The notes under the pieces: model-generated
Told to the model about the DNA's origin: nothing
What the model saw: only the letters and a program-made list of their open reading frames with translations
Database searches by the model: none
DNA from: Demequina sp. NBRC 110057
GTDB taxonomy: Bacteria; Actinomycetota; Actinomycetes; Actinomycetales; Demequinaceae
Reading direction: 5' to 3'
Length of the DNA stretch: 64,000 bases
Assembly: GCF_002090175.1 (NCBI RefSeq)
Contig: NZ_BBRN01000004.1
Span: 124,001 to 188,000, forward strand
Translations under genes and position numbers: made by a program
Part shown: positions 1 through 64,000 of the stretch, one piece after another
How the letters are laid out: every line of letters begins with the position of its first letter
Numbering within the stretch: position 1 is the stretch's first letter

Positions 1-95
1 GCGGCCGATCCCGTGAGGATCGACAGCGCCACGCGACGGCGCGGAAGGTCGGACTCCCGCAGGAGGGAGCGCAGGGCGCCCTTGGCCGCGGTCAT
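1..95 (-). CDS. cydC: CydC, thiol exporter subunit (5' end only)
   Basis: This is the first 31 codons of the gene that follows cydD; the rest lies beyond the window edge. Its ATG overlaps the cydD stop as ATGA, so the two are translationally coupled. The visible N-terminus is basic (Lys5, Arg9, and an Arg triplet near residue 20) and runs into a hydrophobic start, as expected for the cytoplasmic lead into the first membrane helix of an ABC exporter half. CydC is the partner of CydD in exporting glutathione/cysteine for cytochrome bd assembly. The identification rests mainly on position in a cydABDC operon. Confidence 0.7.
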   Translation of the reverse strand, partial: MTAAKGALRSLLRESDLPRRRVALSILTGSA

Positions 96-1672
96 CGGGC
101 GACCTCCAGCGCGGCGACGTGGACGGTGGTGTCGGCGGCGGCGATGAGGTCGGCCTCGTGGGTGGCGACGATCACCGTGGCGCCGGTGGCGGCGGCAGCG
201 CCGATGCGGGCGATCACCTCGTCGCGGCTGGCGCGATCCAGGTGACTCGTGGGCTCGTCGAGCACGATCACGGGCCTGCCGGCGGACAGCGCTCGGTCGA
301 GGGCGACGCGTTGACGCTGGCCCAGGCTGAGGGTGCGCCCCTCGGGACCGAGGTCGGGGCGCTGCGGGGCCCACGCGAACTGCTGCGACCAGTCACTCGC
401 GATGACGTCCTGGGCGTCGGTGCGTCCCTCGGGAGTGAGCGCCGCGACGTATCCCGAGTCGGGAGTGAGCAGACCCATGAGAGCCGCGAGCGCGGTCGAC
501 TTGCCGTCGCCGTTGGGTCCCACGAGCGCCGTCACGGTTCCGGGCCGCGCCATCATCGATAGCCTCCCGGGTGCGAGGCGACGGCCGTCGGGGGTCGCGA
601 CGGCGAGGTCCTCGACCACGAGCGTGGCTCCCGCGAGGTTGGGCGCCGGGGCGGAGCCGCCGGGGGAGGCGACGGGGGTCTCGAGCACCTCGAACGCGGC
701 ATCGGCGGCCGCCATGCCGTCGGCGGAGGCGTGGAAGTGAGTGCCGACCATCCTCAGCGGCAGGTACACCTCCGGCGCGAGGACCAGCACCGCCAGCGCG
801 GTCTCGATCGACACGGCGCCGTCGACGAGCCGGAAGCCGAGCGTGACGGCGACGAGGGCGACCGCGAGGGTCGTGAGCAGTTCGAGCACCATGCCCGACA
901 GGAACGCCACCCTCAGGGAGCCCATCGTCGCGCGGCGCTGAGCGTCGCCGAGTTCCCGCACGCGCGCCGCGGGGCCGTGCTCGCGCCCGAGCGCGCGCAG
1001 CGTGGGCAGGCCCGCGATGAGGTCGAGGGTGCGCGATGCGAGCCGCTGCATGGCCTCAAGGTGGCGGGCGGAGCGGTCGCGGGTGGTGTAGCCGATGAGG
1101 ATCATGAAGATCGGCACCAGGGGGAGGGTGCCGATGACGATCGCCGCGGAGATCCAGTCGAGGCCCAACACGACGACGATCATGAGCGGGGTCACCGTCG
1201 CGCTCAGCAGCAGCTGCGGCAGGTAGCGCACGAAGTACGGCAGCAGCGAGTCGAGCCCGCGGGTGACCGTGGTCGCCACCGCCGTGCCCTCTCCCGAGGC
1301 CGCCCAGCGGGGGCCGAGCGCCGCGGCGTGGTCCACGACCTGGGACCTCAGCTCGGAGATGACGCGCGCGCCGGCGCGGTGGGCGAGGCGCTCCTGCGTC
1401 CAGGTGAGGAGCACGCGGATCGCGACCACGACCGCGAGCCACGCGAGCGCCGTGTCGAGTTCGCGCGCATCCTCGGGCACGAGAGTGCCGAGCCACCCCA
1501 GCCCGTCCTCCTCGAGAGGCGCGGGGGCGAGCACGGGTGCCAGCGCGCGGGCGATGAGCAGCGCCTGGAACAGGATCGCGACGGCCGTCGCGAGGCCCAG
1601 CAGCGCGGTCGTGACGATGTAGCGGCGGGCGGGGCCGATGCGGCCCACGAGCCGGGGGTCAAGCGGTCGCAT
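92..1672 (-). CDS. cydD: CydD, ABC exporter half with shortened ATPase
   Basis: Half-transporter of the CydDC heterodimer, which exports reduced thiols and is needed for cytochrome bd maturation. Residues 1-310 form a six-helix exporter membrane domain. The ATPase shows Walker A GPNGDGKST near residue 385, a Q-loop (WAPQRP), the signature LSLGQRQR, Walker B VIVLDEP and the H-loop THE. Odd point: only about six residues separate the Q-loop from the signature, where CydD proteins normally carry a helical subdomain of about 45 residues with the NIRLG-type segment. The frame is open throughout, so this is an in-frame loss. The 526-aa length is short for the family (about 560). Third gene of the cyd operon, with 62 bp to cydB and a 4-bp overlap with cydC. 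Confidence 0.85.
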   Translation of the reverse strand: MRPLDPRLVGRIGPARRYIVTTALLGLATAVAILFQALLIARALAPVLAPAPLEEDGLGWLGTLVPEDARELDTALAWLAVVVAIRVLLTWTQERLAHRAGARVISELRSQVVDHAAALGPRWAASGEGTAVATTVTRGLDSLLPYFVRYLPQLLLSATVTPLMIVVVLGLDWISAAIVIGTLPLVPIFMILIGYTTRDRSARHLEAMQRLASRTLDLIAGLPTLRALGREHGPAARVRELGDAQRRATMGSLRVAFLSGMVLELLTTLAVALVAVTLGFRLVDGAVSIETALAVLVLAPEVYLPLRMVGTHFHASADGMAAADAAFEVLETPVASPGGSAPAPNLAGATLVVEDLAVATPDGRRLAPGRLSMMARPGTVTALVGPNGDGKSTALAALMGLLTPDSGYVAALTPEGRTDAQDVIASDWSQQFAWAPQRPDLGPEGRTLSLGQRQRVALDRALSAGRPVIVLDEPTSHLDRASRDEVIARIGAAAATGATVIVATHEADLIAAADTTVHVAALEVAR

Positions 1673-1734
1673 CGGGCGCTACGCCACTCCTCGTCGCATC
1701 GGCCGCGCGGCATACGCGACGAGGAGGGCGGGCG

Positions 1735-2772
1735 TCACGCGGACGCCTTGGACTTGCGCAGGGTGGGGAAGCCGTGCTGCTCGGGCATGTGCTCGAGCGA
1801 CAGGCGGCGACGGAACACCCAGTAGCTCCAGCCCTGGTAGATCAGCACCACGGGGACTAGGAACACCGCGACCCACGTCATGACGGTGAGCGTGTAGTCG
1901 GTGGACGACGCGTTCTCGATGGTGAGCGAGTAGGCGGGGTCGGTGGTCGAGGGCATGACGTCGGGGTACATCGAGCCGAAGATCAGCACCACGGCCCCCA
2001 CGATCGCGAGGGCGTTGGCCGCGAAGGCCTTGCCGTAGGAGCCCGCGTTTCCCCACAGCCAGGCGGCCACGAGCGCGACGGCGGCGACGGCCACCGCCGC
2101 CCAGGTCCACGCCACGGAGTAGGCAATCTGGGTCCAGATCGCGAACACCGCGGCGACCACGAGGGCGATGGGCGCCATCGTCTTCGCGGCGGCGCGGGCA
2201 CGGTCGTGAACCTCGCCCGCCGTCTTCAGCGACAGGAAGATGGCGCCGTGGCTGAGGAACAGCACCAGAGTGGTGGCTCCGCCGAGCAGCGCGTAGGGGT
2301 TGAGCAGCGTCCACAGGGTGCCGGTGAACGTGCCGTTCTCGTCGATGGGCACACCGCGGACGATGTTCGCGAAGGCCACACCCCACAGGATCGAGGGGAT
2401 CCAGGCGGTCACGATGATCGCCCAGTCCCAGCGCGAGCGCCACGTCTCGGAGTTGATCTTGCCGCGCCACTCGATTGCGCATGCGCGCACGATGAGCGCG
2501 ACGAGGATCAGCAGGAGCGGCAGGTAGAACCCGGAGAACAGGGTGGCGTACCACTCGGGGAAGGCGGCGAAGGTGGCGCCACCGGCCGTGAGTAGCCACA
2601 CCTCGTTGCCGTCCCAGACGGGGCCGATGGTGTTGAGGGCGACGCGGCGGCCCTTGTCGCCCTTGCCGACCTTCTCGAGCAGCATGCCGACGCCGAAGTC
2701 GAAGCCCTCGAGGACGAGGTAGCCGGTCCACAGGACGGCGATGAGGATGAACCAGAGGAGGGGGAGATCCAT
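1735..2772 (-). CDS. cydB: Cytochrome bd oxidase subunit II
   Basis: Integral membrane subunit II of the quinol oxidase that reduces oxygen to water at high affinity without proton pumping. The 345-aa protein has the family N-terminus with GFDFGVG at residues 23-29 and WDGNEVWL near residue 55, both hallmarks of CydB, followed by some eight hydrophobic helices. An AGGAG ribosome-binding site lies upstream of the ATG. It is separated from cydA by 12 bp. Length and motifs match CydB rather than the related CioB or YthB groups, although that distinction is fine. Confidence 0.95.
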   Translation of the reverse strand: MDLPLLWFILIAVLWTGYLVLEGFDFGVGMLLEKVGKGDKGRRVALNTIGPVWDGNEVWLLTAGGATFAAFPEWYATLFSGFYLPLLLILVALIVRACAIEWRGKINSETWRSRWDWAIIVTAWIPSILWGVAFANIVRGVPIDENGTFTGTLWTLLNPYALLGGATTLVLFLSHGAIFLSLKTAGEVHDRARAAAKTMAPIALVVAAVFAIWTQIAYSVAWTWAAVAVAAVALVAAWLWGNAGSYGKAFAANALAIVGAVVLIFGSMYPDVMPSTTDPAYSLTIENASSTDYTLTVMTWVAVFLVPVVLIYQGWSYWVFRRRLSLEHMPEQHGFPTLRKSKASA

Positions 2773-2784
2773 GTCAGCTCACTC

Positions 2785-4257
2785 CTAGTACGCGAAGGAC
2801 ATCGGGCGGTCGGGATCGGAGGACACTTCCTCCGGCTCGGGACTGGGTGCCCCCTCGGAGGCGTACCGCTTCATGAGCAGGAACCAGAAGACTCCCAGCA
2901 CCGCGTACAGCAGCGTGAAGACCGTGAGGGAGATCGCGACTTCCGCCACGGAGGTCGCCTCGGAGACGCCGAACATGGTCATGAGCATGATCTCGTCGAC
3001 GCCGTCGGGGTTGGGCGCGACCACGAACGGTTGGCGTCCCATCTCGGTGAAGATCCAGCCGAAGCTGGCGGCGAGGAACGGCATCGGCAGCGAGATCAGC
3101 GCGAGCTTCTTCATCCACGGCTGGTCGATGGCCCTGCCCTTGCGGGTGAACCAGAAGATGGCGACGCACAGCGCGGCGGAGAAGGCCGCGAGGCCGATCA
3201 TGAGGCGGAACGACCAGTAGGTGATGAGCAGGTTCGGGCGGTACTCGATCTCCTCGCCGTCGGGCGTGGTGGCGCCGTAGCGCTCCGCATAGATCTCCTG
3301 GAGATCCTCGAGGCCGAGCACCTCGCCGTCGAAGGAGCCGGTGGCCATGAACGAGAGCATGCCCGGGATCTCGATGAGGTGCTGCACGGAGGCGGGATCG
3401 TCGCCGGCGAGGTTGCCGATCGACAGGATCGAGAACGGCGCCGGGCCGTCCGGTGTCTCGACGAGGCCCTCGGCGGCTGCCATCTTGATGGGTTGCTGCT
3501 GGAACATCAGCTTGGCCTGCTCGTCACCGGTGATGATGACGCCGAGCCCCGCCAGGAGCATGACGACGGCGCCGAAGCGGGCCGCGGTGCGGTACATCGG
3601 GAGGTCCGCGTGGTCCTTGTTCTTGCGGCTGTGACGCACCATCCAGTACACGGCGATGCCGGCCACGAACGTGCCGGCGACGAGGAACGCGGTGGCGATC
3701 ACGTGCGGGAACGCCACGAGCGTCGTGTTGTTCGTCAGCACGGCCCAGATGTCGGTCATCTCGGCGCGGCCGGTCTCCTCGTTGTAGACGGCACCGACGG
3801 GGTGCTGCATCCACGAGTTCGCGGCGATGATGAAGTAGGCGGACAGGAGCGAGCCGATGGCGAAGGCCCACACGGTGGCGAGGTGCACCTTGCGGGGGAG
3901 TCGGTCCCAGCCGAAGATCCACAGGCCAAGGAACGTCGACTCGAGGAAGAACGCGGCGAGAGCCTCCATCGCGAGCGGGGCGCCGAACACGTCTCCCACG
4001 AAGCGCGAGTACTCCGACCAGTTCATGCCGAACTGGAACTCCTGCACGATGCCCGTGGCGACGCCGAGGGCAAAGTTGATGAGCAGCAGCTTGCCGTAGA
4101 ACTTGGTCAGCCGGAAGTACTTTTCCTTGCCGGTGACGTTCCACGCGGTCTGCAGGATCGCGACGAGCGTCGAGAGGCCGATCGTGAGCGGCACGAGCAC
4201 AAAGTGATAGACGGTGGTGATGCCGAATTGCCACCGCGCGAGGTCAAGAACGTCCAC
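2785..4257 (-). CDS. cydA: Cytochrome bd oxidase subunit I
   Basis: Quinol-oxidising, haem-carrying subunit I. The start is set at the GTG at 4257, giving the family N-terminus (Asp-Val-Leu-Asp-Leu-Ala-Arg-Trp-Gln-Phe), preceded by GAAGGGG at six-base spacing. ATGs at 4272 and 4305 would add 5 or 16 residues unlike the family. His18 in TVYHF fits the high-spin haem ligand. WMQHPVG near residue 150 and EMGRQPF near residue 405 match other conserved sites. The Q-loop region is short, as in actinobacterial and Firmicutes oxidases. First gene of cydABDC; a candidate -10 (TAGGTT, 4287-4292 read on the minus strand) and an upstream dyad suggest oxygen- or redox-responsive control. Confidence 0.95.
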   Translation of the reverse strand: MDVLDLARWQFGITTVYHFVLVPLTIGLSTLVAILQTAWNVTGKEKYFRLTKFYGKLLLINFALGVATGIVQEFQFGMNWSEYSRFVGDVFGAPLAMEALAAFFLESTFLGLWIFGWDRLPRKVHLATVWAFAIGSLLSAYFIIAANSWMQHPVGAVYNEETGRAEMTDIWAVLTNNTTLVAFPHVIATAFLVAGTFVAGIAVYWMVRHSRKNKDHADLPMYRTAARFGAVVMLLAGLGVIITGDEQAKLMFQQQPIKMAAAEGLVETPDGPAPFSILSIGNLAGDDPASVQHLIEIPGMLSFMATGSFDGEVLGLEDLQEIYAERYGATTPDGEEIEYRPNLLITYWSFRLMIGLAAFSAALCVAIFWFTRKGRAIDQPWMKKLALISLPMPFLAASFGWIFTEMGRQPFVVAPNPDGVDEIMLMTMFGVSEATSVAEVAISLTVFTLLYAVLGVFWFLLMKRYASEGAPSPEPEEVSSDPDRPMSFAY

Positions 4258-4676
4258 GGTGCGCCCCTTCATTTCCCATGGGTACGAACCTAACCGAAAT
4301 CTCACGATTCGGACCCTGGGACCAAGGTCCTAGTCCGGGTCACGGTTGGGTCACGGTGCCCGATGCCGGGCCGCGAGACACGCCCTGACCTGCGACTTCG
4401 AGGCGTGTGCGCGGGGGTGTGTCACAATAGGCGCCAGGTCAGGCGCTCCTCCACACGGGGGCGTCAACCGCGCGACAGAAGCAGCGACTGCGCAGCAGCC
4501 AGTCCCGTCACGGTCCCGCCGGGCTACAGCCGGCAGGCGGAGACATCGGGGATAGGCGCTTCCACGCAGGCGCCGCTGTCCGCCGCGACCTGAAGACTTG
4601 CGTGGCCGCGACCGCGGATCACGAACGACGAGACAGTCGATGCGCAGTGTGGGCGCATTGATCCGAGGTACCCGCG
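4258..4676. other. Divergent control region between cydA and rne
   Basis: No gene is seen in these 419 bases. The cydA side holds the -10 and the GGGACC/GGTCCT dyad described separately, then two tandem 11-base direct repeats (GGGTCACGGTT, GGGTCACGGTG at 4337-4358). On the plus strand CACAAT at 4424-4429 is a weak -10 candidate for rne. That would give a leader of roughly 240 nt. Long rne leaders serve autoregulation in enterobacteria; whether that holds here is only an inference. Confidence 0.5.
4318..4331 (-). promoter_or_regulatory. Dyad GGGACC-AA-GGTCCT upstream of cydA
   Basis: Near-perfect inverted repeat with its centre about 44 bp upstream of the start point predicted from the -10 TAGGTT (4287-4292). 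No good -35 is present, so this is the classic place for an activator. The sequence resembles DosR/DevR-type boxes (GGGAC...GTCCC) known from actinobacterial hypoxia control. A similar dyad occurs at 50953-50968. The regulator is not in the window. Confidence 0.45.
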
Positions 4677-7301
4677 TTGAGCGAGGACAGCACCACTCCC
4701 GAGAACCCCACGACCGCCGTGATCTTCCAGGCGCCCGAGCCGGCGAAGCCGCGCCGCGCCTCGGCGCCGGCGGGTCCCCCCGCCAGCTCCGCCGACCGCG
4801 CCAAGAGCGCTGCCGGCGCGACGACGGACGACTCCGGCAAGGCCCCCGCGGGGGACGGCGCCGCGAAGTCGGCCCCGAAGGGCCGCAAGCCCGCCGCCAA
4901 GAAGGCCAAGGCGGCCGCGACCACCGACGGTGACGCGGAGGCCCCCGCCGAGAAGAAGCCTGCGGCCAAGGGCGCCAAGGGTGGCTCGCGCAAGAACTCC
5001 AAGGCCGCGCAGACCGATGCCGGCGACGCCCCCGAGCAGCAGCCGGCAGCCGCCGAGTCCGCTGGCGCTGACGACTCGTCCGACTCCGGCGATGGCGACG
5101 GCGAGGGCGGTGCCGCCAAGCGCCGTCGCCGCCGTGGCGGCCGCGGCCGTGGCAAGAAGCGCACCGGTGGCGAGGACGGCGCTCAGGACGAGGCCGGCGA
5201 GGACGAGGGCGACACCTCCAAGCCCGCCGCGGCCCGCGCCGACGACGCGTCCCAGGAGGACTCCTCGCAGTCCGACGCCGACTCCTCGAGCGACTCCGAG
5301 GGCGACGACGACTCCGACGGCGAGGGCTCGAGCTCCTCGCGCCGCCGTCGCCGCCGCCGTGGCTCGCGGTCCGGCTCGAGCACCGGCGGCTCCAGCTCGT
5401 CCGGCGGCTCCGACGACCAGCTCCAGGGCTCCACGCGCCTGCAGGCCAAGCGCCAGCGCCGCCGCGAGTCCCGCGACGGCCAGCGCCGCCGCCCCGTGAT
5501 TTCCGAGGCCGAGTTCCTCGCCCGCCGCGAGTCGGTCAAGCGCGACATGATCGTGCGCGAGAAGGACCACCGCGTCCAGATCGCCGTGCTCGAGGACGAC
5601 GTCCTGGTGGAGCACTACGTCTCCCACCAGGCCCAGCAGTCGATGGCCGGCAACGTGTACCTGGGCCGCGTGCAGAACGTGCTGCCCGGCATGGAGGCAG
5701 CGTTCGTCGACGTGGGCCGCGGCCGCAACGCCGTGCTGTATGCGGGCGAGGTGAACTGGGATGCCGCCGGCCTCGAGGGCAAGCCGCGCCGCATCGAGCT
5801 CGCGCTGAAGCAGGGCGACACGGTCATGGTGCAGGTCACCAAGGACCCCATCGGCCACAAGGGCGCCCGCGTCACGAGCCAGATCTCGCTGGCCGGCCGC
5901 TTCCTCGTCTACGTGCCCGGCGGCGGCGTGACCGGCATCAGCCGCAAGCTTCCCGACACCGAGCGTGCGCGCCTCAAGAAGCTGCTGCGAGAGGTCATCC
6001 CGGCCGATGCCGGCGTGATCGTCCGCACCGCGGCCGAGGGCGCCTCCGAGGAGGAGCTGCGCGCCGACGTCGAGCGACTCAAGCGTCAGTGGGACGTCAT
6101 CCAGGCCGAGGCCGCCGGTGGCAAGGCCCCGAAGCTGCTGCGTGGCGAGCCCGACATGGCCATCCGCGTGGTGCGCGACATCTTCAACGAGGACTTCGAG
6201 TCGCTCACCATCCAGGGTGAGGACACGTGGAACTCCCTGAGCGCGTACGTGGGTCAGGTTGCTCCCGACCTCATGCCGCGCCTGCACAAGTTTGTCGCCG
6301 AGGGCGACGTCTTCGCCGAGCACCGTGTGGACGAGATGCTCACCAAGGGCATGGACCGCAAGGTCTGGCTGCCCTCGGGTGGATCGCTCGTCATCGACCG
6401 CACCGAGGCGATGACGGTCATTGACGTCAACACGGGAAAGTTCGTCGGTAAGGGCGGCACGCTCGAGGAGACGATGACGCTCAACAACCTCGAGGCCGCC
6501 GAGGAGATCGTTCGCCAGCTGCGCCTGCGCGACATCGGCGGCATCATCGTGATCGACTTCGTCGACATGCTGCTCGAGGCCAACCGCGACCGCGTGCTGC
6601 GCCGCCTCATCGAGTGCCTGGGCCGTGACCGGACCAAGCACCAGGTGGCCGAGGTCACCTCGCTCGGACTCGTCCAGATGACCCGCAAGCGCGTGGGCCA
6701 GGGTCTTGTCGAGGCATTCTCCGAGACGTGTGAGCACTGCAAGGGCCGCGGGTTCCTGGTGCACGGCGAGCCCGTGGCCGAGGCCAGCGAGAAGCAGCCG
6801 GAGCCCCGCCGTCGCGGCGGCCGCGGCGGCAACAGCAGCGGCGGCAACAACGGCAACGCCGGCAACAACAACTCCGGCAATAACGGTGGTGGCAACCGTC
6901 AGCAGCAGGGCCAGCAGCACCAGGCCCCCAAGAAGCAGCAGGCGGAGCAGCACCACGACGAAAGCCACGCCCACGCCGCGGCGCAGGGGGAGACCCACGC
7001 GCTCGACGATCGTGAGGAGGCCAGGGCCGCCGTGAAGGCGACGCTGGCGTCCATCGCGGCGGCGGCAGAGAAGGCGCACCACCTCGACGACGAGCACGAG
7101 GAGCACGCCGATGCGACGGCCGCCCCTGAGGCTCCCGCCGAGGCAGTGACGCCCGAGGCCGCGACCGATGCTGAGCAGACCGACGCATCGGACGCCAAGG
7201 ACGAGGCCGCGGCACCCGCGGTCGAGCCCACCGAGGGCGCCGACGAGGCGGGCGAGAAGCTCGTCGAGGAGGCAACCGAGGACGAGGTCCGTCAGGACTA
7301 G
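4677..7301 (+). CDS. rne: Ribonuclease E/G family endoribonuclease
   Basis: Endoribonuclease for mRNA decay and rRNA/tRNA processing. The start is TTG at 4677, with GAGG eight bases upstream. Residues 1-285 are a disordered lead of Lys/Ala-rich, acidic and Ser/Arg-rich blocks. The S1 RNA-binding domain spans about 310-405. The catalytic DNase-I-like part has TVIDVNTGKF near 585 and IVIDFVDM near 625, supplying the two magnesium aspartates. CEHC near 685 matches the zinc-link CxxC. The tail from 700 is rich in Gly/Asn, then Gln/His, then acidic residues. At 874 aa with long N- and C-terminal extensions it has the layout of actinobacterial RNase E. First gene before rplU-rpmA, as in many actinobacteria. 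Confidence 0.93.
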   Translation: MSEDSTTPENPTTAVIFQAPEPAKPRRASAPAGPPASSADRAKSAAGATTDDSGKAPAGDGAAKSAPKGRKPAAKKAKAAATTDGDAEAPAEKKPAAKGAKGGSRKNSKAAQTDAGDAPEQQPAAAESAGADDSSDSGDGDGEGGAAKRRRRRGGRGRGKKRTGGEDGAQDEAGEDEGDTSKPAAARADDASQEDSSQSDADSSSDSEGDDDSDGEGSSSSRRRRRRRGSRSGSSTGGSSSSGGSDDQLQGSTRLQAKRQRRRESRDGQRRRPVISEAEFLARRESVKRDMIVREKDHRVQIAVLEDDVLVEHYVSHQAQQSMAGNVYLGRVQNVLPGMEAAFVDVGRGRNAVLYAGEVNWDAAGLEGKPRRIELALKQGDTVMVQVTKDPIGHKGARVTSQISLAGRFLVYVPGGGVTGISRKLPDTERARLKKLLREVIPADAGVIVRTAAEGASEEELRADVERLKRQWDVIQAEAAGGKAPKLLRGEPDMAIRVVRDIFNEDFESLTIQGEDTWNSLSAYVGQVAPDLMPRLHKFVAEGDVFAEHRVDEMLTKGMDRKVWLPSGGSLVIDRTEAMTVIDVNTGKFVGKGGTLEETMTLNNLEAAEEIVRQLRLRDIGGIIVIDFVDMLLEANRDRVLRRLIECLGRDRTKHQVAEVTSLGLVQMTRKRVGQGLVEAFSETCEHCKGRGFLVHGEPVAEASEKQPEPRRRGGRGGNSSGGNNGNAGNNNSGNNGGGNRQQQGQQHQAPKKQQAEQHHDESHAHAAAQGETHALDDREEARAAVKATLASIAAAAEKAHHLDDEHEEHADATAAPEAPAEAVTPEAATDAEQTDASDAKDEAAAPAVEPTEGADEAGEKLVEEATEDEVRQD

Positions 7302-7320
7302 TGACGCGCCCCCGCCCGGT

Positions 7321-7350
7321 TTGACCTCAGGGGGTAGCGGAGCGTATATT
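7321..7350 (+). promoter_or_regulatory. Sigma-A-type promoter of rplU-rpmA
   Basis: TTGACC (7321-7326) and TATATT (7345-7350) are separated by 18 bases, the best consensus promoter in the window. It lies 20 bp after the rne stop and would give a leader of about 80 nt before rplU. Confidence 0.75.
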
Positions 7351-7436
7351 TGTACGTCGGCGCGCGAGCGCCGAGACCTGCCTGCGCCTCGCATGGCAGC
7401 GGCAGGAAACCAACCGAAGCTTTGAAGGACAGATTC

Positions 7437-7745
7437 ATGGTGTACGCGATTGTGAAGGCGGGCGGCCGCCAGGAGAAGGTCTCCGAGGGTGACATCCTCG
7501 TCGTCGACCGTCTCAAGGCCGACCAGGGCTCGACCATTGAGCTCGCCCCGGTGCTGCTCGTCGACGGTGACAAGGTCACGTCCGACGCGAAGGCGCTGGC
7601 CAAGGTCAAGGTGACCGCTGAGGTCATTCGTGACGAGCGCGGCCCGAAGATCGACATCCTGAAGTACAAGAACAAGACCGGATACCGCAAGCGCATCGGC
7701 CACCGCCAGGACCTGACGCGCCTCAAGGTCACCGGCATTAAGTAA
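7437..7745 (+). CDS. rplU: 50S ribosomal protein L21
   Basis: Large-subunit protein binding 23S rRNA. The 102-aa product starts at ATG 7437 with GAAGGA upstream and has the family opening [14 protein letters not shown]. The basic C-terminus contains YRKRIGHRQ, the L21 RNA-binding signature. An upstream in-frame ATG-like extension exists but lacks a ribosome-binding site and family similarity. Followed after 14 bp by rpmA, the usual L21-L27 pair, under the strong promoter at 7321. Confidence 0.97.
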
Positions 7746-7759
7746 GCGAGGAGACACTC

Positions 7760-8014
7760 ATGGCACACAAGAAGGGCGCGAGCTCCTCGCGCAACGGCCG
7801 CGATTCGAACCCCCAGTACCTGGGCGTGAAGCGCTTCGGTGGCCAGACCGTCAACGCGGGTGAGATCATCATCCGCCAGCGTGGTACCCACCACCACCCC
7901 GGCCTCAACGTTGGCCGCGGCAAGGACGACACCCTATTCGCCCTCGAGGCGGGCGTGGTGGCGTTCACCAACCGTCGTGGCCGCAAGGTCGTCGACGTGG
8001 TGGCGGCGGTCTAA
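7760..8014 (+). CDS. rpmA: 50S ribosomal protein L27
   Basis: L27 reaches into the peptidyl-transferase centre. The 84-aa product begins [16 protein letters not shown], with the family motif GGQ (residues 27-29 region) and [10 protein letters not shown]. The N-terminus is already in its mature form, without the cleavable leader known from some Firmicutes L27 proteins. A clear terminator follows at 8036. Confidence 0.97.
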
Positions 8015-8035
8015 CCACCGCTCACACAGCTTCTC

Positions 8036-8080
8036 GTCAGGGGCGTCGCCGTTACCGGCGGCGCCCCTGACGTTTATCTT
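8036..8080 (+). terminator. Terminator after rpmA
   Basis: A 16-bp stem (GTCAGGGGCGTCGCCG with a four-base TTAC loop; one G-U pair) is followed by the short T-rich run GTTTATCTT. It closes the rplU-rpmA unit and separates it from obg. Confidence 0.8.
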
Positions 8081-8149
8081 GGGACGGATGGACGCGCGCC
8101 GCGTCCCCGCCCACCCCTCAGCGAGATCGGCCCGACAGGAGGCACGAGC

Positions 8150-9676
8150 ATGGCGACGTTCGTCGACCGCGTGGTGCTCCACGTGACGGCAGGTAAGGGC
8201 GGCCACGGCGTGGCCTCCGTCCACCGCGAGAAGTTCAAGCCCCTGGGCGGCCCCGATGGCGGCAACGGCGGCCGCGGAGGCTCCGTGGTGCTGGTGGTCG
8301 ACCCTCAGGTGACCACCCTTCTCGACTACCACCACCTGCCCCACCGCGTGGCCGACAACGGCAACCAGGGCGCCGGCGACATGCGCCACGGCGCCAACGC
8401 CAAGGACCTGCGCCTTGGAGTCCCCAGCGGCACCATCGTGAAGTCCGCCGACGGCGAGGTCATCGCCGACCTCGTGGGCGAGGGAGCGGAGTGCGTGATT
8501 GCGCAGGGCGGCCGCGGAGGCCTGGGCAACGCGGCGCTGGCCACGACCAAGCGCAAGGCCCCCGGCTTCGCCCTTCTCGGCGAGCCTGGCGATGAGGCTA
8601 CCGTCATCCTCGAGCTCAAGTCGATCGCCGACGTCGCACTCGTGGGCTACCCGAGTGCCGGCAAGTCATCGCTCATCGCTGCCATGAGCCAGGTGCGCCC
8701 CAAGATCGCCGACTACCCGTTCACCACCCTGGTGCCGAACCTTGGTGTGGTGCAGGCGGGGGAGAACCGCTTCACGATGGCCGATGTTCCCGGCCTCATC
8801 GCCGGCGCCTCCGAGGGCAAGGGGCTGGGCCACCACTTCCTTCGCCACATCGAGCGCTGCGCCGTGATCGCCCACGTGCTGGACACGGCCACCCTCGAGA
8901 CCGACCGCGACCCCGTGAACGACCTCAAGGTCATCGCTGGCGAGCTGCGCGCGTACACGGGCGACGAGGCGATCAGCGGCGTGCCGCTCGCCGAGCGCCC
9001 GCAGATCATCATCCTCAACAAGATCGACGTGCCCGACGGCCGCGAGCTCGCCGCGATGGTGCGCGAGGAACTCGAGGAGACCGGCATGCCGGTGTTCGAG
9101 GTCAGCGCTGTCAGCCACGAGGGCCTGCGCGAGCTGGGCTTCGCGCTGTCCGCGATGGTGGCCGAGCACCGCGCCGAGGAGCCCGAGCTCGAGGCGGCCC
9201 CGATCGTCATCCGGCCGCGCGCCGTCGACGACGGCGGCTTCACCGTCAAGCACGTGCGCGACGGTGCCGAGGACTACTTCCAGATCCGCGGCGCGAAGGT
9301 CGAGCGCTGGGTCAAGCAGACTAACTTCGTCAACGACGAGGCCGTGGGCTACCTCGCGGACCGGCTCGCGAGGGCCGGCGTCGAGGAGGCGCTGTTCAAG
9401 GCGGGTGCCGTGCCCGGCTCCGAGGTCCTCATCGGCCCTCGTGAGGGCGGCGTGGTGTTCGACTGGGAGCCCACCATGATGGCCGGCGCCGAGCTGCTGG
9501 GCTCGCGCGGCTCTGACCTGAGGGTCGAGCAGCACGAGCGCGGCGACGGCCGTGCGACGCGTGCCCAGAAACGCGCCGAGCACAAGGAGCGCATGGACGG
9601 CAAGAGCGCCGCGCGCGAGGAGCTGCGCGGCGAGCGCGACTCCGGCCTGTGGACGGACCCGACCTCCGACGACTAA
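8150..9676 (+). CDS. obgE: GTPase Obg/CgtA
   Basis: Essential GTPase in 50S assembly and stress signalling. Residues 1-158 are the glycine-rich Obg fold, recognised by [12 protein letters not shown]. The G domain follows, with G1 [10 protein letters not shown]3 DVPGLI leading to ASEGKGLG, and G4 NKID. The OCT domain comes at about 350-430, then a charged tail of about 70 residues rich in Arg/Glu. The 508-aa length is usual for actinobacteria. The ATG at 8150 has ACAGGAGG upstream. It is downstream of a terminator, so it needs its own promoter or read-through. Confidence 0.96.
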
Positions 9677-9699
9677 GGGACGGATCGAGGCCGACCGCG

Positions 9700-9756
9700 C
9701 GAGGCGCGGGACGCCTCGACTCTCGGATGCGCCAGGATAGACGTCAGCGTGACGTC
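9700..9756 (+). promoter_or_regulatory. Hairpin and dyad in the obg-proB gap
   Basis: A 7-bp stem (CGAGGCG, five-base loop, 9700-9718) lies after obg, with no T-run. GACGTCA-GCG-TGACGTC at 9740-9756 is a perfect 7-bp-arm dyad just after a possible -10 (GATAGA) and about 40 bp before proB. Its position fits an operator. No regulator can be named. Confidence 0.4.
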
Positions 9757-9797
9757 CCCCTTCTCCGGTGGGGCGCGGATGGGTCGAGGGGAGTGCG

Positions 9798-10913
9798 GTG
9801 AGCGAGGTACGCGAGAGCGTCGTCCAGGCGCGACGGGTGGTCGTGAAGATCGGCTCGTCGTCGCTGACCGGTCCCGACGGCCGCCTGTCCGGCTCCGCCG
9901 TGCGCCGCCTCGCCGACGTGATCGCCGGCGTGCGGGCGCAGGGGCGCCAGGTGGTGCTCGTCACCTCCGGCGCGATCGCCGCGGGCCTCGCGCCGATGGG
10001 GCTTCCCGTGCGGCCCAAGGACCTCGCGACCGCGCAGGCGACGGCCTCGGTGGGCCAGGGAGTCCTGGTCGCCGCGTACAGCGCCGCCTTCGAGGACCAC
10101 GGCATCACCGTCGGCCAGGTGCTGCTGACGGCCGTCGACATGGCACGGCGGTCCCATTACAACAACGCCCAGCGCGCCTTCAACCGGCTGTTGGACCTCG
10201 GGGTGCTGCCCATCGTGAACGAGAACGATGCGGTGGCGACCGACGAGATCCGCTTCGGCGACAACGACCGCCTCGCCGCGCTCGTCGCCACGGTGGTCCA
10301 CGCCGACGCGCTCGTGCTGCTCACCGACGTCGACGGCCTGTACACCGCCGCGCCCGGCACGCCGGGCGCCCAGCGCATCGACGAGGTGCACTCCTCCGAC
10401 GAGATTGGCGGCGTCGACGTGTCCAAGCGCGGTAGCGCGCTCGGCACCGGCGGCATGATCACCAAGCTCGAGGCGGCGTCCATCGCCACCACGTCGGGCA
10501 TCGCCGTGGTGCTCGCCTCGGCCCCGGCGGCGGCGGACGCCCTCGCCGGCCGGCGGGTCGGCACGCTGTTCCACCCCACGGGCAAGCGCGACACCACACG
10601 CCTGCAATGGCTCGCCCACGCCGCGCGCACGCGCGGGACCATCGTGGTCGACTCGGGCGCGGCGCGAGCATTGCGAGGCCGCCGGGCGTCGCTGTTGTCG
10701 GCGGGGGTTACCGAGGTCCGCGGCGCCTTCGAGGCAGGGGAGCCGGTGGACCTCATCGGCCCCGACGGCACTGTGGTCGCGCGCGGCTTCGCCGGCTTCA
10801 GCGCGGAGGAGGCCCACGCGATGAAGGGCCTCAGCACTGACGTGCTGCGCGAGCGGCTCGGGGAGCACTTCGCCCACGAGCTGATCCACATCGACGACCT
10901 CGTCGTCATGTAA
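9798..10913 (+). CDS. proB: Glutamate 5-kinase
   Basis: First step of proline synthesis: ATP-dependent phosphorylation of glutamate. GTG at 9798 is chosen because GAGGGGAG precedes it and the product then begins just ahead of RVVVKIGSSSLT. A GTG at 9768 would add ten residues without similarity. The amino-acid-kinase domain (residues 1-250) shows VTSGAIAAG, NENDAVATDEIRFGDND and LLTDVDGLY. A C-terminal PUA domain spans about 275-365. The length is 371 aa. The partner proA is 3.5 kb downstream, with a sugar transporter between them. Confidence 0.96.
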   Translation: MSEVRESVVQARRVVVKIGSSSLTGPDGRLSGSAVRRLADVIAGVRAQGRQVVLVTSGAIAAGLAPMGLPVRPKDLATAQATASVGQGVLVAAYSAAFEDHGITVGQVLLTAVDMARRSHYNNAQRAFNRLLDLGVLPIVNENDAVATDEIRFGDNDRLAALVATVVHADALVLLTDVDGLYTAAPGTPGAQRIDEVHSSDEIGGVDVSKRGSALGTGGMITKLEAASIATTSGIAVVLASAPAAADALAGRRVGTLFHPTGKRDTTRLQWLAHAARTRGTIVVDSGAARALRGRRASLLSAGVTEVRGAFEAGEPVDLIGPDGTVVARGFAGFSAEEAHAMKGLSTDVLRERLGEHFAHELIHIDDLVVM

Positions 10914-11041
10914 CGCGCCGCCCTCGCGCGCCTCTTCATCGTTGTCCTTTCGATTTGTTGTCGGCTGTGACGAAATCGTGACCAAAAAGACGCTCACAAA
11001 GCGGTAAGTCGCCCTTTCTCCGACACGCGCGCGGGTCTACT

Positions 11042-11070
11042 GTGACGAACGTCACTCAACGTCGAGTGAC
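11042..11070 (+). promoter_or_regulatory. Overlapping dyads upstream of the sugar transporter
   Basis: GTGACG-AA-CGTCAC (11042-11055) overlaps GTCACTC-AACGTC-GAGTGAC (11051-11070), both with perfect arms, 42 bp before the GTG of the binding-protein gene. The arrangement looks like a repressor operator for sugar-dependent expression. No regulator gene is adjacent. Confidence 0.5.
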
Positions 11071-11111
11071 GCCGAGGAACTTTCCTCCAGCTGCACAGAG
11101 AGGTGTGTGTT

Positions 11112-12230
11112 GTGAAGAAGAACTCTTGGATCGCGCTGGCCGCCGCGGCGGGCGCGACAACCCTCGTCCTCGCCGGATGTTCGTCCGGCGACGACGACAC
11201 CCCGGCATCGTCTGACGAGCCGACGTCCGCCTCGACGGCGAGCGGCGGCGAGGGCGAGGTCGCAGCGGGTGGGGAGCGCGCGTGCGTGATCCTGCCCGAC
11301 GCCGTGTCCTCCCCACGCTGGGAAAACGGCGACCGTCCCGCGCTCGAGGAGGCCATCACGGCGGCCGGCTTCGAGGCGGACATCCAGAACGCCCAGGGCG
11401 ACACCGCGAAGTACGCGACCATCGCCGACCAGATGCTCACGCAGGGCTGCGGCGTCATGCTGCTGGTGGACCACCAAGGCGCGGCGGTCAACGTCACCGA
11501 GACGGCGCAGGCCCAGGGCATCCCCGTCATCGCCTACGACCGTCCCATCGAGGGCGCCGACTATTACGTGTCGTTCGACAACGTGAAGGTGGGCGAGCTC
11601 GAGGGCCAGATGGTCGTCGACGGGCTTGCCGACGCCGGGGTGGACCCGGCCGAGGCCGTCGTCGTCTACATCGGCGGCGACCCCGCCGACGGCAACGCCG
11701 CCATGTTCCATGACGGCGCGGACTCCATCATGTCCGCCGCCGGCATCACCCCGGCGGCCGAGCCCCCGGGCAAGTGGGACGGCGAGTACTCCGCGACAGC
11801 GTTCGAGCAGGCGCTGACGGATCTCGGCGGTTCGGTCGACGCCGTGTGGGCGGCCAACGACACCAACGCCGCCGGCGTCATTTCGATCCTGGACAAGAAC
11901 GGCCTGACCGTTCCCGTCTCGGGTCAGGACGCCTCGGTCGCCGGGCTGCAAAACGTCCTGCTGGGCAAGCAGTACGGCACGGTGTACAAGCCCTACCAGC
12001 TCGAGGCGACGGCTGGCGCCGACCTCGCCATCCAGTTGCTGGGAGGCGAGACCCCGAGCGTCGACAAGCAGCTCGACGACGGCACCCCCTACATCGCCGT
12101 CGACCCCATCTCCGTGGGCAAGGACGGAGTCCAGCAGGTCATCGACGACGGCAACGCCTCGTACGACGAGATCTGCGCGGGCGACGTCATGGCCGCGTGT
12201 GACGAGGCGGGCCTGACCGCAGGCTCCTGA
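11112..12230 (+). CDS. Sugar ABC transporter binding lipoprotein
   Basis: Extracytoplasmic solute-binding protein of the periplasmic-binding type 1 family (XylF/ribose-like). GTG 11112 is preferred to GTG 11103 because GAGAGG then sits nine bases away. The lipobox LVLAGC puts the lipidated Cys near residue 22, followed by an Asp/Ser/Thr-rich linker. Motifs include AYDRPIEGADYYVSFDN and WAANDTNAAGVI, typical of xylose/xylooligosaccharide-type receptors. First gene of a three-gene CUT2 transporter. The substrate is not certain: xylose, fructose or a related sugar. Confidence 0.88.
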   Translation: MKKNSWIALAAAAGATTLVLAGCSSGDDDTPASSDEPTSASTASGGEGEVAAGGERACVILPDAVSSPRWENGDRPALEEAITAAGFEADIQNAQGDTAKYATIADQMLTQGCGVMLLVDHQGAAVNVTETAQAQGIPVIAYDRPIEGADYYVSFDNVKVGELEGQMVVDGLADAGVDPAEAVVVYIGGDPADGNAAMFHDGADSIMSAAGITPAAEPPGKWDGEYSATAFEQALTDLGGSVDAVWAANDTNAAGVISILDKNGLTVPVSGQDASVAGLQNVLLGKQYGTVYKPYQLEATAGADLAIQLLGGETPSVDKQLDDGTPYIAVDPISVGKDGVQQVIDDGNASYDEICAGDVMAACDEAGLTAGS

Positions 12231-12261
12231 CCCCGCACGCTCGGCCATCGCCGATGCGCCA

Positions 12262-12300
12262 GGCCGTCTCGTACCCGGGTCACCCGGGTACGAGACGGCC
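12262..12300 (+). terminator. Intercistronic stem-loop after the binding-protein gene
   Basis: A 19-base arm (GGCCGTCTCGTACCCGGGT) is repeated in perfect inversion after one base, giving an RNA stem of about 18 bp with a tiny loop and no T-run. It lies between the binding protein and ATPase genes. Such structures commonly protect the upstream mRNA and lower downstream expression, which fits the need for excess binding protein. Confidence 0.75.
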
Positions 12301-12341
12301 ACCCTGCATCGGCCACCCCCACCGATCAAGGAGAGAACAGG

Positions 12342-13091
12342 GTGAATTCACCGATCATCGAGCTCAAGGCAGTCACCAAGTCCTTCGGCCCCGTCAACGT
12401 CCTGAAGGGGGTGGACTTCGCCGCACATGCCGGGCGCGTGACAGCGCTCGTCGGCGACAACGGTGCCGGCAAGTCCACGCTCATCAAGGGCCTCGCCGGG
12501 GTCCAGCCCTACGACGGCGGCGAGGTGCTGTTCGCGGGCGAGCCCGTCCAGTTAGGACACCCCCGCGATGCCTCGAAGCATGGGATCGAGGTCGTCTACC
12601 AAGACCTCGCGCTGTGCGACAACCTCGACATCGTCCAGAACATGTTCCTGGGCCGCGAGGAGGTGAGGGTCGGGACCTTCGAGGAGGGGCGCATGGAGGT
12701 CGAGGCGGCCGCGGCGCTGCAGTCGCTGTCCGTGAGGACGGTGAAGTCGCTGCGCCAGAAGGTGGCGTCCCTGTCGGGAGGTCAGCGGCAGACGGTGGCG
12801 ATCGCGCGCGCCGTCGTGAAGCAGTCGAAGGTGGTCATCCTCGACGAGCCCACCGCGGCCCTCGGCGTCGCGCAGACGGCGCAGGTACTGAGCCTCGTGC
12901 GCCGCCTCGCCGACCACGGCGTCGCGGTCATCATGATTTCCCACAACCTCGCCGACGTGTTCGAGGTCGCCGACGACGTCTCGGTGCTGTACCTGGGCGA
13001 GATGACGGCGCGGCTGCCCGTGGCGGAGACGACGCGAGACGACGTCGTCGCCTACATCACCGGCACCAAGCGGATGGAGCGCGTCGCATGA
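12342..13091 (+). CDS. Sugar ABC transporter ATPase, single domain
   Basis: ATP-hydrolysing subunit of the CUT2 sugar importer. The 249-aa protein has Walker A GDNGAGKST (about residue 40), signature LSGGQRQTVAIARA, Walker B VVILDEPTAAL and an H-loop in MISHN. It carries one ATPase domain, like FrcA, whereas XylG and RbsA carry two, so it presumably works as a homodimer. GTG start at 12342 with AAGGAGAG upstream. The stop overlaps the permease start as ATGA. Confidence 0.92.
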   Translation: MNSPIIELKAVTKSFGPVNVLKGVDFAAHAGRVTALVGDNGAGKSTLIKGLAGVQPYDGGEVLFAGEPVQLGHPRDASKHGIEVVYQDLALCDNLDIVQNMFLGREEVRVGTFEEGRMEVEAAAALQSLSVRTVKSLRQKVASLSGGQRQTVAIARAVVKQSKVVILDEPTAALGVAQTAQVLSLVRRLADHGVAVIMISHNLADVFEVADDVSVLYLGEMTARLPVAETTRDDVVAYITGTKRMERVA

Positions 13092-14365
13092 GCGCCGAGA
13101 TCGAGAACCCCATCGCGCGGGAGGCGGCGGAGCGCGGCCAGGCGGAGAGCCTGCTGGGCAAGGGCATCGAGCAGGGAGTGGGCGACCACCTCCGCGCCTA
13201 CGTGAAGCGCGTGGCGGGCGGCGAGATGGGGGCGCTGCCGGCGATCGGCGGGCTCGTGGTCCTGTTCCTCGTCTTCTGGTTCTCGCACGACGCGTTCCTG
13301 TCCGAGCGCAACATGGCGAACCTGCTGACCCAGGCGGCGCCGCTCGTCATGCTCGGCATGGCGCTCGTGTTCGTGCTGCTGCTGGGCGAGATCGACCTGT
13401 CCGCCGGAGTGACGTTCGGCGTGGCGATGGCGGTCTTCGTGCGTCTCACCCAGCCCGACGGCATGGCGTGGCCGCTCGCGCTGCTCGTGGCGCTCGGCAT
13501 CGGCCTCGCCATCGGCGCGTTCATCGGCTTCTTCGTGGCGAAGGTGGGCATCCCGTCCTTCGTGGTGTCCCTGGGCATGTTCCTCGGCCTCCAGGGCGTG
13601 CTGCTGGTGATCATCGGCGACGCCGGCGCATACCGCCTGATCCCCGAGCCGATCAAGGCTCTCAATACCCAGAACCTCCCGGTGTGGGGCGGCTGGCTGA
13701 TGCTCGCGATCATCCTCGGGCTACTCGCAGGAGTGGCGCTGTGGGACCGGGCGCGGCGCGCCAAGGTCGGTGCCCCCAACCCGTCGATCACCATCATGCT
13801 CGTCAAGCTCGGCGCGATCGCCGTGCTCGGCGTGCTGGCCGTGTGGTTCTTCAACCAGGACCGCGGTTCGGCGGCGATCAGCATCCAGGGCGTGCCCATC
13901 GTGGCGCCCATCGTCATCGGCATCGCGATGATCGGCACCTTCCTGCTGGACCGCTCGCGCTACGGGCGCTACCTGTACGCGATCGGCGGCAACAAGGAGG
14001 CGGCGCGGCGCGCGGGCATCAACGTCACGATGGTGCGCTGGGGCGCCTTCATGGTCTGCTCGACGCTCGCCGTCAGCGCCGGAGTGTTCTACGTCTCGCG
14101 CGTCGGTTCGGCCGATGCCGGCATGGGGCGCGAGATCGTGCTGTCCGGCGTCGCGGCGGCCGTCGTGGGAGGCGTGAGCCTCTTCGGTGGGCGCGGCCGC
14201 CTGGTACACGCCGTCATCGGCGCCCTGGTCATCGCGACCATCCAGAACGGCCTGGGACTCCTGGGGCTGCCGGCGGGAGCGACCCTCGCGGTCTCCGGAG
14301 GCGTCCTCATCCTCGCCGCGACGGTCGACGCGCTCGCACGGCGCCGCGCCGGATCCGGGGGATAG
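13088..14365 (+). CDS. Sugar ABC transporter permease
   Basis: Membrane subunit of the importer, XylH/RbsC type (BPD_transp_2). The 425-aa protein has about ten to twelve hydrophobic helices and the family stretches LLLGEIDLSAG near residue 100 and AIGGNKEAARRAGI near residue 298, the cytoplasmic loop that contacts the ATPase. The ATG at 13088 overlaps the ATPase stop. A long open frame continues upstream but has no start signal and runs antisense-like through the ATPase gene. Confidence 0.92.
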   Translation: MSAEIENPIAREAAERGQAESLLGKGIEQGVGDHLRAYVKRVAGGEMGALPAIGGLVVLFLVFWFSHDAFLSERNMANLLTQAAPLVMLGMALVFVLLLGEIDLSAGVTFGVAMAVFVRLTQPDGMAWPLALLVALGIGLAIGAFIGFFVAKVGIPSFVVSLGMFLGLQGVLLVIIGDAGAYRLIPEPIKALNTQNLPVWGGWLMLAIILGLLAGVALWDRARRAKVGAPNPSITIMLVKLGAIAVLGVLAVWFFNQDRGSAAISIQGVPIVAPIVIGIAMIGTFLLDRSRYGRYLYAIGGNKEAARRAGINVTMVRWGAFMVCSTLAVSAGVFYVSRVGSADAGMGREIVLSGVAAAVVGGVSLFGGRGRLVHAVIGALVIATIQNGLGLLGLPAGATLAVSGGVLILAATVDALARRRAGSGG

Positions 14366-14386
14366 GCGGCGGCCGATGCCGACGCC

Positions 14387-14420
14387 GGCCCCGTACGGAC
14401 GGAGACGTCCGTACGGGGCC
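14387..14420 (+). terminator. Stem-loop terminator after the sugar transporter
   Basis: A perfect 15-bp stem (GGCCCCGTACGGACG) with a GAGA tetraloop lies 21 bp after the permease stop. No T-tract follows, which is common for actinobacterial terminators. A GGCCGATGC motif copy (14371-14379) sits immediately before it. Confidence 0.75.
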
Positions 14421-14444
14421 TCCTGGCGCATCGGGCCCGGTGGC

Positions 14445-14450
14445 TAGACT
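14445..14450 (+). promoter_or_regulatory. Leaderless promoter -10 of proA
   Basis: TAGACT ends seven bases before the proA ATG, and there is no Shine-Dalgarno sequence in the gap. Transcription would start at or within a base of the start codon, giving a leaderless mRNA. Confidence 0.7.
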
Positions 14451-14457
14451 CGCCGGT

Positions 14458-15744
14458 ATGACCGACACCGCCATCTCCGCCGACACCGAGCGCGCGGTCC
14501 TCGAGGCCTGCCAGCGCGCCAAGGTCGCGTCGCGCGCGCTCGCGACCGCCACCCGCACCGTCAAGGACGCCGCGCTCGAGGCCATGGCCGACGCGCTGGT
14601 GGCGCAGTCGGGCCGCATCATCGAGGCGAACGGGCAGGACCTCACGCGCGGCCGCGCGAACGACATGTCGTCCGGTCTGCTCGACCGCCTGGCGCTGACG
14701 GAGGATCGCATCGCGGCCATCGCCGACGCGCTGCGCTACCTCGCGGCGCTTCCCGACCCGGTCGGTGAGGTCAAGCGAGGCTCGACCCTTCCCAATGGCA
14801 TGCGCCTCATCCAGAAGGCAGTGCCCATGGGCGTGGTCGGCATGATCTACGAGGCACGCCCCAACGTCACCGTCGACGCCGCGGGGCTCGCGCTGAAGTC
14901 GGGTAACGCCGCCGTGCTGCGCGGAGGCTCGGCCGCCGCGAGCTCCAACGAGGTCATCGTCGAGGTGCTGCAGGAGGCGCTCGAGACTGCGGGCCTGCCG
15001 CGCGACGCCGTGCAGTCCATCGACGCCTACGGGCGCGAGGGTGCACGCGTGCTGATGAACGCCCGCGGCCTCGTCGACGTGCTGGTGCCGCGCGGGGGAC
15101 GCGACCTCATCCAGACAGTGGTGCGTGACTCGACAGTGCCCGCCATCGAGACCGGCGAGGGCAACTGCCACGTGTACCTCGACGCCTCCGCGCCGCGCGA
15201 GCGCGCTGTCGAGATCGTGGTGAACTCCAAGGCGCAGCGAGTGGGCGTATGCAACGCCGCCGAGACCCTGCTGGTGCACCGCGACGCCGCCGAAAGCGTC
15301 CTTCCCGCCGTGCTGAAGGCGCTCGCGGACGAGAACGTGGTGCTGCACGCCGATGCCGCCGCGGCGGCGCTGGCGCCCGAGGGTGTCGCGACCGTTCCCG
15401 CGACGGAGGAGGACTGGGGTACGGAGTACCTGAGCCTCGACATCGCGGTGAAGGTGGTCGACGATCTCGACGAGGCCATCTCCCACATCCAGCGCTACAC
15501 GACCGGCCACACCGAGGCGATCGTGACCGACGACATCGGTGCCGCCGAGCAGTTCTCCGCGCGGCTCGACACCGCGGCCGTGATGGTCAATGCCTCGACC
15601 CGCTTCACGGATGGCGCACAGTTCGGCCTCGGCGCCGAGATCGGTATCTCCACCCAGAAGCTCCACGCCCGCGGACCCATGGGCCTGGGCGAACTCACCA
15701 CCACCAAGTGGATCGCCTACGGTGACGGGCACGTGCGCCCGTAG
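14458..15744 (+). CDS. proA: Gamma-glutamyl phosphate reductase
   Basis: Second step of proline synthesis: NADPH-dependent reduction of glutamyl-5-phosphate. The 428-aa aldehyde-dehydrogenase-fold protein shows VPMGVVGMIYEARPNVT near residue 122, GNAAVLRGGSAA near 148, the catalytic cysteine region QRVGVCNAAETLLVH near 260, and GLGAEIGISTQKLHARGPMGL near the C-terminus. It is separated from proB by the sugar transporter and has its own leaderless promoter, so the two proline genes can be controlled apart. Confidence 0.96.
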   Translation: MTDTAISADTERAVLEACQRAKVASRALATATRTVKDAALEAMADALVAQSGRIIEANGQDLTRGRANDMSSGLLDRLALTEDRIAAIADALRYLAALPDPVGEVKRGSTLPNGMRLIQKAVPMGVVGMIYEARPNVTVDAAGLALKSGNAAVLRGGSAAASSNEVIVEVLQEALETAGLPRDAVQSIDAYGREGARVLMNARGLVDVLVPRGGRDLIQTVVRDSTVPAIETGEGNCHVYLDASAPRERAVEIVVNSKAQRVGVCNAAETLLVHRDAAESVLPAVLKALADENVVLHADAAAAALAPEGVATVPATEEDWGTEYLSLDIAVKVVDDLDEAISHIQRYTTGHTEAIVTDDIGAAEQFSARLDTAAVMVNASTRFTDGAQFGLGAEIGISTQKLHARGPMGLGELTTTKWIAYGDGHVRP

Positions 15745-15800
15745 GCGCGCCCGAGCCGTGGAATAATCGCCAAGCACCGTCACGAGAGGAAGTCCCCACT

Positions 15801-15950
15801 GTGAGCACCGTCGTCATTGCCGAGGCTGCCGAGCACGTCGTCAACGAACTGCCGTTCCCCGCGCCCGTCTTCGGCCTGATCGCCTTCGCCGCCCTCATGG
15901 GTCTGCTGGGCGTCACCTACGCCTTCCGGAGCGTCGGCACCCGTCACTGA
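15801..15950 (+). CDS. Small single-helix membrane protein before nadD
   Basis: A 49-aa product starts at GTG 15801 with GAGAGGAAG upstream. It has a short N-terminal segment (VIAEAAEHVVNELPFP), one hydrophobic helix (about residues 22-39) and a basic tail ending RSVGTRH. Similar short proteins with a NELP motif sit next to nadD in other actinobacteria, as I recall. It lies between proA and nadD, 17 bp before the latter, and is likely co-transcribed with nadD. Function unknown; a membrane-anchored helper is possible. Confidence comes from the start signal, helix and placement. Confidence 0.75.
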   Translation: MSTVVIAEAAEHVVNELPFPAPVFGLIAFAALMGLLGVTYAFRSVGTRH

Positions 15951-15967
15951 CGGAGGCCGGGCTCGAC

Positions 15968-16564
15968 GTGACCGTCCCTCAGCGCCGCATCGGCGTCCTG
16001 GGAGGAACGTTCGACCCCATCCACCACGGGCACCTGGCCGCGGCCTCTGAGGTCGCGGCCGCGCTGCATCTCGACAAGGTGATGCTGGTGCCCGTGAATA
16101 GCCAGCCGTTCAAGCTCGACCGGCTCGCGGCAGCTCCGGAGCATCGGCTCGCCATGTGTCGCCTCGCCGTCGAGGGTGACGACCGCCTGGCGGTGTCCGA
16201 TGTCGACGTGGTGCGCGGGGGAGTGACCTACACCCTCGACACCCTGACCGACCTGCATGCGCAGATGCCCGACGCGCACCTGCATTTCATCACCGGTTCG
16301 GACGCGCTGGCGCGGCTGCACGAGTGGAAGGACGCGGAGCGTCTGACGGAGCTCGCGCGTTTTATTGGGGTGACCCGCCCGGGTCACTCGCTGCCCGACC
16401 TCGACATGCCGCATACGCTGGTCGAGGTCCCCGCGATGGCGGTATCCTCGACCGATGTTCGCCGCCGGGTGCGAACGGGAGCGCCGATCCGCTACCTGGT
16501 TCCCCGGGCGGTAGCCGACTACATCGCGGAGCACGACCTGTACGCGGGAGGAATGGATGACTGA
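15968..16564 (+). CDS. nadD: Nicotinate-nucleotide adenylyltransferase
   Basis: Adenylates nicotinate mononucleotide in NAD synthesis. The 198-aa protein has the nucleotidyltransferase signature GGTFDPIHHGHL at residues 12-23, with the HxGH pair at His19 and His22. The second motif, SSTDVRRR near residue 160, corresponds to the ISST(x)IR site. GTG start at 15968. The following gene starts eight bases before its stop, so expression is coupled. Confidence 0.95.
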   Translation: MTVPQRRIGVLGGTFDPIHHGHLAAASEVAAALHLDKVMLVPVNSQPFKLDRLAAAPEHRLAMCRLAVEGDDRLAVSDVDVVRGGVTYTLDTLTDLHAQMPDAHLHFITGSDALARLHEWKDAERLTELARFIGVTRPGHSLPDLDMPHTLVEVPAMAVSSTDVRRRVRTGAPIRYLVPRAVADYIAEHDLYAGGMDD

Positions 16565-18299
16565 CGAGAGCCGGCCGCTCTCACGCCGTGAGCGCCGCGC
16601 GCAGGAGTTGCGCGACGCCGCACGCACCGAGGACACCACACCGCTGGAGGCGGGCCTCGATACGTCAGGCTTCCCCGTGACCGACGGCCTCAACCTGAGC
16701 CGTCGCGAGCGCCGCCGCCTGGAGCGCCTCGAGAACCCCGTGGAGACGTGGACCGCGGAGGAGGAGATGCTCGCCACCGGGCAGATCCCCGCGATGACGC
16801 CCGAGCGCATCGCCGAGCAGGAGCGCATCGAGCGAGAGGCAGCCGCGGCAGCGCAGCGCGACGCCGAGACGTCCGCCCAGCCCGGGGTCTCGCAGGACGC
16901 CGCGGATGATTCCGACGACCAGGCCGACGACCAGGCCGCCGAGGCCGACCCCGAGCTTGTGGGCGTCGACGCCGATGAGCAGGATGAGCCTGCCGTGGAC
17001 GAGGCGCCGCGTCGCGAGTCGCTGATTCCCGAGCCCGTCGTGGACGACGCGCCTGTCGAGGATGACTCTGTCGGGCAGGACACTTCCTTCGACGAGCCCG
17101 ATGACGTCGCCGAGGTTTCCGAGGTTGCCGCGGCTGCTGAGGTCGTCGATGAGGCGCCCGCGTCCGAGGCCGAGCCGGACCTCGAGCCGGAGGACGAGAC
17201 TGACGTCGAGACCGAGCCGGAGCCGGCGTTCGACGCCGTGGCGGATGCCGACCCGCAGGCCTTCACCGCCCCCGACGCGCCCGTCGAGGACAACGAGCCC
17301 GAGGCCGAGGCTGACGAGCCCGAGGCTGAGGACTCCGCGCCGCTTGGTATGCCCCCGGGCATGTCGCCCGAGATGTTCGCCGCGCTCTTCCCGCCGGGGT
17401 CTCTCCAGCGCAAGCTGATGGAGGACCAGGCGCGCGAGGCTGCGCAGCAGCAGGCACCCGTCGCCGCGGCCGAAGCTGACCCCGAGCCCGAGCTCGAGCC
17501 CGAGCCCGAGCCCGCGGTCGCGATCGCCCCGGAGACCGTCGAGGAGGCGGCCGCCGCCGTCGAGGACGCCGAGCCGACGTTCGCCGTGGCGGACGACGAG
17601 CCCGTCTCCACGGAGGAGCCGCAGGTCATCGAGGCACCCTCGTCGCCGTCCGCCGAGCCCGCTTTCCCGTGGATCTCGACGTCGGCCGCCGCGGGTGCAG
17701 CCTTCAGCCCGTCGCCCCTCAACCCGGCCGAGCCCGTCGCCCGGCCGATCGTGAGCGAGCCGAGCCCTGCCAGCGCATCGGCCGCAAGCCAGGTGGAGGC
17801 CGAGGACGCGTCCGAGCTCGACGAGCAGCTCGTGAGCGAGCAGCCGTCGTTCGACGCGATCCTCGGCACCGGCGCGATCCCCGTGGCGCCCTCGGCGTCG
17901 ACGCGGACGGCATCGGCCCCGAGTGCAACCTCCGCACCGTTCGCCCCCGTCGAACCCGCAGCTGCGCCGACGATGTGGGACTCCCACCCCCTCAGCACCG
18001 CGGCCCTGCCGCAGGTCGAGGACCAGGTGGACCTGGACATTGACGAGGACGAGCTCGAGAGCGAGCCGCTGCCGCGGCCCGACCTCTCGGGAGTGCGCCC
18101 GCTGAGCCCGGTGCACACCGGCGAGTTCCCCCCGGTCGAGCCCGTTCCCACGGGCCAGATCGAGGTGGAGCGTCGTGAGCGCCCCGAGCTGGGGCCGGCC
18201 GGTGGCGCACGACACTTTGGATGGGCGCAGGTCGCCGTGCTGGGCGCCGTGGCGTTCGTGCTCGGCGTCGTCGTTTGGAACGTGGCAGGAATGGGTTGA
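16557..18299 (+). CDS. Long acidic tail-anchored protein, function unknown
   Basis: The 580-aa protein has two basic SRRERR-type patches (about residues 9-14 and 47-53), then some 480 residues dominated by Glu, Asp, Ala and Pro, including Glu-Pro repeats near residue 305. A conserved-looking block, GMPPGMSPEMFAALFPPGS, lies near residue 265. It ends in one hydrophobic helix (about 555-577) with only a few residues beyond, so it is a C-terminal anchor with a cytoplasmic acidic arm. It overlaps nadD by 8 bp and rsfS by 1 bp, inside a conserved operon. I do not recognise a named family. It resembles membrane-tethered charged linkers. Confidence 0.8.
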   Translation: MTDESRPLSRRERRAQELRDAARTEDTTPLEAGLDTSGFPVTDGLNLSRRERRRLERLENPVETWTAEEEMLATGQIPAMTPERIAEQERIEREAAAAAQRDAETSAQPGVSQDAADDSDDQADDQAAEADPELVGVDADEQDEPAVDEAPRRESLIPEPVVDDAPVEDDSVGQDTSFDEPDDVAEVSEVAAAAEVVDEAPASEAEPDLEPEDETDVETEPEPAFDAVADADPQAFTAPDAPVEDNEPEAEADEPEAEDSAPLGMPPGMSPEMFAALFPPGSLQRKLMEDQAREAAQQQAPVAAAEADPEPELEPEPEPAVAIAPETVEEAAAAVEDAEPTFAVADDEPVSTEEPQVIEAPSSPSAEPAFPWISTSAAAGAAFSPSPLNPAEPVARPIVSEPSPASASAASQVEAEDASELDEQLVSEQPSFDAILGTGAIPVAPSASTRTASAPSATSAPFAPVEPAAAPTMWDSHPLSTAALPQVEDQVDLDIDEDELESEPLPRPDLSGVRPLSPVHTGEFPPVEPVPTGQIEVERRERPELGPAGGARHFGWAQVAVLGAVAFVLGVVVWNVAGMG

Positions 18300-18655
18300 T
18301 GACAGCAACGACACACGCGATCGAGCTCGCACGCGCCGCCGCAGCGGCGGCGGAGGACAAGAAGGCGGAGAACATCGTCGCCCTCGACGTCAGCCAGCAG
18401 CTTCCGCTGACCGACATCTTCGTGCTCGCCTCGGCGAGCAACGAGCGCCTCGTCGGCGCCATCGCCGACGCGATCGAGGAGGCCCTTCACGGGCTCGGCG
18501 CCAAGGTGATCGCCCGCGAGGGCCACCGCGAGGGCCGCTGGATTGTGCTGAACTTCGCGGACATCTACGTCCACGTGATGCACGACGAGGAGCGCGTCTA
18601 CTACGACCTGGAGCGCCTGTACAAGGACTGCCCGGTCGTCGAGCTGGCCGCGTAA
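18299..18655 (+). CDS. rsfS: Ribosome silencing factor RsfS
   Basis: Binds ribosomal protein L14 and blocks subunit joining when nutrients are scarce. The 118-aa product starts at ATG 18299, sharing a base with the previous stop (TGATG). The DUF143 fold is evident: KKAENIVALDVS, LTDIFVLASASNERLV and EGRWIVLNFADIYVHVM near residue 80. It follows nadD by one gene; the nadD-rsfS pairing is common. Confidence 0.95.
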   Translation: MTATTHAIELARAAAAAAEDKKAENIVALDVSQQLPLTDIFVLASASNERLVGAIADAIEEALHGLGAKVIAREGHREGRWIVLNFADIYVHVMHDEERVYYDLERLYKDCPVVELAA

Positions 18656-18666
18656 GAGCGCCGCCG

Positions 18667-19290
18667 ATGCAGGTCTTCCTCGTTCGCCACGGTCAAACCC
18701 AGTGGAACGTGGAGGGCCTGCTGCAGGGCTCCTCCGACATCCCGCTGACCGATCTGGGACGCCGGCAGGCGGAGTCCGCCGCCGCGGCCCTGGTCGCACG
18801 CGTCGGTGACGATCCGCTGATCGTCGCCTCGCCGCTCGAGCGCGCGCGCCACACCGCTCACGCACTCGCCGACCGGCTGGGCGTCGACGTGGAGGTGGAC
18901 GAGCGCCTGCGCGAGCGCGCGTACGGCGTGTGGGAGGGCGTCACCCCCGAGGAGCGCGAGCGCCGCTGGCCCGAGGAGGTGGCGTTGTGGCACGCGCACG
19001 GCGACCCGATGCTTCCCGGATTCGAGGAGCACGATGCCGTGCAGTCGCGCATGATCGCCGGCGTCGAGGACTGGACCGACCGCGCCGAGGCGGAGGGGCG
19101 CATCCTGGTGGCCTTCGCCCACGGCAGCTGCGTGCGCGTGGGGCTCCACGGCCTGCTTGACCTCCCGCTGACGCACCGCACGCTGGGCAACCTCGGCAAC
19201 ACCGCCTGGTCCCAGCTCACGCGGCGTGCAAGGGGCGACTGGACGCTGGATCGCCACAACGTCACGGCTGACACGGTGGCCGTCGCATGA
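18667..19290 (+). CDS. Histidine phosphatase (phosphoglycerate-mutase-like), copy 1
   Basis: The 207-aa protein of the histidine phosphatase superfamily carries the phospho-acceptor motif RHGQT at residues 7-11, LERARHT near 62, and the second catalytic His in AHGS near 152. GPM-like proteins in this genome position (after rsfS) are usually called phosphoglycerate mutase or glucosyl-3-phosphoglycerate phosphatase. The substrate cannot be told from sequence. It is 11 bp after rsfS, and its end overlaps the next, related gene. Confidence 0.88.
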   Translation: MQVFLVRHGQTQWNVEGLLQGSSDIPLTDLGRRQAESAAAALVARVGDDPLIVASPLERARHTAHALADRLGVDVEVDERLRERAYGVWEGVTPEERERRWPEEVALWHAHGDPMLPGFEEHDAVQSRMIAGVEDWTDRAEAEGRILVAFAHGSCVRVGLHGLLDLPLTHRTLGNLGNTAWSQLTRRARGDWTLDRHNVTADTVAVA

Positions 19291-19892
19291 CCACCCTGAT
19301 CCTGTGGCGGCACAGCCGCACCGCCTACAACGTCGAGGGCCGCCTTCAGGGAGGCCTTGACATCCCGCTGGGCGACGGCGGGCGCGCGCAGGCGGGCGAG
19401 GCGGCACGCGCCATCGTCGACCGCCACGGCGTACCCGCGCGCATCCTGTCCTCGCCCCTGGCGCGGGCACGCGAGTCCGCGCAGGAGTTGGCGGCGCTCA
19501 CGGAACCCGGGCTTCCGGTCGAGGTCGACGATGCCTTCACCCAGCGCTCCTACGGCATCTGGGAGGGGCTCACGTGGGACGAGATCGCGCGTGACTGGCC
19601 CGACGAGCTCGCCGCCCGGCGCAGGGGAGAGGATCCCGCCATCGAGGGGTGGGGGACCGCCGCCGACGTCGCCGCGCGCGTGGGTGCCGGCCTGCGCTCC
19701 CTCGCCGGCGAGGATGCTCCCGTGGTCGTCGTGAGTCACGGCTCGGCGATCATGCTGGGAATCCTCGACCTGATCGAGCAGCCGCCGATGTCTCGCATCC
19801 TTGGTCATGTGCCGCACGCGGCATGGTCCGTCGTGACCCAGTCGGAGTCCGGCGCATGGCACCTGGAGCACTATGGAATGGGCGCTCCCTGA
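19287..19892 (+). CDS. Histidine phosphatase, copy 2 with RHS variant
   Basis: The 201-aa paralogue of the preceding gene overlaps it as ATGA. The catalytic motif reads WRHSRT at residues 7-12, so the glycine of RHG is replaced by serine. The histidine itself (His9), the arginine of ARARESA near 60 and the second His (VVSHGSA, residue 151) are kept, so activity is still likely. The WEGLTWDEI segment matches the first copy's WEGVTPEE. The tandem pair probably arose by an old duplication. Confidence 0.85.
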   Translation: MTTLILWRHSRTAYNVEGRLQGGLDIPLGDGGRAQAGEAARAIVDRHGVPARILSSPLARARESAQELAALTEPGLPVEVDDAFTQRSYGIWEGLTWDEIARDWPDELAARRRGEDPAIEGWGTAADVAARVGAGLRSLAGEDAPVVVVSHGSAIMLGILDLIEQPPMSRILGHVPHAAWSVVTQSESGAWHLEHYGMGAP

Positions 19893-19964
19893 GGCGATTA
19901 GGTTTCTCGCGAAATCTGGGCTAGTATTTCTCTCGCCCTCAGGGGCACGGGATCGCAAGATCAC

Positions 19965-20037
19965 GGGGCTGTGGCGCAGCTGGTAGCGCACCTGCATGGC
20001 ATGCAGGGGGTCAGGGGTTCGAGTCCCCTCAGCTCCA
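19965..20037 (+). tRNA. tRNA-Ala(GGC)
   Basis: The 73-nt cloverleaf has acceptor arms GGGGCTG/CAGCTCC, D-loop GCGCAGCTGGTAGCGC, anticodon stem CCTGC/GCAGG with loop ATGGCAT (anticodon GGC at 19998-20000), and T-arm AGGGGTTCGAGTCCCCT. The CCA end is not encoded. A TAGTAT -10 lies at about 19922-19927. Confidence 0.95.
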
Positions 20038-20060
20038 CGATGTGTTGAGACAGCATCGTA

Positions 20061-20088
20061 GAAAAGCCGCTCTTCGGGGCGGCTTTTC
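20061..20088 (+). terminator. Terminator after tRNA-Ala
   Basis: GAAAAGCCGC and GCGGCTTTTC form a 10-bp stem, extended by T-G and C-G around a TTCG tetraloop, ending in a T-run. This is a standard intrinsic terminator. Confidence 0.9.
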
Positions 20089-20131
20089 GCTTGTCCGGGG
20101 GGCTTTGCCGACGGCTGGGTAGCATCGAGCC

Positions 20132-20674
20132 GTGCTTCCTCCCTTCGACCTCGTCCCGGGCGTCCGGCTTCGCCTCGTGAGGGCCGGAGACGGCGACGCC
20201 CTCGCCGCCGCGGCGCGGCGCAACGCCGACCACCTCGCCCCGTGGGAGCCCATCCGTGGTGCCGACCACGCGACGCCCGCCCGCCAGGAGGCCTTCGCGG
20301 CCGACATGGTGGCGCAGCACGCCGCTGGCACGGCTGCGGCGTTCGTGATCGTGAGGGATGACACGATCATCGGCCAGGCGACAGTGACGCATGTGGTGCG
20401 CGGACCGTTCCTCAGCGCCAACCTCGGCTACTGGCTCGACGCCCACGAGACCGGGCGCGGGATCATGACCCTCGCCGTCGGGGCCGTCGCGGAGTATTGC
20501 CGCGACGCGCTGGGGCTCCACCGTCTCCAGGCGGCGACGCTCGTGCACAACGATGCCTCCCAGGCGGTGCTCGCCCGCGCGGGCTTCGAGCGCATCGGCC
20601 ACGCTCCGCGCTATCTCAAGATCGCGGGCTCCTGGCAGGATCACGTCCTGTTCCAGCGGATCCTCAAGCGCTGA
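20132..20674 (+). CDS. GNAT N-acetyltransferase, RimJ/RimL type
   Basis: The 180-aa acetyltransferase uses acetyl-CoA; the acceptor is unknown. Features are LGYWLDAHETGRGIMT near residue 97, HRLQAATLVHNDASQAVLARAGF near 130 and a C-terminal DHVLFQRIL, which match the RimJ/RimL group that modifies ribosomal protein N-termini. GTG start with TAGCAT six bases upstream and no ribosome-binding site, so probably leaderless. Confidence 0.88.
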   Translation: MLPPFDLVPGVRLRLVRAGDGDALAAAARRNADHLAPWEPIRGADHATPARQEAFAADMVAQHAAGTAAAFVIVRDDTIIGQATVTHVVRGPFLSANLGYWLDAHETGRGIMTLAVGAVAEYCRDALGLHRLQAATLVHNDASQAVLARAGFERIGHAPRYLKIAGSWQDHVLFQRILKR

Positions 20675-20692
20675 GACGCTAGCCTCGGCTCC

Positions 20693-20905
20693 ATGAGCAC
20701 CAGGGACACCCCCGCGCAGATCGGCGACCTGCCGCCCCTGGGGCGTCCCGCGAACAGCGCGCTGCTCGCCATCGGCGTGACGACGGTGGCCGATGCCGCC
20801 GCGCTGGGCCGACGCGGGCTCCTCGCCCTGCATGGCGTGGGCCCCAAGGCCGTCAGCATCCTCGCCGAGGAGTGCGCGCGGCGGGGCACCGCGTTCGGGG
20901 ACTAG
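20693..20905 (+). CDS. Small helix-hairpin-helix protein
   Basis: The 70-aa protein is related to the C-terminal domain of RNA polymerase alpha. LPPLGRPANSALLAIG is followed by VTTVADAAALGRRGLLALHGVGPKA, a helix-hairpin-helix motif that contacts DNA backbone. TAGCCT lies seven bases before the ATG, so the mRNA is probably leaderless. It stands alone between a GNAT gene and a convergent gene. Probable non-specific nucleic-acid binder; role unknown. Confidence 0.8.
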   Translation: MSTRDTPAQIGDLPPLGRPANSALLAIGVTTVADAAALGRRGLLALHGVGPKAVSILAEECARRGTAFGD

Positions 20906-20910
20906 CCGCC

Positions 20911-21768
20911 CTACTCGCCCAGACGCGAAAGGCCCTGCGGCGTCTCGACCCAGAGGTCGAACCCATCGGCGTCGGGCCACCTGACCGCCACCGCGTACTC
21001 GGCCTCGTCCTCCAGGAGGTCGAGTCGCTCCTCGACCTGGATCGCCTCGAGGTGCCCGTCCGAGACCTGCAGCGAGACCGTGAACGCGTGGCCGTCGTCC
21101 TCGAACCGGCCGACCACGGGGAACCGTGCGTCGCCCGGCACCGCACGGGGAGCATCCTGCGGAATCGCGAAAGGCTGGTAGGAGGACTCGTCGAGCGGAT
21201 CCGTCCATGAGTACGTCACGAGACGTGCCACCGCGAGCTGCTCGCGCAGCTCCGGAGCTCCCCAGTCCTCCGTGGCCTCCAGCAGGCGCGCCGTGACGCG
21301 CCTGATGGACTCCGGCAGGTCGATGAGGACGGTTTCCTCCTCGAGGTCGATGAGGGGCTCGTCAGCGGCGGCAGTGCGGTCGGCCCACTTCCACGTGGCG
21401 AGCGACAGCAGCGCCGTCGCCCCTGCCATGACGGCCCGGGGGCGCGCCACTCCCCGTCGAGCGAGGGCGTCGGCGAGGCGCGCGTCGGTGGCCTCGCCAG
21501 CCTCGGCGATGCCGAACGCGAGGCCCGCCGCCCCCACCGTGAGTCCCGCGCGCGTGGCGGGCGTGAGGAGGAACGGCGCGGTGTCGCGCGTCTCGGCCCA
21601 GGTGCTCCACGCCGTCACGCCGGCGATGGCGGCGCGATACGCCAGGCGACCGCCGACCGAGAGCCGGCGCGGCTCGACGAGCGTGAGCGCCGCGAGCGCC
21701 GCCGCCGAGGCGACGCCGTAGGCGGGGGAGCGGGCATCGGTCAGGCGGGCGAGGCGTCCGTCGGTCAT
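20911..21768 (-). CDS. Hypothetical protein with hydrophobic N-terminal half
   Basis: The 285-aa protein has no family I can name. Residues 15-140 hold several Ala-rich hydrophobic stretches, probably three or four membrane helices. From about 145 it is soluble and acidic (DEPLIDLEEETVLIDLPESI), ending in a beta-rich part with RFPVVGRFEDDGHAFTVSLQV. TAGGAT (21775-21780, read on the minus strand) six bases before the ATG suggests a leaderless mRNA. Its stop is 5 bp from the convergent helix-hairpin-helix gene. Confidence 0.72.
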   Translation of the reverse strand: MTDGRLARLTDARSPAYGVASAAALAALTLVEPRRLSVGGRLAYRAAIAGVTAWSTWAETRDTAPFLLTPATRAGLTVGAAGLAFGIAEAGEATDARLADALARRGVARPRAVMAGATALLSLATWKWADRTAAADEPLIDLEEETVLIDLPESIRRVTARLLEATEDWGAPELREQLAVARLVTYSWTDPLDESSYQPFAIPQDAPRAVPGDARFPVVGRFEDDGHAFTVSLQVSDGHLEAIQVEERLDLLEDEAEYAVAVRWPDADGFDLWVETPQGLSRLGE

Positions 21769-21794
21769 GCCGCGATCCTAGGTCAGGCGCACGC

Positions 21795-21838
21795 ACGGAG
21801 GGCCGATGCGGTGGGTGACCACCGCATCGGCCCTCCGT
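21795..21838. terminator. Terminator built from two inverted motif copies
   Basis: A perfect 20-bp stem (outer arm ACGGAGGGCCGATGCGGT, then GG) closes on a GTGA tetraloop. It lies 11 bp after the arabinanase gene stop (minus strand). Each arm contains one full GGCCGATGC copy, so the dispersed motif and its inverse make up the stem core. This is the arrangement seen for DNA uptake sequences in Neisseria and Haemophilus terminators. Confidence 0.85.
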
Positions 21839-21849
21839 GGAGGGGGAGG

Positions 21850-24261
21850 CTAGGCGCCGGCGAGGGCCGCCACCTCGTCGGCCGTCAGGGCCGAGGAGGA
21901 GACGAGGAGCTCGTCGACGTCACCCTGGTACGGGGTGTCCCAGTAGTTGACGCCGAGCGCGAAGACGGCGCTGGGGCTCGTCAGCGCGTCAAGGAACCCG
22001 GCGCCGGCGTAGGCGGCCTCGCCGTTGAGGTAGAGCGTGACGTCGCCCTCGTCGACGGTGACCGCGACGTGCGTCCACTCGCCGACGGGGATGAGCTGCC
22101 CGGTGAGGCCATCGAAGTAGTCCGAGCCGACGTTGGACCACAGCATGGTGTCGCCGTTCCAGCCCTGGGGCACGACGCTCAGCCACCGGTTCGAGGCGCT
22201 CGCGGCAAAGAAGGCGCTCGTGTACTGCGTCAGCGCGTCGGGCCGCAGCCACATGCTGAACGAGTACGTGTCGCCCTGCACCAGGCCGTCCGGCAGACGC
22301 ACGCCCGAGGAGCCGTCGAGGTGGAGGGCGGAGCCGACAGCGCCATCGGCCACGTAGGACACGGTGCCGCCGGTGTTGTCGGCGCGGTTGCCGGTGACGG
22401 TGGGCTCGGACAGGGCGCCGGCGTTGTCCGCCAGCGTGTCCTCGAAGGACCACGTGCCGACGGTGCCGCCCAGCGGGCGCGCCTTGACGGTGACGTCGAA
22501 GGACACTGTCTCGCTGCGCTTGCCGTTGGCGACGGTCGCCGTGAGCGTGACGGTGGCGTCCGCCTCGCCGGCGGCGGGGCGGGTGACGGAGCCGTCGGCG
22601 CCGATCACTGACTCGTCGCTCGACGCCCACGCGATGGTCGTACCCGAGGTTCCCTCGACGGGAAGGTCGAGGTCGGCGACTACTGCCGAGGTGTCGCCGA
22701 GGCTGAGCTCGTCGACCACGGCGGCGACCGCCTTCTTGGGGGCGAGGACCTCGACGCCACGTCCCCACAGGGTCACTCCCTCATCGGAGACGACCGACAG
22801 GGACGGAGCCCACTCGCCGGTGGTCTCGTCCCAGCCGCGGGAGATGATTCCCGAGTAGGTCTGGCCGTCGATGCGCAGCTCGACCTCGTCGGCTCCGCGA
22901 AGCCTCCACGTGCCGGTGACGTCGCCGGTGACGCGGCCCAGCGCCGTGAGGCGTACGTCGGAGGGCAGGGCGGGCTCGGCGGTGATGTCGTGGCCGAGGT
23001 TGACGATCTGCCAGTCGCCGATCATGTCGGACAGCTTGGCGCGCAGGTCTCCCTCTCCCGAGTAGCGGGTGGGCATGACGACGGGCCAGCCGTCCTCGTT
23101 CATCTCCATGCGGTGCACGCGGACCTCGTGCATCTCGCCGGTGCCGGGGAAGCGCGAGTGGAACACCATGTACGACTGCCCGGTCTCGGGGTCGTCGTAC
23201 CAGGACGTGTGGCCCGCGGAGACGTAGCCGGTGCCGGTGCCCTCGCCCGGGTCGCCCAGCAGGCGCGGGAACTCGTAGCCGCCCATGAGCTTCACGCCGT
23301 ACTCCTGGATGGTGGCGTCATCGAAGATGGTGCCCTCGGCGCCCTTCACCTCTGCCATGTCGTTGCCCTCGGCGTCGAGGTAGGGGCCGGCGGGCGAGGT
23401 CGAGCGGGCGACGCGCACGTCGTAGCCGCCGTCGGCGTCGAGCCCGCCGAACGACAGGAACAGGTAGTAGTACCCCGTCTCCTCGTCGTAGCGGATGGTG
23501 GGGGCCTCGATGCGCGAGTGGTTGCCGCCCACCAGGTGGGTGCCGTACCCCTGGTCGGGAAGCGGCAGGCCGGTCTCCTCGTCCATCTCGAGGATGTAGA
23601 TCCCGCCCGAGTATGAGCCGTAGACCATCCACAGGTTGCCGTCGGCGTCGTAGAACGCGTCGGGGTCAACGGCGTTGGGGTGCACCGTGGCGTCGTAGAT
23701 CTCGCCGGGGTTTTCCGACTCCTCGTCCCACATGCCGGACTTCAGGAGGATGCCCTGGTCCTCGTACGGGCCGTCCACCTCGTCCGAGGTGGCGAGCCCG
23801 AGCGCGGAGCGCGGCGAGTCACCCTTGCAGGCGTTGTAGTACATCGCGAACGTGCCGTCGGGGAGCTCGATGACGTCGGACGCCCACAGGGTGTCCGTCT
23901 GTGCCCACTCGAACGTCTCGGCGAGCTCGTCGTAGACGTCCTCGAACAGCGGGTTGTCGGAGTCCTGAGACAGGTCGACGGAGTTCTGGGTCCAGTTCAT
24001 GAGGTCGGTGGTGTGGGCGGAGGCGCCGTGGGAGCCGAAGACCCACACGTCGTCGCCGTCGGCGACGATCGAGGGGTCGTGCACCGTCACGTCCGTGAAC
24101 GTGGGGTCCGCGGGGTCGCGGTAGAGGTCGAGCCGCGAGGGGCCCGATGCGGGGGTGGTGCTCGCGGGTGCGGCGCCGGTGAGCGCCGCGGTGAGGACCA
24201 CGGCCGATGCCGTGGTGGCGGCGGCGGCCGTGAGCCGGCCGCCGCGGGGGAGGGTTGCCAC
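21850..24261 (-). CDS. Secreted GH43 arabinanase-like enzyme with Ig and LamG domains
   Basis: The 803-aa exoenzyme starts at GTG 24261 (AGGAG six bases upstream) with a signal peptide of about 34 residues ending near GAAPAS. The five-bladed GH43 domain (about 45-385) has the general base in VHDPSIV, the modulating Asp in AVDPDAFY and the acid Glu in RIEAPTIRY, the pattern of endo-1,5-alpha-L-arabinanases. It is followed by the arabinanase C-terminal beta domain (about 390-495), an atrophied bacterial Ig-like domain (ITWASSDESV region, about 540-600), and a LamG/concanavalin-like fold (about 615-800). A LacI-type operator lies upstream. It is probably released rather than anchored: no transmembrane tail or LPxTG is seen. 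Confidence 0.88.
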   Translation of the reverse strand: MATLPRGGRLTAAAATTASAVVLTAALTGAAPASTTPASGPSRLDLYRDPADPTFTDVTVHDPSIVADGDDVWVFGSHGASAHTTDLMNWTQNSVDLSQDSDNPLFEDVYDELAETFEWAQTDTLWASDVIELPDGTFAMYYNACKGDSPRSALGLATSDEVDGPYEDQGILLKSGMWDEESENPGEIYDATVHPNAVDPDAFYDADGNLWMVYGSYSGGIYILEMDEETGLPLPDQGYGTHLVGGNHSRIEAPTIRYDEETGYYYLFLSFGGLDADGGYDVRVARSTSPAGPYLDAEGNDMAEVKGAEGTIFDDATIQEYGVKLMGGYEFPRLLGDPGEGTGTGYVSAGHTSWYDDPETGQSYMVFHSRFPGTGEMHEVRVHRMEMNEDGWPVVMPTRYSGEGDLRAKLSDMIGDWQIVNLGHDITAEPALPSDVRLTALGRVTGDVTGTWRLRGADEVELRIDGQTYSGIISRGWDETTGEWAPSLSVVSDEGVTLWGRGVEVLAPKKAVAAVVDELSLGDTSAVVADLDLPVEGTSGTTIAWASSDESVIGADGSVTRPAAGEADATVTLTATVANGKRSETVSFDVTVKARPLGGTVGTWSFEDTLADNAGALSEPTVTGNRADNTGGTVSYVADGAVGSALHLDGSSGVRLPDGLVQGDTYSFSMWLRPDALTQYTSAFFAASASNRWLSVVPQGWNGDTMLWSNVGSDYFDGLTGQLIPVGEWTHVAVTVDEGDVTLYLNGEAAYAGAGFLDALTSPSAVFALGVNYWDTPYQGDVDELLVSSSALTADEVAALAGA

Positions 24262-24333
24262 GAGGGATCTCCTGTTCGTCGTTGGACAGAGACGAGGTGG
24301 CCGACCTCTCCTCGGCATGCCTCGGCACGGACC

Positions 24334-24347
24334 TTACAACGATGTAA
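24334..24347. promoter_or_regulatory. LacI-type operator TTACA-ACGA-TGTAA
   Basis: A perfect 5-bp-arm palindrome lies 73 bp upstream of the arabinanase start, in the region shared with the divergent MFS gene. Nearly the same sequence recurs at 43555-43568 at the start of the second GH43 locus. Confidence 0.6.
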
Positions 24348-24441
24348 ACGGGCGCCGCAATCAGGTTTCCGAAATCTGTGGCGGCGACTATCCACCTAGA
24401 GTGGGCATCGGCCCCTCCCCGTCGTGCCAAGGAGTCCCTTC

Positions 24442-26034
24442 GTGCCCAGCCGCCGCCGTTGGCTTGCCCTCGTCACCGTGTCCGTCGCTGTCGCGCTGAT
24501 CATCGTCGATTCCACGATCGTGTCGGTGGCGATTCCGTCGATCGTCGACGAGCTCGGCATCAGCTCGACCGAGGTGCAGTGGGTGCAGGAGTCGTACACG
24601 CTCGTGTTCGCGTCGCTGCTGCTCGTCTGCGGCGTGCTGGCGGACAGGGTGGGGCGCCGGCGTGTCATGTTCGTCGGCGTGGTGGTGTTTGCCGCCGCCT
24701 CGGTGATGGCGGCCTTCGCGCCCACGGGGGCCGTCCTGATCGTCGCCCGGCTCATCCAGGGGCTCGGCGGGGCGATGATTCTTCCCACCACGCTGTCGAT
24801 CATCAACGCGACGTTCCGCGGGCGGGAGCGCGGCATCGCGTTCGCCGTGTGGGGGTCGACCATCGGCGGCATGGCTGCCGTGGGGCCGCTGCTCGGCGGG
24901 TGGCTCACCACCGACTTCTCGTGGCGCTGGGCCTTCGGCATCAACCCGCCCATCGCCGTCGCAATCCTCATCGTCGGGGCACTTGTCGTCGAGGAGTCGC
25001 GCGCCTCGACCCAGCGCGGCACCGACCTCGTCGCCGCGGGACTCTCCGTCGTGACCTTCGGCGGCATCGTCTTCGGGCTCATCGAGGGGCGCTCGCTCGG
25101 GTGGTGGACCACCCTGGACGGAGCCGCCGACTGGTGGCCGCTGGGGATCTCTCCCGCCCCGTGCGCCCTCGTGGTCGGCGTGCTCGCGGGAGCGTGGTTC
25201 ATCCGGCGCGGGCTCGCCCGCGCTCGCGCCGGCCTCCCGACGCTGATCCCGCTCGACCTGTTCTCGATCGCGTCGTTCCGCAACGGCAACGTGGCCGCCC
25301 TGGTGGTATCGCTGGGGGAGTTCGGCATCCTGCTGTCGCTTCCCATCTGGCTGCAGAACGTCCTGAACTACGACGCTTTGGGCACGGGGTGGATCCTCGT
25401 GGCGCTCGCGGTGGGCTCCTTCGTGGCCAGCGGCCTCGCCCAGGTCCTCGTGGGGCGCCTGGGCGCCGTCGGAGTGGTGCGGATCGGCATCGGCGCGGAG
25501 ATCGTCGGCGTCGTGGGGCTCGGCGTGATCGCCCAGGTCGACTCGACGTGGGCGTCCGTGGTGCCGCTGCTGTTCGTCTACGGCTTCGGCGTGGGGCTCG
25601 CGACCGCTCAGCTCACCGGGGTGGTGCTCGTCGACGTCCCGGTGGAGCAGTCGGGCGCCGCGTCCGGCACGCAGAGCACCGCCCGCCAGGTCGGCTCCGC
25701 GCTCGGCATCGCGATCCTGGGTACGGTGCTGTACGTGTCCACGGCCCAGGTGCTCGACTCGCGCCTGGCCGACGAGGGGGTGCCGGCGGGACAGCGCGAC
25801 CAGGTGGTCACGGCGGTGGTGGACTCGTCCGGTGGGGCGATCGCCGGCCTCGACGCCGACCCGGCGACGGCTCAGGCGGCCGATGCTGCCCGCGAGGCGC
25901 TCACGGACGGCACCCGCTACGCGGCCTGGACCGCGGGTGGCTTCCTGGTGCTCGGCCTGCTGGCCACGCTGTCGCTGGGCCCCGCGCGGCGGGAGGACGA
26001 GGCGGCACTGGACGGGGCCGAGACCCGCGCCTGA
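24442..26034 (+). CDS. MFS drug-type transporter, 14-helix (EmrB/QacA)
   Basis: Proton-driven exporter of the DHA2 family, 530 aa with about 14 helices. Motif A-like LADRVGRRRVMFVG follows helix 2, and motif C-like GPLLGGWL lies near residue 155. GTG at 24442 is chosen for AAGGAG eight bases upstream. It is divergent from the arabinanase gene, but its substrate need not be a sugar; the family mostly exports drugs or dyes. It ends in a palindrome shared with the convergent aldo/keto reductase. Confidence 0.88.
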   Translation: MPSRRRWLALVTVSVAVALIIVDSTIVSVAIPSIVDELGISSTEVQWVQESYTLVFASLLLVCGVLADRVGRRRVMFVGVVVFAAASVMAAFAPTGAVLIVARLIQGLGGAMILPTTLSIINATFRGRERGIAFAVWGSTIGGMAAVGPLLGGWLTTDFSWRWAFGINPPIAVAILIVGALVVEESRASTQRGTDLVAAGLSVVTFGGIVFGLIEGRSLGWWTTLDGAADWWPLGISPAPCALVVGVLAGAWFIRRGLARARAGLPTLIPLDLFSIASFRNGNVAALVVSLGEFGILLSLPIWLQNVLNYDALGTGWILVALAVGSFVASGLAQVLVGRLGAVGVVRIGIGAEIVGVVGLGVIAQVDSTWASVVPLLFVYGFGVGLATAQLTGVVLVDVPVEQSGAASGTQSTARQVGSALGIAILGTVLYVSTAQVLDSRLADEGVPAGQRDQVVTAVVDSSGGAIAGLDADPATAQAADAAREALTDGTRYAAWTAGGFLVLGLLATLSLGPARREDEAALDGAETRA

Positions 26035-26047
26035 ACCGCCCCGGCCC

Positions 26048-26061
26048 CGGCCCCGGGGCCG
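26048..26061. terminator. GC palindrome between convergent genes
   Basis: CGGCCCCGGGGCCG is a perfect 14-base palindrome in the 31-bp gap between the MFS and aldo/keto reductase stops. It may act as a weak bidirectional terminator. As a strict palindrome, it leaves only an opened four-base loop. Confidence 0.4.
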
Positions 26062-26065
26062 TGGC

Positions 26066-26959
26066 CTACGCCTCCGGGATCTCCCGGTAGCGGTTCTCGC
26101 GAGTGTTGTCGGTGGGCTCGGGTCCGCCGCGCACGCCGGTGTCGAGCGCGTCGATCTGCGCGAGCTCCTCGTCAGTGAGGGAGAAGCCAAACACGTCGAG
26201 GTTTTGCGCGATGCGCGCGGGGGTGACCGACTTGGGGATGACCTGGCGACCCTGCTGGATATGCCAGCGGAGCATCACCTGGGCGGCAGTCACGCCGTGC
26301 GCCTGGGCGATCGCGCCGATGGTCGGGTCGTCAAGCGTGCTGCGACGCGAGTCGTCGCCCCAGCCGGGGTAGAACGTGATGCCGCCCAGCGGCGACCAGG
26401 CCTGGGACACGATGCCGAGGTCGGCATGCTTGGCCAGGAGTTCCGAGTTGCGGAAGTACGGGTGCACCTCGATCTGGTTCACCGCCGGTACGATGTCGCG
26501 CTCGTCGAGGAGCCGGTCGAGGTGGTGGGGGAGGAAGTTGGACACGCCGATGGCGCGCACCTTGCCGTCCGCGTAGAGCGTCTCGAGCGCCCGGTAGGCC
26601 TCCAGGGCGTATGGCTCTTCCTCGCCGTTCAGCGGTTGGTGGAGGATGAACAGGTCGATCTGGTCCACGCCGAGCTTGGCCGCGGCCTTGTCGAACGCGT
26701 GAAGGGTCTCGTCGTACCCGTAGTCGGTGATCCACGCCTTGGTCTCGAGGAACACGTCATCCCGCGCGAGTCCCGAGCGACGCAGGCCCTCGCCCACGCC
26801 GGACTCGTTTCCGTACGCGGCCGCGGTGTCGATCATGCGGTAGCCGGCCTCGAGGGCTGTCGCGACCGCGGTGGCGGTCTCGTCGGGCGGAGTCTGAAAG
26901 ACGCCGTAGCCCACGGAGGGAAGCGTGACGCCGTTGTTGAGGGTGATGGTGGTGGTCAT
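26066..26959 (-). CDS. Aldo/keto reductase (AKR5-like)
   Basis: The 297-aa NADPH-dependent reductase of carbonyl compounds shows the catalytic set in order: DTAAAYGNE (Asp and Tyr, about residues 45-50), ETKAW (Lys near 75) and ILHQP (His near 110). IPKSV and the following basic stretch near 235 bind NADPH. Similar proteins reduce 2,5-diketogluconate or methylglyoxal. TAACGT seven bases before the ATG suggests a leaderless mRNA. It is divergent from the zinc alcohol dehydrogenase, with a dyad between them. Confidence 0.9.
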   Translation of the reverse strand: MTTTITLNNGVTLPSVGYGVFQTPPDETATAVATALEAGYRMIDTAAAYGNESGVGEGLRRSGLARDDVFLETKAWITDYGYDETLHAFDKAAAKLGVDQIDLFILHQPLNGEEEPYALEAYRALETLYADGKVRAIGVSNFLPHHLDRLLDERDIVPAVNQIEVHPYFRNSELLAKHADLGIVSQAWSPLGGITFYPGWGDDSRRSTLDDPTIGAIAQAHGVTAAQVMLRWHIQQGRQVIPKSVTPARIAQNLDVFGFSLTDEELAQIDALDTGVRGGPEPTDNTRENRYREIPEA

Positions 26960-26992
26960 GCCTTCCACGTTAGGCAGGGCCCGCACGCCCGT

Positions 26993-27015
26993 GACAGGGC
27001 ATGCCAGTACCTGTC
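26993..27015. promoter_or_regulatory. Dyad GACAGG-N11-CCTGTC between divergent redox genes
   Basis: Six-bp arms with an eleven-base spacer lie 34 bp upstream of the aldo/keto reductase and 77 bp upstream of the alcohol dehydrogenase. It could control both directions, possibly through the XRE regulator at the end of the operon (inference). Confidence 0.4.
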
Positions 27016-27091
27016 TTGGGCGGAACTGTTGCCGGCTCCGTCGGGTTGTCACGATGGTCATGTACCCATCCCCGCCACGTGAGGAGAGCCC

Positions 27092-28147
27092 ATGAAGGCC
27101 GCATACATGTACGGAGCAGGAGACGTCCGCGTCGAGGACGTCGCCGCCCCGCAACTGAAGGAATCGACCGACGCGATCGTGCGCATCACCCGCACCTGCA
27201 TCTGCGGGTCCGACCTCCACCCGTACCACTCCAAGCCCGCGAGCGACGCTGGCACTCCCATGGGCCACGAGCTCATCGGCGTGGTCGAGCAGGTCGGCTC
27301 CGACGTCACCTATGTCAAGCCCGGCGACTTCGTCATCGCCCCGTTCGCTTTCTCGGACAACACGTGCGAGATCTGCAAGGCCGGCTTCCAGACGGCGTGC
27401 CCCCACGGCGGCTGGTACGGCAACACCGAGGTGGGTGGCCTGCAGGCGGAGGTCGCGCGCATCCCGCTCGCCAACGGCTCGCTCGTGAAGGTGCCCGGCG
27501 TGAACCCGGACACGGCGGACGATGCGCTGCTCGCCTCGCTCCTGACCCTGTCCGACGTCTACCTCACCGGGTACCACGCGGCGTTCATGGCGCAGGTGGC
27601 CCCCGGCCAGTCGGTCACGGTCGTGGGTGACGGCGCGGTGGGCCTTGGCGCGGTGCTCGCCGCCAAGCAGTTGGGAGCCGAGCAGATCATCCTCATGGGT
27701 CGTCACGCCTCGCGCACCGACCTCGGCCGTGAGTTCGGCGCCACCGACGTTGTCGCCGAGCGCGGAGACGAGGGCGTGGCGAAGGTTCTCGAGCTCACCG
27801 GCGGCTTCGGCTCGCACGCGGTCCTCGAGGCCGTGGGCCACATGCCCGCCTACGAGCAGTCCTACGGTGTGGTGCGTCCCGGCGGCGTGATCTCGCGCGT
27901 GGGAGTTCCGCAGTACGAGGAGGCGCCCGTCGGCTTTGGCTCCCTCTTCGGCAAGAACGCCCGGCTTGCCGGAGGCCCCGCGCCGGTGCGTGCCTACATG
28001 GAGGACGCCATCACGCAGGTCCTCGACGGTGTCATCGAGCCCGGCAAGGTCTTCGACCGCACCCTCGGCTTCGACGACATCCCGGCCGGCTACCAGGCCA
28101 TGGACAACCGCGAGGCTCTCAAGGTCATGATCGACCCGAGCCTGTAA
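27092..28147 (+). CDS. Zinc-dependent alcohol dehydrogenase
   Basis: The 351-aa MDR-family dehydrogenase has catalytic zinc ligands in CICGSDLHPYH (Cys near 36) and MGHELIG (His-Glu near 57). A cysteine-poor structural lobe, NTCEICKAGFQTACP, has three Cys rather than the usual four. The Rossmann motif VVGDGAVGLGAVLAAKQLGA lies near 173. Close relatives act on aliphatic or threonine-type alcohols; the substrate is unknown. First gene of a likely operon running to the XRE regulator at 32406. Confidence 0.9.
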   Translation: MKAAYMYGAGDVRVEDVAAPQLKESTDAIVRITRTCICGSDLHPYHSKPASDAGTPMGHELIGVVEQVGSDVTYVKPGDFVIAPFAFSDNTCEICKAGFQTACPHGGWYGNTEVGGLQAEVARIPLANGSLVKVPGVNPDTADDALLASLLTLSDVYLTGYHAAFMAQVAPGQSVTVVGDGAVGLGAVLAAKQLGAEQIILMGRHASRTDLGREFGATDVVAERGDEGVAKVLELTGGFGSHAVLEAVGHMPAYEQSYGVVRPGGVISRVGVPQYEEAPVGFGSLFGKNARLAGGPAPVRAYMEDAITQVLDGVIEPGKVFDRTLGFDDIPAGYQAMDNREALKVMIDPSL

Positions 28148-28224
28148 GACCCCACGTATCACCCCGGGCCCCACGCGCTCGCCGAGAGGCGACCGCCGGG
28201 CCCGGCACGGAAGGAGCAGCACTC

Positions 28225-28986
28225 ATGACGTCCACTATCTCCGCCGGCGCTACCGTCCTCGCGATCGGCGCCACCGGTTCCATCGGCCGCCTCGTGGTCG
28301 ACGACCTGATCCGCCACGGCTTCGCGGTGCGCGCCCTGGTGCGCGACCCCAGCCGCGCGCGGGCCACCCTGCCCGACAGCGTCGACCTGGTGCGCGGCGA
28401 CCTCGCCACCGGCGAGGGGCTGGCCGATGCCGTGGCGGCAGTGGACGGCATCGTCTTCACCCACGGCGGCGACCCCCGCACCGTGGACTACGAGGGCGTG
28501 GCGCGACTCATCGACGCGCTCGGCGAGAGCCGACCGCGCATCGCGCTCATGACCTCCATGTCCGTCTCGGTCGGCAGCGACGTCTACGGCGGGGTCCTGC
28601 ACTGGAAGCGTCGCTCCGAGCGGCTCGTCCGTGCCGCGGGACTTCCCCACACCATCGTCCGTCCAGGATGGTTCGACAACGAGACGGCAGACCAGACCGG
28701 CCTCGTGCTCGAGCAGGGCGACGCCACCCCGCTCAACGACCGGCGCGGCGTGGCGCGAGTCGACATCGCGCGCACGCTCGTGGCGTCGCTGACGTCCGAC
28801 GCCGCCACGGACGTCACGCTCGAGCTGTTCGCGGCACCAGGGGCGAAGCCGTCCGACTGGGCGGCCGCCTTCGCCGCCCTCGACAAGGACGACGCCGAGG
28901 CGCTCGCTGGCGCCCACGATGCCGGCGTCGCCCTCGCAGACGAACCCGACGAGGTCCTCGCGGACATCGACCGCCTGCGCGGCTGA
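28225..28986 (+). CDS. NAD(P)-binding NmrA-like protein
   Basis: The 253-aa atypical short-chain dehydrogenase fold has the nucleotide-binding loop GATGSIGRLV near residue 14 and a dinucleotide edge in ALVRDPSRA. The usual YxxxK catalytic pair is absent; instead it has HWKRRSERLVRAAGLPHTIVRPGWF near 135, typical of NmrA/SDR_a5 sensors or quinone-reductase-like proteins. AAGGAG precedes the ATG. It is in line with the alcohol dehydrogenase (77 bp) and MFS gene (67 bp). Confidence 0.85.
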   Translation: MTSTISAGATVLAIGATGSIGRLVVDDLIRHGFAVRALVRDPSRARATLPDSVDLVRGDLATGEGLADAVAAVDGIVFTHGGDPRTVDYEGVARLIDALGESRPRIALMTSMSVSVGSDVYGGVLHWKRRSERLVRAAGLPHTIVRPGWFDNETADQTGLVLEQGDATPLNDRRGVARVDIARTLVASLTSDAATDVTLELFAAPGAKPSDWAAAFAALDKDDAEALAGAHDAGVALADEPDEVLADIDRLRG

Positions 28987-29053
28987 TGCGTCGCCACCAC
29001 TCCGGCACTGACAAGGACGCCAGCGCGACCCTCTCAGACCCCAGGAGCCTCCT

Positions 29054-30493
29054 ATGACAGACGCCGCACCGCGCATGACATCCGGTCGCAAAACCGCGAT
29101 CCTCGTCATCGTCCTCGCCAGTTACTTCATGATCCTGCTCGACAACTCGGTGATCTTCACCGCGCTGCCCAGCATGGAGGCGGACCTCGGCCTGACCGTC
29201 GGCCAGACCGCGTGGGTGCAGGACGCTTACACCCTCGTGTTCGGGGGGCTGCTGCTCCTGGGGGCCAGGGCCTCCGACATCCTGGGCCGCAAGCCGGTCT
29301 TCATCGGGGGACTCATCGTCTTCTCGGTCGCATCGCTGCTGGTGGGGATGGCACCCACCGGTGGCGCCGCCATCGCCGCCCGTGCGCTCCAGGGCATCGG
29401 CGCCGCGATCGTCGCCCCCTCGTCGCTGTCGCTCATCACCGCCTCCTTCCCGGCGGGACACGAGCGCAACCGGGCCGTCGCCCTGTACGGCGCCACCGCC
29501 GGCATCGGCGCCTCGCTGGGACTTGTGGTGGGCGGCCTGCTTGCCTCGGCCTTCTCGTGGCGTGCCGGCTTCTACGTCAACGTGCCGATCGGCATCGTCA
29601 TGATCCTCATGGCGCCGCGCTTCCTTCCCGCCTCGCACCCCGTCCGCGGCCGCTTTGACGTGGTCGGTGCCATCGCCGCGACGCTCGGCGTGGGCGCGCT
29701 CGTCTTCGCGACGATTCACGCCGCCGAGGCGTCGTGGGGTGCGCCGCTCACCATCGGCTCGCTCGTCGGCGGCCTCGCCCTCATCGCGCTGCTCGTGTGG
29801 AACGAGGCGCGCGCCGCGCAGCCGATCATGCCGCTGCGCCTCTTCGACGACCGTGTCAGGGTCGGCGGCTACGTAGGCAGGCTGCTGTTCATGGGCGCCA
29901 TGATCGGGTTCTTCTTCTTCACCACCCAGTTCATGCAGGACGTCCTCGGTTTCACGCCGCTCCAGGCCGGCCTGGGCTTCCTTCCCATGACGGCGGTGAA
30001 CTTCGCCGTGGCGCTCGCCTCCCCCCGCATCGCGCGGAGGGTGGGGGAGGCCCCCGCGTTGGTCGCCGGCGTCGCCGTCACGATGGTCGGGATGCTGTGG
30101 CTCAGCCGCATCGGGGTCGACTCCACGTATGTGACCGATGTGGCGCTGCCCATGGTGCTCATCGGCGCAGGTCAGGGCCTGGTGTTCGCGCCGCTCACCT
30201 CCGCCGGCATCCACGGAGCCAGCGAGGCCGATGCCGGGGCAGCCTCCGGACTCGTCAACACCTTCCACCAACTGGGCATGGCGCTCGGGCTAGGCATCCT
30301 CGTCGTCGTCGGCTCCCACGCGGTGGGCGCCGGGGTCAGCGGGGTGGAGGCCGTCGCCGTCGGCGCATCGGCCTCCCTGGCCGCGGGCACGGCGCTGCTG
30401 CTGGCCAGCCTCGTCGTCTGCGCCGCGCTCATCCTCCCCGCAGCTCGCCGCGAGGCGACCGACGTCCCTGCCACCGCATCCGTCGCCGACTGA
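29054..30493 (+). CDS. MFS drug-type transporter (DHA2)
   Basis: The 479-aa exporter has about 14 helices and the family landmarks WVQDAYTLVFGGLLLLGAR (helix 2), SDILGRKPVFIGG (motif A) and GASLGLVVGG (motif C). It is distinct from the 24442 gene and sits in the redox operon, which suggests efflux of a toxic substrate that the neighbouring oxidoreductases also handle. An AGGAG site precedes the ATG. Confidence 0.88.
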   Translation: MTDAAPRMTSGRKTAILVIVLASYFMILLDNSVIFTALPSMEADLGLTVGQTAWVQDAYTLVFGGLLLLGARASDILGRKPVFIGGLIVFSVASLLVGMAPTGGAAIAARALQGIGAAIVAPSSLSLITASFPAGHERNRAVALYGATAGIGASLGLVVGGLLASAFSWRAGFYVNVPIGIVMILMAPRFLPASHPVRGRFDVVGAIAATLGVGALVFATIHAAEASWGAPLTIGSLVGGLALIALLVWNEARAAQPIMPLRLFDDRVRVGGYVGRLLFMGAMIGFFFFTTQFMQDVLGFTPLQAGLGFLPMTAVNFAVALASPRIARRVGEAPALVAGVAVTMVGMLWLSRIGVDSTYVTDVALPMVLIGAGQGLVFAPLTSAGIHGASEADAGAASGLVNTFHQLGMALGLGILVVVGSHAVGAGVSGVEAVAVGASASLAAGTALLLASLVVCAALILPAARREATDVPATASVAD

Positions 30494-32393
<1,900 letters not shown>

Positions 32394-32406
<13 letters not shown>

Positions 32407-33056
32407 CGCTCGCTGGCCGCCTCGACAAGGCTGACCAGGCTCGCGGCGTCGGTGTTCGCGCCGAAGGCTGGCATTCCCGGCTGCAGGGCGCGTCCCGCGT
32501 GGAGGCCTCCGATGCGGACGGCGTCGAACCCGAGCGCGTCGACGAGCCGCGCGACGGTCGTGACGGCGGTGTCGTCGTCGCCCGCCACCGCGATGGCGCG
32601 CCTGCCGGGCTCGCCCGCGGGCAGGTGGCTCTCGTCGAGGTCGTGGTAGCCCATGTGGTTGAGGGCCTTGACGACGCGGGCACCGGGAAGGTGGCGCGCG
32701 ACGATCTCGCTCGAGGTGGTGCGGGGGTCGGTCAGGTCGGCACGCTCGCCGTCGACCTCCCACCAGTAGTTCATAGCGTCCAGCACGATCGCGCCCGCAA
32801 GGGCGTCGCGGTCGAGTTCGTGGAAGCGGCCCAGTGGGAGCGCGAGGATGACCACGTCGGCCTCGGCGACCACCGCATCGGCCGTCGTGGCGACCGCGCC
32901 GGGGGCGAGGACGTCGACGGTGAGGGAGATGCGCTCGGCCTCGCGCGAGCCGGCGATGAGGGTGCGATAGCCCGCGGCCACGGCGAGGCGGGCGAGCACG
33001 GTGCCGAGCTTGCCCGCTCCGAGGATGCCGACGGTGCGCACCTGCAGCGGGGTCAC
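32394..33056 (-). CDS. F420-NADP-reductase-like dinucleotide-binding protein A
   Basis: The 220-aa Rossmann protein has [16 protein letters not shown] near the N-terminus (NADP loop) and the family block [13 protein letters not shown], then [20 protein letters not shown]. The fold is that of NADPH:F420 oxidoreductase, which passes hydride between NADPH and F420; use of F420 here is not proven. GTG at 33056 overlaps the stop of the upstream LLM monooxygenase gene (GTGA), so the pair is coupled. A paralogue lies at 42905. Confidence 0.82.
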
Positions 33057-34111
33057 TTGGCACCTCCCTCGGCGAGCAGTTCGCGCACGCGCGGGATGAC
33101 CTGGGTGCCGAAGAGGTCGACGGCGCGCATCCTCGAGGAGGCGGGCATCGCCCCGCCGCCGGTGTAGACGAAGTCGAAGCGGCCCACGCCGAGCGTGCGG
33201 ATCGCCTGCGCCATCTTGGCGGCGACGGTCTCGGGCGAGCCGACGTACAGCGAGCCGTGTGCGACCTCCGCGTCGAACTCGGAGCGGGTCATGGCGGGCC
33301 AACCGCGCTCGGCGCCCACGCGGTCACGCATCGCCTTGTAGCCCGGGAAGTAGGACTCGCGCGCCTCCTCGTCGGTGGGCGCGATGAAGCCGTGGCTGTG
33401 CATGCCGACCGGGTGCTGCGGCGTGCCGAACTGCTCGGTGGCGCGGCGGTAGAGGTCGAGGTAGGGGGCGAAGCGGCCGGGGTCGCCGCCGATGATCGCG
33501 AGCATGAGCCGCAGCCCGTACTTCGCGGTGCGCACCACCGACTGTGGAGAGCCGCCCACGCCCACCCAGGTGGTGAGCGAGCCGGAGTCGGTCTTGGGGT
33601 AGACGTCTGCCTCGTGCAGGCCCGGGCGGGTGGTGCCCTGCCACGTCACGGGCTTCTCCGTGAGGAGCTGACTGAAGAGCTCGAGCTTCTCCTCGAAGAG
33701 GACCTCGTAGTCGGCGAGGTCGTAGCCGAACAGCGGGAAGGACTCGGTGAAGGAGCCGCGGCCCAGGATCACCTCGGCGCGGCCGTCGCTCACCGCGTCG
33801 AGCGTCGAGAAGCGCTGGAAGACGCGGACGGGGTCGTCGGAGCTCAGCACCGTGACGGCGGAGCCGAGCGTCACCCGCTCGGTGCGCGATGCGATCGCGG
33901 CGAGCACCATCTCGGGGGAGGAGATGGCGAAGTCGGAGCGGTGGTGCTCGCCCAGGGCCACGGCGTCGATGCCGATCTGGTCGGCAAGCGCGGCCTCCTC
34001 GACCACCTGGCGCAGGGACGCCGCGTGGGTCATCGGCTCGCCGCTGTCGTGCAGCGGCAGATCGCCGAAGGTCTCGATGCCGAACCGGACGTCTTCCGGG
34101 GCGATGCTCAT
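33053..34111 (-). CDS. LLM-class flavin-dependent oxidoreductase
   Basis: The 352-aa luciferase-like TIM-barrel monooxygenase starts at ATG 34111, with AAGGAG seven bases upstream; two upstream frames lack such a site. Typical blocks are [23 protein letters not shown] near 53 and [21 protein letters not shown] near 115. Close relatives use FMNH2 or F420H2. Coupling to the F420-reductase-like gene hints that the downstream product supplies the reduced cofactor. A dyad lies 30 bp upstream. Confidence 0.88.
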
Positions 34112-34141
34112 GGCTGTGCTCCTTGCCGACACCCCGCGGTT

Positions 34142-34155
34142 GTTGAGGTGTCAAC
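34142..34155 (-). promoter_or_regulatory. Dyad GTTGA-GGTG-TCAAC before the LLM gene
   Basis: Five-bp arms overlap a TTGACA (-35-like, minus strand) sequence 30-45 bp upstream of the start. The pattern (AGTTGAC...) resembles MarR/HxlR-type operators. The regulator is unknown. Confidence 0.45.
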
Positions 34156-34207
34156 TAAAGAGCGTACCGGGGCGCGGAAGTATTCCCGGCCACCGCATCG
34201 GGCGCCG

Positions 34208-34690
34208 TTACTCGGAGGCGAGGGCCGCCTTGATGTCCGCCGCGATCTGCTCGGGCTCGGTGCTGGGGGCGTAACGCTTGATGACGTGTCCGTCGCGGCC
34301 CACGAGGAACTTGGTGAAGTTCCACTTCACCGCGGAGCCGAGCGCTCCGCCCGCCTCCGAGCGCAGCCACTGGTAGACGGGGTGCGCGTGCTTGCCGTTG
34401 ACGTCGATGGTGGCGAACATGGGAAAGGTGACGCCGTAGTTCTTCTGGCAGTAGTCGGCGACCTCGTCCGCGTCGCTCAGCTCCTGCTTGAACTGGTTGC
34501 TGGGGAAGCCCAGCACGGTGAAGCCCTCGGGGGAGAACTGCTCGTGGAGCTTCTCGAGCCCCGCGAACTGCGGCGCGAAGCCGCACTTGGAGGCGGTGTT
34601 GACGACGAGGACCACCTTGCCCGCGTGCTGGGCGAGGTCGTGGTCGGACCCGTCGAGGGCGGTGGCGGAAAAGTCGGTAAGAGTCGGCAT
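34208..34690 (-). CDS. Glutathione peroxidase family protein
   Basis: The 160-aa thiol peroxidase reduces hydroperoxides. The peroxidatic Cys36 lies in NTASKCGF. Gln and Trp of the catalytic set appear in GFPSNQF (near 70) and KWNFTKFLV (near 126). It lacks the selenocysteine and the dimerisation loop of animal enzymes and probably uses thioredoxin. CAGGAT lies six bases before the ATG, so it may be leaderless. It stands alone between the LLM and sugar dehydrogenase genes. Confidence 0.93.
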   Translation of the reverse strand: MPTLTDFSATALDGSDHDLAQHAGKVVLVVNTASKCGFAPQFAGLEKLHEQFSPEGFTVLGFPSNQFKQELSDADEVADYCQKNYGVTFPMFATIDVNGKHAHPVYQWLRSEAGGALGSAVKWNFTKFLVGRDGHVIKRYAPSTEPEQIAADIKAALASE

Positions 34691-34730
34691 GCCCCCATCC
34701 TGACACCGCCGCGCGTCGTTGTGAACGGGG

Positions 34731-36080
34731 TCAGTTCGCTGGGCCGATGCGGTACACCAGCCCCGCCTCGTCGTCCGTCACGTAGAGGTCGCCTCCGGGG
34801 CCAATGGCCGTGGCGACGACGCGCCCCCACCGGGAACCGTCTGCGTCCTGAAAACCGCTGACGAGGGCGACGGGCTCGCCGAGCGTTGCCTCGTCGGCGT
34901 CCCACGGGAGGAACGCGATGCCGGGCTCGCGGGGTGGCTCGCGGTTCCACGAGCCGTGCATCGTGACGACCGCGCCGTCTCCGAGTTCCGTGGCTCCGGC
35001 GTCGTGGGTGAAGGTGAGGCCGAGCGGGGCGCTGTGGGACGGCAGGCCCACCGCTGTGGGGGTGAGGGCCGCGCAGTCGAGGGCGGCGCCGTCGGGGTTG
35101 AGGGCGGGGTCGTTGACGAACGGAAGGTCGAGGTTGCCGTCGCGGGCGTCGGGGACGCAGTAGGGCCAGCCCAGGTCGCCGCCCTCCTCCACGCGGGTGA
35201 CCTGCTCCACGGGATTCTCGTTGATGTAGCCGCGGTCCTCGGTGCCGTACAGGCCGGTGTCGTCGTCGAAGGGGTAGGGCTGGTTGTCTGCCTGGTTCAC
35301 TGCCGTCCACACGGTGCCGTCCGGCGCGAGGGCGAGCCCGAAGCCGTTGCGCACGCCGCGCGCGATGACCTCGTGGTCGCCGCCCGCGACGGGAACGGAG
35401 GCGACGACCGCGCGCTCCGGCGTGCTCTCCCGGTCCGCCGGATCGCGGTTGGAGGCCGAGCCGAGGCTAAACACCACGCGATCGCCGTCGACGACCACCG
35501 CCTTGCTCGCGTGACCTCCGGCGGGGAGGCCGTCGGCCACGACCCGTCTGCCCGTGGCGGTGCCGTCCGAGTAGTCGTAGGCGGCGATCGTCGTGGACTC
35601 GCCGACGATGAGCGTGGCTTGATCGGCGAAGGCGAGACCCTGAGGATTGTCGAGGCCGTCGAGGATGGTGGTCGCCGACGGCGCCCGACCGTCGGTGGTG
35701 GGGCGCAGGGCCACGACCTCGCCGCGGTCGCCTGTGGAGACCAGCAGCGCGCCGTCTGGTGTCCACGCCGCGAGCCGTGCCCCGGGGACCGCGGCCCATG
35801 CCTCGGCCTCCCAGCCCGCGGGTACCTGGAGCGAGCGGCCCTCGGCCCGTGGCGCGTCGGTGCCTTCGGCGATCGTGACGTCGACGGGGGCGAGGCCCTC
35901 CACCCCATCGGGAGCCGCCTGCCCCGTCGCCTGGGGCGAGTCCGACGCCGTGGCGGCGGGGGCATCGGCCGTCGGCCGGGAGCTGGCAGACGCGGTGGGT
36001 GACGACTCGGCGTCGTCCGCGCCACACGCGGTGAGGGCGAGGCTTGCCGCCAGGGCGAAAAGGAGGACGGTCCGGGTCAT
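34731..36080 (-). CDS. PQQ-type sugar/sorbosone dehydrogenase lipoprotein
   Basis: The 449-aa secreted protein has a lipobox LTAC (lipidated Cys near residue 19) and a Ser/Thr/Ala-rich linker of about 60 residues. A six-bladed beta-propeller follows, of the glucose/sorbosone dehydrogenase family. Landmarks are ARGVRNGFGLALAPDG near 245, GYINENPVEQVTRVEEGGDLGWPYC near 285, and HGSWNREPPREPGIAFLPW near 385. It oxidises sugars using pyrroloquinoline quinone if the cofactor is available; no PQQ synthesis genes are seen here. TAGTGT lies six bases before the ATG, so it may be leaderless. Confidence 0.86.
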   Translation of the reverse strand: MTRTVLLFALAASLALTACGADDAESSPTASASSRPTADAPAATASDSPQATGQAAPDGVEGLAPVDVTIAEGTDAPRAEGRSLQVPAGWEAEAWAAVPGARLAAWTPDGALLVSTGDRGEVVALRPTTDGRAPSATTILDGLDNPQGLAFADQATLIVGESTTIAAYDYSDGTATGRRVVADGLPAGGHASKAVVVDGDRVVFSLGSASNRDPADRESTPERAVVASVPVAGGDHEVIARGVRNGFGLALAPDGTVWTAVNQADNQPYPFDDDTGLYGTEDRGYINENPVEQVTRVEEGGDLGWPYCVPDARDGNLDLPFVNDPALNPDGAALDCAALTPTAVGLPSHSAPLGLTFTHDAGATELGDGAVVTMHGSWNREPPREPGIAFLPWDADEATLGEPVALVSGFQDADGSRWGRVVATAIGPGGDLYVTDDEAGLVYRIGPAN

Positions 36081-36183
36081 TCCTCGACACTAGGCCGGGT
36101 CGGAGGGGAGCGCTCCGTAGCGGCAGCACGGAATGTGTCAGCGGGTGACAAAACAGCCGCCTGCCGGGTTTATCGTGAACCTC

Positions 36184-36939
36184 ATGCGTTTTGTGGCGAT
36201 CGGGGACAGCTTCACCGAGGGTGTGGGCGACGGCATCGAGGGCGGGGCGGTGCGCGGCTGGGCCGACCTCGTGGCGGCGGGACTCGCCGCGGGCCTCGAC
36301 GAGCCGGTGGACTACGCGAACCTCGCGATTCGTGGACGACTCATCGGCCCCATCGTGGGGGACCAGTTGGAGCCCGCGTTGGCGCTGTCGCCGCGTCCCG
36401 ACGTCCTCGCGTTCAATGGCGGCGGCAACGACATGATGCGTCCCGGCTTTGACCGCGACGAGATCGTCCGCCTCACCGAGCAGGTGGTGCGCCGCACCGA
36501 GGAGGAGGGGGTCAGGCTGCTCCTCCAGACCGGCGCGGATGCGACGTTCGGCCTTCCCCGCGGCGACATGATGCGCTCGCGCGTCTCCGTCTTCACCGAC
36601 CTGCTGACCGACCTCCAGGACCGCTACGAGCACGTGACCTTCGTCGACAACTTCTCCGACGAGGAGATGCGCCAGCCCGGTTACTGGGACTCGGATCGCC
36701 TTCACCTGAACGCGCTGGGGCATCGGCGTGTGGCGGCGCGTGCGCTGACCGCGCTGGGCGTGCCGACGGAGTTGCCGTCGCTCGAGCCGGGCCACCGGGC
36801 GCCCTCGGGCGTTTTGGTCGAGGCCCGCTACTACGCGACGTATGTGTTGCCGTGGATCGGGCGCCGGCTCACGGGGCGGTCGTCGGGCGACGGGCGCAGC
36901 GCGAAGTTCGCCGACTGGGTGCGCATCGACCCGTCCTGA
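36184..36939 (+). CDS. SGNH/GDSL hydrolase
   Basis: The 251-aa esterase-fold protein has block I AIGDSFTEGVGDG (Ser9), block III NGGGNDMMRPG near 79 and block V DSDRLHLNALGH (Asp/His near 175). No signal peptide is seen, so it is cytoplasmic. Substrate unknown. TATCGT seven bases before the ATG indicates a leaderless mRNA. A TGTCA-GCGGG-TGACA dyad lies at 36136-36150, in the gap shared with the divergent dehydrogenase gene. Confidence 0.9.
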   Translation: MRFVAIGDSFTEGVGDGIEGGAVRGWADLVAAGLAAGLDEPVDYANLAIRGRLIGPIVGDQLEPALALSPRPDVLAFNGGGNDMMRPGFDRDEIVRLTEQVVRRTEEEGVRLLLQTGADATFGLPRGDMMRSRVSVFTDLLTDLQDRYEHVTFVDNFSDEEMRQPGYWDSDRLHLNALGHRRVAARALTALGVPTELPSLEPGHRAPSGVLVEARYYATYVLPWIGRRLTGRSSGDGRSAKFADWVRIDPS

Positions 36940-36966
36940 TGCCGCGCGCTCGCTAGCCTGGGCCGC

Positions 36967-37455
36967 ATGGCGACCCCCGACTTCATCCTGTCCCTGCGCG
37001 AGAAGATCGGCCACGAGCCGCTGTGGCTCGCGGGGGTGACCGCCGTCGTCCTACGGGAGCCGGCCGCGGCATCGGCCGCGCGCGAGATCCTGCTGGTGCG
37101 CCGCGCCGACACGGGTGCGTGGACGCCGGTCACCGGCATCATCGACCCCGGCGAGCACCCCGCCGTCGCCGGCGCTCGCGAGGTGCTGGAGGAGGCCAAT
37201 GTGGTCGCCGTGCCCGAGGCGCTGGTGCGCGTGGGCGTCACGCCGGAGGTGACCTACGACAACGGGGACGTGTCCCAGTACCTCGACCTCGTGTTCCGCT
37301 TCCGCTACCTCAGCGGCGACCCGCACCCCGCCGATGGGGAGAACCTCGAGGCGGCCTGGTTCGACGTCGATGCGATGCCGCCGATGAGCGAGGACATGCT
37401 GGCGCGCGTCGCCGCCGGCCTGACGGGCTCGGACGTCGCGGAGTTCACCGGCTAA
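36967..37455 (+). CDS. Nudix hydrolase with variant Nudix box
   Basis: The 162-aa hydrolase of nucleoside-diphosphate-linked compounds has a Nudix box near residues 58-80, with GEHPAVAGAREVLEEANV. The REVLEE metal-binding core is intact, but the final glycine of the box is Asn. Preceded by TAGCCT seven bases from the ATG (leaderless). It is followed by the nested inverted repeat at 37460. Confidence 0.88.
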   Translation: MATPDFILSLREKIGHEPLWLAGVTAVVLREPAAASAAREILLVRRADTGAWTPVTGIIDPGEHPAVAGAREVLEEANVVAVPEALVRVGVTPEVTYDNGDVSQYLDLVFRFRYLSGDPHPADGENLEAAWFDVDAMPPMSEDMLARVAAGLTGSDVAEFTG

Positions 37456-37459
37456 ACCG

Positions 37460-37517
37460 TCAAATGGATCCCATTGGTGCTTTTAAGGCCTTAGACGCAC
37501 CAAATGGATCCATTTGA
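37460..37517. repeat. Nested inverted repeat between convergent genes
   Basis: Arms of 21 bp (TCAAATGGATCC, three mismatched bases, then TGGTGC) flank a 16-base centre that itself holds the palindrome TAAGGCCTTA. The right half also contains the perfect 16-base palindrome CAAATGGATCCATTTG. The element is far more AT-rich than its surroundings and fills the gap between the Nudix and MFS stops. It could be a bidirectional terminator, an operator cluster or a mobile-element remnant. Confidence 0.7.
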
Positions 37518-37524
37518 CCGCAAA

Positions 37525-38988
37525 CTAGTGGGCGAGGATCGGGCCTTCACCCTCGACCGACTCCGGGCGCTTGACGAACAGCGCGAGCACGATGCCGCCT
37601 GCGGCGAGAACGGCTCCCACCAGGAATGCAGCGCGCACGCCGTCGGCGTAGGCGACCGCCTCCGCCTCGCCCGCGTCGAGGCCTGTCGCCATCACGGCCG
37701 CGAGGATCGACACGAACAGCGCGGTGCCCGCCGCGGCGGCCACCTGCTGGAGCGTGGAGACCATCGCTGAGCCGTGCGAGTAGAGCTTCTTGGGAAGCGA
37801 CCCGAGCGACGCCGAGAACAGCGGCGTGAAGACGAGCGCGAGGCCGAGGCTCATGGTGACGTGACCGGCGAGCACCACCCACCACGGCGTGCCCTCGTGC
37901 AGGGTGAAGGCCATCATGCCGAGCGCAAGCGTCAGCAGGATGGTGCCGGGGACGAGCAGCGGGCGGGGGCCGATGCGGTCGTAGGCGGAGCCGATGGGCG
38001 TGGCGAGCAGGCCCATCGCGAGCCCGCCGGGCAGCAGCATGAGGCCGGACGCGAGCACCGAGAGTCCCAGCACGTCCTGGGTGTACAGCGGCAGCAGCAT
38101 GATGCCGCTGAACAGGCCCATCATGCACACGATGAACATGGCGCAGGCCAGCGCGAAGGTGCGCGAGCGGAACACCCTGAGGTCGAGGAGCGCGCCGTCG
38201 TGACGCTGCAGCACCAATTGGCGCCACACGAACAGGGCGAGAGCCACGACGCCGATCACGATGGCTACCACGGCACTGCCGGCGCCTCCCTCGGCCGACT
38301 CGCCGATGCGCGACAGGCCGAACACGATGCCGCCGAAGCCGAACGCGGACAGGACCACGGACAGCACGTCCATGCGGGTGGGCTCCGGCTCGTTGGTCGA
38401 GCGCATCTTGAGGATGCCGAACACGAGCACCGTCACCGCGACGGGGAGCACAAAGATGAACAGGAAGCGCCAGGGCAGCACCGCGAGGATCAGGCCCGAG
38501 ATGGTGGGGCCGATGGCGGGCGCGACCGAGATCACCATGCCGATGGTGCCCATGCGCTTGCCACGCTCGTGCTCGGGCACGATCGAAATGACGGTCGTCA
38601 TCAGCAGCGGGAGCATCACCGCGGTGCCGCAGGCCTGGACCACGCGCGCCGCGAGCAGCACCTCGAACCCGGGCGCGCACGCAGCGAGAAGCGTGCCGGC
38701 CGCGAACAGCGACATCGCGACGATGTACAGGGGGCGCGTGGGGAAGCGCTGCAGCAGGAAGCCGGTAATGGGGATGACGATCGCCATCGTGAGGAGGAAC
38801 GCGGCGGTGAGCCACTGCGCGAGGACCGTCGTGATGCCCAGGTCGGCCTTCAGGTGCGGGATCGCGACGCCCATGATCGTCTCGTTCAGGATGACGGTGA
38901 ACGCGGAGACGATGAGGACGCGGATCACGAGCTCGTCGCGCGCACTCACGGACGAGGGCGCGGCGGAGCGGGCGGGGGACTGGGTCAT
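37525..38988 (-). CDS. MFS transporter, DHA2 (MDR) type
   Basis: The 487-aa multidrug-type exporter has about 14 helices. LNETIMGVAIPHLKADLGI (helix 1) is typical of the LmrB/EmrB group. ACGTAVMLPLLMTTV and GPTISGLIL match helices 4 and 5. ATG at 38988 has AAAGG upstream. A much longer open frame continues upstream without a plausible start. Substrate unknown. Confidence 0.88.
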   Translation of the reverse strand: MTQSPARSAAPSSVSARDELVIRVLIVSAFTVILNETIMGVAIPHLKADLGITTVLAQWLTAAFLLTMAIVIPITGFLLQRFPTRPLYIVAMSLFAAGTLLAACAPGFEVLLAARVVQACGTAVMLPLLMTTVISIVPEHERGKRMGTIGMVISVAPAIGPTISGLILAVLPWRFLFIFVLPVAVTVLVFGILKMRSTNEPEPTRMDVLSVVLSAFGFGGIVFGLSRIGESAEGGAGSAVVAIVIGVVALALFVWRQLVLQRHDGALLDLRVFRSRTFALACAMFIVCMMGLFSGIMLLPLYTQDVLGLSVLASGLMLLPGGLAMGLLATPIGSAYDRIGPRPLLVPGTILLTLALGMMAFTLHEGTPWWVVLAGHVTMSLGLALVFTPLFSASLGSLPKKLYSHGSAMVSTLQQVAAAAGTALFVSILAAVMATGLDAGEAEAVAYADGVRAAFLVGAVLAAGGIVLALFVKRPESVEGEGPILAH

Positions 38989-39152
38989 GCGGGGGCCTTT
39001 CTGGCATGTCGCGACGGGCGCGGCGGCGGCCGGGCAGAGGGCGCGCGACGATGCGGGGACGAGAAGCATTGTGTCACCGGCCCCCGACATCGGACAGGGC
39101 CAGTGTGACGAATCGGGCGGCGGCCAGTGAGGGTGGCCGATGCCGGGAAGGC

Positions 39153-39968
39153 CTAGGCGAGCCCCAGGCGAGCGAAGGCCTGGGCCAGGCCGGCCTGCTC
39201 CGGGCCGGGCACCACGATGTCGGCCGCGGCGATGACGCCCGGGTGGCCGCCCTCGATGCCGATGGCCGTGCCCACCATGGCGAGCATCTCGAGGTCGTTG
39301 GGGCCGTCGCCCGCACCCACGGCATCGGCCGCGGTGAGGCCCAGGTGGTCGAGAACCACCTGGATGCCCACGGCCTTGGTGATGTGCGCGAGGTAGAGCT
39401 CGCCGGCGCCGCGGCCCAGGTCCTGGATGGAGGTCTCGACGGCGGCGACCTCGTCGCCGATCTCGGCCGCGATGGCGCTGAGGTCGCTCGCGGCGGACAT
39501 CGTCACGATCTTGGCGAAGTCGAGGCCGTGGAGGTCGTCGACCACGCGCCGGGCCGCGAGGAGGTCCTCCCACACCGCCGCCTGGGCGCCGCTCGCGCCC
39601 TCGCCCGGCGCGCGCCTGTCCATGAGCGCGGCGGCCTCGTCGAGGACGTGGAGCGCCTGGGTGGACTCCACGATCATCTGCGCGTGGTGAGCGAGCAGCA
39701 CGTCGATGCTGCGGTCCGCGAGCTCGCGCGGGAAGGTCACGTCGGCAAGCACCTCGCCGTCGACCTCGGCGTAGGCGCCGGCGCCGCACACGAGGCCGTC
39801 GAAGCCCGCCTCGGTGAGGCGCTCGGAGACCGCGGAGCGGGGACGCCCGGTGCACAGCAGCACGCGGTGGCCGTTGGCGCGCACGCGCCGCACCGCCTCG
39901 ACGTGGGCCGCGGGGACCGCGCCGTGGCTCGCATAGGTGCCGTCGATGTCCAGGAAGATCACGCTCAC
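39153..39968 (-). CDS. HAD-superfamily (Cof-type) hydrolase
   Basis: The 271-aa phosphatase starts at GTG 39968, because TAGGGT lies exactly seven bases upstream (leaderless) and the product then begins MSVIFLDIDGTY, with the nucleophile motif DxDGT at the very N-terminus. Motif II is TGRPRS near 42, the Lys of motif III is in TKAVGI near 207, and motif IV is GDGPNDLEML near 231. These match class IIB HAD phosphatases acting on sugar phosphates or FMN-like compounds. Confidence 0.9.
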   Translation of the reverse strand: MSVIFLDIDGTYASHGAVPAAHVEAVRRVRANGHRVLLCTGRPRSAVSERLTEAGFDGLVCGAGAYAEVDGEVLADVTFPRELADRSIDVLLAHHAQMIVESTQALHVLDEAAALMDRRAPGEGASGAQAAVWEDLLAARRVVDDLHGLDFAKIVTMSAASDLSAIAAEIGDEVAAVETSIQDLGRGAGELYLAHITKAVGIQVVLDHLGLTAADAVGAGDGPNDLEMLAMVGTAIGIEGGHPGVIAAADIVVPGPEQAGLAQAFARLGLA

Positions 39969-39978
39969 GGCGTTCACC

Positions 39979-40986
39979 CTAACCCGCGTCAGGGCCCCCT
40001 CCGGTGGTCTCCGACGCGGGAGGCGCCTCCACGGCGCTCAGCACGCGACGCAGCATCGCGACGAGCTCCGCGCGGGCGTCGTCCGGCATCTCCACCCGCC
40101 AGTCGACGTCCTGAGGCAGCCATGACAGCCCGTAGAAAAGGTCGCGCACGTCGGCGCCGCCCAGCCCCCAGCGCGTGACGCCGGGCCGAGGCTCGTCGGA
40201 GCCCTCCGCCCACACCCCCATGTGCGCCGCGAAGTCGGCCAGCGACATCGGGAGGACGGCGGTGGCCTCGAGGGGCTGCCGCTGCGCGGAACTGGCGACG
40301 AGGATGCGCTCGTCGATGTCCGCGCGCGTGAGGGCACGCGACGCAAAGTGCGCGCCGGTCGCGGTGAGCTCGCCCATGCGGTCCAGCCGGAACGTCCGCC
40401 AGTCGTCGCGCTCGAGGTCCCACGCGACCAGGTACCAGCGCCCGCGCGCCGGTGCCAGGGCGTGGGGCTCCACCCGGCGGCGGGTCGCGGCGCCCTGGGC
40501 GTCCTCGTAGGAGAACCGCACGCGCTCGCGGTCGCGGCACGCGAGCGCCACCTGGCCCAGCAGTGCGGGCGGCACGTGGGGCGCACGCCCCTGCTCGGGC
40601 GACGTCATCGCTGTCGCGAGCGCCGTCACCTGCCGCCGCGAGGCGGGGGAGAGGACCTGCTCGAGCTTCGCGATCGCCGACAGCGCGGTCGACGTGCCGT
40701 CCACCAGTTGCTCGGCCGCCGCGACGCGCAGCCCCACGGCGATCGCGACGGCCTCCTCCTCGCTCAGGAGCAGGGGAGGCATCGCGCCGCCCGCGGCGAG
40801 CCGGTATCCGCCCTCGCGGCCGGTGCGGGACTCGACGCGGTAGCCCAGCTCGCGCAGCCGTTCGACGTCGCGCCGCACGGTGCGTTCGGTGGTGTCGAGC
40901 CGTGCGGCGAGCTCGGCGCCGGTCCACTCCCGGTGGCGCTGGAGCAGGTCCAGGAGCGCGAGGGTGCGCGTGGTCGTGGCGGACAT
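39979..40986 (-). CDS. WYL-domain transcriptional regulator
   Basis: The 335-aa regulator has a DeoR-like winged helix (residues 5-60, TTERTVRRDVERLRELGYRV), a middle helical region and a WYL domain around RGRWYLVAWDLERDDWRTFRLDRM near 190. It is divergent from the DrrAB-like ABC genes, with a perfect dyad in the 61-bp gap, so control of that exporter and of itself is likely. Effector unknown; WYL domains may sense nucleic-acid or nucleotide ligands. Confidence 0.92.
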   Translation of the reverse strand: MSATTTRTLALLDLLQRHREWTGAELAARLDTTERTVRRDVERLRELGYRVESRTGREGGYRLAAGGAMPPLLLSEEEAVAIAVGLRVAAAEQLVDGTSTALSAIAKLEQVLSPASRRQVTALATAMTSPEQGRAPHVPPALLGQVALACRDRERVRFSYEDAQGAATRRRVEPHALAPARGRWYLVAWDLERDDWRTFRLDRMGELTATGAHFASRALTRADIDERILVASSAQRQPLEATAVLPMSLADFAAHMGVWAEGSDEPRPGVTRWGLGGADVRDLFYGLSWLPQDVDWRVEMPDDARAELVAMLRRVLSAVEAPPASETTGGGPDAG

Positions 40987-41004
40987 GTCCCAAGTTTCTC
41001 TCAC

Positions 41005-41029
41005 ATTGCGGACGGTTTCTGTCCGCAAT
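41005..41029. promoter_or_regulatory. Operator ATTGCGGAC-N7-GTCCGCAAT
   Basis: Perfect nine-bp arms lie in the middle of the WYL regulator/ABC exporter divergent gap, just upstream of the ABC gene's leaderless -10 (TAGCGT, 41036-41041). It is a strong candidate site for the adjacent WYL regulator. Confidence 0.7.
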
Positions 41030-41047
41030 AAGTCGTAGCGTGGCCGC

Positions 41048-42079
41048 ATGACCACCCCGATCATCGAGGCGCACGGCCTCACCAAGCGGTTCAGTCGCGG
41101 CAAGACCACTGTCGATGCCGTCACCGACGTGACGTTCGACGTCGACGCGGGCTCGCTCGTCGCCTTCCTGGGTCCCAACGGCGCCGGCAAGTCCACCACC
41201 ATCCGGATGCTCACCACCCTCATCCCTCCCACGTCGGGCGGGGCGCGGGTGGTGGGCCACGACATCGCCGGCGCTCCTCACGAGGTCCGCGCGCGCATCG
41301 GCTACGTGGGCCAGGGCACTTCAGGCTCGTTCGCCCAGCGCGTGAGGGACGAGCTCATCAGCCAGGGAGCTTTCTACGGGGTGGGCAAGGCCCAGTCCCG
41401 CCGCCGGGCCGACGAGCTCATCGAGTCCCTCGACCTTGCCTCGTTCGGCTCGCGCACCGTGCAGCAGCTCTCGGGCGGGCAGAAGCGCCGGCTCGACATC
41501 GCGCTGGGCCTCATGCACGCGCCCACGCTGTTGTGCCTCGACGAGCCGTCCACCGGCCTCGACCCGCAGTCACGCGCCAACCTCTGGCAGCACATCCTCG
41601 ACCTGCGCGAGCGCTACGGCACCACGGTGTTCCTCACCACCCACTACCTGGACGAGGCCGACCACTACGCCGAGCGCGTCATGGTCATGGACGGCGGCCG
41701 GGTCATCGCCGACGACTCGGCGGCCGCGCTCAAGGCGACGCTCGCCGGCGACGCCGTCTCGCTCGGCTTCGCCAGTGCGGCCGATGCCGACGCCGCCCTG
41801 GCGCACGTCGCCCGGCTCGCGGGCCGGGAGGTGACGCGCGCCGACGCGCTCACGCTCACCACCAATGTCGCCGACGGCGAGCGGCTGCTGCCGCGCGTGA
41901 TCCGCGACCTCGACGCGCAGGGCATCGCCGTCGAGCGCGCCACGGGAGTGCCTCCCACCCTCGACGACGTGTTCCTCGCCCTCACCGGACGCTCGCTGCG
42001 CGACGCCGACGCCGGCACCCCCGACCCCGGCGCGGACGCCGACGCCACCCTCACCACCACGGCAGGAGAGCCCTCATGA
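41048..42079 (+). CDS. DrrA-like ABC exporter ATPase
   Basis: The 343-aa ATPase of the daunorubicin-resistance type has Walker A GPNGAGKST near 40, signature LSGGQKRRLDIALGL near 140, Walker B LLCLDEPSTGLDP near 160 and a C-terminal DUF4162-like domain (about 220-310). TAGCGT six bases before the ATG marks a leaderless start. It overlaps the permease gene as ATGA. Exports hydrophobic compounds in known cases; substrate here unknown. Confidence 0.93.
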   Translation: MTTPIIEAHGLTKRFSRGKTTVDAVTDVTFDVDAGSLVAFLGPNGAGKSTTIRMLTTLIPPTSGGARVVGHDIAGAPHEVRARIGYVGQGTSGSFAQRVRDELISQGAFYGVGKAQSRRRADELIESLDLASFGSRTVQQLSGGQKRRLDIALGLMHAPTLLCLDEPSTGLDPQSRANLWQHILDLRERYGTTVFLTTHYLDEADHYAERVMVMDGGRVIADDSAAALKATLAGDAVSLGFASAADADAALAHVARLAGREVTRADALTLTTNVADGERLLPRVIRDLDAQGIAVERATGVPPTLDDVFLALTGRSLRDADAGTPDPGADADATLTTTAGEPS

Positions 42080-42885
42080 CCGCCGCCACCCCCGCATCGG
42101 CCGGACCCCAGAGCCCGACGGCGCCCGTGCGCGGCAGCGCCGCGCGCGACACCCTGAACGTGATGCTGCGGGAGCTGCGCCCCGTGGCCCGCGACCCGTT
42201 CTCGGTCATCTTCTCGCTGGTGCAGCCCCTGGTGTTCCTTGGCCTGTTTACGCCGCTGCTCATCGGATCCTCGGGCGAGTCCACGGCCGACACCCTCGCG
42301 TGGTTCGTGCCAGGCGTCCTCGCCATGATCGTGCTGTTCGGAACGGGCGCCACGGGCTCCAACCTGCAGTACGAGATGATGACCGGCTCGCACGAGCGCA
42401 CCCTGGTGGCGCCGCTCAGCCGCGCCTCGCTGCTGGCCGGGCGCGCCCTCAAGGAGGTGGTGCCGATCGTCGTGCAGGTGCTCGTGATCGTCCTGGTCTC
42501 GGTACCTTTTGGGTTCCGTCCCAACGTCGCCGGACTCGCCATCGGCATCGTGCTGCTTGCCGCGTTCGGCGTGGGCCTCGGCTCGCTCAGCTACGCGCTC
42601 GCGCTCGTCACCAAGGATCGCGAATGGATGTTCTGGGCCGTCCAGCAGAGCCTCATCTTCCCGCTCCTGATCCTGTCGGGGATGCTGCTGCCCCTCGACT
42701 CCGGGCCACGGTGGATGTCCGTCGTGGCGTCCGTGAACCCGGTGAACTGGGTGGTGCAGGCCGAGCGTCACCTCATGGCGGGCGACCTGCTTGCCTCCGA
42801 GGTGGGCTGGGGAGTGCTGTGTGCCGCGGCGGTCGCCGCCGTGGGCCTCGTGGTCGGTATCCGCACCATGCGGCGCTCGGACTGA
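42076..42885 (+). CDS. DrrB-like ABC exporter permease
   Basis: The 269-aa ABC-2 type permease has six hydrophobic helices and the family segments RDPFSVIFSLVQPLVFLGLF (helix 1, near 42), GTGATGSNLQYEMMTGSHERTL (near 95) and PLLILSGMLLPLD near 200. It works with the preceding ATPase, with which it is translationally coupled. GGAGAG precedes the ATG. Confidence 0.92.
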   Translation: MTAATPASAGPQSPTAPVRGSAARDTLNVMLRELRPVARDPFSVIFSLVQPLVFLGLFTPLLIGSSGESTADTLAWFVPGVLAMIVLFGTGATGSNLQYEMMTGSHERTLVAPLSRASLLAGRALKEVVPIVVQVLVIVLVSVPFGFRPNVAGLAIGIVLLAAFGVGLGSLSYALALVTKDREWMFWAVQQSLIFPLLILSGMLLPLDSGPRWMSVVASVNPVNWVVQAERHLMAGDLLASEVGWGVLCAAAVAAVGLVVGIRTMRRSD

Positions 42886-42904
42886 CCGTCGGTACCGTAC
42901 GCGT

Positions 42905-43537
42905 GTGAGTGCACGCATCCAGACCCTCGGAATCCTGGGCGCGGGGCGCGTCGGCAAGGCCGTCGCCGCCCTCGCTGCCCGGGCCGGCATCGACGTGGCC
43001 ATCGCCGGTTCGGCCGATGCTGTGGACGCCGTGGTGGCGGCCGATGCTGTGGTCCTCGCCGTCCCCCTGGGCCGCTACCGCTCGCTTCCGGCGGAGCGGC
43101 TCGCCGGGTGCGTGGTGATCGACGCCATGAACTACTGGTGGGAGCTCGACGGGGCGCGGCCCGACCTCGACGATCCGACCACGTCGACGTCGCAAACCGT
43201 CGCCGCATTCCTCCCCGGGGCCCGGGTGGTGAAGGCGCTCAATCACCTGTCGGGGTACGCGCTCGAGGAGTTGGCGCGCCCCGCGGGGGACCCCGAGCGC
43301 ATCGCGGTCGCGGTGGCCGGCGACGACGACGAGGCGGTGGCGCTCGTCGCCGGCCTCGTGGACGCGCTGGGCTACGACCCGGTGACGGCCGGGACGCTCG
43401 CGGAGGGGATGCGGTTCGAGCCGGGCACCGAGTTGTTTGGCGCCGACGCGGACGAGGAGGAGGCGCGCGCGATGCTGGAGCGCTTCTGGGACACGCAGCG
43501 CGGCCGGGTGGTGGCCCGCGCGCGCGGCGGGCGGTAG
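42905..43537 (+). CDS. F420-NADP-reductase-like protein B
   Basis: The 210-aa paralogue of the 32394 gene has GILGAGRVGKAVAALAA at the N-terminus, [22 protein letters not shown] near 77 and [20 protein letters not shown] near 105. These are the same blocks as in copy A, with differences between them. TACCGT six bases before GTG 42905 suggests a leaderless mRNA, so it is transcribed apart from the ABC genes 20 bp upstream. Physiological role not known. Confidence 0.82.
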   Translation: MSARIQTLGILGAGRVGKAVAALAARAGIDVAIAGSADAVDAVVAADAVVLAVPLGRYRSLPAERLAGCVVIDAMNYWWELDGARPDLDDPTTSTSQTVAAFLPGARVVKALNHLSGYALEELARPAGDPERIAVAVAGDDDEAVALVAGLVDALGYDPVTAGTLAEGMRFEPGTELFGADADEEEARAMLERFWDTQRGRVVARARGGR

Positions 43538-43546
43538 GCTCGCACC

Positions 43547-45490
43547 GTGCTTGATTACAACGATGTAGAAGACTGCGCGAAGGGCGGCGCGACGCTGCTC
43601 GCCTACGACCGCGTGCCCACGAGCGAGGCCGAGGCCAACAATGCCGACATCGCCTTCAGCCTCCACCTCGCGCTCGACGGCGTGCCGCTGTTCGACAACT
43701 ACGGAGTGTGCTTCGCGTCAGTCGCGCAGACGCCCGGCCCCGACGGCACCTTCGACCCCGACCTGCGCGGCCTGAGCGACCCCCACGTGCTGGCCCTCAC
43801 CGAGGGCGGATACGGCATCGTCGCCACCCGCACCGCGCGCGGCGGCGGCGACGACGGCACGCGGGCCTCCTCGGTGCTGCTGCTGCGCACCGACGACTTC
43901 ATCGACTACACCGAGCTCGGGTTGCTCGACCTCGGCGTCACGCACGGCGTCAACGCTCCCGCCGTCGCGGCCGCCGGCGACGGGTACGTCGTGGGCTGGC
44001 GCGACGACCTGGGAGTCGCCTGGCACGCCACGCTCGACGCGTTCGCGGCCGATGCGACGGTGGGCGAGGCCGGGCGAGGCGACGCTCCCATCCGCGGCGA
44101 GATCGCGCCGGGGGACGGCGTCGCGCTCGCCGTGCCCTCCTTCCGCTCCGGCAACGTCATCGAGATTCCGCCAGCGATCGCCGAGGCGCTGCGACTGCGC
44201 TTCCGTGCCGTGACCAATACCGGCGCCGCGGTGAGCCCCGTCACGGTGCCGGTGGGCGCCGCGCTCGCGGCCTCCGATCTCCCCGCGCGGGCGGACCTCG
44301 ACTACTCGGACGGCTCCACCGGATCGCTCGCCGTGACGTGGGATGCCTCCTCGGTCGGCGCCGTCGACACCGCGCGCCCCGGTGAGCATCGCGTCACCGG
44401 CCGCGTCCGCCAGGCCGTGTATCCCACGCCGTTCGCCGACGAGCGTGCCGACCCGAGCATCGTCCCGTTCCGCTACCGCGGCCACGACGTGTTCCTCATG
44501 ATCGCCACCAAGGACCTCAACCTCGACCCGATCGCGAACGACGGCGGGCCCATCGGCATGCCGATCCGTATGGCGGCGACCATCGCCGACCTCGCCGACG
44601 CCAACGGGGGAGCGGCGCTCGAGCGCGACATCCTCGTCGCGGGCGACCTCGACGCCGACGGCCGTCCCATGACGGGCTGCTTCTGGGCGCCCGAGATCCA
44701 CGTCATCGGCGGCGAGTTGTCGATCCTGTTCATGCCCTCCTACGACGGCGAGGACGGCCGCACCGACATGTGGACCGGCCGCGCGAGCATCATCCAACTG
44801 CGCCGCGACGGCGACGGCGAGCACCTCGACCCCACCGAGCCGGACAGCTGGACCACGGCTCGCCACGTCACGCGCGCGGACGGCTCGGTGCTCAACGACC
44901 GTGCAGGGATCTCGCTCGACATGACCTACGTCGAGGATGCTGGCCGCCACTATTACGCCTGGCAGATGCTCGGCTCTATCTTCATCGCCACCATGGACCC
45001 CGCCCGGCCCGACCGTCTCACCGGCGAGCCCGTGAGGATCCTCGCCCCCGAGTACGCGTGGGACAACACCATCGCCGAGGGGCCGAACATCATCGTGCGC
45101 GACGGCCGCGTCCTCATGCTCTATTCGGGGTCGACGGTGGGCGACACCTACACGACAGGCCTCGCGACCGCGGCCTCGGGCGCCGACCTCACCGACCCGC
45201 AGTCGTGGACGCGACTGAACGCCCCCATCCAGAAGTCCGGCCCCTACAACGGCGAGTACCAGCTGGGCACCGGGCACGGCATGTGGTCGCGAGACGAGGA
45301 CGGCAACGACCTCTACGTGTTCCACGCGCGCACGGACCACCTGGGGCTGACCGGCCGGGACACCTTCGTGCGCCGCGTCCACTGGACGGCCGATGGCCTG
45401 CCGCGCCTGGACATGGAGACCGAGGAGGAGCTCGCGCCCGAGCACCGCGAGGTCGCCGTGACGGTGACGGTCGCGGGGGACGCGGCGTGA
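43547..45490 (+). CDS. Cytoplasmic GH43-family protein with Ig-like insert
   Basis: The 647-aa protein has an N-terminal GH43-like half-propeller (residues 15-210, with LSDPHVLAL), a bacterial Ig-like (Big_4) segment near 225-285 (DYSDGSTGSLAVTWDAS) and a second GH43 part. The latter carries RADPSIVPFRYRGHD (base), WAPEIHVIGGE, SLDMTY and AEGPNIIVR (acid). No signal peptide is present although Ig-like domains are mostly extracellular. Start GTG 43547 has TAGGCT six bases upstream (leaderless), and the operator at 43555 lies inside codons 3-8. Probable arabinosidase/xylosidase on imported oligosaccharides. Coupled to the next gene. Confidence 0.8.
   Translation: MLDYNDVEDCAKGGATLLAYDRVPTSEAEANNADIAFSLHLALDGVPLFDNYGVCFASVAQTPGPDGTFDPDLRGLSDPHVLALTEGGYGIVATRTARGGGDDGTRASSVLLLRTDDFIDYTELGLLDLGVTHGVNAPAVAAAGDGYVVGWRDDLGVAWHATLDAFAADATVGEAGRGDAPIRGEIAPGDGVALAVPSFRSGNVIEIPPAIAEALRLRFRAVTNTGAAVSPVTVPVGAALAASDLPARADLDYSDGSTGSLAVTWDASSVGAVDTARPGEHRVTGRVRQAVYPTPFADERADPSIVPFRYRGHDVFLMIATKDLNLDPIANDGGPIGMPIRMAATIADLADANGGAALERDILVAGDLDADGRPMTGCFWAPEIHVIGGELSILFMPSYDGEDGRTDMWTGRASIIQLRRDGDGEHLDPTEPDSWTTARHVTRADGSVLNDRAGISLDMTYVEDAGRHYYAWQMLGSIFIATMDPARPDRLTGEPVRILAPEYAWDNTIAEGPNIIVRDGRVLMLYSGSTVGDTYTTGLATAASGADLTDPQSWTRLNAPIQKSGPYNGEYQLGTGHGMWSRDEDGNDLYVFHARTDHLGLTGRDTFVRRVHWTADGLPRLDMETEEELAPEHREVAVTVTVAGDAA
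43555..43568. promoter_or_regulatory. LacI-type operator inside the GH43 5' coding end
   Basis: TTACA-ACGA-TGTAG differs from the 24334 operator by one base in the last position. It overlaps codons 3-8 of the GH43 gene, just downstream of the leaderless start, where a bound repressor would block transcription. Confidence 0.55.
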
Positions 45491-46803
45491 GCGGCACGGA
45501 GCCGTACGGCTACCTCATGGTCCACTTCGTGGAGGACCCGCACGGCTACCGCGAGAAGGTGCACTTCTCGCTGTCGCGCGGAGACGACCCCACCGCCTGG
45601 GACAGGCTCAACGGCGGCGAGCCCATCCTCGCCTCGCACCTGGGCACCACCGGTGTGCGCGACCCGTACCTGTTGCAGCGCCCCGACACCGGCCGCTACT
45701 ACCTGATCGCCACAGACCTGAGGGTATTCGGCGCCGACGACGCGGGTTGGCAGGCGTGGGCCACCGACTACTCCACCGCGATGAACGTGTGGGAGTCGGA
45801 CGACCTCATTCACTGGGAGCCGCAGCGACGGATCGACGTCGCGTGCGGTCCCGACGGGACGCCCGACCCCATGCTTCCGCACATGGGGATGATGTGGGCG
45901 CCCGAGGCGCTCTGGGTCGACGAATACGACGAGGCGGGCGGCGCGTTCGTCGTCTACTGGGCCTCGTCCGGCGAGGACGGCCGCCAGCGCATCCTGTGGG
46001 GCGCGACGCGCGACTTCACGCAGGAGGGCTGGACGACGGGCGGCGTGCTCATCGATGCCCCCGGCGACGTGATCGATACCACCATGATCCGCCGCGGGGG
46101 TCGCACCTACCGCGTGACGAAGGACAACGGCACCGGCCGCGGGCTCTTCATGGAGCACACCGACGCGCGCCGCTGGTGGCTTCCCGGTGCCGCCTGGACC
46201 GAGACGCAGCGCCACATCGGCGCCGCCTACGCCGGGGGTGACCCCGGCCTCGTGGAGGGGCCCGCCATGTTCCGGGTCCGGGGCGAGGACCGCTGGTACC
46301 TGCTGGTGGACGTGATCCCCGACGTGGGCTACCGTCCCCTGGTCGCGACCGACCTCGACCTTCCCGAGCCGTGGGCCCTCGTCGGCGACGGCGACTTCGA
46401 CCTCGCCCTTGCCACCAAGCACGGCGGCGTCATCCCGCTCACCCGTGAGCGCTACGACGCCCTGCGAGCGGCCGATGCCGCGGCTCCCGTCTCCGTCCGT
46501 GTCGCCGATGCCGTGGTCGCCGTCGGTGCGAGTACCGAGGAGGCGCTCGCGGCGCTTTCCGCGACCGCCGAGGCGACCCTGCACGACGGGTCCGTCGCGA
46601 CCTTCGAGGTCGAGTGGGACCTGGCCGCAGTGGATCTGTCGGTGGCAGGCTCGCACGCCGTGGCGGGAGTCCTGAGCGGCACCCTCGGGGCCAACCTCAA
46701 CGACTGGGTCGCCGCCGACGGCTCGCGCGACTGGGACGCGGACGGCAAGACTCCGCGCTCGGCGACGGCGATCGAGGTGACCGCGACGCTGACGGTCGAT
46801 TAG
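45487..46803 (+). CDS. Cytoplasmic GH43-family hydrolase with Ig-like tail
   Basis: The 438-aa protein starts at GTG 45487, overlapping the previous stop (GTGA). The GH43 propeller (about 8-325) shows GVRDPYLLQRPDTG (general base), MMWAPEALWVDEY, DTTMIRRGG and LVEGPAMFR (acid Glu). A Big_4-like Ig domain follows from about 335 (VSVRVADAVVAVGAST). There is no signal peptide. The pair probably acts in sequence on arabinose- or xylose-containing oligosaccharides. Its TAG stop overlaps the TAA of the convergent pirin gene. Confidence 0.85.
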   Translation: MSGTEPYGYLMVHFVEDPHGYREKVHFSLSRGDDPTAWDRLNGGEPILASHLGTTGVRDPYLLQRPDTGRYYLIATDLRVFGADDAGWQAWATDYSTAMNVWESDDLIHWEPQRRIDVACGPDGTPDPMLPHMGMMWAPEALWVDEYDEAGGAFVVYWASSGEDGRQRILWGATRDFTQEGWTTGGVLIDAPGDVIDTTMIRRGGRTYRVTKDNGTGRGLFMEHTDARRWWLPGAAWTETQRHIGAAYAGGDPGLVEGPAMFRVRGEDRWYLLVDVIPDVGYRPLVATDLDLPEPWALVGDGDFDLALATKHGGVIPLTRERYDALRAADAAAPVSVRVADAVVAVGASTEEALAALSATAEATLHDGSVATFEVEWDLAAVDLSVAGSHAVAGVLSGTLGANLNDWVAADGSRDWDADGKTPRSATAIEVTATLTVD

Positions 46804-47747
46804 GGCGTCTCGTCCCAGGCGCGACGGCGTCGCGGAGTGAGGCGCACCCCGGGAAGCGGGGGAGCGGGGATGCGGGTGTCGCCGTGCCCGGCGACCTCTC
46901 CGAACCGCTCCGAGTGCGCCTCCCAGTCATCGCGCGCCGTGGCGATGTCCTCGTGGGTGCGCCCGATGAAGTTCCACCACATCACGAGGTCCTCGGCGAA
47001 GGGCTCGCCTCCCAGGAAGAAGACCGTCGCATCGGTCGCCGCGGTGACGGAGATGCCGTCGCGTCCGTCGCCCAGGTAGAGCAGCCCGCGAGCCGGCAGC
47101 GGCGTCTCGCCATCCGCGACGGTCACGTCGCCGTCGACGTGGACGATGCCGTGCTCCCAGGCGGGGTCGAGCGGCAGATCGACGATGGTCCCGGCGGTGA
47201 GCGCGACCTGCGCTCCCACCAGCGGAGTGTGAGTGGTCGCGGGCGACGTGACGTGAGCGAACGTGCCCATGACCACGGTGACGACGGCATCGTCCCCCTG
47301 GGAGGCCGGAAGGGAAACGGAGGGAAGGTCAGCGTGAGTCTCGAAGGCCGGGGCGCCCCTCCGCGACGCGTCAGGTAGCGCCACCCACAGTTGGAGGGCG
47401 TCCAGGAGCTCATCCTCGGATCCCAACGAATACTCGGAGTGCGCCACGCCGTCGCCCGACGTCATGAGGTTGAGCTGGCCCACGTCGAGCACGGTGTCCA
47501 CGCCGAGGGTGTCGCGGTGGCGGATGCGACCGGTGAGGGGCCACGTGACCGTCTGGAGGCCCGTGTGCGGGTGCGGGTCCACGCGCATCGTGACGCGTTG
47601 CGGGCCGAAGCGGTCCACGAAGCACCACGCGCCGATGGTGGGCAGGTCGCGATAGGGAAGGACGCGCTGCACGCTCATGGCGCGCAGGCCGCCCAGGGGA
47701 ACCTCGCGCGCCTCCAGCGGAATGAGGCGCGGCCCCGGACGGCTCAT
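46800..47747 (-). CDS. Pirin family protein
   Basis: The 315-aa two-cupin protein has the N-terminal metal site in VDPHPHTGLQTVTW near residue 60 (two His) and a further His/Glu in DGVAHSEYS near 105. The C-terminal pirin cupin follows, with FFLGGEPFAEDLVMWWNFIGRT near 245. Pirins bind iron and some are quercetinases or redox-sensing co-regulators. The start overlaps the preceding GNAT-like stop (ATGA). Stops of this gene and the convergent GH43 share bases. Confidence 0.92.
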   Translation of the reverse strand: MSRPGPRLIPLEAREVPLGGLRAMSVQRVLPYRDLPTIGAWCFVDRFGPQRVTMRVDPHPHTGLQTVTWPLTGRIRHRDTLGVDTVLDVGQLNLMTSGDGVAHSEYSLGSEDELLDALQLWVALPDASRRGAPAFETHADLPSVSLPASQGDDAVVTVVMGTFAHVTSPATTHTPLVGAQVALTAGTIVDLPLDPAWEHGIVHVDGDVTVADGETPLPARGLLYLGDGRDGISVTAATDATVFFLGGEPFAEDLVMWWNFIGRTHEDIATARDDWEAHSERFGEVAGHGDTRIPAPPLPGVRLTPRRRRAWDETP

Positions 47748-48049
47748 GACCGCTCGGGCCACAGCACCTCGAGCCCGGCGACCTCATTGCGGGTGAGATA
47801 GCGGGCGATGTACGGGCACAGGGGGATGACCGCGAGGCCGCGGTCGGCGACGTCGGCAAGGGCCTCGCCCGCGAGGGTGCGGGCGGCAGCGGTGCCACGG
47901 AACGCCTCGAACACTTCGGTGTGGGTCATCGCGAGGGTGCCGTCGCCCTCGATGTAGTCGATGAAGCCGGCGGTCTCGCCGTCGACGCTTACCTCGTACC
48001 GGTGAGACATGTCGTCCCTGGTCACCTGGAGGTCCTGGGCGTCGGGCAT
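47744..48049 (-). CDS. Small GNAT-like (YjdJ-type) acetyltransferase
   Basis: The 101-aa protein of the short GCN5-related group has GFIDYIEGDGTLAMTHTEVFEAFRGTAAARTL near 28-60 and VIPLCPYIARYL near 75, the family hallmark (CxxY/PYIARY). These mini-GNATs bind acetyl-CoA; substrates are unknown. GGAG lies upstream of the ATG. It is coupled to pirin, an association also known elsewhere only loosely. Confidence 0.85.
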   Translation of the reverse strand: MPDAQDLQVTRDDMSHRYEVSVDGETAGFIDYIEGDGTLAMTHTEVFEAFRGTAAARTLAGEALADVADRGLAVIPLCPYIARYLTRNEVAGLEVLWPERS

Positions 48050-48150
48050 GCGGGCTCCTTACAACGTAGGTGGGACCACTCGGACACTACCGCCGAGCGG
48101 CCCCGGGGCGGGGAAAGGTCGCACAACCGTGACCTTTCCCCGCGTGGGGT

Positions 48151-48462
48151 TCACCCGAAGTCGAGCAGGTCTCCCAGCCACGACTCCTTCTTCTTGCGCT
48201 TGCCGTAGGCGTTGCGGTCGTTGTCGTAGCGGCGCTCGTCGTAGCGCGAGTCCCCGCGGTACGAGTCGTCGTAGCGACGCGAACGGTCGTCCGCGACGCG
48301 CTGCTGGGGAGCCGCGGGCGCCTCGTGCTGGGCGGAACGCTCGATGATCTTGTCGAGCTCGCCGCGGTCAAGCCACACGCCGCGGCACTGGGGGCAGTAG
48401 TCGATCTCGACGCCTTGGCGGTCGCTCATCACGAGCGTCGCGTCGTCCACGGGGCACTTCAT
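48151..48462 (-). CDS. TFIIB-type zinc-ribbon protein
   Basis: The 103-aa protein has a zinc ribbon in residues 1-40: CPVDDATLVM, then YCPQCRGVWLDRGELDKIIE, with three or four Cys ligands (zf-TFIIB family). The remainder is an Arg/Asp/Tyr-rich, disordered stretch ending in KKKESWLGDLLDFG, a possible short interaction motif. GAAGGAG precedes the ATG at 48462. Role unknown; widely conserved. Confidence 0.88.
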   Translation of the reverse strand: MKCPVDDATLVMSDRQGVEIDYCPQCRGVWLDRGELDKIIERSAQHEAPAAPQQRVADDRSRRYDDSYRGDSRYDERRYDNDRNAYGKRKKKESWLGDLLDFG

Positions 48463-48579
48463 TCTCGGTCTCCTTCGTCGGGGATCGGGCGGGCGGCGGT
48501 GCCGCGTCGGCGGCACTCCGTGCCGAGCTAACGCGCGAGGTGCGGCGACTGCTCCCGCCGCCGCCGCATCGGCCGGCCG

Positions 48580-49263
48580 TCAGCCCTGGTCGGCCCTGTG
48601 CGAGCCGCCCGTGGCGAGCCGCATGAGGTCGCTGGACAGGTCGATCCCCAGCTCCGTACCGCCCGCGGAGCCGTATTCGTGCTGGTAGGCGCCCCACGTG
48701 TCGCCGCGGACGGCGCGAGCGAAGCCGGACTCCATGAGCAGCACCAGCTCCTGCGCCGCTCGCGAGATGCGCGCGGTGAGGGCGGTCGAGGAGAAGTCCT
48801 CGGGGGCCGCGAAGAGGCCCGTGGGGACCGGCAGCGTGCGCAGGTAGGCGAACAGCGAGCGCATTTCCTCGTCCACCACGAGCGCGTGACGGGCAGTGCC
48901 TGCGGTGGCCGCGAGGATCACGGGCTTGCCGATGAGCAGGTCATTGTCGAGCACCTGCAGGAAGCCCGTGAAGGCCGCCGAGGCGCCCGCCTTATAGACC
49001 GGAGCCGCGGCGATGATGCCGTCCGCGTCGACAAGGGTGTCGATCGCGGCGCGGAACTTGGGTCCCATGAACTGACTCGACAGCGCCTGGGGCAGCTCGG
49101 GAAGCAGCTCGCGGATCTCGATGACCGAGACGCGGACGTCGTGGCCGCGCTCGCGGGCAAGCGACGTGACGCGCTGAGCGGCGCGGTCGGCGAGCATCTT
49201 GGTGGAGGAAGGGTCGGACGCCCCCGCGGAGACGACGACCAGGTGGAACGTGTCGGCGGTCAT
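48580..49263 (-). CDS. LLM-partnered FMN reductase (CE1759-like)
   Basis: The 227-aa NAD(P)H-dependent flavin reductase of the flavodoxin-like fold has HLVVVSAGASDPSSTKMLADRA at the N-terminus (FMN phosphate loop), DGIIAAAPVYKAGASAAFTGFLQVLD near 90 and KPVILAATAGTARHALV near 120. It supplies FMNH2 to a luciferase-like partner. ATG 49263 overlaps the MarR stop. It matches, as I recall, the CE1759 family that is always next to a CE1758-type monooxygenase, here two genes upstream. Confidence 0.88.
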   Translation of the reverse strand: MTADTFHLVVVSAGASDPSSTKMLADRAAQRVTSLARERGHDVRVSVIEIRELLPELPQALSSQFMGPKFRAAIDTLVDADGIIAAAPVYKAGASAAFTGFLQVLDNDLLIGKPVILAATAGTARHALVVDEEMRSLFAYLRTLPVPTGLFAAPEDFSSTALTARISRAAQELVLLMESGFARAVRGDTWGAYQHEYGSAGGTELGIDLSSDLMRLATGGSHRADQG

Positions 49264-49730
49264 GACTGCTCCTTGCCTGCAAGTTTGAGGGAGAGGGATT
49301 CGAGGAGGCGCATCTCGTCCTCCGTGAGGGTCGCGGTGACGGCCTCGGCCACGGCGGCGCCGTGTGCGCGGCCCACCTGGCGCTGGAGCGCCACGCCCTC
49401 CTCGGTAAGGGAGAGCTGGTGGGCCCTGGCATCGTCCGGGTTGGCGCAACGGAACACCAGGCCGCGCTGCACCAACCTGTCCACCAGGCGGCTGAGCGCG
49501 GGCTGGCTCAGCAACACACCCTCGCCGAGGTCACGCAGCCGCAGGGGAGCGTCGGCCTTGGCGAGCGTGTAGAGCACGTCGTACTCCCGCATGGACAGCC
49601 CCGCCCACACGTCCTGCTCCGAGAACCGGCGCATGAGGACGGCGTGCGCGAGCATCGTCGCCTCCCAGGTCTCGTTGGCGAGCCTGGTCTTCGAGCGGGT
49701 GCCCGATGCGGTGGCTGGCGTGGTGGTCAC
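49260..49730 (-). CDS. MarR-family regulator
   Basis: The 156-aa winged-helix regulator starts at GTG 49730 (GAGG six bases upstream). It has the DNA-reading helix region LRDLGEGVLLSQPALSRLVDRLV near 75-95 and the wing GLVFRCANPDDARAHQLSLTEEG. It sits between the monooxygenase and its flavin reductase, 7 bp after the former and overlapping the latter, so it is probably autoregulated with them, through the palindrome at 50953. Confidence 0.9.
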   Translation of the reverse strand: MTTTPATASGTRSKTRLANETWEATMLAHAVLMRRFSEQDVWAGLSMREYDVLYTLAKADAPLRLRDLGEGVLLSQPALSRLVDRLVQRGLVFRCANPDDARAHQLSLTEEGVALQRQVGRAHGAAVAEAVTATLTEDEMRLLESLSLKLAGKEQS

Positions 49731-49737
49731 GGTCGCC

Positions 49738-50925
49738 TCACAGGGTGGGGTAGACGGCCTCGGCGCCCTCGGAGTCCTGGTACGGCGAGGCTCCGGTGAC
49801 GTTGTCGCCGCGGTTGGCGTTGGGGCGCGGCTGGCGCGGCTCGGCGTCGCCGTACTTGGCGCGCACGAGGTCCGCGTGGCTCGGCGGGTTGGACGCGACC
49901 TCGGGGTCGCGCCTGGACTCGAGCTCCTTGCGCAGCACCGGGACCACCTCGCCGCCCAGCAGGTCCAGCTGCTCAAGCACCATGTCGGTGGGGAGGCCGG
50001 CGTGGTCGATGAGGAAGAGCTGGCGCTGGTAGTCGCCCACGTACTCGCGGAAGGTCATGATCTTGTCGATGACCTCCTGAACGGAGCCGACGGCGAGCGG
50101 CGTCATCGAGGAGAAGTCCTCGAGCGAGGGGCCGTGGCCGTACACCGGAGCGTTGTCGAAGTAGGGGCGGAAGCGGTCCTTGGCCTCCTGGCTGGTCTTG
50201 CCGATGAAGGTCTGGCCGCCCAGGCCCACGATCGCCTGCTTGGCGGTGCCGTGGCCGTAGTGCTCGAAGCGCTGGCGGTAGAACTGCACCATGCGCTTGG
50301 TGTGCTCCTTGGGCCAGAAGATGTGGTTGGCGAAGAAGCCGTTGCCGTAGTAGGCGGCCTGCTCGGCGATCTCGGGGGTACGGATCGAGCCGTGCCACAC
50401 AAACGGCGCCACGTCGTCGAGGGGGCGGGGTGTCGACGTGAAGCCCTGGAGCGGCGTGCGGAACGAGCCCTCCCAGTCGACGACGTCCTCGCGCCACAGC
50501 CGGTGCAGCAGGTTGTACGCCTCGAGCGCGAGGGGAAGGCCCTGGCGGATGTCCTGGCCAAACCACGGGTACACCGGCGCGGTGTTGCCGCGTCCCAGCA
50601 TGAGGTCCATGCGGCCGCCCGAGAGGTGCTGCAGCATGGCGTACTCCTCGGCGAGACGCACCGGGTCGTTCGTGGTGATGAGCGTGGTGCTTGTCGTGAC
50701 CGTCAGGGTCTCGGTCTGCGCGGCGATGCTGCTCAGCAGGGTCGTGGGGGAGGAGGAGAAGAAGGGCGGGTTGTGGTGCTCGCCCACGGCGACGACGTCG
50801 AGGCCCACCTCCTCGGTCTTCTTGGCGATGCGCACCAGGTCGCGGATGCGCTCGGCCTCGGAGGGGGTGTAGTCGTTGACGGGATCGCGGGTGATGTCCG
50901 AGACGGACATGATGCCGAACTGCAT
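49738..50925 (-). CDS. LLM monooxygenase, FMN-dependent (CE1758-like)
   Basis: The 395-aa luciferase-like enzyme starts at ATG 50925 (AAGGAG upstream); a longer frame to 51051 has no signals and runs through the operator. Landmarks are FGIMSVSDITRDP at the N-terminus, VAVGEHHNPPFFSSSPTTLLSSIA near 45-68 and LMLGRGNTAPVYPWFGQDIRQG near 105. The opening matches the CE1758 family, which works with a CE1759-type reductase. Substrate unknown; long-chain or aromatic oxidation is typical of relatives. Confidence 0.9.
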   Translation of the reverse strand: MQFGIMSVSDITRDPVNDYTPSEAERIRDLVRIAKKTEEVGLDVVAVGEHHNPPFFSSSPTTLLSSIAAQTETLTVTTSTTLITTNDPVRLAEEYAMLQHLSGGRMDLMLGRGNTAPVYPWFGQDIRQGLPLALEAYNLLHRLWREDVVDWEGSFRTPLQGFTSTPRPLDDVAPFVWHGSIRTPEIAEQAAYYGNGFFANHIFWPKEHTKRMVQFYRQRFEHYGHGTAKQAIVGLGGQTFIGKTSQEAKDRFRPYFDNAPVYGHGPSLEDFSSMTPLAVGSVQEVIDKIMTFREYVGDYQRQLFLIDHAGLPTDMVLEQLDLLGGEVVPVLRKELESRRDPEVASNPPSHADLVRAKYGDAEPRQPRPNANRGDNVTGASPYQDSEGAEAVYPTL

Positions 50926-50952
50926 GGTGTGCTCCTTGGTCGAGGCGTGTCG

Positions 50953-50968
50953 TAGGACCTGGGTCCTA
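50953..50968. promoter_or_regulatory. Palindrome TAGGACC-TG-GGTCCTA upstream of LLM operon
   Basis: Perfect seven-bp arms lie 28 bp upstream of the LLM start. A TATATT-like -10 on the minus strand lies immediately upstream of it, so a bound protein would overlap the start point, which suits repression by the operon's own MarR. Its core GGACC-NN-GGTCC is shared with the dyad before cydA. Confidence 0.6.
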
Positions 50969-51116
50969 ATATATGCGTTTGCATCTAATAACGCCAGGGG
51001 GTGCGGATCATTCCCGGCTCCCGCGTCCTCGCGCGCCCCTGTTCCATTCAAGGGGGTAGATGTCGCCCACTTCTGGGACCTGCGGGTGCCTCATGGGGAG
51101 ATCCGGGCTATCCCTG

Positions 51117-51209
51117 GCGTACGAAAGTGACGGTTCTCGGCGGCGACCCGCCGCCGCATCGGCCGTCCGTACCGGCGTGTCGCCCCGCGGGACCGTCGCG
51201 TCGAGACGC
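51117..51209. repeat. 93-bp hairpin repeat, copy 1
   Basis: Aligned without gaps to 51889-51981 it matches at about 71 of 93 positions. Identity is highest in the arms (AAGTGACGGTT and GGCGTGTCGCCC) and lowest in the centre. It can fold as a long interrupted hairpin. The centre contains a GGCCGATGC copy (51156-51164, minus). It ends 14 bp before the -10 of the metallo-hydrolase gene. Confidence 0.75.
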
Positions 51210-51235
51210 GGGCCGCACGGTCGTAGCCTGGCGGA

Positions 51236-51880
51236 GTGATCCTCACCAAGCACACCCACGCCACCATCGAGATCGACGACGCTCACGGCCACCTGCTGGT
51301 GGACCCGGGGACGTACACGCCGAATGCGCCGGAGCTCCTCGCGCGGACCTCCGCGGTCCTGCTCACGCATGGCCACCCGGACCATGCGGATGTGGAGGCG
51401 ATCGGCGCCGCGCTCGCGGCCGACCCCGACCTGCGGGTGTGGGGCCCTCGCGACGCGGTGGCGGGCTGGCTCGAGGCCTATCCCGGGCGCGTGATGGCGG
51501 CCGAGCCCGGCCAGGTCGTCGTTGCCGGCGGCATCGACGTGGAGGTGTTTCCCGCGGCGCACGCCTCGATCCACCCCGACATCTCGCTGCCCGAGCACCT
51601 CGCTTTCATGATCGGCGGGCGCGTGTTCCACCCCGGCGACTCGTACGCTGTGCCCGCCGTGGAGGTCGACATGCTGCTCGTGGGCGTATCGGGGCCGTGG
51701 GCGGTGCTGGCCGATGCCGTCGAGCAGGTGCGTGCCGTCGAGCCGCGCCGTGCCGTGATGATTCACGACACGATGCTGTCCGACGCGGGCCTGGCGGCCA
51801 CTGAGCGGTGGCTCAGCTCGGGAATGCTCTCGCCGGTTGACTTCGAGCGGCTCGCGGTGGGGGAGTCGACCGAGGTCTGA
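51236..51880 (+). CDS. MBL-fold metallo-hydrolase
   Basis: The 214-aa metallo-beta-lactamase-fold protein has the metal motif LTHGHPDHAD near residue 42 (HxHxDH variant HGHPDH), a later His in AAHASIHPD near 103, and FHPGDSY near 132 (metal-bridging Asp). It resembles UlaG-like L-ascorbate-6-phosphate lactonase relatives, substrate not known. GTG start with TAGCCT six bases upstream, leaderless. Both flanks carry a 93-bp repeat, so gene plus repeats form a unit of about 865 bp. Confidence 0.85.
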   Translation: MILTKHTHATIEIDDAHGHLLVDPGTYTPNAPELLARTSAVLLTHGHPDHADVEAIGAALAADPDLRVWGPRDAVAGWLEAYPGRVMAAEPGQVVVAGGIDVEVFPAAHASIHPDISLPEHLAFMIGGRVFHPGDSYAVPAVEVDMLLVGVSGPWAVLADAVEQVRAVEPRRAVMIHDTMLSDAGLAATERWLSSGMLSPVDFERLAVGESTEV

Positions 51881-51888
51881 GCGGCCGC

Positions 51889-51981
51889 GCGTCACGAAGT
51901 GACGGTTGTCTGAGGCGACATGCCGTGACATCGACCCACCAGATCGGCGTGTCGCCCGGCGGAACCGTCGCTTCGTGACGC
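51889..51981. repeat. 93-bp hairpin repeat, copy 2
   Basis: It begins 8 bp after the metallo-hydrolase stop. Outer arms of 19 bp (GCGTCACGAAGTGACGGTT against its inverse with one G-U pair) and inner arms of 12 bp (GGCGACATGCCG, one mismatch) flank a loop of about 19 bases. It probably also serves as the gene's terminator. Same orientation as copy 1. Confidence 0.8.
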
Positions 51982-52036
51982 GGGAGGGCAGGGGTGAGCG
52001 GGTGCCGGGCGCGGGAGGGGCCCCGCCCGCCGGTCC

Positions 52037-53260
52037 CTAGGCCGCCGGCGCCTTGCGCGGCGCCATCACTCCCGCCAGCAGCACCACGAGGATGCCGAAG
52101 AGCGGCACCAGGCTGAGGCCCACCTGCAGCGACGTCTGGTCGGCGATCCATCCCACGAGCGGCGGCGAGGCCAGGAAGGCGAGGCGCAGCAGCCACGACA
52201 GGATCGTGAGGCCCGTCCCCGGACGGAGGCCAGGCAGCTCGTCGGCGGCGTGCATGGCACCGGGGATGAGGGTGGCCACGCCGAAGCCCGCCGCGCCGAA
52301 TCCCACGATGGTGCCCCACGGCGAGGGGAGGGCGAGCGCCAGGCCCATGCCGACGGCGACGAGTGCGCCACCGGCCCTTGCGACGGCGCGCTGGCCCCAG
52401 CGGTCCACCATTCCGTCGCCCAGGATGCGCCCGACGAACTGGCAGCCCTGCATCGCGATGAACGCGAAGGCGGCGAGGCCGGCCCCGGCGAGCAGCTCGT
52501 CCTGCATATAGGACGCCGACCACGTCGAGGCGGCGTCCTCGGCCCAGCCTCCGGCGATCGCGATGACGGTGAGCGCGAGAAGCACGCCCCACGTGCGCGC
52601 GGAGATCTTCCTCAAAGGTGTGTGCTGCGGCACGGCGGACTCGCCCGCGGCGTGGTCGACCTCGTCCGAGGTCGGCGCGTCCTTCTTCAGCAGCATCGGG
52701 TAGGCGACGATGTTCGCCGCCACCACGATGACGAGTGACACGACGAACTGCACCGGGACCGCGTACCCGAGCCCCGCGAAGAGGCCGCCGATGAGGCCTC
52801 CTGTCACGGCGCCGATCGACCACAGCGCGTGGAACGAGTTGAGGATCGACCTCTTGTAAAGCTTCTGCACCTGCAGCCCGTGTGCGTTCTGCGCCACGTC
52901 GACCCACGCATCGGTCACGCCCACCAGGAACAGCGCCGCGCCAAAGAGCCACACGTTGGGGGCCGCGCCCGCCGCGAGCATCGCGGCGGCCGAGACCAGC
53001 ATCGTGAGGGTGGCCACCTTGGCCGAGCCGAAGCGGCGGATCAGCGCCGCCGCAAATAGGCCGAGCGCGAGCGCGCCGATGGACCACATGGCCATCGCCA
53101 CGCCCAGCGTTCCGTACGAGATTCCCAGGTTGGCGCGGATCTCCGGCACGCGCGGCGCGAACCCGCCCAGCACGATGCCGTTGGTGAAGAAGATCAGCGA
53201 CACGCCAAGGCGCGCGCGCCGAAGGTAGGGCGCCACCGTGGAGGTGGGGGACGTGGCCAC
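52037..53260 (-). CDS. MFS transporter coupled to GH3
   Basis: The 407-aa 12-helix permease resembles the YbjJ/FucP-like branch: FFTNGIVLGGFAPRVPEIRANLGI in helix 1, DAWVDVAQNAHGLQVQKLY near 115, SFHALWSIGAVTGGLIGGLFAGLG near 140. GTG 53260 lies 6 bp after the GH3 stop, and its ribosome-binding site (AAGGAG) spans the GH3 stop codon. It probably imports the glycoside that GH3 cleaves (inference). Confidence 0.88.
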   Translation of the reverse strand: MATSPTSTVAPYLRRARLGVSLIFFTNGIVLGGFAPRVPEIRANLGISYGTLGVAMAMWSIGALALGLFAAALIRRFGSAKVATLTMLVSAAAMLAAGAAPNVWLFGAALFLVGVTDAWVDVAQNAHGLQVQKLYKRSILNSFHALWSIGAVTGGLIGGLFAGLGYAVPVQFVVSLVIVVAANIVAYPMLLKKDAPTSDEVDHAAGESAVPQHTPLRKISARTWGVLLALTVIAIAGGWAEDAASTWSASYMQDELLAGAGLAAFAFIAMQGCQFVGRILGDGMVDRWGQRAVARAGGALVAVGMGLALALPSPWGTIVGFGAAGFGVATLIPGAMHAADELPGLRPGTGLTILSWLLRLAFLASPPLVGWIADQTSLQVGLSLVPLFGILVVLLAGVMAPRKAPAA

Positions 53261-53266
53261 GGGCTG

Positions 53267-55516
53267 TTACTCCTTGTCGACGATGACGAACGGGGCGGGC
53301 GTGAGGTCCGCGAGTCGCGAGGTGGGGCCCACCAGCAGGGTGAAGTCCCCGGGCTCGACCACGCGCTCGCCGGCGGCGTTGACGATGCTGCAGGCGCTCG
53401 CGGCGACCTCGAGCGACACGGAGGCGGACTCGCCCGGCTGCAGCGCAACGTGCGCCACGGCCTTGAGCTCGCGGTCGGCCCACGTGGCCGAGGTCACGTT
53501 GTCCCTCACGTAGCCCTGCACGGTCTCCAACACCGGACGCGAGCCGGTGTTCGTCACCGTCACGCTCGCTCGCAAGGTGTCGGCCAGGCCCACGGTCGAT
53601 GCCTCGAGCGCCACGTCGCCGTACTCGACGGACGAGAAGGACAGGCCGTCGCCGAAGACCCACTGCGGCTCCTGCGTGAGGTCGGCGTAGCGGTACCCGT
53701 GCTGGGCGTCGATCTGGTTGTAGAAGGTGGGCTGCTGGCCCACGTGGCGGGGCCACGAGATCGGCAGGCGGCCGCTGGGCTCGATGGCGCCCATCAGCAG
53801 TTCGCCCACGGCGCGGCCACCGGCCATGCCGGGGTTGGCGGCCCAGATGATGGCCGATGCCTGGGCCGCCGAGGCGGGGAGCACGTGCGGCTTGGAGGCG
53901 AGCACCACCAGGATCACGGGGGTGCCGGTCGCGACGAGCGCGTCGAGCAGCGCGACCTGGCCGCCCAGCAGCTCGAGCGTCGCGGTCGACTTTCCCTCGC
54001 CCACCAGCTCGATGCGGTCGCCCAGCACGGCGACGACTGCATCGGCGCCCGTGGAGGCCGCGACTGCCTCGTCGATCATCGCCTGGTCGGGCTCGACGGG
54101 GAACGCGATGTGGGGGCGCGGCTGGCCGTCGGGGAAGAAAGCGCCCTTCGGGTCGGGCCCGGTGGTGATGATTTCGGCGCCCTTGGCGTAGGTCACCTCG
54201 GAGCCCTCGGGGGCGGCGGCGCGCACGCCGTCGAGCACGGTCGAGATCATCTCGCGCGGGTGCCCCTGCATGAGCCAGTCGGCCTGGCCCGACGCGCCTG
54301 CCCAGTCTCCGAGCGTGGTGTGCGGGTCGTCGGCGTTGGGGCCCACGACCGCGAGGCGCAGCGCCCGGTCAGCGGGCAGCGGCAGGGTGCCGTCGTTCTC
54401 GAGCAGCACCAGGGAGCGGCGCGCCGCCTCGAGGTTGAGGGCGCGGTGCTCGGGGGAGGCGATGACCTCGCGCTGACGCTCGGGGTCGGCGAGCCGCACG
54501 TCCTCGAACAGGCCCAGGTCGAACTTCAGGGTGAGGATGCGCGCGACGGCCTCGTCGATGCGCGCCTCGTCCAGGAGGCCCTGCTCGACGGCGTCCTGCG
54601 CTCCCTGGAAGAAGGCGGGCGTCGTCATGATCATGTCGTTGCCGGCGTTGACGGCGGCGGCCGATGCCTGGGCATAGTCGGGGAACAGGCGCTGCTCGCG
54701 CACCAGGTTGCCGACGTTGTCCCAGTCGGTAATGAGGGTGCCGGTGTAGCCCCACTCGTCGCGCAGCACGTCGTTCAGCAGCCACTTGTTGATGGTGATG
54801 GGTACGCCGTCGGTGGCCTGGTAGCCGAGCATGAAGGTGGCCGAGCCCTCGCGGGCCACGCGCTCGAAGGCGGGCAGGTACCAGGAGCGCAGCTTGCGGC
54901 GCGAGATGTCCGCCTCGGAGGCGTCGCGGCCGCCCTGCGTCTCGGAGTATCCGGCGAAGTGCTTGGACGTGGCGACGATCGCGGTCGGGTCGGCCAGCCC
55001 GTCGCCCTGGTAGCCGCGCACCATCGCGGCGCCGAGCTCGCCCAACAGGTAGGGGTCCTCACCGAACGTCTCGGACACGCGGCCCCAGCGCAGGTCGCGC
55101 GCGATGCACAGGACGGGGGAGAACGTCCAGTGGATGCCGGTCGCCGCGACCTCCACCGCTGTCGCGCGGGCGACGCGCTCGAGCAGGTCGACGTCGAACG
55201 ATGCCGCCATGCCCAGCTGGGTGGGATAGATCTCGGCGCCCTCGAAGAACGAGTGGCCATGGATGCAGTCCTCGCCGATGAGTAGCGGGATGCCCAGGCG
55301 GGTCTGCGCGTTCAGCTCGTGTGCCTGCGCCAGGCGCTCGGGGGAGGCGTGGAGGATCGACCCCACGTGCATGTCCTCGATGAGGTGCGGCACTCCGTCG
55401 TACGTGTGCATCTGCATCATCTGCCCCACCTTCTCGGGCAGCGTCATGCGGCCGACGAGGTCGGCGACGCGCTCCGGGGTCGGCAGCGAAGGGTCGAGGT
55501 AAGCGGCGGTGGTCAC
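53267..55516 (-). CDS. GH3 beta-glucosidase/xylosidase (BglX-like)
   Basis: The 749-aa glycoside hydrolase has the (alpha/beta)8 domain (about 1-330), with KHFAGYSETQGGRD near 190 and the nucleophile Asp in TLITDWDNVG near 262. The alpha/beta sandwich domain (about 380-600) carries AVLGDRIELVGEGKST, and the C-terminal fibronectin-III-like domain spans about 650-745. No signal peptide is seen, so it is cytoplasmic, which fits a coupled permease. GTG 55516 has AAAGGA upstream. Divergent from a TetR gene; the operator lies between their -10 elements. TAGGCT (55556-55561, minus strand) is the likely -10. Confidence 0.93.
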   Translation of the reverse strand: MTTAAYLDPSLPTPERVADLVGRMTLPEKVGQMMQMHTYDGVPHLIEDMHVGSILHASPERLAQAHELNAQTRLGIPLLIGEDCIHGHSFFEGAEIYPTQLGMAASFDVDLLERVARATAVEVAATGIHWTFSPVLCIARDLRWGRVSETFGEDPYLLGELGAAMVRGYQGDGLADPTAIVATSKHFAGYSETQGGRDASEADISRRKLRSWYLPAFERVAREGSATFMLGYQATDGVPITINKWLLNDVLRDEWGYTGTLITDWDNVGNLVREQRLFPDYAQASAAAVNAGNDMIMTTPAFFQGAQDAVEQGLLDEARIDEAVARILTLKFDLGLFEDVRLADPERQREVIASPEHRALNLEAARRSLVLLENDGTLPLPADRALRLAVVGPNADDPHTTLGDWAGASGQADWLMQGHPREMISTVLDGVRAAAPEGSEVTYAKGAEIITTGPDPKGAFFPDGQPRPHIAFPVEPDQAMIDEAVAASTGADAVVAVLGDRIELVGEGKSTATLELLGGQVALLDALVATGTPVILVVLASKPHVLPASAAQASAIIWAANPGMAGGRAVGELLMGAIEPSGRLPISWPRHVGQQPTFYNQIDAQHGYRYADLTQEPQWVFGDGLSFSSVEYGDVALEASTVGLADTLRASVTVTNTGSRPVLETVQGYVRDNVTSATWADRELKAVAHVALQPGESASVSLEVAASACSIVNAAGERVVEPGDFTLLVGPTSRLADLTPAPFVIVDKE

Positions 55517-55566
55517 GCGCGAATCCTTTCGATAAGGGTCGATGCGGCCCACAGTAGCCTAATTTC

Positions 55567-55578
55567 TACCGTGTGGTA
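55567..55578. promoter_or_regulatory. TetR operator TACC-GTGT-GGTA
   Basis: A perfect dyad is centred between the GH3 -10 (55556-55561) and the tetR -10 TAAGTT (55577-55582), overlapping the latter. A repressor bound here would block both divergent promoters. Confidence 0.65.
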
Positions 55579-55589
55579 AGTTGAGGCAC

Positions 55590-56201
55590 GTGAACACCAA
55601 TGTGACCGCTGGTCAGGACCGCACCTACGCACGCGGGCGGGCTACCAAGTCCCACCTCCTCGACGTCGCGCGCGATCACTTCGCCGAGTTCGGCTACCGC
55701 GGCAGCTCCCTCAGGGACATCGCCCAGCGCGCCGGAATGTCGCACCCGGGGCTGCTATATCACTTCCCCGCCAAGGAGGCCCTGCTGATGGCCGTCCTGG
55801 AGCGGCGCGACCAGGTGGATGGCGAGGTGAACCCGGTGCGTGGCGAAGACGGGCTCGTGGCCCTGCGCAACCTCGTGCAGTCCGCCTACCGCAACGAGGG
55901 GAACAGGGGAGTGGTCGAACTCTTCGCCGTCGTCTCGGCCGAGGCCACGTCCGCCGACCATCCCGCGCACGACTTCTTCGTGGCGCGCTACGAGCGCCTC
56001 GTGGAGCGCGTCACCCTGGCCTTCGAGAACGTGAAGGCCACCGGCCTGCTCCGCGACGGCATCGTGCCTGGCATTGCCGCCGTGCAGACGGTCGCGCTCA
56101 TGGACGGTCTCCAGGTGCAGTGGCTGCTGGGCTCGACCGACCTGTCGATGGGCGACGCTATGCGCGCGCACTTCGCCGCCCTGGTGGACGCCGACCTGTA
56201 G
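55590..56201 (+). CDS. TetR-family regulator of the GH3 operon
   Basis: The 203-aa regulator has the TetR helix-turn-helix in residues 15-62 (FGYRGSSLRDIAQRAGMSHPGLLYHF, with the family's FPAKEALL after it) and a helical ligand-binding domain. GTG 55590 is chosen because TAAGTT lies seven bases upstream; TTG 55581 would overlap the -10. It probably represses itself and the GH3-MFS operon until a glycoside is present (inference from divergence and operator). Confidence 0.92.
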   Translation: MNTNVTAGQDRTYARGRATKSHLLDVARDHFAEFGYRGSSLRDIAQRAGMSHPGLLYHFPAKEALLMAVLERRDQVDGEVNPVRGEDGLVALRNLVQSAYRNEGNRGVVELFAVVSAEATSADHPAHDFFVARYERLVERVTLAFENVKATGLLRDGIVPGIAAVQTVALMDGLQVQWLLGSTDLSMGDAMRAHFAALVDADL

Positions 56202-56384
56202 TCCGCGGCGCCCCGCGGGTTCCGACCTGCACGTGTGTCGTAAATGTGACGCATGTGACAACTTGGCAAAGACCTGCGCTTTTATCGTGCAAAGTCGGGG
56301 TGGCGGCGCTACCTTGTGAGTGAGACGCCACGCACGCCTCGCCTGTCAACGCCGGCAACAGTCACGTCGCAAGGAGAGCACGCC

Positions 56385-56966
56385 ATGTCCACCACACCCG
56401 TTCCCACCTCGAGCGAGGTCGAGGGGCCGGTCGGCTCCAAGACCGGCTGGGTCTTCCTGTCGATCACCCGCATCGTGATCGGCTTCTACTTCTTCTGGGC
56501 CTTCATTGACAAGCTGTTTGGCCTGGGCTTCTCCACCTGTCGCGCCGAGGACGGCTCCGTCGAGGTCATGTGTGACCGCGCCTGGCTGTCCGGCGCGCGC
56601 ATCACCGAGGGCTACCTCGGCTCCTCTTCCGGCCCGTTCGCCGACTTCTTCGCGAGCCTCGGTGAGCAGGCGTGGACAGACTGGCCGTTCATGCTCGGCC
56701 TGTGCGGCATCGGCCTCGCGCTCATGCTTGGCATCGGCACGCGCGTGGGCATGTGGTCCGGCTGCATCATGCTCGCCATGATGTGGATCTCGCACTCCTG
56801 GCCCGGCGAGGGTGGTAACACCACCAACCCCTTCGTTGACGACCACATCATCATGATCGTCGCGATCATCGGCGTCGTCCTCGTCGAGCTGCGCTACCAG
56901 GCGGTCGGCCTCGGCCCCTGGTGGAGGAGCCTCGACGTGGTCCAGAAGCAGCGCTGGCTGATCTGA
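56385..56966 (+). CDS. DoxX-like membrane protein, copy 1
   Basis: The 193-aa integral membrane protein has four helices: about 22-45 (GWVFLSITRIVIGFYFFWAF), 100-120, 125-145 and 160-182. It has the DoxX-like FIDKLFGLGF after helix 1. A loop with two cysteines (STCRAEDGSVEVMCDRAW, residues 51-63) is unusual for the family and could form a disulfide on the outer face. ATG 56385 has AAGGAG upstream. DoxX relatives are linked to thiol or sulphur redox; function here is unknown. Followed by a terminator and by a second copy. Confidence 0.85.
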   Translation: MSTTPVPTSSEVEGPVGSKTGWVFLSITRIVIGFYFFWAFIDKLFGLGFSTCRAEDGSVEVMCDRAWLSGARITEGYLGSSSGPFADFFASLGEQAWTDWPFMLGLCGIGLALMLGIGTRVGMWSGCIMLAMMWISHSWPGEGGNTTNPFVDDHIIMIVAIIGVVLVELRYQAVGLGPWWRSLDVVQKQRWLI

Positions 56967-56985
56967 TTCCACCTTTCACCCGTGC

Positions 56986-57017
56986 ATGGCGGGGCGGCCC
57001 TCGGGCCGTCCCGCCAT
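56986..57017 (+). terminator. Terminator after DoxX copy 1
   Basis: ATGGCGGGGCGGCCC and its inverse (one G-U pair) form a 15-bp stem with a minimal loop and no T-tract. It is very similar to the terminator after copy 2, which suggests that gene and terminator were duplicated together. Confidence 0.8.
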
Positions 57018-57254
57018 CGGCGTCTCTAGGCCTTAAGTCCTTTTCTGCAGGATTCCCGAAAAGGCCAAAAAAGTGAGAACAAGGTCCCAGATTTGGCCTC
57101 CCGGCTGCCGTTATGGAAATCGCCTTAAAAGTGGGATCAACCTGGGAATATGCACGCGCAAGTGATGTCAGAACCCCTATGTTGGAAGCAAGACGCCGCC
57201 CCCGGGGCGCGTTGGCAACCTCCACAAGAGATACCGACATAAGGAGTCACCATC
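57018..57254 (+). promoter_or_regulatory. AT-rich promoter region of DoxX copy 2
   Basis: These 237 bases contain no gene and are clearly less GC-rich than the rest of the window, with runs such as CCAAAAAAG. TATGTT at about 57173-57183 is a -10 candidate. Half-sites GGTCCC (near 57080) and GGGATC/CTGGGA (near 57130) resemble the cydA-type dyad only in part. It bears no clear similarity to the region before copy 1, so the two copies are probably regulated differently. Confidence 0.45.
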
Positions 57255-57833
57255 ATGGCGACCGCAAGCACCGACGTGACCACCCCGCAGGGTCCCGTCG
57301 GCTCCAAGACCGGCTGGGTTTTCCTCTCGATCACCCGCATCACGATCGGCTTCTACTTCTTCTGGGCCTTCATCGACAAGCTGTTCGGCCTTGGCTTCTC
57401 GACCTGCCGCCTCGAGGACGGCTCGGTGCAGGTGCTGTGCGACAACGCCTGGCTGTCCGGCTCGCGCATCACCGAGGGCTACCTCGGCTCCTCGTCCGGC
57501 CCGCTGGCTGACTTCTTCGCCACCCTCGGTGGCTACGCCTGGACCGACTGGGCCTTCATGATCGGCCTGTGCGGCATCGGCCTCGCGCTGATCCTGGGCA
57601 TCGGCACCCGCATCGGCATGTGGTCGGGCGTCGCGATGCTCGCCATGATGTGGGTCTCCCACGCCTGGCCCGGCGCCGGTGGCAACACCACCAACCCCTT
57701 CGTCGACGACCACATCATCATGATCGTCGCGATCATCGGCATCGTCCTGGTCGAGCTGCGCTACCAGGCCGTGGGCCTCGGTGGCTGGTGGAGGCGCCTG
57801 GACATCGTCCAGAAGCAGCCCTGGCTGATCTAA
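57255..57833 (+). CDS. DoxX-like membrane protein, copy 2
   Basis: The 192-aa product is about 85% identical to copy 1 by eye; both share the cysteine loop (STCRLEDGSVQVLCDNAW), the GYLGSSSGP segment and GNTTNPFVDDHIIMIVAI before the last helix. Differences cluster in the first 12 residues and near residue 88. ATG 57255 has AAGGAG upstream. Together the copies form a recent tandem duplication with separate promoters. Confidence 0.85.
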   Translation: MATASTDVTTPQGPVGSKTGWVFLSITRITIGFYFFWAFIDKLFGLGFSTCRLEDGSVQVLCDNAWLSGSRITEGYLGSSSGPLADFFATLGGYAWTDWAFMIGLCGIGLALILGIGTRIGMWSGVAMLAMMWVSHAWPGAGGNTTNPFVDDHIIMIVAIIGIVLVELRYQAVGLGGWWRRLDIVQKQPWLI

Positions 57834-57852
57834 GACCTCGCATTACCCGCAC

Positions 57853-57884
57853 ACGGCGGGGCGGCCCTAGGGCCGCCCCGCCGT
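57853..57884. terminator. Bidirectional terminator holding a stop codon at its tip
   Basis: ACGGCGGGGCGGCCC, then TA, then its exact inverse: a 15-bp stem. It follows DoxX copy 2 by 19 bp. On the minus strand the loop TAG is the stop of the SGNH gene, whose last five codons are the right arm. Confidence 0.8.
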
Positions 57885-58646
57885 TGTCGTGTCCGCGGCC
57901 GATGCGGTGGTGGCCCGCATCTCGGCCCGCACCGTGTGCAGCACCTGAGGCAGGAGGTCGCGGCTGCGCCGCGCGGCCCACGGCACGCCGTGACGCGTGA
58001 GCCACCACGCGCGGGCGGCGAGCGACGGTTCCCGCGCCGGCGGCGACAGGGGAGCAACCTGCGGCCACGCCGGGCCGAGCGCCTCGACGGCGGCGCGCGC
58101 GAGCGCCCGGTGCCCCCTCTGGGACGGGTGAATGCGGTCGATGTGCCAGGCGTGGGCGCCGTCCGCGGCGAAGATGACGGAGCCATCGACGATCGTCACG
58201 GGCATGCCGGCAGAAGCCCGTCGCAGCGCGGCGTTCACCGCCTCGGCTCGCCGGGCCATGGCGCTCGCGACGCGTTCGGGAAGCAGGTCGAACAGGCCGA
58301 TGCGGTCGATAGTGGCGAGCACCACCGCCCGGTCGCCGCGCGTCAGCTCTACGAGCGCCGCGCGGGTGCACCTCTCCACCTCGCCGGGGTCGAAGTCTCC
58401 TCGCAGCGCATCGTTGCCTCCCACGGTCAGCAGCGCCACGTCCGGATCGAGCGCGACGGCGTCAGCCACCTGGGCGGCGAGGTCCCGGGCCCGGGTCCCG
58501 TTCGCGGCCAGGTTCGCAAAGGCGCGCGCACCGAGCGCCGCGGCCGCGTGAGCCGCCCAGCCCACGTGACCCCAGTCCTCCCGCACGCCGTCGCCCACAC
58601 CCAGGGTGATCGAGTCGCCGAGCGCGACGACGCTCGGGCCGCTCAC
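57867..58646 (-). CDS. SGNH hydrolase in the glycosyltransferase operon
   Basis: The 259-aa hydrolase has block I ALGDSITLGVGDG (Ser near 11), block III TVGGNDALRGDF near 74 and block V IDRIHPSQRGHRAL near 173. There is no signal peptide. GTG 58646 overlaps the upstream glycosyltransferase stop. Its 3' end runs into the terminator at 57853. It might act on an acylated sugar made by the neighbouring enzymes, but that is only inference from context. Confidence 0.88.
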   Translation of the reverse strand: MSGPSVVALGDSITLGVGDGVREDWGHVGWAAHAAAALGARAFANLAANGTRARDLAAQVADAVALDPDVALLTVGGNDALRGDFDPGEVERCTRAALVELTRGDRAVVLATIDRIGLFDLLPERVASAMARRAEAVNAALRRASAGMPVTIVDGSVIFAADGAHAWHIDRIHPSQRGHRALARAAVEALGPAWPQVAPLSPPAREPSLAARAWWLTRHGVPWAARRSRDLLPQVLHTVRAEMRATTASAADTTTAGRP

Positions 58647-59788
58647 GCCGCCTCACTGACCCGCACCCCCGCGAGGGCGGCCAGGTGCAGCGCCTCCATG
58701 GTCTCCACGGTGCGCTCCCACGGCATCGTCTCGGCGCGTGCCCGTGCGTCGGCACGCCTCACGACCGGGTCGCGCGCCAGCAGGGTGCGGATGCCGGCCG
58801 CGACGTCGCCCGGCGTCCCCCGCACCTCCACCCCCGCCGCGCCGATCACCTCGGGCAGCGCCGATTCGGCGTGGGCCACCACCGGCGTGCCGGAGGCGAG
58901 CGCCTCGAGCGCGGCGAGCCCGAAGGTCTCGATGGGGCCAGGGGCGACCACGGCATCGGCCGTCGCGAGGAGTGCGGCGAAGCGCTCCGCGTTGTCGACG
59001 AATCCCAGGAGATCGACGGGAAGTGCCTGCGCGAGGTGCCGCATGCGCGGCTCGAGCGGGCCGGCGCCTGCCACGACCAGCCGGACGCGGCGACCCTGAC
59101 TCATGAACACCCGCACGGCCTCCACTGCCAGGAGCGGCGCCTTCTCGCGGGATAGTCGCGAGGCGAGCACCAGGAGCGACTCGTCCGGGGCCGCCAGGAG
59201 TCCTCGCAACGCGGGATCCCGTCGGGAGGGGTGAAAGCGGGCGAGGTCGACGCCCAGCGGCACGGTGACCGTCGGCAGGCCGAGTCGCGTGAACTCGCCT
59301 GCGGCGAAGTCCGTGGTGCACACGACGGCGTCGAAGCGGGCGTGTGTCGCGGAGTTGTGACGGTCGACGGCGCGCCGGATCCAGGCAGCGTGAGTAAGCG
59401 CGGGCCCGAGGTTGGCGCGCAGCACACCGTCGGCGCGTTCGTGCGCGAAGAACACGGTGGGGATGTGGCCGGCGCGTGCCCAGTCGGCGAGGGGCGTGAG
59501 CGTGGTGCGGTCGGACACCTCGAGGACGTCGGGCGCGAAGCGTGCAAGCGCCGTGCGCACCGCGTCGAGCCTGACGATGGCGCGGTACCCTCCGCTGCGT
59601 GGGATGAGGGGCGAGCGCAGGGTGACGCGCGTGCCCCACGGCGTGTCCTCGCGGACGTCGCGGGTGCCAGGCACGACCAGCAGCACCTCGTGGCCGCGCT
59701 GCCGGTAGCCCGCGCCGAGCGCGTGCATGGCGGTGCGCAGCCCTCCCGAGCGCGGGCCGTAGAAGTTGGCGACGTGCGCGATCCTCAT
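58643..59788 (-). CDS. GT4-family glycosyltransferase A
   Basis: The 381-aa GT-B-fold enzyme has an N-terminal acceptor domain (AHVANFYGPRSGGLRTAMHALG) and a C-terminal nucleotide-sugar domain with VPLGVDLARFHPSRRD near 180, LASRLSREKAPLLAVEA near 213 and the EX7E motif in ETFGLAALEALASGTPVVA near 285. It belongs to the PimB/MgtA-like group. Translationally coupled to both neighbours (ATGA and GTGA). Likely glycosylates a lipid or cell-envelope molecule. Confidence 0.9.
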   Translation of the reverse strand: MRIAHVANFYGPRSGGLRTAMHALGAGYRQRGHEVLLVVPGTRDVREDTPWGTRVTLRSPLIPRSGGYRAIVRLDAVRTALARFAPDVLEVSDRTTLTPLADWARAGHIPTVFFAHERADGVLRANLGPALTHAAWIRRAVDRHNSATHARFDAVVCTTDFAAGEFTRLGLPTVTVPLGVDLARFHPSRRDPALRGLLAAPDESLLVLASRLSREKAPLLAVEAVRVFMSQGRRVRLVVAGAGPLEPRMRHLAQALPVDLLGFVDNAERFAALLATADAVVAPGPIETFGLAALEALASGTPVVAHAESALPEVIGAAGVEVRGTPGDVAAGIRTLLARDPVVRRADARARAETMPWERTVETMEALHLAALAGVRVSEAA

Positions 59789-60930
59789 GCGCCCGCCGCC
59801 GCGGACGCGAGCGGGCGCGCATGCATGCCGATGGCCTCCTCGTAGTAGCCCATCAGCTGCGTGCAGACCGAGGCCCACGTGCGGTCGCGCACGGCGTCGC
59901 GGGCGTGCGCCCCCGCGCGGTCCCGCCACTCGTCATCGTCGACGAGCCCCTGCACCGCCGCGACCAGCTCCTCGGGCTTGCCGGGGTCGTAGAGCATTCC
60001 CGTCACGCCCTCCGCCACCAGGTCCACCGGTCCGCCGCGGCGCGGCGCCACCACGGGAAGCCCGGAGGCGTGCGCCTCCTGGATGGTCTGGCAGAACGTC
60101 TCGAGGTCTCCGCAGTGCACAAAGAGGTCGAACGACGCCATCGCCCGGGCGAGCGCCTCACCCGCAAGGAAGCCGGTGAAGACCGCGTCGGGGAGGCTTG
60201 CCTCGAGCTCGTCGCGGCTGGGGCCGTCACCCACCACCACGAGACGGGCTCCCGCGACGGCGGCGAGGCGAGCGAGGTGGTCGACGCGCTTCTCGGGGGC
60301 CAGGCGGCCCACGTAGCCGACGATGCGCTCGCCCCGCGGTGCCCACTCGCGTCGCAGCGCCTCGTCGCGACGCGAGGGGTGAAACCGCACGGTGTCCACG
60401 CCGCGCCCCCACCGCCGCAGCCGCGGGACCCCGTGCTCCTCGAGCTGGCGCTCCGCGTGCGTGGAGGGGGCGAGAGTGAGGTCGGCGAGGGAATGCAGCT
60501 CGCGCACCCGATTCCACAGCAGCGCCTCGCCCCACGGCGCGCGGTAGCGGGCGGCGTAGCTGGGCACCTCGGTTTGGTAGACGGCCACGGTGGGAAGGTC
60601 GAGCGCCGCTGCCGCGCGCACCGCGGTCCAGCCGAGCATGAAGGGGGAGGCGAGGTGGACCACGTCCGGCGAAAAGTCCGCCAGGAGGCGCTCGACCCGT
60701 GCGGCCGATGCGACGCTCACCCTGACGTCGGCGTACCCCGGCCACCCCACGGAGGGCAGGCGCACCACCGGGGCCACGCCGTACCGCACCGGTCCGCGCC
60801 CGCGCGGCTCGGGGGCGATCACGAGCGCCTCATGCCCGTGTGCCGTGAGGTGCTCGATGACCCGCAGGAGCGAATGCGTGACGCCATTCGCGTGCGGGAG
60901 GAAGGACTCGGCTACCAGCGCGACTCTCAC
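59785..60930 (-). CDS. GT4-family glycosyltransferase B (MgtA/PimB-like)
   Basis: The 381-aa enzyme has VALVAESFLPHANGVTHSLLRV at the N-terminus, the typical opening of actinobacterial alpha-mannosyltransferases on glycolipids. It also has GRGVDTVRFHPSRRD near 182, GYVGRLAPEKRVDHL near 212 and the EX7E motif in ETFCQTIQEAHASGLPVVAP near 288. GTG 60930 gives the family N-terminus; ATG 60939 would add three residues. First gene of the three-gene operon. A role in lipomannan or glyco-glycerolipid synthesis is inferred from relatives. Confidence 0.9.
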   Translation of the reverse strand: MRVALVAESFLPHANGVTHSLLRVIEHLTAHGHEALVIAPEPRGRGPVRYGVAPVVRLPSVGWPGYADVRVSVASAARVERLLADFSPDVVHLASPFMLGWTAVRAAAALDLPTVAVYQTEVPSYAARYRAPWGEALLWNRVRELHSLADLTLAPSTHAERQLEEHGVPRLRRWGRGVDTVRFHPSRRDEALRREWAPRGERIVGYVGRLAPEKRVDHLARLAAVAGARLVVVGDGPSRDELEASLPDAVFTGFLAGEALARAMASFDLFVHCGDLETFCQTIQEAHASGLPVVAPRRGGPVDLVAEGVTGMLYDPGKPEELVAAVQGLVDDDEWRDRAGAHARDAVRDRTWASVCTQLMGYYEEAIGMHARPLASAAAGA

Positions 60931-61047
60931 GACTTCCATCGTCGCCACCGCGGCGGCGACGATGGAGACCCGGGAGGCGAAAGCCCGGTGAACCTTGGGT
61001 GTCCGGACCGTGACGGAGGCACACGGGCGCATGGGATGATGGCGGCT

Positions 61048-61689
61048 ATGCAGTCGCCGGTCCTCGCCCGTTCCCGTGCCCTCGTTGTCCTCGCTCTCGC
61101 CGCGATCGCGGCGGTGATGATCGCGCCGGCGGCCTCGGCGCACACCGACCTCAAGGAATCGAACCCCGCGGAGGGCGCGAGCGTCACTTTGCTCGACGAG
61201 GTGTCGCTGACGTTCACGAGCGACCTGCTCGAGATCGGCAACGAGCTGAGCATCGTCGACGCGGAGGGTGCCGCCCACGCGCTCGAGCCCACGTTCCCCG
61301 AGCCCACCAGCATCGCGGCCACCGTGGATGTGGACCTCCCCGAGGGCGACACCCAGCTCGTGTGGCGCGTCGTCGCCGAGGACGGCCACCCCATCGAGGG
61401 TGTCATCGACTTCACGTACGCCCCCGAAGGCGACGGGGCCGATGCCACGGCGAGCGCCGCTCCCACCCCCAGCCCCAGCGACTCGCCCTCCAAGGAGGCG
61501 CGCGCCGCCACGCCGAGCGCCTCCGCATCGGCCGTCCCCCTGACGACGGACGCCTCCGCGAGCCCCTCGCCCACGGCCGCCGCAGAGGCCGACGACGAGG
61601 GCGGCGTTCCCGCGTGGATCTGGTGGGTCGTCGGAGCCGCCGTCATCGGCACGGGCGTCACGGCGCTCGTCGCCGTCAACCGGCGGTGA
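61048..61689 (+). CDS. CopC-domain copper-binding membrane protein
   Basis: The 213-aa exported protein has a signal peptide of about 33 residues ending APAASA, so the mature chain begins His-Thr-Asp, the N-terminal His used by CopC as a copper ligand. The CopC beta-sandwich (34-128) has KESNPAEGASV and EDGHPIEGVIDFTY (second His). A Pro/Ser/Ala-rich linker (130-185) and one C-terminal helix (about 190-210, followed by NRR) anchor it outside the cell. GATGAT seven bases upstream of the ATG is a weak leaderless -10. Coupled to an MFS gene rather than to copD. Confidence 0.88.
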   Translation: MQSPVLARSRALVVLALAAIAAVMIAPAASAHTDLKESNPAEGASVTLLDEVSLTFTSDLLEIGNELSIVDAEGAAHALEPTFPEPTSIAATVDVDLPEGDTQLVWRVVAEDGHPIEGVIDFTYAPEGDGADATASAAPTPSPSDSPSKEARAATPSASASAVPLTTDASASPSPTAAAEADDEGGVPAWIWWVVGAAVIGTGVTALVAVNRR

Positions 61690-62921
61690 CCGACCTTCCC
61701 GCGCTGAGCGCCGCGGGCCAGCCGCGATGGCGGCTGCCGCGCACCGCGACGAGCCCGCGTGCGCGCTACGTCCTCGCGGCCTTCGCGCTGATCGGATTCT
61801 CGATCGGCATCTCGCAGAACGCCGCGCCCGCGGTGATGCAGGACCAGTTGCGTGACCTCGGCACCACCGTCGATGTCCTCGGCCTCGCGCAGGTGTCGTA
61901 CTGCCTCGGCGTGGTCGTGGGCGCACCGCTCATCCTCGTGGGCCTCGGCCGCGTGGGGCGCCGGCCCCTGCTCGTCGTGCTGTCCCTGGCGTTCGCGCTG
62001 CTCTCCGTCGCCACGGTGGCGGCCCCGAGCATCGGCGCGCTCATCGGCATCCGCTTCATCGCCGGGCTTCCGCACGGCGCGCTGCTCGGCGTCGCGTCAT
62101 TCGTCGCGATGACCGTGCTGGGGCGTGAGCGTCGCGGCACGGGCGTCGCGATCATCATGCTGGGCCTCACCTGCTCGCAGATCATCGGCGTGCCGTTCTC
62201 CCAGTGGCTGTCGGAGGCGGTGAGCTGGCGCGCCTCCTACGCCGTCGTCGCGGCGGTGGGCCTGCTCGCCTTCGCCGCGGTGTGGGCCTTCACGCCCGAC
62301 GTCCCCGGCAACCCCCACGCCTCGCCCCGGCAGGAGATGACCGCCATGCGGTCGGTGCCGCTGTGGACAGCGATCGTCACCATCACCGTCGGTTTCAGCG
62401 GCCTCGGCGCCGTGCTTGCCTACATCGTGCCCCTGCTGGAGATCGACAACGGCCTCGACCCCTCCGCCGTGACCTGGGTGCTGGTGCTGTGGGGCGTCGG
62501 CACGTCCGTCGGCGCCTTCGTGGGAGGGCGTCTGACGGACCGCGATCACCTGTCGGCCGGCCGCCTCGGGCTGTGGCTGACCGCCGCGGCGCTGCTCGGC
62601 ATCGGCGCCGTGGGATCCAGCCCCGTCGCCACCATCCCGCTGCTGTTCCTGCTGGCGATCGCCACTCAGATCTACGCCCAGAGCGGGCAGGTACACCTCA
62701 TGGACGTCCTGCACGGCTCGCCGTCGCTCGGCTCGGCCCTGTCGCATGCGGCGCTCAACGCGGCATCGGCACTCGGCACGGGCATCGGCGCCCTCATCAT
62801 CGCCGCCGGCCTTGGCTATCAGGCACCCGCCTGGGCCGCGCTCGTCCTCACCGGCGTGGCGTTGGTGCTCATGGCCGTCGGCCCCGGTTTCCGCCGTTCT
62901 CGCACGGTCGCGGCGTTGTGA
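61686..62921 (+). CDS. MFS transporter coupled to the CopC protein
   Basis: The 411-aa 12-helix permease of the DHA1/arabinose-efflux-like type has GLGRVGRRPLLVVLSLAFA (motif A, near 83), IAGLPHGALLGVASFVAMTVLG near 120, and a central charged loop near 215. GTG 61686 overlaps the CopC stop (GTGA). Coupling suggests a joint role at the cell surface, perhaps metal or sugar efflux, but the family gives no substrate. It is followed after 13 bp by hemC. Confidence 0.85.
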   Translation: MTDLPALSAAGQPRWRLPRTATSPRARYVLAAFALIGFSIGISQNAAPAVMQDQLRDLGTTVDVLGLAQVSYCLGVVVGAPLILVGLGRVGRRPLLVVLSLAFALLSVATVAAPSIGALIGIRFIAGLPHGALLGVASFVAMTVLGRERRGTGVAIIMLGLTCSQIIGVPFSQWLSEAVSWRASYAVVAAVGLLAFAAVWAFTPDVPGNPHASPRQEMTAMRSVPLWTAIVTITVGFSGLGAVLAYIVPLLEIDNGLDPSAVTWVLVLWGVGTSVGAFVGGRLTDRDHLSAGRLGLWLTAAALLGIGAVGSSPVATIPLLFLLAIATQIYAQSGQVHLMDVLHGSPSLGSALSHAALNAASALGTGIGALIIAAGLGYQAPAWAALVLTGVALVLMAVGPGFRRSRTVAAL

Positions 62922-62934
62922 AAGAGTTGACCCC

Positions 62935-63855
62935 ATGAAACTTCGCCTGGGAACCCGCGCCTCCGAGCTCGCGCGCACCCAGTCCGGCATGGTCGCCCGC
63001 GACATCGAGGCCGCCGCGGCCGCGCGGGGCATCGACCTCACGGTCGAGCTGGTCCACATCACCACCGAGGGCGACGTCAACCGCGCCTCCCTCGTGGGGC
63101 TGAGCCAGACCGGCGTCTTCGTCAACGCCCTGCGCGACGCCCTCCTCGCGGACGAGTGCGACCTGCTGGTGCACTCCCTGAAGGACATCCCCGTCGAGCA
63201 GCCCGCCGAGATCGAGTTGGCCGCCGTGCCGCCGCGCGAGGACGTGCGCGACGCGCTGTGCACGCTCGGCGCCGGAATCGACGACCTCCCCGCCGGTGCG
63301 CTCGTGGGAACCGGGTCGCCGCGCCGCGCCGCCCAGGTGCTCGCGCTGCGCCCCGACCTCAGGGTCGAGGGCATCCGTGGGAACGTCGACACCCGCCTGG
63401 GCAAGCTCCACGACGGCTTCGACGCCGTGGTGCTGGCCGCCGCCGGCCTCAGCAGGCTCGGACGCCTCGACGACGCCACGGAGCTGTTCGCCCCCGAGGC
63501 GATGGTGCCGGCTCCCGGCCAGGGCGCGCTGAGCATCGAGATCCGTCCCGATGCCGACCCCGAGTGGGCGGACGTGGTGCGCTCGCTCGACGACGCCGAC
63601 ACGCGCGCGGCGGTCATCGCGGAACGGGCAGTGCTGCAGGTCCTCGAGGCCGGATGCGCCGCACCCGTGGCCGCCCACGCCACCGTCGACGGCGCCACCC
63701 TCACGCTGCACGCCCGCGTGGTGAACACCGCCGGAACCCTGGCGCTCAACGAGACCGCCTCCGGACCCGCCGCGCAGGCGGCGTCCGTGGGGCGGCGCAT
63801 CGGACACACCCTGCTCGGCCGCGGTGCCGGGCGCCTGATGGGAGGAACCCCGTGA
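62935..63855 (+). CDS. hemC: Porphobilinogen deaminase (hydroxymethylbilane synthase)
   Basis: Joins four porphobilinogens into hydroxymethylbilane for haem and corrinoid synthesis. The 306-aa protein has RLGTRASELARTQS at the N-terminus, VHSLKDIPVEQP near 78 (catalytic Asp region), GTGSPRRAAQ near 123, and the dipyrromethane-cofactor Cys241 in LEAGCAAPVAA. Its stop overlaps the hemD start (GTGA). Haem supply links to the cytochrome bd genes at the other end of the window in function, not in location. Confidence 0.96.
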   Translation: MKLRLGTRASELARTQSGMVARDIEAAAAARGIDLTVELVHITTEGDVNRASLVGLSQTGVFVNALRDALLADECDLLVHSLKDIPVEQPAEIELAAVPPREDVRDALCTLGAGIDDLPAGALVGTGSPRRAAQVLALRPDLRVEGIRGNVDTRLGKLHDGFDAVVLAAAGLSRLGRLDDATELFAPEAMVPAPGQGALSIEIRPDADPEWADVVRSLDDADTRAAVIAERAVLQVLEAGCAAPVAAHATVDGATLTLHARVVNTAGTLALNETASGPAAQAASVGRRIGHTLLGRGAGRLMGGTP

Positions 63856-64000
63856 ACCTGTCGATCCTCGAGGGCAAGCGACTCCTCGTCCCCGTCACCG
63901 CGCAGCGCCGCCACCTCGCGCAGCGCCTCGCCGCCGCCGGCGCGCTGGTCGAGGAGGTCGAGTTCATCGCGATCGACGGCCCCAGCGACCCCGAGCGCCT
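63852..64000 (+). CDS. hemD: Uroporphyrinogen-III synthase (5' end only)
   Basis: The first 49 codons of the gene after hemC, cut by the window edge. GTG 63852 overlaps the hemC stop. The N-terminus, LEGKRLLVPVTAQRRHLAQRL, then VEEVEFIAI, matches the start of the HemD fold (beta strand, then TAQR-type loop and helix). Position after hemC supports the call. Confidence 0.85.
   Translation, partial: MNLSILEGKRLLVPVTAQRRHLAQRLAAAGALVEEVEFIAIDGPSDPER

Follow-up and report, generated by a model that had tools for sequence, protein, structure and literature searches.

Palindromes dispersed between genes are commonly classed as REPs or terminators, and MITEs, ERIC- and Correia-type repeats are intergenic imperfect palindromes of about 90-130 bp. 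A REP is a self-palindromic unit of 20-40 bp that carries a GTAG or CGTC tag. For REPs, the passages of one report that deal with placement and structure describe a location mainly between genes that converge or share a direction, near stop codons, termini that can provide stop codons, and spacers of similar length and different sequence; in the same passages CGTC REPs have a stem of 8-9 bp and a loop of 4-5 nt, and are described as having no transposase of their own (PMC3733652). A short site of another kind is the GACAC core of WhiA, which the binding-site passages of two reports describe as asymmetric, used in either orientation and bound by a monomer (PMC3781837, PMC4850268).

The stretch of DNA that we analysed (the window, 64,000 nt from Demequina sp. 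NBRC 110057) carries two repeats around a single gene (Table 1). An earlier note on this DNA had described them as repeats of the same length that match ungapped at about 71 of 93 positions, and we find exactly 71 of 93 identical positions in register, a number that falls to 20-21 when one copy is shifted by one base. A repeat search scores their likeness at 80% over 88 nt, and BLAST with copy 1 as the query against the genome recovers copy 2 with an E value of 2e-14. Chance origin is ruled out by this value together with the family of 37 elements described below. We also rejected the idea that the two are recent duplicates, as the identity of their linkers and centre is 0.60, against an average of 0.56 among distant pairs of elements. 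Between copy 1 and the GTG start of the gene, which was taken from a codon-usage gene caller, lie 26 bp, and between the stop codon and copy 2 lie 8 bp, just as the earlier note had stated. Copy 2 is also the strong hairpin described there, with a predicted fold of -60.8 kcal/mol (z -7.8); the predicted fold of copy 1 is weaker (-51.4, z -3.2). Pfam assigns the genes around the copies to a luciferase-like (LLM) oxidoreductase, a metallo-beta-lactamase-fold protein and an MFS protein. Elsewhere in the window, positions 56422-56721 and 57289-57588 form a 300-nt direct repeat (88% identity, 867 bp apart) that resembles a gene duplication.

Table 1 Features of the two repeat copies and the gene between them (window coordinates)
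Feature	Position	Strand	Remarks
Copy 1, subfamily f1	51117..51209	+	LLM-oxidoreductase and metallo-hydrolase genes diverge from either side
Copy 1 left outer arm, CGTACGAAAGTGACGGT	51118..51134	+	alignment A2
Copy 1 left inner motif, CGACCCGCCG, 1 mismatch to CGACACGCCG	51144..51153	+	
Copy 1 centre, genome-wide iterated 9-mer GCATCGGCC	51156..51164	+	
Copy 1 right inner motif, CGGCGTGTCG	51173..51182	+	
Copy 1 right outer arm	51192..51208	+	
Metallo-beta-lactamase-fold gene between the copies	51236..51880	+	Lactamase_B_3, E 2.4e-13
Copy 2, subfamily f1	51889..51981	+	between convergent gene ends; exact 9-mer absent
Copy 2 left outer arm, CGTCACGAAGTGACGGT	51890..51906	+	
Copy 2 left inner motif, CGACATGCCG, 1 mismatch	51916..51925	+	
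Copy 2 right inner motif, CGGCGTGTCG	51945..51954	+	
Copy 2 right outer arm	51964..51980	+	

Covariance models were built for two subfamilies (R1 for f1, R2 for f2), and matches with E 1e-3 or better were taken as elements. The genome of the window (G000, 2.73 Mb) contains at least 37 of them, 15 f1 and 22 f2, so the repeats belong to a dispersed family, as the earlier note had suspected. The layout is constant and consists of an outer arm, a linker of 8-9 bp, the inner motif CGACACGCCG, a centre and then the mirror image. The consensus of the outer arm is approximately CGTSACRAAGTGACGGT in f1 and CACTNTGAACCRGT in f2, and the elements end in terminal inverted repeats, as is characteristic of MITEs. 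Elements of f1 are 89-91 bp long with a centre of about 18-19 bp and those of f2 103-104 bp with a centre of 28 bp; the two centre lengths thus lie about one helical turn apart. Greater conservation of the arms than of the centre, first noticed on the two window copies, holds for the outer arms throughout the family. A third family of dyads, f3, about 102-108 bp in length, was observed in G000 at C5:423641-423746, C5:424733-424840 (L254) and around C5:393400 (L252), and in a relative, G041, at C1:940803-940905 and 969883-969984 (L259, L260). At one orthologous place, the outer arms differ between G000 and G041 and are altered on both sides. A further hairpin at G000 C5:486039-486105 (L257) has perfect arms of 25 nt, is AT-richer and is unlike the dyad families.

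With gene contexts taken from the codon-usage gene caller, the 37 elements fall into 16 convergent, 15 tandem and 6 divergent regions, so that 31 of them have the convergent or co-directional placement described for REPs. Convergent contexts are enriched compared with the gene pairs of the window (7 convergent, 45 tandem and 8 divergent, n=60; 16/37 versus 7/60, Fisher p 0.0006). By subfamily, f2 is found in 11 convergent, 9 tandem and 2 divergent regions, and f1, with 5, 6 and 4, shows little bias. Elements of relatives for which a context was available are distributed in the same order (26, 21 and 6, n=53), and setting aside the six whose overlap with a called gene exceeds 30 bp leaves 23, 18 and 6 (n=47). 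A homologue of the hydrolase between the window copies is present in 22 of 44 genus genomes, our own included. None of the 21 other hydrolase loci (about 3.6 kb each) contains an inverted inner dyad with up to three mismatches, in a scan that is blind to direct-orientation or decayed elements, and because of this the bracketing of the gene by two elements looks incidental. The LLM gene adjoins the hydrolase homologue in 14 of these 21 loci, and in G039, where no hydrolase homologue was found, an f1 element lies upstream of the LLM gene, in the position of copy 1. The earlier note had also considered a boundary that insulates the gene; a general boundary role may survive from this proposal, but nothing singles out the insulation of this gene.

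At E 1e-6, R2 matched 35 of 119 genomes, our own included and every match inside the genus, and was absent from 9 of the 44 genus genomes. R1 matched 8 of the 119 at the same threshold, again including our own; two of these genomes lie in a different family of the order, and the R1 matches listed for three genus genomes are 99 nt long and f2-like. The exact inner-dyad pattern was found in 13 of 394 genomes of the class, five of which, spanning three families, have at least three inner dyads each, and eight a single one, a number that chance could give. In a dyad scan of named contigs, the matches listed (80 of at least 118 stretches) are rich in Demequina and in Microbacteriaceae, including Microbacterium, Leifsonia, Planctomonas, Amnibacterium and others, and also come from unrelated taxa such as Bradyrhizobium, Sphingomonas and Mycobacterium. 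Judged by eye, the outer inverted repeats of these named-contig matches differ between genera and species; the constancy of their inner motif is built into the search pattern. Six stretches with the exact inner dyad lie in viral contigs, matched on the inner dyad alone, and a viral source was rejected. Rfam gave no match for window positions 50900-52100 at E up to 1, and we found no open-access paper that, by its title and the start of its abstract, treats the repeat or the motif.

The inner motif also occurs as direct pairs throughout the genus. The 44 genus genomes hold 131 direct pairs of GGCGTGTCG at gaps of 6-30, compared with 3 matches for the reversed control pattern, and 57 of them are spaced at 15-16 bp, 16 at 20-22, 45 at 30-32 and 13 elsewhere. 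The three loci with a span of 40-41 bp that we examined (L283, L284, L286) all have mirrored outer arms. A pair at 15-16 bp is present in 42 of the 44 genomes, among them 8 of the 9 with no R2 match, and several genomes have more than one. All eight examined loci of this spacing (L276-L282, L285) adjoin a dnaB-like gene. Seven lie between this gene and rplI, and the contig of the eighth ends short of rplI; DnaB and L9 were assigned by Pfam for L276 and by likeness for the other seven. At the eight loci the pair, 15 bp apart, is situated among TGTGGA/TTATCCACA strings, which we take to be DnaA-box-like.

No other 9-mer in the window is as over-represented as the one in the centre of copy 1, GCATCGGCC (reverse GGCCGATGC), with 49 occurrences versus 4.8 expected. 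The genome contains 2018 copies, about 18-fold more than the reversed-pattern control (60 + 50), equally on both strands (1004 + 1014) and more densely outside genes. Ala-Asp-Ala is coded 16 times as GCCGATGCC and 6 times as GCCGACGCC, though GAT is nine times rarer than GAC, and thus the 9-mer overrides codon preference. It is present in 16 of the 37 elements, where 2.5 would be expected by genome density and about 6 by the noncoding density of the window (9 in 5.1 kb), and where present it lies at offset 37-38 in f1 and at 49 or 39 in f2. Genus genomes hold from 68 to 2018 copies. All nine that have no R2 match contain the 9-mer, some in hundreds of copies, and its link to the elements is therefore partial. 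Lineage variants are known from k-mer counts only: in Microbacterium loci GGATGCC is enriched instead (436 versus 85), and it is found in 10 of 36 Microbacterium centres, nine times at offset 5-6. C-to-T conversion as the source was rejected, since GGACGCC stands at 98 versus 94 expected in Microbacterium; in contrast to this rejection, GGCCGACGC is below expectation in the window (3 versus 8.3). A Chi-like strand bias was rejected as well, with an over-dispersion of 21.7 over 30 Microbacterium loci and the equal strand counts of the genome. At window positions 21788-21845 an inverted pair of the 9-mer forms a hairpin between two minus-strand genes. Similar inverted-pair hairpins are the uptake-sequence terminators of Neisseria.

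The elements are drawn most readily as hairpins, but pairing is not the conserved feature; the hairpin simply follows from the mirror symmetry of the motifs. Pairing amounts to 76.1% in alignment A2 and 75.3% in alignment A3, compared with 76.4% and 77.0% when the 3' letters are shuffled among elements. Over all 37 elements, outer arms pair equally well within an element and between elements (f1, 0.867 versus 0.868, p 0.64; f2, 0.727 versus 0.724, p 0.43), and the same is true of the linkers (0.39 versus 0.42 and 0.47 versus 0.46). By these controls no compensatory change was detected within the elements of our own genome. In addition, the two inner motifs stand in direct orientation in 6 of the 37 elements, 22 bp apart in f1 (4/4) and 30-31 bp apart in f2 (2/2). 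Together, the missing compensation and the direct pairs indicate that the hairpin is not what is selected. In one orthologous pair (G016/G030) an outer arm is altered on both sides, a change that base pairing would likewise predict. It is consequently improbable, in our judgement, that the elements work as RNA, whether as bidirectional intrinsic terminators or as stabilisers of mRNA 3' ends. Such a function would agree with the preference for convergent gene pairs and with the strong folds of L016 (z -8.2), L030 (z -5.8) and copy 2, but it is at odds with the direct inner motifs, with linkers that pair no better within than between elements, with the six elements in divergent regions and with the lack of a T run after the stem of either window copy, as judged by eye. 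Still less probable is a regulon in which the elements serve one or a few transcription factors as ordinary operators, for example as WhiA-type sites on GACAC. The inner motif does hold GACAC, which in Streptomyces is the asymmetric site bound by a WhiA monomer (PMC3781837), and direct pairs of the motif lie beside dnaB; however, the target-site passages of the WhiA work show no further over-represented sequence with GACAC, whereas ten bases are conserved here, 31 of the 37 elements are outside divergent regions, and we saw no common function among the neighbouring genes, judged by their first residues. We treat the likeness to WhiA sites as a lead only, as the longer conserved motif is not explained by the WhiA data.

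In a block collinear between G000 and G041, a genome listed at 50% completeness, five of the eight G000 f2 sites are common to both. Of the other three, one has f3 instead in G041, one has kept f3 only and one is without any element there. Within the five sites in common, 14 of 200 conserved positions (7%) and 90 of 320 other element positions (28%) differ (Fisher 1e-9), a contrast that is somewhat inflated because the conserved positions were defined on the G000 copies and are required by the model that located the G041 sites, which misses decayed sites for the same reason; the flanks differ at 277 of 616 positions, gaps counted. The lower change at conserved positions suggests that selection acts on single sites, as would not be expected of a decaying mobile copy. 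Two large indels between G000 and G041, of 4.9 and 13.7 kb (G000 C5:413526-418448 and C5:472529-486224; L253, L254, L256, L257), each have one end near an f2 element, unlike further indels of that block. Linkers and centres were compared between same-genome, same-subfamily pairs from 58 elements, our own 37 and 21 from four relatives, some of the latter picked for lying close together. Four near pairs in the same orientation, 229-321 bp apart, have an identity of 0.86-0.91, and two further near pairs, 772 and 989 bp apart, have 0.60 and 0.73; among the 372 distant pairs of the five genomes the identity has a mean of 0.56 and a maximum of 0.74, and none are recent dispersed near-identical copies. 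As only near pairs have like linkers, the duplication that we detect is local. Thus the non-autonomous mobile repeat of the earlier note stands as far as dispersal is concerned and is weakened as to mobility, the linkers being alike in four pairs less than 350 bp apart and in 0 of 372 distant ones. The REP-associated tyrosine (Y1) transposase that goes with GTAG-type REPs, and for which the note proposed to look, was found in none of the 44 genus genomes by a search that was positive in 5 of 14 control genomes, and we reject a RAYT-driven REP. The missing Y1 enzyme does not speak against kinship of a CGTC type, because such REPs are said, in the passages cited above, to have no dedicated transposase (PMC3733652). 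Moreover, a 6-bp self-palindrome or near self-palindrome is present in 14 of the 30 outer arms of f1 (the left arm of copy 2 perfect, 13 with one mismatch), which makes a mobile repeat slightly more and a protein site slightly less probable, and f1 may be kin to REPs more broadly. Overall we regard it as rather unlikely that the family is a REPIN-, CGTC-REP- or MITE-like non-autonomous repeat, moved by an enzyme that reads outer and inner blocks and seen at gene ends through selection against harmful insertions. Dispersed copies with terminal inverted repeats, a lineage-specific presence that includes the dyad-free hydrolase loci, and an arm that provides the called stop codon of the upstream gene at G000 C5:472426 all fit this explanation, as does a local pair 229 bp apart that is 93% alike and whose likeness stops at the element, with unrelated flanks; in another local pair the likeness continues into the flank. 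The absence of Y1, the low identity of distant copies and the blocks held at orthologous sites speak against it, as does the fact that no target-site duplication was recognised by eye at a few presence/absence sites.

We favour, at just short of an even chance, the reading that the elements are dispersed intergenic multi-site landmarks, putatively protein-bound and perhaps boundary elements at gene ends. The fixed spacing, the conservation of sequence and not of pairing, the inner motif in either orientation and the conserved blocks at orthologous sites together point to composite protein-binding sites. The blocks would be bound by proteins. A conserved factor may recognise CGACACGCCG whichever way it points, at preferred spacings, while the outer arms may be read by at least one further factor whose specificity would drift between lineages, giving 'dialects'. 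Drift of an outer-arm factor would change both arms in step, as in the f3 copies of G000 and G041, two in each genome. From the position at gene ends we infer, with less certainty, a boundary role at transcript ends: the complex would act mainly there, as a roadblock or terminator or as an architectural anchor between convergent transcription units. A role at 3' ends leaves the 6 of 37 divergent elements, copy 1 included, unexplained. It is a more speculative and unlikely extension that these are parts of an undescribed landmark system of Actinomycetes, in which dozens of phased four-site putative nucleoprotein anchors at gene ends, with a conserved inner-motif factor also acting beside dnaB, a lineage-specific arm partner and a centre that docks the 9-mer, would tie transcription boundaries to replication or chromosome folding. 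The family combines a repeat-like dispersal with an anatomy and an orthologous conservation that point to DNA-protein recognition and single-site selection. Its drifting outer arms and steady inner motif make it a natural setting in which to follow how binding sites and their factors co-evolve, and both the iterated 9-mer and the inner motif next to dnaB are handles for finding these factors.

Compared with known systems, the inner motif contains the GACAC string of WhiA sites but is longer and is set in spaced pairs inside a dyad, a likeness of sequence alone. The 9-mer resembles DNA uptake sequences and HIP1 in being short, over-represented, equal on both strands and denser outside genes; unlike them it is known here from sequence counts alone, and it may serve Actinomycetes as a signal of the uptake or HIP1 type. 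With MITEs, ERIC- and Correia-type repeats the elements share an intergenic position and the form of imperfect palindromes of about 90-130 bp, and they differ in their free linkers of fixed length, in outer arms that vary by species around a steady inner motif and in the absence of recent dispersed copies among the pairs compared. The elements also resemble REP, REPIN and BIME sequences as described in the passages cited above, which are likewise dispersed, have the same placement at gene ends and can have spacers alike in length but not in sequence; some f1 arms are also short near-palindromes, and 3 of 30 start with CGTC. The palindrome of an f1 arm would have a 6-bp stem and a 3-nt loop, unlike the stem and loop given there for CGTC REPs. 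Also unlike REPs, none of the 44 f2 arms is self-palindromic or forms a 6-bp self-hairpin, all 44 genus genomes are free of Y1, and the inner motif is used in either orientation. The distribution of the family is therefore REP-like and its anatomy is different, clearly so for f2 and less clearly for f1.
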